From: a virus
Length of the DNA: 24,218 bases
IMG/VR virus record: IMGVR_UViG_3300025701_001509
Location: 1 to 24,218 of that record
Direction: 5' to 3' (one strand)
Shown here: one piece after another, positions 1-24,218 of the stretch
How positions within the stretch are numbered: position 1 is the stretch's first letter
Layout of the letters: the number at the start of each line of letters is the position of its first letter
The notes under the pieces: model-generated
What the model was told of the DNA's origin: nothing
The model's database searches: none
The model's input: only the letters and a program-made list of their open reading frames with translations
Program-made: the position numbers and the translations under genes

Positions 1-55
1 CAGCGGTTTGAGACTTTGTAAATTCGGCCATTGAGAAATTTTTAGACAGTTTCAT
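1..55 (-). CDS. Probable M15-family peptidase (endolysin-like), N-terminal fragment
   Basis: Only the first 18 codons are in the window; the gene runs off the left edge. The peptide MKLSKNFSMAEFTKSQTA has the pattern L-S-x-N-F-x-x-x-E-F-x-x-S-x-T-A, which is characteristic of the N-terminus of phage zinc D-Ala-D-Ala carboxypeptidase-like proteins (Peptidase M15), which cut peptidoglycan cross-links. The ATG follows an AGGAG ribosome binding site five bases upstream. The gene lies just after a rho-independent terminator and a late-promoter-like box, so it is probably expressed separately, late in infection, as expected of a lysis enzyme. The zinc ligands lie outside the window, so the call rests on the N-terminal motif alone. 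Confidence 0.55.
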   Translation of the reverse strand, partial: MKLSKNFSMAEFTKSQTA

Positions 56-70
56 GTTATCTCCTATTAG

Positions 71-101
71 AAAATGAAAGGGAGCCCAAAGACTCCCCTT
101 T
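71..101 (-). terminator. Rho-independent terminator before the peptidase gene
   Basis: Read on the minus strand, GGGAGTC (97-91) pairs with GGCTCCC (86-80) around a TTTG loop, with one G-T pair. AAA (101-99) pairs with TTT (79-77) after one bulged G. A T-rich tract (TTTCATTTTCT) follows. It closes the transcript carrying regA, peroxiredoxin, Hsp20 and the small ORFs. Confidence 0.7.
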
Positions 102-108
102 ATTTATT
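101..108 (-). promoter_or_regulatory. Late-promoter-like box AATAAATA
   Basis: On the minus strand this reads AATAAATA, one base from the T4 late consensus TATAAATA and a match to the NATAAATA form described for marine T4-like phages. It is 46 bases from the peptidase start, leaving a leader of about 40 bases with the AGGAG site. It abuts the upstream arm of the terminator, so initiation would begin inside the hairpin. The same 7-mer also occurs by chance inside coding regions here, so support is moderate. Confidence 0.4.
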
Positions 109-114
109 CACTTG

Positions 115-162
115 CTAAGCGCCAAACCACTCGTCATATTCTTCGTCTGTGTATGGCCACAT
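115..162 (-). CDS. Micro-ORF, 15 residues (MWPYTDEEYDEWFGA)
   Basis: This open frame encodes a 15-residue acidic, aromatic peptide, MWPYTDEEYDEWFGA. It starts four bases after the stop of the 73-residue gene and has a good AAAGGA ribosome binding site eight bases before the ATG. The stop is followed by the late-promoter-like box and the terminator, so the ORF is the last one on its transcript. Position and binding site favour real translation; the length gives no statistical support. The peptide has two Trp, two Tyr and five acidic residues, too short to fold alone, so a role as a binding peptide would be a guess. Function unknown. Confidence 0.4.
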   Translation of the reverse strand: MWPYTDEEYDEWFGA

Positions 163-166
163 AGCT

Positions 167-388
167 TTAGTCCTTTTTATTGTCTATAATACGCCGGACA
201 ATATCGTGATGCGATACATTTTTAAAATCATTAGTATGATCTTTTAAATATGTCGCAGTTTCCCACGCCGCTTGCATGCGCCGTGCTTCCATGAGGCTAT
301 TTAAAAAGCCACCAAAGAAATTAATTACCGGCATTACCATTTTCTTCAGTGAGAAAGTGGGTCTCCGGAACGCTACTTGTGTTTTCAT
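167..388 (-). CDS. Small hypothetical protein, 73 residues
   Basis: I do not recognise this protein. It has a basic N-terminus (about residues 1-17), a short hydrophobic stretch MPVINFFGGFLNSL near residues 19-32, then a helical, charged C-terminal half ending DNKKD. The hydrophobic stretch could be a membrane-associating helix but is too short for a clear transmembrane segment. The ATG at 388 has a GAGG site eight bases upstream but makes the gene overlap the 3' end of hsp20 by 68 bases. Downstream ATGs at codons 17 and 19 would cut the overlap to about 14-20 bases but have poorer binding sites. It lies between the chaperone gene and the 15-residue micro-ORF on one transcript. Confidence 0.6.
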   Translation of the reverse strand: MKTQVAFRRPTFSLKKMVMPVINFFGGFLNSLMEARRMQAAWETATYLKDHTNDFKNVSHHDIVRRIIDNKKD

Positions 389-824
389 TTGAGTTTCCTC
401 GTAAGGTTGAATTGATTTCGATTTTACGAGGACGCATTTCTTCTGGGACGACTACTTCTAAATAAATAGCAAGAATACCGTCTACTAGATCTGCTCCATT
501 TACTTGAACATATTCAGACATCCGAAAGGTTTTTTCGAACTTCTTAGTAGAAATACTTTTGTGAATGTATTCCCTACCACGATTTTCATGGTTACCTCTT
601 ACCTTCAATGTTCTATCTTTCACGTCAATTTCTAACTCATTGAGGTGGAAACCTGCAACAGCTAATTCAATTGTATATCTAGTATCGTCTTCTTTTACGA
701 TATTATGTGGAGGATAGTTATCTTTTGAATGTCTAGCCACTCGGTCAAGCTCATCAAATAAATGATCGAACCCAACAAACGCTGAACGTGGAAAGAGAGT
801 ATGTACACCTTGTGTATTAGTCAT
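321..824 (-). CDS. hsp20: Small heat shock protein, Hsp20/alpha-crystallin family (IbpA-like)
   Basis: This 167-residue protein is an ATP-independent holdase chaperone that would bind unfolding proteins in the host cytoplasm. The N-terminal arm contains FVGFDHLFDELDRVAR, typical of bacterial IbpA-type proteins. The alpha-crystallin domain runs from about residue 38 to 130, with YTIELAVAGFHLNELEIDVKD near its start and GILAIYLEVVVPEE near its end. A C-terminal I-x-I anchor (IEI, residues 135-137) is followed by a 30-residue polar tail. I chose ATG 824 because AGGAGG lies just upstream; an in-frame extension to 881 has no such site. Hsp20 genes are common in marine T4-like phages and have been suggested to support capsid assembly or host proteostasis. 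The 3' end overlaps the next gene. Confidence 0.93.
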   Translation of the reverse strand: MTNTQGVHTLFPRSAFVGFDHLFDELDRVARHSKDNYPPHNIVKEDDTRYTIELAVAGFHLNELEIDVKDRTLKVRGNHENRGREYIHKSISTKKFEKTFRMSEYVQVNGADLVDGILAIYLEVVVPEEMRPRKIEINSTLRGNSNENTSSVPETHFLTEENGNAGN

Positions 825-863
825 TATTGACCTCCTATTTAAAGCAAGGTTATGTTTTAAGAC

Positions 864-878
864 CGGCGCTATTCGCCG
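864..878 (-). other. GC-rich hairpin in the hsp20 leader
   Basis: CGGCG and CGCCG flank a five-base loop in the 90-base gap between peroxiredoxin and hsp20. No T-run follows on the minus strand, so it is not a standard terminator. A TATAAT box lies just upstream at 887-892 with no recognisable -35 element. The two may form a weak promoter plus structured 5' leader for hsp20, or a processing site. Unproven. Confidence 0.3.
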
Positions 879-914
879 CATCCGTTATTATATATACGAG
901 AATCTTATGAGATT

Positions 915-1448
915 TTAATTAGATTCTAAATATTGTACTAAGTTTTCTGGTTTGGTTTCACCATATGGATCTGTATCTTCACCGTCGTTATTGATACCTG
1001 GCTCTTGCCACCATTTTTCAATAACACCATCGTTGAATACACACATATAGCGCCATGATCTGTTGCCAAATCCTAAATGGTTTTTACCAATAAGCATGCC
1101 CATGAATCGAGTAAAGTTACCAGATCCATCAGGAATTACTTTTACGTTCTGAATATTCTGAGCTTTAGCCCATGCGTTCATAACAAAAGCATCATTGACA
1201 GAAATGCAATACACTTCGTCAATACCTAAACTACGAATTTTATCATAGTTCTCTTCAAAACCTGGAAGCTGATACGTAGAACATGTTGGTGTAAATGCTC
1301 CAGGTAAACTAAAGATTGCTACTCTTTTTCCTTTTAAGAGAGAATCGCTTGTTACATCTTCCCAGCGATATGGGTTAGGTCCTTCTATACTTTCATCACG
1401 AACACGAGTTTTAAACACCACGCAGGGTGCTTTAAAGCCTTCAATCAT
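915..1448 (-). CDS. Peroxiredoxin, Prx5/type II family (AhpC-TSA/redoxin fold)
   Basis: This 177-residue thiol peroxidase would reduce hydrogen peroxide or organic peroxides with thioredoxin or glutaredoxin as donor. The active-site motif PGAFTPTCS contains the peroxidatic Cys56 with Pro49, Thr53 and Thr55. Cys81 lies exactly 25 residues later, the spacing of the resolving cysteine in plant type II peroxiredoxins. Arg114, before FMGM, is a likely catalytic arginine, and LGFGNRSWRY is typical of the family. The gene appears full length and intact. It starts one base after regA ends and so probably shares the replication-operon transcript, with hsp20 after it. A role protecting replication or host metabolism from oxidative stress is inference. 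It is not part of the T4 core. Confidence 0.93.
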   Translation of the reverse strand: MIEGFKAPCVVFKTRVRDESIEGPNPYRWEDVTSDSLLKGKRVAIFSLPGAFTPTCSTYQLPGFEENYDKIRSLGIDEVYCISVNDAFVMNAWAKAQNIQNVKVIPDGSGNFTRFMGMLIGKNHLGFGNRSWRYMCVFNDGVIEKWWQEPGINNDGEDTDPYGETKPENLVQYLESN

Positions 1449-1449
1449 T

Positions 1450-1860
1450 TTACTTATTACCTATATTATATTTTGGACATAATTCCCAGTTGTTTTTATC
1501 CTTAAACGGGATAATTTTAATCTGACGAAGAGGGGCAACTGGTTGAGCTTGTGCCTTATCGTCAATTGTAATAAGACCCCAATCACTCATAAGAGTTGCG
1601 ATCGTATTACGTCTAGCAATATCATTTTCTTCTAAGTTGGATTTTTTACCATCAAGGAGAAATAACTCCTTAAAATGAACGATAAAATATCTACCTTGCT
1701 TATGTAGAATATGACAAGATTGAAATAGTTTATTTTCTTTTCTAGAAGCCACACCGATTCGAGTAAGTGTTTCACGCACTTTTAAGAAATCATCGGGCTC
1801 GTTGAGGGTAACCTCTAGCATATGGCCAGGGTTCCAATCAATTAAATTATTTTCTTCCAC
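1450..1860 (-). CDS. regA: RegA translational repressor of early mRNAs
   Basis: RegA binds the ribosome-binding regions of phage early mRNAs and shuts off their translation, including its own. The T4 protein has 122 residues; this frame has 136. Family motifs are clear by eye: DFLKVRETLTRIGVA, QSCHILHKQGRYFIVHFKEL, a DWGLI segment, and the C-terminal CPKYNIGNK, close to the T4 end. The frame opens with a GTG at 1860 overlapping the end of gene 62 by 14 bases. The T4 start aligns instead with Met14 (ATG at 1821), so the first 13 residues, including DWNPGH, are either an extension or untranslated. Neither start has a strong binding site. It follows 62 as in T4. Confidence 0.93.
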   Translation of the reverse strand: MEENNLIDWNPGHMLEVTLNEPDDFLKVRETLTRIGVASRKENKLFQSCHILHKQGRYFIVHFKELFLLDGKKSNLEENDIARRNTIATLMSDWGLITIDDKAQAQPVAPLRQIKIIPFKDKNNWELCPKYNIGNK

Positions 1861-2230
1861 CTTTATAAACCTTTGTTTTTAAGTTTGTTATTTGGTCTGG
1901 CGATAGAAGAGATAGTACTTGGCGGGCTTTTTCGTTGCTATAACCATAATACTGTTTAATTACTTCCACGTCATCGATATTATGGGCTTTCACCCATTTA
2001 GAAAATCTTTTTTTCTTCCTAATCATATTTATAAGAAAGTCGTTTTTAAGAAGATTATCGATTTGGTGGTAGCGATTCATCTCGTTAGCAAACAAGACAG
2101 TGTCATGGAAATAAGATAACCCACGGTTAACCATAAACCCATTATATTCTTTTTCGCTGATGTCATCAACTATTAGCTGTTCTTTAGTATAGTTGATAGC
2201 ATTAAGGTAATCAAACGGAGATTTCGACAT
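1847..2230 (-). CDS. 62: Clamp loader small subunit gp62
   Basis: gp62 is the single small subunit that completes the gp44 tetramer to form the ATP-driven loader of the gp45 clamp. I call it mainly from position between gene 44 and regA, supported by weak T4-like features: a helical, basic protein with FMVNRGLSYF and KKKRFSKWVKAHN, resembling FMVENALSQF and GKRYGKWAK in T4. At 127 residues it is clearly shorter than T4 gp62 (187). The ATG overlaps the end of gene 44 by 20 bases, with GGAG ten bases before it, so the two are probably translationally coupled. Confidence 0.8.
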   Translation of the reverse strand: MSKSPFDYLNAINYTKEQLIVDDISEKEYNGFMVNRGLSYFHDTVLFANEMNRYHQIDNLLKNDFLINMIRKKKRFSKWVKAHNIDDVEVIKQYYGYSNEKARQVLSLLSPDQITNLKTKVYKGGRK

Positions 2231-3140
2231 TGGCCATAATCTCCGTCATACACGCAACTACGTTTAGTTCATGATCAGCAACAAAAGCTTGTTTATATTG
2301 ATAATCTGCTAGAATAAGAACTAATTGCGGAATTGAGTGTGGTTGAATATTAGAATTCATACGATCATAAATTGCTCTAAAGATAGCAGACGCATCAGTA
2401 TCAATATTATTTGCTACCCACGTACGCATTCCTTTAAAGTTTTTATCTTTTAGTTGCTTAAACAACTCATCGTAATTATCTGCACGAGCAACAGAATGAG
2501 TAATACCAGTTAAAGACTGGCGTTGTAACTCATTTAGAATACGACGTAAATCTGGTGCAAACTTCATAATAATTTCTGCAACAGCTTTTTGTTCGTATTC
2601 AACACCCTCGGTTTTGAGGATACCTTCTACGCGTTTCATAAACTCCATAGCAATATTTGGTAATGCTTTTTTAGAAATATTAAATTCATATACACCACAA
2701 CGAGAGTGCAATGGCTCAATAATTCTATTTTTGAAGTTACACGTAAGGATAAACCTGCAGTTATTGGCAAACTCTTCAATAAAACCACGAAGAGCCGGTT
2801 GTGTTGACTGCGGGTTCAAGTAATCTGCCTCATCAAGGATCACAACCTTATAACCACCTTGTAGTGAGACAGATGACGCGAACTGCTTGATCTTGCCACG
2901 GAGGGTTTCAATATTACCTTCCTCAGATCCATTAATTAAGATCCAGTCGAGGCCAAGTTCATTACAAAGAGCTTTGGCCACCGTGGTCTTACCAAGACCT
3001 GCTGTACCAGTAAACAGCATATTGGGCAGTTCGCCAGATTCAACAATTTTAGTAAAAGTGTTTTTTAAATCTTCGGTAAGTACACAATCAGAAATAGTTT
3101 TTGGGCGATACTTTTCTACCCATAAGAAATCATTAGACAT
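2211..3140 (-). CDS. 44: Clamp loader large subunit gp44 (AAA+ ATPase)
   Basis: This 309-residue AAA+ protein (T4: 319) forms the tetrameric motor that opens and loads the sliding clamp onto primer-template junctions. Visible motifs are Walker A GTAGLGKT at residues 45-52, Walker B ILDEAD at 101-106, sensor 1 ILTCNF at about 131-136, and the arginine-finger SRC motif at 146-148. The N-terminus LWVEKYRPKTISDCV is the standard clamp-loader opening. The ATG has GGAGT seven bases upstream. A hairpin terminator lies just before the gene, so gp44 may be made from read-through of clamp-gene transcripts or from a local promoter I cannot identify. Confidence 0.97.
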   Translation of the reverse strand: MSNDFLWVEKYRPKTISDCVLTEDLKNTFTKIVESGELPNMLFTGTAGLGKTTVAKALCNELGLDWILINGSEEGNIETLRGKIKQFASSVSLQGGYKVVILDEADYLNPQSTQPALRGFIEEFANNCRFILTCNFKNRIIEPLHSRCGVYEFNISKKALPNIAMEFMKRVEGILKTEGVEYEQKAVAEIIMKFAPDLRRILNELQRQSLTGITHSVARADNYDELFKQLKDKNFKGMRTWVANNIDTDASAIFRAIYDRMNSNIQPHSIPQLVLILADYQYKQAFVADHELNVVACMTEIMANVEISV

Positions 3141-3158
3141 TCACGTACTCCATAATAT

Positions 3159-3191
3159 AAAGAAAAGTTGAGGGGCTAACCGTGGCCCCTC
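3159..3191 (-). terminator. Hairpin terminator upstream of gene 44
   Basis: On the minus strand GAGGGGC (3191-3185) pairs perfectly with GCCCCTC (3176-3170) around an eight-base loop, followed by AACTTTTCTTT. It lies in the 94-base gap after the small gene downstream of the clamp. It probably acts as a partial terminator that makes more clamp than clamp loader, since no convincing promoter follows before gene 44. Confidence 0.6.
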
Positions 3192-3234
3192 GCGCGCGTA
3201 TTAAGTCGCGACACTATCACCACCATGGGAGTGG

Positions 3235-3447
3235 TTATTCATCAGTTTCAGCATCAGCCATGGCTTGTTCTTGTTCAAGATTTTCTACAAGCTGAATGAC
3301 TTGAATACACTGATCACGTAGTCCACCAATGGTAGACAGTTCTTCACCTTTAAAGGCACCACGTTGTGTCATTGCATCAATAACAGCTACGGTTGACCGC
3401 GCTGATTTATTAGCAACATCACTAAGTTGTTGAACAGTTTCAGACAT
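3235..3447 (-). CDS. Small hypothetical protein, 70 residues, between clamp and clamp-loader genes
   Basis: I do not recognise this protein. It is predicted to be mostly helical with a very acidic C-terminus (EQEQAMADAETDE) and no cysteine pair or membrane segment. I chose ATG 3447 (MSETVQQLSD) because it has GGAGT five bases upstream and begins one base after the clamp gene stop; a frame extension to 3477 would run into gene 45. Its place between 45 and 44, in the same transcript and before the terminator, suggests a replication or clamp-associated role. T4 places its small polymerase-binding protein RpbA on the other side of gene 45, and I see no clear RpbA similarity. Confidence 0.7.
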   Translation of the reverse strand: MSETVQQLSDVANKSARSTVAVIDAMTQRGAFKGEELSTIGGLRDQCIQVIQLVENLEQEQAMADAETDE

Positions 3448-3448
3448 A

Positions 3449-4126
3449 TTATACTCCAAATGTTGAGGTTTTTTCAAGTGCGATCCAGTATTTTACTGGA
3501 GTTGATTTATTACTAAACTCTGAGATGAGCTTAGAAGAAATCTTAACGTCATAATCTCCGGGAAGAATTTTAAGATTGCTAATGCTAAGAATAAAATTAA
3601 ATGCTGCGCCTTCTGTATAGTTGCCATCAATATCAATTGAAAATACATTAGACGTAGTATTTTTCGAGTCAACCACAGAGAGATTAATTACACCATCACT
3701 TGGTGTGATTGATACTTCTCCATGACCTAGAGCAGATGCCGCACGTTTTACTTTATTTAATGTGTCATTATCTAAAGTAAATGAAACTTCCGCTTCAGGC
3801 ATCTTAATATCTTTTTGCGGAGTAGTCAAAGTTTCTTCAGCTGAGAAAAAGTATTTGACTCGAGATCTACCAGAAGAATCAGAAATGCGAACATGTCCTT
3901 CATCAAACTGCAGATTAGGTGCATCAACAAGCCCAAGCACGCTGATAAATTCATTTAGATCATAGATACCAAAATCTTTTGAAAAGCTTTCGGTAACTTC
4001 GGCTGAAGCTAAAACATTACGAGCTTCAGAGATAGTTTTGATTGTAGTGCCTTCACGAATCAAAATATTCTGGTTAATACCAGAAAAGTTTTTTAATACC
4101 GATAGGGTGTTTTCACTTAGTTCCAT
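3449..4126 (-). CDS. 45: Sliding clamp gp45
   Basis: gp45 is the trimeric DNA polymerase processivity clamp and, in T4-like phages, the mobile activator of late transcription together with gp55 and gp33. The protein has 225 residues (T4: 228). The N-terminus MELSENTLSVLKNFSGINQN and the segments EFISVLGLVDAPNL and YFFSAEETL fit the clamp family. ATG 4126 is chosen over an upstream in-frame GTG at 4138 because GGAGT precedes it at normal spacing and the length then matches T4. A near-consensus sigma70 promoter stands just upstream, so the clamp gene can be transcribed early, independently of gene 46. Confidence 0.95.
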   Translation of the reverse strand: MELSENTLSVLKNFSGINQNILIREGTTIKTISEARNVLASAEVTESFSKDFGIYDLNEFISVLGLVDAPNLQFDEGHVRISDSSGRSRVKYFFSAEETLTTPQKDIKMPEAEVSFTLDNDTLNKVKRAASALGHGEVSITPSDGVINLSVVDSKNTTSNVFSIDIDGNYTEGAAFNFILSISNLKILPGDYDVKISSKLISEFSNKSTPVKYWIALEKTSTFGV

Positions 4127-4154
4127 TATATACTCCACGTTTCAATATACTTAT

Positions 4155-4183
4155 ATTATACACAATTTTCATAGGTTTGTAAA
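4155..4183 (-). promoter_or_regulatory. Sigma70-type early promoter for the clamp gene
   Basis: On the minus strand, TTTACA (4183-4178) and TATAAT (4160-4155) are separated by exactly 17 bases: five of six and six of six consensus matches. The start of transcription would be near 4148, giving a short leader with the GGAGT site before ATG 4126. It fills the 62-base gap between genes 46 and 45. Confidence 0.75.
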
Positions 4184-4188
4184 CAGTT

Positions 4189-5907
4189 TTATGCATTCAT
4201 TTTACTAAAATTTTTGTCTTTTATGAATTCAATCTTAGATTTGAATTTACCATCTAAGATATCTCCTTTATGTGATATCACAAATACGTTTGTATCTTCT
4301 GTTAATGTAGATAAAATCTTAAGGAGATTTTCTACTCCATCTACATCAAGTGAAGAATCAAATGTCTCATCAAGAATCAAAAGATTTGTTGAGATTGAAT
4401 TCTTCATCTTAGCAATTTGTCTCCACGTAAAGAGTAAAGCCAAATCGATTCTTTGTTTCTCACCTTCAGAGAAGGAAGCATAAGTAAACTCATCACGATG
4501 ACGTGATCGAATAGTTTCTTGAAATGATTCGTCCAAATCAAAATGAACGAAGAAATCAAGCACTTGTAAATATTGATTAACGAGATTATTTATAACTGGT
4601 AAATACTGTTTTATAATCTTTGTCTTGATACCAGTATCTTTTAGCATTTCACCAATTACTTCGTTGTACGATCTTTGCTCACTGAGAAATAACCTTTGCT
4701 CCTGATAGGTATCTTTTTGATCTGATAAGTTCTGAAGAGTCTCCGTTGCTTCTGCCAGATCTCCTCCTCCACCTTCGATTTTGGTAAGATCACTTCTTTT
4801 AACTGATAGTCCAGACGAAATCTGCCCAAGTCTCTTATTGTTAGTGAGTAATAAATGCTGTTTGTTCGCGATAGCCTGGTGTACCTTATTCGCGACGTTA
4901 AGATCTGATTCAGTTTGACCTGATTCTTGAGAGATAGTGTTAAGTTTTGAACTAATGGTTTTTGCAGAAGAAGTTGCATCGGCGATTTTTGACGAGCGTA
5001 ATTCGCTACCAATATCTTGGGAACAAGTTGGGCACGTGGTGTTATCTTCGAAGAACTTCGTTTCTTTGACGAGCTTTTTAATTTCTGATTTGAGCTCATG
5101 TTCATGCTCCTTTAATGAAGACTGTTTTGAATTTAATTTAGCTAAAGTCTCTGAAACCTTTTGCGTATTGGATTCAATGAACGTCCCGAGCTCAGAGTTT
5201 TCGTTCGTGAGTCTTGTCTGTTCTTCCTCAAGTTCAATAATTTCCTCTTTAATCTTATCCGCGTATTCTTTATTAAGCGCTTTAACATCTTTGATATACT
5301 TCTTTTGTGTATCAACTTTATTAACAATGAGATCTAATTGATAAGAAATTTCGTTTGTTTTATCTTTTAAGATGCCATTCTTTTCACGCAGTAATTGATT
5401 CATTTTAGAGAATACGTTAATATCCAACAAGTCTTCAATTACTTCACGTCTATGGCCACCAGGTAGTTGCATAAAGGGAATGAATGAGGAAGAACCCAAT
5501 ACAACTACCTGATGGAACGTTTTATGCGTTAACTTAAGAATATTTTGTTCTATGATTTTTTGATATTCTTTAGAATGAGATGCTTGATCAATCATTGATC
5601 CATTCTGCCAAATCTCAAAAATTCCTGGTTTAATACCACGCACAATTTTATATTCTACATTGCCAACAGCAAATTCTACTTCTACAACACAATCTTTCTT
5701 ATTGATTGAGTTAACCAATTGTGGTTTATTAATATTACGGTGTGGTTTACCAAATAACGCAAATGAAATAGCATCTAGCATTGTTGATTTGCCAGAACCA
5801 TTATGGCCAATAATCAATGTTGATTGGCTTTTATTCAAATGGATTTCAGTAAACTTATTACCAGTAGATAAAAAGTTTTTATATTTTATAGATTTAAATA
5901 ATAGCAT
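4189..5907 (-). CDS. 46: Recombination endonuclease subunit gp46 (Rad50-like)
   Basis: gp46 is the SMC-like ATPase partner of gp47; the complex resects DNA ends for recombination-dependent replication and helps degrade host DNA. The 572-residue protein (T4: 560) has Walker A GHNGSGKS at 34-41, a long coiled coil from about 165 to 415 broken by the zinc-hook motif CPTC at 292-295, the ABC signature SFSEGEKQRIDLA at about 478-490, Walker B LLILDE at 509-514, and an ISHK switch near the end. The start MLLFKSIKYKNFLSTGN is typical. It begins five bases after gene 47 ends, so the two subunits are co-expressed. Confidence 0.97.
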   Translation of the reverse strand: MLLFKSIKYKNFLSTGNKFTEIHLNKSQSTLIIGHNGSGKSTMLDAISFALFGKPHRNINKPQLVNSINKKDCVVEVEFAVGNVEYKIVRGIKPGIFEIWQNGSMIDQASHSKEYQKIIEQNILKLTHKTFHQVVVLGSSSFIPFMQLPGGHRREVIEDLLDINVFSKMNQLLREKNGILKDKTNEISYQLDLIVNKVDTQKKYIKDVKALNKEYADKIKEEIIELEEEQTRLTNENSELGTFIESNTQKVSETLAKLNSKQSSLKEHEHELKSEIKKLVKETKFFEDNTTCPTCSQDIGSELRSSKIADATSSAKTISSKLNTISQESGQTESDLNVANKVHQAIANKQHLLLTNNKRLGQISSGLSVKRSDLTKIEGGGGDLAEATETLQNLSDQKDTYQEQRLFLSEQRSYNEVIGEMLKDTGIKTKIIKQYLPVINNLVNQYLQVLDFFVHFDLDESFQETIRSRHRDEFTYASFSEGEKQRIDLALLFTWRQIAKMKNSISTNLLILDETFDSSLDVDGVENLLKILSTLTEDTNVFVISHKGDILDGKFKSKIEFIKDKNFSKMNA

Positions 5908-5912
5908 TCAAC

Positions 5913-6974
5913 TCACACTACTTCGAGGGATTGCGCCTCGGTCATAAGATCTGTCATTTCATTTTTAATACGATCTTTATTTAGATCCGTATCAACATTA
6001 TCAATATATGCACTTAAGAGTTGTGAAGTATCTTCAACAGATATACCATCATCTGATACATTTTCACCAATAAACTCCTGAAAATTCTCAGCAATTTTAA
6101 GTTCATAGATATCTTGATTCGAAATCTTATCAATAAATCGGTCAAAAGTAAATGATTCAGACTTATTTACTACAATAACTTTTACAAATTTGTTGGTAAG
6201 ATCTTTTATCTTATAGTTATTATAATCTATTTCTTTGTCATTGTACACAATTTTTTCGTACAAAGTGTGCGGATTTCTCACGGGTGTAAGTTCACGAGTT
6301 TTTGTATCTAATACGTGAAAATACTTAGGATCTCCACAATCAGACCAAGTCAATTCCATTTGACTACCAAGGTATTTAACATTGCCTTGTTCCGATTTAG
6401 TATGGAAATGCCCAGACATAACTAATTCAAATTTTTTGAAAATGGTTGGATCCATTCCACCATTATTAGTAACACCTCTCATCATTTCAAATCCATTTAA
6501 TTCTAGATGAGCACCAATAATTTGAGCATCACATGATTGAATCCAATCAACTGTAGCTTTATAGTTTTCACTAGTAATCCATGGAATTAATCCCAACTTA
6601 AGACCATCATAGTCCATAACAGTTGGCTCCATAATAATATGAACGTTATTCATATAATGCCCAAGAAACTCTTTTAGCGAGTTTAGCTCATTAGTATTTT
6701 TATAATACGTATCATGATTACCAGGAATAATATCCATAGTCATACCATTATCGCGTAATGGATCTAAGAATACTTTACGATTATGATTAACCGCTTTAAC
6801 ATTAATTTGTTTACGGTTATCGTAATAATCACCTAAATGTAGTACATGCGTGATTTTGTTTTCAATACAATATGGAAAAAAAGTATCGGTATAAAATCTA
6901 GTCTGATTTTCTAAAAAAATATCAGAAGAATTCCTGACATCACAGTGTGTGTCATTCAGTATCGCCACTTTCAT
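5913..6974 (-). CDS. 47: Recombination endonuclease subunit gp47 (Mre11-like)
   Basis: gp47 is the metallophosphoesterase nuclease of the gp46/47 complex. The 353-residue protein (T4: 339) carries the full metal-binding set: NDTHCD at 7-12, GDYYD at 48-52, GNHD at 85-88 and GHFH at 188-191. The C-terminal third, helical and acidic, is where Mre11 relatives bind their Rad50 partner. The ATG overlaps the 3' end of the AbrB-like gene by 23 bases, and gene 46 follows after five bases, so the block 55-AbrB-like-47-46 is translated as a tightly coupled unit. Confidence 0.97.
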   Translation of the reverse strand: MKVAILNDTHCDVRNSSDIFLENQTRFYTDTFFPYCIENKITHVLHLGDYYDNRKQINVKAVNHNRKVFLDPLRDNGMTMDIIPGNHDTYYKNTNELNSLKEFLGHYMNNVHIIMEPTVMDYDGLKLGLIPWITSENYKATVDWIQSCDAQIIGAHLELNGFEMMRGVTNNGGMDPTIFKKFELVMSGHFHTKSEQGNVKYLGSQMELTWSDCGDPKYFHVLDTKTRELTPVRNPHTLYEKIVYNDKEIDYNNYKIKDLTNKFVKVIVVNKSESFTFDRFIDKISNQDIYELKIAENFQEFIGENVSDDGISVEDTSQLLSAYIDNVDTDLNKDRIKNEMTDLMTEAQSLEVV

Positions 6975-7167
6975 TAGACAATTTCTCCTTTACTTCCGCA
7001 ACATTATCAATTTTTCTTAAGACAACATAACCATCAAAAATATCAAATGATAACATATCGCCTTCTTTAGCATCAATTTGTTCTAGGATTTCATCGGGAA
7101 TAGGGAGGATAAGATCTTCACCATCTTCAATAACTGTTGTAGTATAACGCTTTACTAGTTCACTCAT
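6952..7167 (-). CDS. Small AbrB/MazE-like (swapped-hairpin) protein, 71 residues
   Basis: This small protein reads like an AbrB/SpoVT-type swapped-hairpin domain: TVIEDGEDLILPIPDEILEQ, then DAKEGDMLSFDIFDGYVVLRKI, matching the usual pattern of strand, L-P-x-E/D, helix, x-x-G-D-x-L-x-x-x, strand. Such domains bind DNA as dimers and occur in MazE-type antitoxins and transition-state regulators. No toxin gene lies beside it: its neighbours are the late sigma factor (ATGA overlap at its start) and gp47 (23-base overlap). A regulatory or clamp/polymerase-linked role is possible. The family call is by eye from a short sequence. Confidence 0.6.
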   Translation of the reverse strand: MSELVKRYTTTVIEDGEDLILPIPDEILEQIDAKEGDMLSFDIFDGYVVLRKIDNVAEVKEKLSNESGDTE

Positions 7168-7760
7168 TCTAAAAACTCCGTTAAATCTGAGTCTACACTT
7201 TTAGTACGCTTTTTACGTACCTTCTCTTTTTTTACAAGCTCTTTAACTTCACCATCAACATGACGTACACGTTCAATTCTATCTTTCAAAGAATCGACAA
7301 AACTACCAATGGTATATTGACTCATTGCATCATTATCATCTGACGTAATAAAGTTTTCAATACCAGAACTAGTAAGATACTTCATCTTAATTTCTTGTTG
7401 TTTTTTCTCTTTTGCAATTCTACGTAAAAACGCATACCAAGTGATTTGTGTAAAGTACGCAAAAGCATTTGGTTTACCAGTTCTAGTTGCTGCTTCAATA
7501 TCGTAATTATGAATAGCCTTTAAGCAATTTTCAACTGCGTCCATAACCATTTCTTCACGATAAGTATAGCGAATAAAATTGGCTTTATGCGATAATCCTT
7601 CGGCAATACGTAAGAAACATTGCGCAATATAATCTGGGACTTTTGGGATTTCAGTTTTAGTTGTTCTAGCTTCATTAACTGTACGAACGTAGTCAACAAC
7701 CGATTGAGAAAACTGAGCATTATTTACATAATGAATACTTTCTCTTTTAGTTCTAGCCAT
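7164..7760 (-). CDS. 55: Late-transcription sigma factor gp55
   Basis: gp55 replaces the host sigma factor on RNA polymerase and recognises the late promoter box TATAAATA, acting with the gp45 clamp. The 198-residue protein (T4: 185) shows the diagnostic sigma region 2-like segment: FIRYTYREEMVMDAVENCLKA, then a NYD turn and NAFAYFTQITWYAFLRRIAKE, residues about 63-120. The C-terminal tail DSDLTEFLE is acidic and hydrophobic, like the clamp-binding tail of T4 gp55. The start codon is ATG with AGGAA upstream. A 160-base non-coding gap precedes it, the longest in the window, with promoter-like boxes on both strands. Confidence 0.95.
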   Translation of the reverse strand: MARTKRESIHYVNNAQFSQSVVDYVRTVNEARTTKTEIPKVPDYIAQCFLRIAEGLSHKANFIRYTYREEMVMDAVENCLKAIHNYDIEAATRTGKPNAFAYFTQITWYAFLRRIAKEKKQQEIKMKYLTSSGIENFITSDDNDAMSQYTIGSFVDSLKDRIERVRHVDGEVKELVKKEKVRKKRTKSVDSDLTEFLE

Positions 7761-7795
7761 ATCAGTTCCTATACATATAATTCATTTTATAGTTT

Positions 7796-7824
7796 ATTAT
7801 ATACCATCATGTAGCAAAAGTACA
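7796..7824 (-). promoter_or_regulatory. Possible sigma70-type promoter for gene 55
   Basis: A perfect TATAAT (7801-7796 on the minus strand) stands 36 bases before the gene 55 ATG in a non-coding gap. The hexamer 17 bases upstream is TGTACT, only three of six matches to TTGACA. The position is right for starting the 55-47-46 block, but the weak -35 box may need a phage activator, as in T4 middle promoters. I see no clear MotA-type box. Confidence 0.35.
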
Positions 7825-7859
7825 CTATTAAATTTGCGCTTGAGTAAAAAAAATAGTTG

Positions 7860-7888
7860 TGTACAGATGTGCATATCCATGGTATAAT
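7860..7888 (+). promoter_or_regulatory. Extended -10 promoter facing the plus strand
   Basis: On the plus strand, TGTACA (7860-7865, four of six) is followed after 17 bases by TATAAT (7883-7888) with a perfect TG-n extension (TGGTATAAT). Transcription would start near 7895 and run antisense into the minus-strand genes at 7921-9895. No convincing plus-strand gene follows; the first ATG (7924) opens only 12 codons. It may drive an antisense or small RNA, or be a chance match. Confidence 0.4.
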
Positions 7889-7920
7889 AAAGAGTAATCC
7901 GGAGAGAAGGGGATATACCT

Positions 7921-8415
7921 TTAATGGAATGTCTTTGGAAATTTAATTACTTTACTGTCTGAATTAATTTCAGTAGATTCGGAGTTTTCATCCATTTCTG
8001 CAATTTCAGAAATTTCTTCATCCATTGTAGCAGCCAAATTTTCCAAGTACTCTTCCAATTCTTCGTCATCCATACCATAGACATCATCTAATGGTAAATC
8101 TCTCTTGACAGTAGTACTACTATTTATCATCTCTAATATTACATTGGAATAGTGTTTCATTAAAGAATCAGATGGTGTTGCTTCAGAAATAACATGTCCA
8201 GAATTTAGCGTCTGCATCATTTCTGGATCATCTTGAAAACCCATCCATGGTCTAAAGGCAAAAAATCTAGTTTTAGTTTCTGGGTCAATTCCCTGAATTA
8301 GTTTTAGTGCAGCTCTTACTAGAATTGCTGAATTTTCTTCATTATCCCATTCTATTACTTCACAAATAATCTCATCATCATTAGTCAGTTTAAACTGTTT
8401 GATTTGAAGATCCAT
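7921..8415 (-). CDS. Hypothetical protein, 164 residues, acidic C-terminus, possible Sm-like N-terminal domain
   Basis: The function is unknown. The N-terminal half (about 1-75) looks like a small beta barrel: QIKQFKLTNDDEIICEVIEW, a strand ILVRAALKLI, and a final strand near RFFAFRPWMGF, reminiscent of Sm/LSm-like folds in phage proteins, though this is by eye. The second half is strongly acidic (DDEELEEYLENLAATMDEEISE and on) and ends in a short basic tail. The ATG overlaps the end of uvsW by 26 bases, so it is coupled to the helicase. It is the last gene before the 160-base gap ahead of gene 55. Confidence 0.75.
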   Translation of the reverse strand: MDLQIKQFKLTNDDEIICEVIEWDNEENSAILVRAALKLIQGIDPETKTRFFAFRPWMGFQDDPEMMQTLNSGHVISEATPSDSLMKHYSNVILEMINSSTTVKRDLPLDDVYGMDDEELEEYLENLAATMDEEISEIAEMDENSESTEINSDSKVIKFPKTFH

Positions 8416-9895
8416 TAATTTTTACCTTATATGTTTTGTTATTAAAGTTTTCACGATTGTAAATTTTGTACCGCTCATCGGAATGTAAATATGCAAAGTT
8501 AACATGTTGGGTATTCTTCAAATCATCAATAATATCATATAACGTGGTTGGTTCACCATTATCAGATTTTCTTAATCCTCTACCAATTGATTGAAGAACT
8601 CTTATCTGAGATTTAGACGGTGACGCAAATATAATGTTATGCAAATTGCGAATATTAATCCCAGTACTGAAAGTACCAAGACTAGCAACAATAATTGAAT
8701 TCTTTTGTTTCTCCACAATTCCTCTTATAGCTTCTCGATCAGAAGTATCAACTTGGCCAGATACAAAAAACACTTTTCTTTTTTCGTCTACCTTACTATT
8801 TATCATATCGAAAAGTGGCTTCCCGTGCTTCTCAACATAGTTAAATAAGACTAACGTATTACCTTTTTGATCCACCGCCAAATTTCTAATAAAGTTATTG
8901 CGTTTCTCGTTAGACACAATCCATTCGATTTCTTCTTGATATGTTCTTTTTCCAAAGTCTTCTCTAGATTCTTGGTCATAATCCAATACAATCCTTTTAA
9001 TATTGAGTTGTGCTAGAGTGTCATTATCCTGAAGTGCTTTCGTAGTTGTAACTTTATATATCTTACCAAATAAGCCTTGAAGTACAAGTTCATGTGTTTG
9101 TGTTCCATCGAGTGTTCCTGTAGTACCAAATCTATATGCAGCTTCTGTGCACTTATTCATAATTTGCATTAATGATTTAGACTTAAATCCATGGCACTCA
9201 TCTCCAACAATCATACCAAATTGTTGAAACCATGCTTTTGGTAATTTATAAATTGATTGCCATGTAGAAATAATAATAGGGCAACTAGTATCTTTATCTT
9301 TACCAGAATAAATTTTGTGGCTTAATCCCTTTGGCATTCCGTAAGACACAAAATCATTATCCATTTGTTCTACTAAAGATGTTGTAGGAACAATTACAAG
9401 CACCTTTTGTTTTTTCTCAGCATATTTCATTAAAAAATAACTAGCTAAAGAATAAATTATTAAAGATTTACCTGAACCAGTTGGAGATAACAATATTGCT
9501 CTTTTTCTTCGAAGACCTTCCATTACAGCTAAATACTGATATTCGCGAATTTTAAATGGTAAATTTAACCGATCAATAAAAGATAATAACTCTTTAGCAT
9601 TAGGTCTTTCTTCAGAATAAACTGGACCATATTTTTCTGAAACAACTGGTACTATATTATAGCCCCGCGTTTCACCGAATTTAAGTAAATGGTATATTAA
9701 ACCAGCAGGCAATTCATTACTATTAGTGTCAAACAGTCGGATTTTTCCATCCCATATACGCCGTTTAAAGGCAGGCATATATTGATAACCAGGAACAAAG
9801 AAAGAAAAAAACTCTTTTAGCTCTGCGGCTTGTCCGAAATTGCACTCAATATAAAGATTAGCATGATCTAGTTTCCAGATTCGAATTGTTTCCAT
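8390..9895 (-). CDS. uvsW: Recombination DNA helicase UvsW
   Basis: UvsW is a superfamily 2 helicase that unwinds branched DNA and R-loops, switching replication from origin-dependent to recombination-dependent mode. Motifs (numbering from ATG 9895): GSGKS at 140-144, DECH at 232-235, GTTGT near 257-261, and QSIGRGLRK at 435-443. The N-terminal 80 residues match the UvsW N-domain (ECN...LKEFFSFFVPGYQYMPAFKRRIWDGKIRL). I prefer ATG 9895 over an in-frame TTG at 9928 because the resulting 501 residues match T4 (503) and the T4 N-terminus aligns there. It overlaps uvsY by 28 bases. Confidence 0.96.
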   Translation of the reverse strand: METIRIWKLDHANLYIECNFGQAAELKEFFSFFVPGYQYMPAFKRRIWDGKIRLFDTNSNELPAGLIYHLLKFGETRGYNIVPVVSEKYGPVYSEERPNAKELLSFIDRLNLPFKIREYQYLAVMEGLRRKRAILLSPTGSGKSLIIYSLASYFLMKYAEKKQKVLVIVPTTSLVEQMDNDFVSYGMPKGLSHKIYSGKDKDTSCPIIISTWQSIYKLPKAWFQQFGMIVGDECHGFKSKSLMQIMNKCTEAAYRFGTTGTLDGTQTHELVLQGLFGKIYKVTTTKALQDNDTLAQLNIKRIVLDYDQESREDFGKRTYQEEIEWIVSNEKRNNFIRNLAVDQKGNTLVLFNYVEKHGKPLFDMINSKVDEKRKVFFVSGQVDTSDREAIRGIVEKQKNSIIVASLGTFSTGINIRNLHNIIFASPSKSQIRVLQSIGRGLRKSDNGEPTTLYDIIDDLKNTQHVNFAYLHSDERYKIYNRENFNNKTYKVKINGSSNQTV

Positions 9896-10314
9896 CGTAT
9901 AATGTTGCTTATCGTTTGGTGGCGCCAATTAAGATTTCCTACTATTTCTTGAAGTGTTTCGGTTATAGTTTTCCAATACTGAATTAGCTCTTCACTTTTT
10001 TGAATTTCTGGATCTGAATCGTAATAGTGATCCATATCCCCTTTCATAATTTTTAATCCATTAAATGGATCTGGGTCCCACCCATGTTCTTCCATCTCTT
10101 CCTGAGACATCTTACCATTATACCAAAGCCACTTATATTTTAATAGTGTCTTTTGTCGCATTTCACTTTTCTTCAACTTAATTTTAGCTTGTGCTAAAAG
10201 TTGTAGATATTTTGCATGCAGTTGAGGGGTATCACGGGAAGATTCATCAAGCTTAGCGTTATTAATTCGTGAGTCTTCTGCCCACATGTCGAGAATAGTC
10301 TCAAGCTCTTTCAT
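9868..10314 (-). CDS. uvsY: Recombination mediator UvsY
   Basis: UvsY helps load the UvsX recombinase onto single-stranded DNA covered with gp32. The 148-residue protein (T4: 137) is mainly helical and has the family pattern: YLQLLAQAKIKLKKSEMR, LLKYKWLWYNGKMSQEEME, a DPEIQKSEELIQYWKTI segment, and the C-terminal end IIRWKQFESGN, close to MRAFEAGK in T4. The ATG has GGAGT seven bases before it. It lies 26 bases after the tail-tube-like gene and is coupled to uvsW by overlap, so it can be expressed from the late promoter at 10861 as well as by read-through. Confidence 0.93.
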   Translation of the reverse strand: MKELETILDMWAEDSRINNAKLDESSRDTPQLHAKYLQLLAQAKIKLKKSEMRQKTLLKYKWLWYNGKMSQEEMEEHGWDPDPFNGLKIMKGDMDHYYDSDPEIQKSEELIQYWKTITETLQEIVGNLNWRHQTISNIIRWKQFESGN

Positions 10315-10340
10315 AATATAACTCCATTGTATAGGATTAT

Positions 10341-10838
10341 CTATATAAATTCAAAATACGTAAATCTGAACGAAACTGTAAATGTTATAAATTCTGTACC
10401 ACTTGCGGTAGATTCAAATTGAATATCACCTAATGCTGTTGGGCAACATTCTAAATATTTTACTTGTTTAGTTGTATTGTTTTGGCTTGATAAAATAGAT
10501 AAAGTAATATCTGAATAAGTTGGAGCGCTACTAGCATTTCTATCTAGTGCTGATACTGGTAGATTATCAACTACTCTACGAATCCAAGCATACATTTCAT
10601 TATATGCTGTCATATCTTCATCTAAAATAATATTAGCAGATAGCTCATTAAATGTTAGTGAACCACCAACGATTGGTACCCCTTGAATTTTTCTAAAAGG
10701 TACTTCGGATGGATTTAAAATCATACCAGGATGAGTAACTGTTTGCGCAAAATATTCTAAGTTTGGATAGTTCTCGCGATCAATTACTAGTTTATAACTG
10801 GTAGGTTGCAAGTAATTTAAATTTGTAGTTAATGCCAT
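10341..10838 (-). CDS. Tail-tube-fold structural protein, probable tail completion (gp3-position) protein
   Basis: This 165-residue protein looks like a relative of tail tube gp19 when compared by eye: an early strand SYKLVIDRENYPNLEYFA, a proline/glycine turn THPGM, PFRKIQGVPIVGGSLTFNEL in place of the gp19 segment PFRGRQMKVAGDRVFDVW, then a helix NEMYAWIRRVV and a C-terminal strand FITFTVSFRFTYFEF. In marine T4-like phages the gene between 23 and uvsY is, as I recall, annotated gp3, the tail completion and sheath stabilizer; that fits but I cannot confirm it. A perfect late promoter precedes it and a TTGGAG binding site stands before the ATG, so it is a late structural protein. Confidence 0.6.
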   Translation of the reverse strand: MALTTNLNYLQPTSYKLVIDRENYPNLEYFAQTVTHPGMILNPSEVPFRKIQGVPIVGGSLTFNELSANIILDEDMTAYNEMYAWIRRVVDNLPVSALDRNASSAPTYSDITLSILSSQNNTTKQVKYLECCPTALGDIQFESTASGTEFITFTVSFRFTYFEFI

Positions 10839-10860
10839 TCTAGTATCTCCAATACAATAC

Positions 10861-10868
10861 TATTTATA
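10861..10868 (-). promoter_or_regulatory. T4-type late promoter TATAAATA
   Basis: On the minus strand this reads TATAAATA, the exact T4 late consensus recognised by gp55. It lies 23 bases before the ATG at 10838, which leaves a leader of about 17 bases with a TTGGAG binding site, and directly after the gp23 terminator. It restarts late transcription for the gp3-position gene and possibly uvsY/uvsW. Confidence 0.75.
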
Positions 10869-10892
10869 TCAATTATAAACCATTATTTAAGC

Positions 10893-10920
10893 AAAAAAAG
10901 AGAGCCCCGAAGGGCTCTCT
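10893..10920 (-). terminator. Strong UUCG-loop terminator after the major capsid gene
   Basis: On the minus strand AGAGAGCCC (10920-10912) pairs perfectly with GGGCTCTCT (10907-10899) around a TTCG tetraloop, followed by six more T. This is a textbook rho-independent terminator, 35 bases after the gene 23 stop codon. Confidence 0.93.
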
Positions 10921-10954
10921 AAGTAAGCATTAATATTATTATTATTACAGTGTC

Positions 10955-12313
10955 TTATGCGAGGATATTGTCTACGCGGAAGATTCTGTAGTACTGGTTT
11001 GAACGATCGGCAGCCAAACCAGAAGCAGGAGACGAACCAACGAATGGGTTTGAAGCCATACCGTAGCGAGTCTTAAAGCCAATCTTAGGCTGGAAAGTAT
11101 CTTCACCAACCGCACGTACCATTGTTAATGGAACGTATGGGCAATAGAAGAGACCTGCGTCATATGGGTTAGTACCCTTATAACCAACGTTGATGTAATC
11201 AGCAGTTGCATATGGATCAATGTAAACCCGTGTGCGACCATTAAGAACACCAGCGAATGTGTTACCAGTATCGTCAACGTTCAAGTTAGTTGCCATTGCT
11301 GGATTATAGTCAAGCATACCAGAAGCAGCAAGAGCAGAAGCAACATCTGAAGAACAGATGATGAAGTTACCTTTACCACGACGAGTTTCTTTAGCAATTA
11401 CGTTAGACTCACGCTCGATCTGAAGGATCAGACCTTTGAACTTCTCAACAGACCAACGTCCATCAGCATCAGTTGCAAGATCGAAGATACCAGCAGTCTG
11501 GATACCAGCCTGGCGTGAACCAATCTTAGCTTGAGCATTGATAGTGCGAATAACTTCGCGGTTGATTTCAGCCAAGATCTCAGTTGAGAGAATGTTAGCC
11601 AATTCTGTTTCAGCATCCAAGCCATGAATAGCTTTAAGATCCTGAGCGAGTTCCAAGGTGTACTCAGCTTTCAATGCCCGGCTTTTCGCAGTCACTGTAG
11701 CTTTTTCGATGGTGAAGCCCATTTGAGCAAAATCTTCGCCACCTGATACGCCAAGAGCTTCTGCTTCTGAAGTCTCATACGCATCGCCTTTATAAGGAAC
11801 GTAGGTTGAACCTGAATCAACAATAGATGAATCAGTATCTGTATCAGTTGCACCAGCCAAACCTGATGGTCCGCGTGAACCGTTACCAGTTGTTGCTGAG
11901 TCACCTGAGTAACCAACAGCTGCTTCGTTAAAGAGAGCTTCGCTGCCTGCTGATACGCCGGCTTTTGACTTCTGGTAAGTTGACTTCATTGCGAAGATCA
12001 AACCAGTTGGACCAGTCATTGGCTGTACACCACAAACGTCGTATGCCATAAGGTTAGGCATTGCACGTCTTACAAGTGCAATCAGAACTGGGTTCCAGTT
12101 TGCACCAGTTGTGCCATGAGCTGCACCAGTTACAGATGCATTTGTGTTATCTTCATGAAGCATACCTTCTTCGCGAAGTGCACGCTCTTGGTTTTCGAGA
12201 ACCGCTGCAGTAACTGCACGGCGATGGCTGTCTTTAATAGAACCGGCTGTCTCTTCGTTAAGAACTGGAGACCACTTTTCTACAAGACGATCGTAAGAAA
12301 TAGTGTTATTCAT
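10955..12313 (-). CDS. 23: Major capsid protein gp23
   Basis: gp23 forms the hexamers of the head and is cut by the gp21 protease during maturation. The 452-residue protein (T4: 521) carries the family signature LVRRAMPNLMAYDVCGVQPMTGPTGLIFAM at about residues 80-110, and NPFVGSS near the C-terminus. Prohead proteases of this group cut after L/I-x-E; candidates are LHE at 52-54 and LRE at 46-48, which would leave a mature N-terminus at about residue 49-55, close before the conserved domain as in T4. AAGGAGT stands before the ATG. The strong terminator after the gene and the good binding site fit very high expression. Confidence 0.98.
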   Translation of the reverse strand: MNNTISYDRLVEKWSPVLNEETAGSIKDSHRRAVTAAVLENQERALREEGMLHEDNTNASVTGAAHGTTGANWNPVLIALVRRAMPNLMAYDVCGVQPMTGPTGLIFAMKSTYQKSKAGVSAGSEALFNEAAVGYSGDSATTGNGSRGPSGLAGATDTDTDSSIVDSGSTYVPYKGDAYETSEAEALGVSGGEDFAQMGFTIEKATVTAKSRALKAEYTLELAQDLKAIHGLDAETELANILSTEILAEINREVIRTINAQAKIGSRQAGIQTAGIFDLATDADGRWSVEKFKGLILQIERESNVIAKETRRGKGNFIICSSDVASALAASGMLDYNPAMATNLNVDDTGNTFAGVLNGRTRVYIDPYATADYINVGYKGTNPYDAGLFYCPYVPLTMVRAVGEDTFQPKIGFKTRYGMASNPFVGSSPASGLAADRSNQYYRIFRVDNILA

Positions 12314-12327
12314 TTTAGTGACACTCC

Positions 12328-13389
12328 TTATTTAGATGTCTTTTTAATAGCTGACAGATATGAATTCATAACATCAGAAGATTCGACTTCATAAGCACCT
12401 TCTTCGTCAATTACTTCTTCTGCAACTGTCGTTGATTTATTGAAATAAGATTCTTTTACTGTTGCTACTTTGGCTGCAAATACATCTGCAGTATCAAAAT
12501 CAACATCAGCTACAAGAGACTTAAGTTTTTCGACTTGAGTTTCTGCAAGATCACGAGAAGCTTCACGAATGATTTGCTCCCGCTTAAGAACTTCCAGTTC
12601 CTCTGCCATCACGATGGCTTTACCAGTCTGAGCGTTAAGTTGCTCTTCGAGCTCACTAACTTCAGCTGCTAATTCGTCAACCAGGTCGACTTTAGACTCA
12701 GGTACTTCGATATAAGATTCTGTGAACAGATCTTTCAAAGAAGTCATAAACTTCTCAGCAATTTCAGTTCTCAGACCAGATTCGATAGCAACCTTATTGT
12801 CTTCCATCCATTGTTCGACAACATAGTTCAGGTATGAATCTACCTTCTCTACAAGATCTTGTTTTGTATTAGTTACTTCTTCAGCAATTTCTTCTTCGTA
12901 TTTAGCTTCAAGACGATCAATCTCTTCTGCTAATTTAGATTTAATGGCTGCTTCGAAAATAACTTCAGCTTTAGATTTGAATTCTTCAGAAAGTGTAGCT
13001 TCTGATTGAACTAAAGCATTAAGGTCTTGTGAAAAATCAGCTTTATACGCGAAATCAGATTCTGCAATCTGCTCGCCTTCTACTGCTTCTACACCTTCGG
13101 CCTTATAGTTATACATTGCCGCAAGCTGTTCTCTGTTCATTGTCTGCATTTTGCCAACTGTAGCTGCAATTAAACCAGCTTTAGTCTTAGGCATTGGTTC
13201 TGCATTTTTAGCATCTTTTGCAGCACCCTTACCATTACGGCCAGCAACTGATGTAGCATCAGCAGCTTTATCCGCATCCGCAACAGATTGTGCTTCGGCG
13301 TTCTTCGGATCATGAGCTTCTTCCACAACTTCGTCCTCAACTTCGTCGTGGAGTTCTACGTCCTGATCAATTTCATACTTATCAGTCAT
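12328..13389 (-). CDS. 22: Prohead core scaffold gp22
   Basis: gp22 is the main component of the scaffold around which the prohead is built; it is degraded by gp21 before packaging. The 353-residue protein (T4: 269) is very acidic at the N-terminus (residues 1-30), Ala- and Lys-rich to about 70, and then long helical coiled coil. The extra length relative to T4 is mostly the N-terminal low-complexity part. Its place between 21 and 23 is that of T4, and AGGAGT stands before the ATG. The call rests on position and composition more than on a motif. Confidence 0.9.
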   Translation of the reverse strand: MTDKYEIDQDVELHDEVEDEVVEEAHDPKNAEAQSVADADKAADATSVAGRNGKGAAKDAKNAEPMPKTKAGLIAATVGKMQTMNREQLAAMYNYKAEGVEAVEGEQIAESDFAYKADFSQDLNALVQSEATLSEEFKSKAEVIFEAAIKSKLAEEIDRLEAKYEEEIAEEVTNTKQDLVEKVDSYLNYVVEQWMEDNKVAIESGLRTEIAEKFMTSLKDLFTESYIEVPESKVDLVDELAAEVSELEEQLNAQTGKAIVMAEELEVLKREQIIREASRDLAETQVEKLKSLVADVDFDTADVFAAKVATVKESYFNKSTTVAEEVIDEEGAYEVESSDVMNSYLSAIKKTSK

Positions 13390-13402
13390 AATTGACTCCT
13401 AT

Positions 13403-14059
13403 TTATCTAATTTTGAGTAACGAGAGGAAATTTTTAAACTCACGAACCTGAGTCTCATAAAGATCAGATCGTGGAGCCTTTTTAATTTCAGTCTCCATTT
13501 TTTCAATTGTTTGTGCTTGAATAATACCGTTATTCCAAACCCATTCTACGCCTTCCATAATCCCATTAACGAAAGCAGACGGTGCAGATGGATCTTGTAC
13601 TATATCAATTGCGTTAAGTAGGAAATCTTCTTTCACTACCATAGCGCCGTTTTGTTGCATCAAACTTCCCATACCACGAGTCGAAACACCCAGTCCGACG
13701 CCACCATCGAGTAGACCTTGAACGATCATACCCATAGGAGTGTCTAGTACTGAGGCCTTTCCCACAACATCGTTTCCTGACCAAGTCAAAGATTCGATTT
13801 TGTGTGAAACTTTATCAAGGTTAACTGTTGGACCCTCAGGGTGATTCAATTCACCAACAGCTCTACCTTTTGAAACTTGTACGTCGTTATATCTACCAAT
13901 AGCTTTTTCCATTATAGCTTTGGGATAAATTCGACCATTTCTATTCTTTTGATCGGCCTGAGCAAAGATACCTTCGATGAAGTACTTTTTACCACCACCG
14001 GCCTTTGCCTCGGTAAGTACTTCTAAACTTTGATCAGTATATTCTGCAATAAGCTTCAT
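13403..14059 (-). CDS. 21: Prohead protease gp21
   Basis: gp21 is the serine protease that cleaves capsid and core proteins inside the prohead and then itself. The 218-residue protein (T4: 212) has the herpesvirus-assemblin-like catalytic elements: His73 in GELNHPEGP and Ser126 in LGVSTRGMGS, followed by the conserved IDIVQDPSAPSAF segment. The N-terminal strand KKYFIEGIFAQADQKNRNGRIYP is also typical. The gene begins four bases before the preceding small gene's stop region (4-base spacing) and is followed by gene 22 after 13 bases, as in the T4 head cluster. Confidence 0.97.
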   Translation of the reverse strand: MKLIAEYTDQSLEVLTEAKAGGGKKYFIEGIFAQADQKNRNGRIYPKAIMEKAIGRYNDVQVSKGRAVGELNHPEGPTVNLDKVSHKIESLTWSGNDVVGKASVLDTPMGMIVQGLLDGGVGLGVSTRGMGSLMQQNGAMVVKEDFLLNAIDIVQDPSAPSAFVNGIMEGVEWVWNNGIIQAQTIEKMETEIKKAPRSDLYETQVREFKNFLSLLKIR

Positions 14060-14063
14060 AAGC

Positions 14064-14270
14064 TCAGCCCTTATATTGTTTAACGAATTCTAAACCAGCT
14101 TTCTCAGCCTCTTTCTGAGACTTATAAGAATCTAATGCTTCTCCATCGACATAGGTAATAAACTTACCTTTATCTAAATGAATCATGACCTGCACACCTT
14201 TGATTTTTTTATCAAAGACGTGTTTACCGGCCGGCATTTTTTGTTCTCTTAATTGTGAAAACTGTTTCAT
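14064..14270 (-). CDS. Small hypothetical protein at the gene 68 position, 68 residues
   Basis: This small basic protein lies where T4 has gene 68 (prohead core), between 67 and 21, but it is half the length of T4 gp68 (141) and I see no convincing similarity. It has a compact predicted alpha/beta pattern: GVQVMIHLDKGKFITYVDGE then a helix of SQKEAEKAGLEFVKQ. Small proteins of this kind are frequent here in marine T4-like phages. A perfect late promoter and an AAGG binding site precede the ATG, so it is a late gene and probably linked to head assembly. Function unproven. Confidence 0.75.
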   Translation of the reverse strand: MKQFSQLREQKMPAGKHVFDKKIKGVQVMIHLDKGKFITYVDGEALDSYKSQKEAEKAGLEFVKQYKG

Positions 14271-14289
14271 TTAAAATTACCTTCGTATA

Positions 14290-14297
14290 TATTTATA
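14290..14297 (-). promoter_or_regulatory. T4-type late promoter TATAAATA
   Basis: On the minus strand this reads TATAAATA, exact consensus, 20 bases before the ATG at 14270, in a non-coding gap of about 80 bases. The leader of about 14 bases carries an AAGG site. It would boost the 68-position, 21, 22 and 23 genes above the level of the portal gene upstream. Confidence 0.72.
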
Positions 14298-14310
14298 TGT
14301 TTTTTATTTT

Positions 14311-14346
14311 CTACTTAGAGGCTTTTTTACGAATTGTCTTCTTCAT
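14311..14346 (-). CDS. Possible micro-ORF, 11 residues (MKKTIRKKASK)
   Basis: Four bases after the gene 67 stop an ATG opens an 11-residue frame, MKKTIRKKASK, with six Lys/Arg residues and no acidic ones. It is in a different frame from gene 67. The only upstream purine stretch (AAGAAG) touches the ATG, so the binding site is poor, and translation would rely on coupling to gene 67. A basic peptide directly after a strongly acidic core protein is suggestive, but length and binding site make this weak. Confidence 0.25.
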   Translation of the reverse strand: MKKTIRKKASK

Positions 14347-14350
14347 CTTC

Positions 14351-14626
14351 TTAGGCACCGGAATCTGATTCATCTGATTCTTCATCATCGGTTTCGAGTT
14401 CTTCTGTGGAGTCGGTCTCGACATTCTCATCTTCATTTTCCTCTGCATCTAAGTCATTATAAATTTGACCAGCCACTTCAATCTTTTTTTGGTCTAAAAT
14501 ATCATTTAATTTTACTGTCATCATATTATTAAATACTGAATTAGCTTTATTGTAATCTTGATCTAATGCATGTTGCACTAAATCTTCGATTGGATTTGGT
14601 ATTACTTCACCGTCAATGTCTGACAT
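14351..14626 (-). CDS. 67: Prohead core protein, gp67-like (acidic)
   Basis: In T4, gp67 is a small acidic core protein needed for normal head shape and is cut to internal peptides by gp21. This 91-residue protein sits in the same place after the portal gene. It has a helical region LVQHALDQDYNKANSVFNNM, then MTVKLNDILDQKKIEVAGQIYND, which fits the gp67 pattern of a helix plus K-K-x-E-I/V-A, and a C-terminal third that is almost all Asp, Glu and Ser. The ATG has GAGGA six bases upstream within the end of gene 20. The call rests on position, size and composition. Confidence 0.75.
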   Translation of the reverse strand: MSDIDGEVIPNPIEDLVQHALDQDYNKANSVFNNMMTVKLNDILDQKKIEVAGQIYNDLDAEENEDENVETDSTEELETDDEESDESDSGA

Positions 14627-14628
14627 AA

Positions 14629-16128
14629 TTATTCCTCGTCACTTTGGTTTTGACCAGCTGCCTGGTCGTCTTGGGATTGCTTAGCCATATTTTCAATATC
14701 TTCATCTGAGAAATTAAGGACATTTTTCATAATCCATTCTCTAGAGAAATATTGATCTACATAATTATTAACCATATCAAGCGTTTGTAACTTTTCACGT
14801 AGAACTTCAAGATCTTTTAATTCTGTGAAATGGTTATCTCTAATATAGTCAACAATAATATCATTCTTCATGTTATTCCAATCATCTTCAGTAATAATAC
14901 CTTTTAGTATTAGCTGAGTTTTTAGAATACCAGTGAATAATTGACTAAACTTCATACGAAGTCTATCAATAAACTTTTGGAATTTCAATTCATCGCGACT
15001 AATCTCTGTAGATCTACCAAGAGAGAATTGAGACTCTTGTTCTAAGCGACTAATTGGAACATTTAAAGAACGATATAATCTTTTTTGGAAATAAATAATA
15101 TCATCAATCTGCCCAAGGTTTTCACCACCGGGTAAAGTTGAGATCTCAGTGCCTCGGCCGCCTTCGCGCCTTGGTAACCAAAAATCTTCAAGCAATGATT
15201 GATGCTTACGATCATCTTTTAATTCGCCAGTTTTTGCATCATAGACAAGCTTATTTCTATATCTTGTCATAATGTCTTTCATATATTGTTCAGACTTACC
15301 TTTTGGTAAGTTACCAACATCAATATAAAAGATTCTTCTTTCTGGTGCACGAGCCAAACGATAGATAACAAGAGAGTCTTCCATCATTCTTAATTGGTTA
15401 ATTGGTTTAAGTGCTTTATGCAAATAAGATAAAATCTTTTTCTTACTCTCATCTAATAAACCAGATGTCACATAAGAAACTGAGTCTAAAGACATCTTAA
15501 CACCAGAATTTTGCGCACCTGGTTTTTCTTGATAAATGTAGTATTCATCTACTTTTTCAATTAGCTGTGCGCCAGTTTCTGAGTCTTTTTTACGAGAAAT
15601 TTGTTTTACTTTTCGCATTCTGGCAGAATCAATTACTCTAATTTCTTGAATACCGCCTTTAAGGTTTGTTTCATCGACTACTAGGTGATGGAATAATCTA
15701 CCATCAACATACCAGCGTCGGAAAATATCATGCCCATACAAACCAAAATCAAGCATAGCATAAATATTATCGAATTCTGCTTTAATTTGTTTTTTAATAC
15801 TATCGCTGACTTTTAGATTATCCATAGAGACATCAACAGATTGATCTAATTCTCCACCAGCAATAGCTTCGTTAACAATATCTTCAATTGCTGCATCTAC
15901 TTCTGGATGCATCGCAACTCCACGATATTTCATGATTAGTTGGAAATTGTCTTTTGATTCATCGCCATCAATATTTAAATATTGACCATAATGAGATCCA
16001 GCAGCAGTTACATAACCAGCACCATCATCATCACGTGCAGGTACAATAGACGGTTTTTTCTTAGCGTCTTCTTTATCTGCTTTTTTAATTTCAAATCCGA
16101 ATAATCGGAAGCCTTGATTATCTGCCAT
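14629..16128 (-). CDS. 20: Portal vertex protein gp20
   Basis: gp20 forms the 12-subunit portal through which DNA enters and leaves the head, and it nucleates head assembly. The 499-residue protein (T4: 524) has the characteristic segments AMHPEVDAAIEDIVNEAI (about 72-90), LYGHDIFRRWYVDGRLFHHL, RMMEDSLVIYRLARAPERRIFYIDVGNLPKGKSEQY, FWLPRREGGRGTEISTLPGG and LNVPISRLEQESQFSLGRSTEISRDELKF, all highly conserved in T4-like portals. It begins 62 bases after gene 19, beyond a strong hairpin. Its C-terminus is acidic, and gene 67 follows after two bases. Confidence 0.98.
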   Translation of the reverse strand: MADNQGFRLFGFEIKKADKEDAKKKPSIVPARDDDGAGYVTAAGSHYGQYLNIDGDESKDNFQLIMKYRGVAMHPEVDAAIEDIVNEAIAGGELDQSVDVSMDNLKVSDSIKKQIKAEFDNIYAMLDFGLYGHDIFRRWYVDGRLFHHLVVDETNLKGGIQEIRVIDSARMRKVKQISRKKDSETGAQLIEKVDEYYIYQEKPGAQNSGVKMSLDSVSYVTSGLLDESKKKILSYLHKALKPINQLRMMEDSLVIYRLARAPERRIFYIDVGNLPKGKSEQYMKDIMTRYRNKLVYDAKTGELKDDRKHQSLLEDFWLPRREGGRGTEISTLPGGENLGQIDDIIYFQKRLYRSLNVPISRLEQESQFSLGRSTEISRDELKFQKFIDRLRMKFSQLFTGILKTQLILKGIITEDDWNNMKNDIIVDYIRDNHFTELKDLEVLREKLQTLDMVNNYVDQYFSREWIMKNVLNFSDEDIENMAKQSQDDQAAGQNQSDEE

Positions 16129-16147
16129 TTACTTTCCCTTACAAGTG

Positions 16148-16174
16148 GGGGTAGAGCATTATTCACTCTACCCC
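16148..16174 (-). other. Nine-base-pair hairpin between tail tube and portal genes
   Basis: GGGGTAGAG and CTCTACCCC form a perfect 9-bp stem around a nine-base loop in the gap between genes 19 and 20. On the minus strand no T-run follows (CACTTGT), so it is not a standard terminator; it could be an attenuator, an mRNA 3' stabiliser or a processing site that lowers portal expression below that of tube and sheath. On the plus strand TTTATG follows, but no genes lie on that strand. Confidence 0.6.
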
Positions 16175-16190
16175 TTTATGTATACTCTTA

Positions 16191-16730
16191 TTAAGCGTCG
16201 GTAGTATTAGATGTCCAATACTGATACTGCCAAGTGATAGTAAATCTTTCGATTGTATCTGTATCACCATAAGAAACATCAATAGCTGAAATTTCTGAAG
16301 GCCATGCATCTTTAAAAGTATAAGTTTTAATAACAGAATTATCTCTATCAAACTGTTCTACTTTTAAATCCGTGAAATAGAGTTCTGGATTTTGAATTCC
16401 ACCAGCATCTGCATGGTTTGAAATTGCATTCATCCATTTTTCCATTTCATTTCTAATCTTAAACCCTGTGTCGTTAATTACAGTTACAGTCCAAACATCG
16501 AATACACGATCTCCGGCAACCTTCATTTGGCGCCCACGAAATGGAATTGTAATTGTACCAACTGAAGAGGCTGGTAATTGAGCCGCTTCACACATAAAAG
16601 ATGCAAAGTCTACATCTAAATTAACACCGAGACCTCCACGTGGATTTGCAAGAGTTACCTGGAATAGGTTACCTCTAGCTCCGCCACCAGCAAGTCTAGC
16701 TTTAAATTGATCTACTGAACCTAATGCCAT
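16191..16730 (-). CDS. 19: Tail tube protein gp19
   Basis: gp19 polymerises into the inner tail tube through which DNA passes. The 179-residue protein (T4: 163) aligns well by eye: NLFQVTLANP early, then AAQLPASSVGTITIPFRGRQMKVAGDRVFDVWTVTVINDTG (about 51-91), KWMNAISNH, and the C-terminal DAWPSEISAIDVSYGDTDTIERFTITWQYQYW, matching the T4 pattern LWPTNVGELQLDWDSNNEIQTFEVTLALDYW. AGGAG precedes the ATG. It follows gene 18 after 11 bases, as in T4. Confidence 0.97.
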   Translation of the reverse strand: MALGSVDQFKARLAGGGARGNLFQVTLANPRGGLGVNLDVDFASFMCEAAQLPASSVGTITIPFRGRQMKVAGDRVFDVWTVTVINDTGFKIRNEMEKWMNAISNHADAGGIQNPELYFTDLKVEQFDRDNSVIKTYTFKDAWPSEISAIDVSYGDTDTIERFTITWQYQYWTSNTTDA

Positions 16731-16741
16731 TTTTTATCTCC

Positions 16742-18487
16742 TTACACTGTGCCAACGACTTCTTCGAAGTCAACACCAGATCTTACGGCTACGAAGTTCA
16801 GAGTTACGTAGTTGATTGACCGAGCTGGCTTGATGAAGATATTAGCGATGAATTCATTTCTATCAATAACTTCTGGTGTATTGACTGTTTCATCAGCAAC
16901 AATACGGAAGTCAGTGATACCACGACGACCTTTGACATCGCGAAGAACCGGTTCAATAATATTTACGAATTCGGCCCGAGTAAACTCATCGTTGAATTCA
17001 AACATTACGCCTTCGGCTGCTCTTGCAATTGCTCTTTCAAGAACAAGGAAGAGTCTACGAACATTGATTCTATCAAAAGCAGAAGGTCTATTAAGGAGAG
17101 TCTTATCCCCGAAAAGAATAACCCCAGAACCTTGAATATTTACAATTGGGTTAACACCAGCTTTGTAAAGAGTATCACGGTTAGTTTTATTAGGGTTATA
17201 GGTAATACCTGTTACACCTAAATATTGCCCACGTTTAACACCAGCTGGTGAGAACCATGGAGCAGCATTTCTATCAGTTTCAGCCATGAGACCAGCTGTA
17301 GATGATGCGGCAGGAATTTCTAGATACTGATCATTGAACTTATCATAAACTTTTAAGAAGTTTCCATCCATAATTAGATAAGAAGACTTAGTAAAGTTAC
17401 CAGCAGTTGTAACTAAGTTGTTGGTAATTGTTGTTTCGTTATTAATACCAATAACATCATTTCTAGCTGGTGATGTAACAACAACACAATCTTTACGTGC
17501 AGTCGCAATTGATGCAAGATCATTAACAACTGTAGTTTGCGCTGATGTGGCAACCAATGATGGAGCAATTAAGAAATCAATTTCAACAGCATCTTTATCT
17601 TCAAAAAGATCAAAACCTGTTGCGTATTCTGATGCAGTAAGAGTATAACTATAGAATCCATCAGCAAAATCATAATTGGTAATAGGTACACCCGACACTG
17701 CGTAATTCTTATTTGTGCCTGGTGTTAGGTTATCTCCAGCGTTTTTAGCGTCAAATGCAGAATCAAAGTTTGTTAAATAGACATACTGTGAACGTGTATT
17801 AATTACATCTTTTACGTAATTAGTCGTTCCATCTGCATTTTTTGAGTTTCCTGCCAATGACACATATGGGAACGCTTCAAGAACTGTTCCTTTTGTACCA
17901 GTGAACTCGCCGTTTTTATCGACAATTGCGATGTGTACTTCTGTGGAAATACCGTTACGGGCTGAATCATAAGATGATGTGCTTGGTGCGCCATCAAAAG
18001 ATGATTTATAGATCCAGTCTGCGAAACTTGATCCGCCTGCTGAATCTGGCGGACAGATAGAAACTCTAAGTGAGTTGCCTAAATCGCCTGGATATTTAGC
18101 AATGAATGTTTGACCACTATCGAATGTAGTAATGTCAAATGCTGGTTTGTTGTTAACAGCTTTTGCAACTGGATCTACTCCAGTTTTATGAGTCTGAGCA
18201 TTTAATGCTTCGTCTGTTGCTTCTCTAACAACGTACAGCGAATTTGAATAGCGCAAGAAGTAACTTGCGTTATGAAAATCTTGTGCAGTTGATGCGGTTA
18301 GATTTGGAGCGCCGAATGTTTGAATTAGTCCTGCTTCATTAGCAACTAAGACTCTTTCGCCAACAGGCCCCCATCTAAAGTTTCCTACAATTGCGCCTGT
18401 AGAGGTCTGCACATTCGGTACTCCGCCTGTGAGATCAATCTCTTTTACGACTACTGCAGGAGATGCTGATGGTGTAAATAATGCCAT
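16742..18487 (-). CDS. 18: Contractile tail sheath protein gp18
   Basis: gp18 forms the contractile sheath around the tail tube. The 581-residue protein (T4: 659) has the typical N-terminus SPAVVVKEIDLTGGVPNVQTSTGAIVGNFRWGPVG, a variable middle (about 120-350) corresponding to the outer domains, and the strongly conserved C-terminal domain with GVNPIVNIQGSGVILFGDKTLL, FDRINVRRLFLVLERAI, FEFNDEFTRAEFVNIIEPVLRDVKGRRGI and IFIKPARSINYVTLNFVAVRSGVDFEEVVG. The shorter length compared with T4 reflects smaller outer domains, as in other marine relatives. A consensus late promoter lies about 64 bases before the ATG. Confidence 0.98.
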   Translation of the reverse strand: MALFTPSASPAVVVKEIDLTGGVPNVQTSTGAIVGNFRWGPVGERVLVANEAGLIQTFGAPNLTASTAQDFHNASYFLRYSNSLYVVREATDEALNAQTHKTGVDPVAKAVNNKPAFDITTFDSGQTFIAKYPGDLGNSLRVSICPPDSAGGSSFADWIYKSSFDGAPSTSSYDSARNGISTEVHIAIVDKNGEFTGTKGTVLEAFPYVSLAGNSKNADGTTNYVKDVINTRSQYVYLTNFDSAFDAKNAGDNLTPGTNKNYAVSGVPITNYDFADGFYSYTLTASEYATGFDLFEDKDAVEIDFLIAPSLVATSAQTTVVNDLASIATARKDCVVVTSPARNDVIGINNETTITNNLVTTAGNFTKSSYLIMDGNFLKVYDKFNDQYLEIPAASSTAGLMAETDRNAAPWFSPAGVKRGQYLGVTGITYNPNKTNRDTLYKAGVNPIVNIQGSGVILFGDKTLLNRPSAFDRINVRRLFLVLERAIARAAEGVMFEFNDEFTRAEFVNIIEPVLRDVKGRRGITDFRIVADETVNTPEVIDRNEFIANIFIKPARSINYVTLNFVAVRSGVDFEEVVGTV

Positions 18488-18550
18488 GTGCTTTCCCTTT
18501 TTAGGTTCAGATTATACGATACATAATACGGTGTTTTTCAATTTCATGTA

Positions 18551-18558
18551 TATTTATA
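18551..18558 (-). promoter_or_regulatory. T4-type late promoter TATAAATA
   Basis: On the minus strand this reads TATAAATA, exact consensus, just after the gene 17 stop codon and 64 bases before the gene 18 ATG. The leader would be about 58 bases. It explains how sheath and tube could be made in large excess over the terminase subunits encoded upstream. Confidence 0.75.
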
Positions 18559-18560
18559 AT

Positions 18561-20150
18561 TTAATCAAACTTAACAAACCACTCAGGTTTTTCATTATCT
18601 AATGACTCAATAAAATCTGATCCATCATCAATAAATCCAAAGGGTACTATATCATCAGCAATATCTTGCATTTTTTGTTCGAACAACATTTGTTTTAGAT
18701 CAATATCAGTCATATCACCAAAAAATTGTGTTGTTGCAAAATAACCAAACATAACTAAGTTCATCATTAAATCGTCATGATTACCATCAGAAGCTTCAAA
18801 TGATTGACCACTAGAAGTAAATGTTGAAATTTCTAAAATAGTATTTTCATCAACGATATCTATTTTATAATTTTCTATAATATCTTTAATTGCAGAACAG
18901 CCTAACCGTTTTACTTTACGGTTCATATTGATACCTAAAGCATTTGATTTAACAGTTGATTCTACGTGCATATTCTCATATTCTAAATCATGATATAATC
19001 CATTACAAACTACAGCGCCTTGATCATTTGATTCTATAACAACATATGCATTATTATAAGAAACCGAATACTTATATATAATGTTAGGGAAGAGTATTGG
19101 AGAGATAGTATTGCGGCGATAAACAGCTACTTGCTCAAATGGACTAGTACTAATATCGATCAAATTAAAAGTAGAATAATCCTGTCCTCTTCCCTTACTT
19201 ACATCGACTGTCATAATATATTCATGACCCTTTAAAGGCTCTTTGTATATTAATAGGTCTCCACCTTCCATTACTTTAATTGGATTTTTTGCTCTAAGTT
19301 TCATTAAAACTTCGGCATTAATTAAAGTATCACCAGTACCGAAAAAAGTATTTCCAAACTCCTGGTCAAATTGTAATTGACTGGTATTTGATATTGTTTG
19401 ATTTTTCCATTCTTCATCTCTTCCAGGAACATCAAACCAATCAACTCTAAAAGATTTAAATTCATTTACTTTTTGTTCTGCGCCTTCCCATATCTTATAA
19501 AACATATTACCAATACCATTAGCGGTAGAAGTAATAATTACTTTTGTATCTTTACCAGAAGATACAACTGGATATGTGGACGTATAAAACTCAGTCGCGC
19601 GCTCCACAAAAGCAAACTCATCTAAATACAATAAATTAACAGACATACCACGAATAGAGCTGCCTGAAGTTGCTGCCGCCATAATTCTAGAATTATTAGA
19701 AAATTCAATAGAACCTTTATTAAGTGCTTTACATCCAGGTTGTAAAAAGAATGGTATATTTTCAAGCATTAATGTAACACGTGCAAGCATCTCGCGTGCA
19801 GTTGCTCCTTTATTTGCAAGAATAGCAATTGTTTTTTCTGAATGAAATAGTGCAAACCAAAGTAAATACGCAACAGAGCTAATTGATTTGCCAGATTGTC
19901 GACATGCAAGAACAATAGAAAAACGGTTATTATTAAAATGGTCAAACATTTCGCGTTGATAAGGATATAGCTTAAATGGAACTAATCCTTTATCTAAGTG
20001 AATTACTTTAAGATACTTCTCGGCAAAATACGCTGGATCTTCCATGCATTTTTTATATTCTTTTAATTTTTCTGGAGTCCATTGCTCAGGAACTCCATCA
20101 CGTTTGACGTTTGAATTACCGAGGTACGCTATCGTCTGTGGGAGTTGCAT
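18561..20150 (-). CDS. 17: Terminase large subunit gp17
   Basis: gp17 is the packaging motor and headful nuclease. The protein has 529 residues (T4: 610; the missing part is mostly N-terminal). The ATPase domain shows Walker A CRQSGKS (about 83-89), Walker B LLYLDEF (173-179) and the coupling motif TSTANG (207-212). The RNase H-like nuclease domain shows the acidic triad in VDVSKGRGQDYS (Asp about 316), VVIESNDQG (Glu) and DGNHDDLMM (Asp). ATG 20150 is preferred over the adjacent TTG at 20153 because AAGGTGA stands at normal spacing. It overlaps gene 16 by 35 bases, indicating coupled synthesis of the two subunits. Confidence 0.98.
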   Translation of the reverse strand: MQLPQTIAYLGNSNVKRDGVPEQWTPEKLKEYKKCMEDPAYFAEKYLKVIHLDKGLVPFKLYPYQREMFDHFNNNRFSIVLACRQSGKSISSVAYLLWFALFHSEKTIAILANKGATAREMLARVTLMLENIPFFLQPGCKALNKGSIEFSNNSRIMAAATSGSSIRGMSVNLLYLDEFAFVERATEFYTSTYPVVSSGKDTKVIITSTANGIGNMFYKIWEGAEQKVNEFKSFRVDWFDVPGRDEEWKNQTISNTSQLQFDQEFGNTFFGTGDTLINAEVLMKLRAKNPIKVMEGGDLLIYKEPLKGHEYIMTVDVSKGRGQDYSTFNLIDISTSPFEQVAVYRRNTISPILFPNIIYKYSVSYNNAYVVIESNDQGAVVCNGLYHDLEYENMHVESTVKSNALGINMNRKVKRLGCSAIKDIIENYKIDIVDENTILEISTFTSSGQSFEASDGNHDDLMMNLVMFGYFATTQFFGDMTDIDLKQMLFEQKMQDIADDIVPFGFIDDGSDFIESLDNEKPEWFVKFD

Positions 20151-20472
20151 CAATTATATCACCTTGTGCCAACATTTTTTGAACTTCAGCTGTTGATAAA
20201 AAGAAATTATTTTGCTGATTTTCAACCTTTGGCTCATCTTTTCTGTCAAGCTCTTTTTGTTTTTTATTTAAATCCATTAATTTATCGTTAACGTCTGAAA
20301 CATTTTTAATTAATGTAGATAAAACTTCAAAAGCTCGAGGATGCTCAGATTCTCTAGCAACTTGAATCATATCTTCAAGAGCATCTTTACCTTTTTCAAT
20401 TAATTCGTAATACGTATCACGCGAATACTCATAATCTTGTTTAGATTTATCATCCGTCACTATCTGCACCAT
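20116..20472 (-). CDS. 16: Terminase small subunit gp16
   Basis: gp16 regulates gp17 and recognises DNA for packaging as a ring-shaped oligomer. The 118-residue protein (T4: 164) has a helical core, YYELIEKGKDALEDMIQVARESEHPRAFEVLSTLIKNVSDVNDKLMDLNKKQKELD, which fits the coiled-coil oligomerisation region of small terminases, and a C-terminal tail that may contact gp17 (LSTAEVQKMLAQGDIIDAT). I chose ATG 20472, which overlaps gene 15 by 23 bases, over a TTG at 20514. Neither has a strong binding site, so coupling to gene 15 is likely. Call by position plus helix pattern. Confidence 0.88.
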   Translation of the reverse strand: MVQIVTDDKSKQDYEYSRDTYYELIEKGKDALEDMIQVARESEHPRAFEVLSTLIKNVSDVNDKLMDLNKKQKELDRKDEPKVENQQNNFFLSTAEVQKMLAQGDIIDATPTDDSVPR

Positions 20473-21241
20473 AGTATGTTCTAGTAAATCCAAAATCACT
20501 ATCAGCTGAACCAATAGTTGTTAGTGGATCTGGGTTACTAATAATTGTTTCTAATCTTAAATCAGAATCAGCTAATCCACCACCAATATTATATAATCGC
20601 GAAGTTGTTTGACGGATAACATTAGCTTGACCAATACCACCGTGATATTGTACACGCATTTCAAAATCTAAATTATAGATAATTGTTCTGCGCGCGGCAA
20701 CCTCTCCTTCAAAGTCATCAGTAAATCCAACACCAGCAATACTAACTGGGATATCTTCTCTAAATGATGGATACTCAGTACCAAAAGGAATCATAGTTAG
20801 AGTATATTGAGGATTAAACGTTGGTAATATTTGTTCAACAATTTGTAACGCGTCATCTTGAGATTTCGCGTAAATATTCAATTGAAAAGATAAAACGTAT
20901 GGGACACCTGTAAACAATTTGTTACGTGCAGTAGTACTTGACGTCAACCCTTGAATATTATTCAACTTAGACAATTGGCGTGTAGTATCATATGCAATAC
21001 TTGTAATCTCAAAAGACATTCTTGGGAGTTTAATTGCTACTTTTGTATCAGTATCTAAATTAGGATTTTCTCTAATTCTATCTAAATACTTTGACTTTGG
21101 TGCATACGATAATGGCACTTTTATCTGAGATATTCCACCACCACTACTATTTTTGCGCACTACATAAATGTCGTTAAACAGCCTTCCGAATGCTGCAACG
21201 CATTTTTTAGTTTTTTCGTGATAAAAATGTGCACCAAACAT
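20450..21241 (-). CDS. 15: Tail sheath stabilizer and completion protein gp15
   Basis: gp15 caps the finished tail as a hexamer and forms the connector to the head. The 263-residue protein (T4: 272) matches the family pattern: MFGAHFYHEKTKKCVAAFGRLFNDIYVVR, VPLSYAPKSKYLDRIRENP, KLPRMSFEITSIAYD, NIYAKSQDDALQIVEQILPTFNPQYTLTM, and a RRTIIYNLDFEM strand near the C-terminus. The ATG shares its last... the start overlaps the preceding gene's TAA by one base (TAATG arrangement), so translation is coupled. Its C-terminus overlaps gene 16. Confidence 0.96.
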   Translation of the reverse strand: MFGAHFYHEKTKKCVAAFGRLFNDIYVVRKNSSGGGISQIKVPLSYAPKSKYLDRIRENPNLDTDTKVAIKLPRMSFEITSIAYDTTRQLSKLNNIQGLTSSTTARNKLFTGVPYVLSFQLNIYAKSQDDALQIVEQILPTFNPQYTLTMIPFGTEYPSFREDIPVSIAGVGFTDDFEGEVAARRTIIYNLDFEMRVQYHGGIGQANVIRQTTSRLYNIGGGLADSDLRLETIISNPDPLTTIGSADSDFGFTRTYYGADSDG

Positions 21242-21504
21242 TAGCTGTTATAAATCCCTTGTAAATGGTCTTCAAATTCTTCTACTTTTTTTAGTCTATT
21301 AGGCCACAATATGTATTCTTTTTCTGGATTCTTTTTTAAATTATTTAAAAGTGGTATTACTGCATTATATAATTTGTCTAATTTCTCTTGTGCAGTCTTA
21401 GCTTCGGCTGCTGATAGTTCTACCTTTGCAGTTGTCTCTTGTACAGCTTGAAGTTCTTCTTCATTAACTGTAGTAAATCCAAAATCAAAAATATCATCAC
21501 TCAT
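21241..21504 (-). CDS. Conserved-looking small protein between gp14 and gp15, 87 residues
   Basis: Function unknown. The N-terminus MSDDIFDFGFTTV is a short acidic aromatic motif. A helical region follows, then KLDKLYNAVIPLLNNLKKNPEKEYILWPNRLKKVEEFEDHLQGIYNS. The K-N-P-E-K-x-Y-I-x-W-P-N-R pattern looks like a conserved motif; I recall similar proteins in this place in marine T4-like phages, and T4 itself has no gene here. Both ends overlap their neighbours by one base as TAATG, the tightest possible coupling to 14 and 15, which suggests a stoichiometric or assembly role in the neck or tail terminus. Confidence 0.8.
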   Translation of the reverse strand: MSDDIFDFGFTTVNEEELQAVQETTAKVELSAAEAKTAQEKLDKLYNAVIPLLNNLKKNPEKEYILWPNRLKKVEEFEDHLQGIYNS

Positions 21505-22409
21505 TAATTAGGATCTCCAAATGGATTATTTTCTGAGAAGTCTAAGAAATCTGTTGTTTCAGTGTCAAAGAAATCGTTTTGTTCATTATTTGAAAGATTA
21601 TTTAGTTCAGAAACACTTAATACTGTAAGATCTGAATCAATTAAAGCTCCGTCCCATGTGGTCCCTCTACCACTAATAGTAATTGTTCTTCCAGCAGCAA
21701 ACGTATGATAATTACCATCATCAGCACCAACATGCGCTAAGTATAATAAGTTATCACTATCAGAATATTTTACAACTTCTCCAGATACTATTACACCATC
21801 ACTTAAAGTCATACTAGCGGTATGACCAGGAACAGTAGCAATTGAATCTGAATCTAATGTAAGAATATATTGATAAGTGAAATCAGTTTCAATATCATCT
21901 ATTGCTGCAATTCCAGTATCCAAATCTTCACCAGTATATTCAAACAAAGTACAACGTAATTTAAATACGTTTAAGTTTGCAATCTGATAAAATGGCATCT
22001 CATGTTCAACATGAGTAATTTGGAAAGTAGAATTAGAAAGAGGTAAGTAAATTAAATCACCTTCGCGAGGTCTTTCACTTTCAATATCATTATCATATCT
22101 AGCAACAGTTTGTGTCCATCTACGTCTGGATACTACAAATGTTGCCTCATCTCGTATTTCAACACCGAATCTAGAGAAAAGATCTCCTTCTCCCTCAAAT
22201 CCTTCTATATTGTCGATATACATTTCAACTTTGTAAGCAGAATTGAATGATGATTCAGCATCTTCGCCGAAAATAGTATTTTCATTTACTAAATCACGAG
22301 GAATATAATAAACATCTGATCCATAAATCTTTAAAGATTCTATGACAATGTTTTCATATAGCTCATGTTCAGATTTTACTTTTTCTGAGAAGTAAATATT
22401 ACGTGCCAT
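21504..22409 (-). CDS. 14: Neck protein gp14
   Basis: gp14 with gp13 completes the head after packaging and forms the site for tail attachment. The 301-residue protein (T4: 256) begins MARNIYFSEKVKSEHELYENIVIESLKIYGSDVYYIPRDLV and contains FSRFGVEIRDEATFVVSRRRW (about 80-100) and RPREGDLIYLPLSNSTFQITHVEHEMPFYQIANLNVFKLRCTLFEYTGE (about 114-163), which are family hallmarks. The region from about 185 to 275 is a beta-rich insertion relative to T4, and the C-terminal NNPFGDPN is typical of marine relatives. It begins four bases after gene 13. Confidence 0.95.
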   Translation of the reverse strand: MARNIYFSEKVKSEHELYENIVIESLKIYGSDVYYIPRDLVNENTIFGEDAESSFNSAYKVEMYIDNIEGFEGEGDLFSRFGVEIRDEATFVVSRRRWTQTVARYDNDIESERPREGDLIYLPLSNSTFQITHVEHEMPFYQIANLNVFKLRCTLFEYTGEDLDTGIAAIDDIETDFTYQYILTLDSDSIATVPGHTASMTLSDGVIVSGEVVKYSDSDNLLYLAHVGADDGNYHTFAAGRTITISGRGTTWDGALIDSDLTVLSVSELNNLSNNEQNDFFDTETTDFLDFSENNPFGDPN

Positions 22410-22413
22410 TTAA

Positions 22414-23169
22414 TCATCCCATAAAAAAGTCTGGCGGAAGCTCATGCTCTAGCCGGATCTTTTCTTGTAATTCTTGGATCTCAGCCTGAGCGTCATCAAA
22501 CATTTGTCTTCCGTTGATGATAACTCCTCCGGGTAATTGCATACCTTCAAATTTAATTAAATTCATGCCCCATTGCAATTTAAGTAAAGATGTGGCGTAT
22601 GATTTTAACCACATATCGTTATACACTGATGTAAAAGAATCTGGATCAATTGTTTGATATGTTTCTAAAACAATATAATCATTTTCTTCTAAATCTTTAT
22701 CTTCAATATGACCATAGATATAAAGTCTATTTTGTCTACGTACAAAGTTAACTAGTGGAGCACCATTCAATTTCATATCTAAAGTTGAAAGGTATTGTTG
22801 AATTTGTTCGTAATAAGCCAAATCACCGGCAAATGTCGCGAGATCCCAAATGTCGTTTAAAGCCATTTGATATTTGATATCGAACATATTGCCGGTTTGG
22901 GAAAATGTGGAGTTAACCCTGAACATACTCGACACCGTTTGAATATCACTACTCAAAGTCACGTATTTATTTGTGATGTCGGTTGAGGTCAATTTATGCT
23001 TCAGATATCCCTTTTTAGTGGCATCTGAATGATACTCTTGATAGTATTGAATAGCTTCATCAATACGATCTTCAATTTGATCCTCATCAACATTAATCTC
23101 AATAACAGGTGCGCCTAAGCGCCGTAAGCAATAGTCAATTAATGTTTGTCGAGAGTTCGGGTTAGCCAT
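22414..23169 (-). CDS. 13: Neck protein gp13
   Basis: gp13 is the head-completion protein that binds the portal and carries gp14. The 251-residue protein (T4: 309) has the usual features: an N-terminal helix RQTLIDYCLRRLGAPVIEINVDEDQIEDRIDEAIQYYQEYH, the segment FDIKYQMALNDIW in the middle, and the C-terminal half with DMWLKSYATSLLKLQWGMNLIKFEGMQLPGGVIINGRQMFDDAQ. Marine T4-like gp13 proteins are commonly shorter than that of T4. The ATG has only a weak GGTG site; it follows the fibre gene after four bases and may be coupled to it. Confidence 0.96.
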   Translation of the reverse strand: MANPNSRQTLIDYCLRRLGAPVIEINVDEDQIEDRIDEAIQYYQEYHSDATKKGYLKHKLTSTDITNKYVTLSSDIQTVSSMFRVNSTFSQTGNMFDIKYQMALNDIWDLATFAGDLAYYEQIQQYLSTLDMKLNGAPLVNFVRRQNRLYIYGHIEDKDLEENDYIVLETYQTIDPDSFTSVYNDMWLKSYATSLLKLQWGMNLIKFEGMQLPGGVIINGRQMFDDAQAEIQELQEKIRLEHELPPDFFMG

Positions 23170-23173
23170 TTAA

Positions 23174-24218
23174 TTAAGCACCTGCTCCAATAATTGTTTT
23201 AACAGTAGTACCGGCTGAGTTCTTAATCAACAATGTTGAAGCACTTGCAAGTTCTGTTGAACCAACAGTACCAGCACCAATTGCCATGTTAGTAATAGTA
23301 ATGTTACCACTACCATTAACACCAGTTGTAGAACCAGTGATATCACCACTTAATGTGATGTTACGGCTGTTTACCCATGCTGAAGCAGTGTTTGCATTAC
23401 CAGTTAAATCACCAATAAACGTTGCAGCTTGAATATCAGCTAATGCAAATGAACCATGGCCAGTATTGATTTGTGATGCAGCATCTGGTTCAAGTGTATA
23501 ACCATCGTATGCTTTAAAGATTTGATCTGTAGCATCCCGGAAGAAACCAGCATGAGCATATGTACCACCTTCGTTGTAGTTACCAGCCCAACCAATATCA
23601 ATTGATTGCGTTGGTGAACCAGCAGATTCAGCACCATTCATGTAGATCATGTTATCTGAAACTGAAAGGTTTTCAGCGTTTACAGTTGTGGTAGTACCAT
23701 TAACTTGTAAGTCACCATCAAGCACAACAGCACCAACAACTTCAAGAGTACCACCAATTACTGTGTTACCAGTTGCACCAGCAATAGTGAAGTTGCTATT
23801 AATATCAACATCACCAGTAACATCAAGAGTACCGGTTGTTGCAATATTACCAGATGTATTTGCTACAGTAAATGCACCATCAACATCAATACCACCATCT
23901 AGACTTGCTAGTAGGCTTACATCAAGTGTTGTTACTGTGGCTGCTGCCGCTGTGTTAGCACCTAGGATACCATCCATGTTAGTGAATGTTGCTGTAGTTG
24001 CTGTAAAGTCACCACTTGCATCTAGTACTACTGCACGACTTGCTGTACCATCACTAGCAAAGATTGCTGTGTCAGTTAGGTCAACTGCAACACCAATGCT
24101 TGAACCTTCAGCTGGTGTATGTGTAACAGTAATACCGTTACCACCTGATGCTGCATTTACATAGTTACCAGTTGTGTCTGTACCAAGTGCAACACTGTTA
24201 GCAGCAATAGTTGCTGTT
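23174..24218 (-). CDS. Tail fibre or whisker-like structural protein, C-terminal part
   Basis: The frame is open to the right edge, so the N-terminus lies outside; about 347 residues are visible. The composition is Thr-, Gly-, Asn-, Ala- and Val-rich with many short beta repeats (about 25-27 residues, see repeat feature), and contains DLQVNGTTTTVNAENLSVSDNMIYMNG, a pattern common in tail-fibre-like proteins of marine T4-like phages. It probably folds as an elongated trimeric beta fibre. An ATG at 23977 is internal: the same repeat style continues upstream of it. In T4 the gene before 13 is wac (fibritin whiskers), so a neck-whisker role is an alternative to a host-binding fibre. It has no Cys and few aromatic residues in the visible part. 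Confidence 0.8.
   Translation of the reverse strand, partial: TATIAANSVALGTDTTGNYVNAASGGNGITVTHTPAEGSSIGVAVDLTDTAIFASDGTASRAVVLDASGDFTATTATFTNMDGILGANTAAAATVTTLDVSLLASLDGGIDVDGAFTVANTSGNIATTGTLDVTGDVDINSNFTIAGATGNTVIGGTLEVVGAVVLDGDLQVNGTTTTVNAENLSVSDNMIYMNGAESAGSPTQSIDIGWAGNYNEGGTYAHAGFFRDATDQIFKAYDGYTLEPDAASQINTGHGSFALADIQAATFIGDLTGNANTASAWVNSRNITLSGDITGSTTGVNGSGNITITNMAIGAGTVGSTELASASTLLIKNSAGTTVKTIIGAGA
23696..23887 (-). repeat. Imperfect beta repeats inside the fibre gene
   Basis: Two units of about 25 and 27 residues follow each other: DVDGAFTVANTSGNI... ending GTLDVTG, then DVDINSNFTIAGATGN... ending GTLEVVG, followed by a partial third (AVVLDGDLQVNG). Shared positions are DVD, a F-T-(V/I)-A core, T/S-G-N, and G-T-L-x-V-x-G. 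This is a protein-level repeat; the DNA is also similar. Confidence 0.6.

Follow-up and report, generated by a model that had tools for sequence, protein, structure and literature searches.

The hybrid Prx5 of Haemophilus influenzae, HI0572, carries a peroxiredoxin domain fused to a glutaredoxin domain. It is the closest solved relative, in both sequence and fold (PDB 1nm3), of the phage-encoded peroxiredoxin (Prx) described here, and has the same PGAFTPTC active site. Two further relatives, AOP of Plasmodium falciparum (PfAOP, 1xiy) and Prx3 of Vibrio vulnificus (VvPrx3, 5k1g), are 1-Cys Prx5 enzymes reduced via glutaredoxin and glutathione (PMC5361646, PMC5755580); they differ in being non-phage proteins, with an identity of ~26-35% by structure alignment. 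Among phages, members with the same active site are catalogued as PHROG 2281 and, in RefSeq, as ‘peroxyredoxin antioxidant’ in T4-like cyanophages and HTVC008M, with 42-62% identity for most isolates. In cyanophages, prx is part of an hli-ferredoxin-prx-hli-psbA region, and in HTVC008M its neighbour is a gene for a putative late promoter transcription factor. No study of a phage peroxiredoxin was found in the open-access literature, and PMC3037559 and PMC2984593, two papers on T4-like cyanophage genomes, do not mention one in their main texts.

The stretch analysed here (the window) comprises 24,218 nt of the IMG/VR virus record IMGVR_UViG_3300025701_001509. Unlike in the cyanophages and HTVC008M, prx follows regA in this virus, within a run ordered gp45-orf80-gp44-gp62-regA-prx-hsp20 (Table 1). 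The gene is intact from its ATG start to its TAA stop, and a single A separates the regA TAA from the prx ATG, which confirms what had been read from the sequence alone. The chance expectation for an open frame of 177 codons is ~0.009 per window at this base composition. For hsp20, the ATG at 824 is a better start than the 881 of the ORF list, and an AGGAGG lies upstream of it at 836-831. Elsewhere in the window, a 71-aa protein (6952-7167, minus strand) without a Pfam match at E 1e-3 resembles, by eye, an AbrB/MazE-type DNA-binding protein.

Table 1 Features of the prx locus and the adjoining replication genes, in window coordinates
Feature	Coordinates	Strand	Description and evidence
gp45 sliding clamp	3449..4138	-	First replication gene in the run; Pfam gp45-slide_C 7.1e-14
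gp44 clamp-loader large subunit	2211..3140	-	Pfam AAA 4e-16, Gp44_lid
gp62 clamp-loader small subunit	1847..2230	-	Pfam Phage_clamp_A 4.2e-12
regA translational repressor	1450..1860	-	Directly upstream of prx; Pfam Translat_reg E 8.8e-44
prx	915..1448	-	Prx5-type peroxiredoxin, 177 aa; Cys56 in PGAFTPTC, Arg133; Pfam and PHROG matches
prx-hsp20 intergenic	825..914	-	Weak hairpin, without clear terminator or promoter
hsp20	321..824	-	Downstream of prx; Pfam HSP20 9e-16

Prx matches PHROG 2281 over most of its length (residues 26-176, E 6.1e-64) and also Pfam Redoxin (E 2e-21). The AlphaFold model (mean pLDDT 84.2, pTM 0.82) has low confidence at the active-site loop (residues 51-60) and at residues 121-130. 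Its best PDB matches are, in order, the H. influenzae hybrid Prx5, PfAOP, a Burkholderia protein, poplar PrxD and VvPrx3. Sequence comparison gives much the same closest solved relatives, and solved Prx5/type II enzymes are nearest in both. P49, T53, C56 and R133, which make up the PxxxTxxC motif and an arginine that is presumably catalytic by homology, are invariant in 81 metagenomic phage, 12 isolate and ~100 bacterial/SAR11-family rows. Pairwise Nei-Gojobori dN/dS between the window prx and its phage relatives, for pairs with unsaturated dS, is 0.05-0.10 and indicates strong purifying selection. The protein thus appears to be a functional Prx5-family peroxiredoxin, as the sequence-only reading held: it belongs to the right family, has the right active-site residues, has long been under purifying selection and is predicted to have peroxidase activity.

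A tblastn search (E 1e-3) recovered relatives in 98 phage records, the weakest few of which are distant peroxiredoxins. Almost all belong to T4-like Synechococcus phages, supplemented by Prochlorococcus phage P-TIM40, HTVC008M and C48C1. At least 583 IMG/VR stretches also encode relatives. Because of these many relatives, prx is neither contamination nor new, and a near-identical 97.9-kb contig (see below) likewise rules out a single-genome artefact. The suggestion that the gene is an accessory outside the T4 core proved correct, and it is common to many phages. Versions of Prx from phages have been catalogued before and are common among ocean viruses, and this gene is ordinary but for its position and its SAR11-type kinship.

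The position was surveyed among the best 80 of the at least 583 IMG/VR relatives. prx stands immediately after regA in L002, L003, L004 and L006, as well as in another lineage comprising L062-L065, whereas L068 and L072 have an hsp20-prx-gp45 arrangement instead. Prx5 beside regA in other phages, for which a search had been suggested, is therefore real in a few loci and rare overall. The isolate records examined showed no case of it. Elsewhere among these 80, prx occurs in unrelated contexts: in 12 loci it directly precedes a weak 2OG-Fe oxygenase match with an HxH...WHRPG-type motif, and in 12 it shares an overlap of 1-4 nt with a member of the Mom DNA-modification gene family (PF25680). A gp23 match is present in 2 of the 48 contigs with unrelated prx contexts, many of which are short fragments. 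In C48C1, HTVC008M and S-SRM01, where both positions were seen, regA is ~20 kb or more from prx.

The same region was approached from the side of regA, using 80 IMG/VR loci listed as RegA matches, 67 of which have at least 700 nt downstream or a prx match. Prx is adjacent in one of the 67, which is the same virus, and in another (L280) a 60%-identical prx follows a JmjC-like gene. The known regA-prx junctions of L003, L004 and L006 fall outside these 80 loci, and the counts are not whole-collection frequencies. In 69 of the RegA-match loci listed, regA and the hsp20 match are separated by 52 to 2543 nt, and the commonest cargo between them comes from a JmjC-like cupin family, which has 20 members. 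In marine T4-like phages, the interval between regA and hsp20 (window 825-1449) is a variable cargo slot. A regA-prx operon conserved across T4-like phages is ruled out by the rarity of the junction and the variable slot content. The general tie to replication proposed from the sequence finds no support on the same grounds, since prx lies elsewhere in most relatives.

Minus-strand matches to TATAAATA are located upstream of structural genes at 10868, 14297 and 18558, inside gp62 (2033-2026) and inside a gp46-like gene (4594), five in total against 3.3 expected. gp45 is closely preceded, at 4183-4155, by a sigma-70-like site (11/12), and such sites are no more numerous in the window than in shuffles. 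Given these counts, the timing of prx expression is read from its place in the operon, which makes early or middle expression plausible; the TATAAATA match inside gp62 could also give late expression. A promoter or terminator belonging to prx itself was considered and rejected, as promoter-like sites do not exceed shuffles and the stretch towards hsp20 has a weak hairpin only.

The 97.9-kb contig IMGVR_UViG_3300025684_000015 equals the window at 99.98-100% over nearly the whole window length. With a gp23 capsid gene and the gp45-gp44-gp62-regA replication run, the virus is T4-like (Kyanoviridae-type). The closest sequences to its capsid and RegA come from phage C48C1, Pelagibacter phage HTVC008M, Methylophilales phages and cyanophages, so a heterotrophic proteobacterium is the likely host. 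The contig encodes a class I ribonucleotide reductase (RNR) large subunit NrdA of 661 aa (4558-6543, minus strand) that adjoins NrdB and carries a C-terminal glutaredoxin domain. The phage glutaredoxin previously put forward as a candidate partner thus exists in NrdA-fused form, and this fusion is a possible phage-encoded reductant for Prx. Thioredoxin, psbA and 2OG-FeII_Oxy_3 were not found on the contig; because it is a fragment, these absences are weak evidence.

The relatedness of the gene was determined with a maximum-likelihood tree of 94 rows, whose bootstrap is not fully settled. The window prx groups, with support of 100/99, among metagenomic phage sequences together with four SAR11-family rows and a single contig from a Pirellulales MAG; the cyanophage and alphaproteobacterial groups lie outside this clade. 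The SAR11-family genes share the WWQEPGINN-like tail and ~62-63% identity with the phage type. They differ in being chromosomal, each placed in an ABC-transporter operon, apparently of the iron type, between a solute-binding protein of the putative iron-transporter type and a permease (L133 1692-6264; L142 1109-5684; L185; L186). In a search of 147 SAR11-family genomes, the majority proved to carry either no Prx or just more distant ones. Descent from an alga or a cyanobacterium is disfavoured: judged by nearest relatives alone, as the tree contained no cyanobacterial or algal Prx, the closest cellular sequences are alphaproteobacterial/SAR11-type, with none from cyanobacteria or algae among them, and psbA is among the genes not found on the 97.9-kb fragment. 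The Pirellulales MAG contig with the phage-clade prx is probably a viral contig binned with a bacterium.

We consider it likely that prx is accessory cargo occupying the variable slot between regA and hsp20 in a T4-like marine virus, apparently not a cyanophage, and that its clade has exchanged with SAR11-family bacteria. It would be transcribed and translated together with regA in early or mid infection. Cys56 would reduce H2O2 to water or organic peroxides to alcohol, and the resulting sulfenate would be resolved by glutathione/glutaredoxin, supplied by the host or by the NrdA-fused domain of the phage, in a 1-Cys cycle that does not need Cys81. The benefit may be a low peroxide level while peroxide-sensitive phage or host enzymes work, for example the phage class I RNR.

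Prx could instead serve mainly to protect certain enzymes that depend on Fe (RNR and 2OG-Fe oxygenases) or to scavenge nitric oxide, rather than to remove peroxide in bulk. The oxygenase match directly after prx in 12 loci of other phages, the JmjC-like gene before it in the regA slot of L280 and the iron-type operon around the SAR11-family genes would fit such a role, and VvPrx3 reacts with nitric oxide and is controlled by IscR (PMC5755580). Evidence from gene neighbourhood is indirect, however, and no 2OG-FeII_Oxy_3 match was found on the virus’s own 97.9-kb contig, so we regard the specialised role as rather unlikely. Also improbable, in our estimate, is a wider scenario in which a prx shared with the SAR11-family iron-type transport operon became mobile cargo of unrelated marine phages, was placed next to functions sensitive to iron or light (replication/RNR, 2OG-Fe oxygenases, photosystem II genes) and protects specific enzymes during infection.

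The bulk peroxide removal that we favour could also proceed through an atypical 2-Cys cycle, in which Cys81 resolves the Cys56 sulfenate within the chain and thioredoxin or glutaredoxin reduces the disulfide. Cys81 had indeed been taken for a type II resolving cysteine. It sits 25 residues after Cys56 and shows no variation across 81 phage rows; of the cellular rows, a single one departs from it, with Val. Against this, Cys73 of VvPrx3, part of a 48/73 pair with the same spacing, is reported to be dispensable, and the enzyme stays active with a GSH/Grx3/GR system (PMC5755580). PfAOP carries a cysteine at this position, yet its PDB entry labels it a 1-Cys peroxiredoxin, and it is reduced via glutathione and glutaredoxin (PMC5361646). 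HI0572 has Val there, and no thioredoxin was found on the fragmentary 97.9-kb contig. Because of these three relatives, the 1-Cys, glutaredoxin/glutathione-dependent cycle appears more likely, Cys81 probably does not act in resolution and the 2-Cys cycle is unlikely. The near-invariance of Cys81 nevertheless leaves room for some role, even a resolving one. Prx has two further cysteines, Cys9 and Cys136, that were absent from the earlier description and vary among phages.

That prx is a neutral passenger or decaying host gene, useless to the phage, would agree with the varying slot content and the lack of prx there in most relatives, but is very improbable in view of the low dN/dS across phages and the invariant active site. 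An antioxidant phage gene so far seen mainly beside cyanophage photosynthesis genes gains a new position behind regA and a link to a SAR11-type, apparently non-photosynthetic host. If the enzyme is active, it would offer a simple way to test if phage replication in ocean bacteria is limited by peroxide. At window positions 113-175 there is a short difference from the 97.9-kb contig, and ~63 bases are missing there in the near-identical contig L002.
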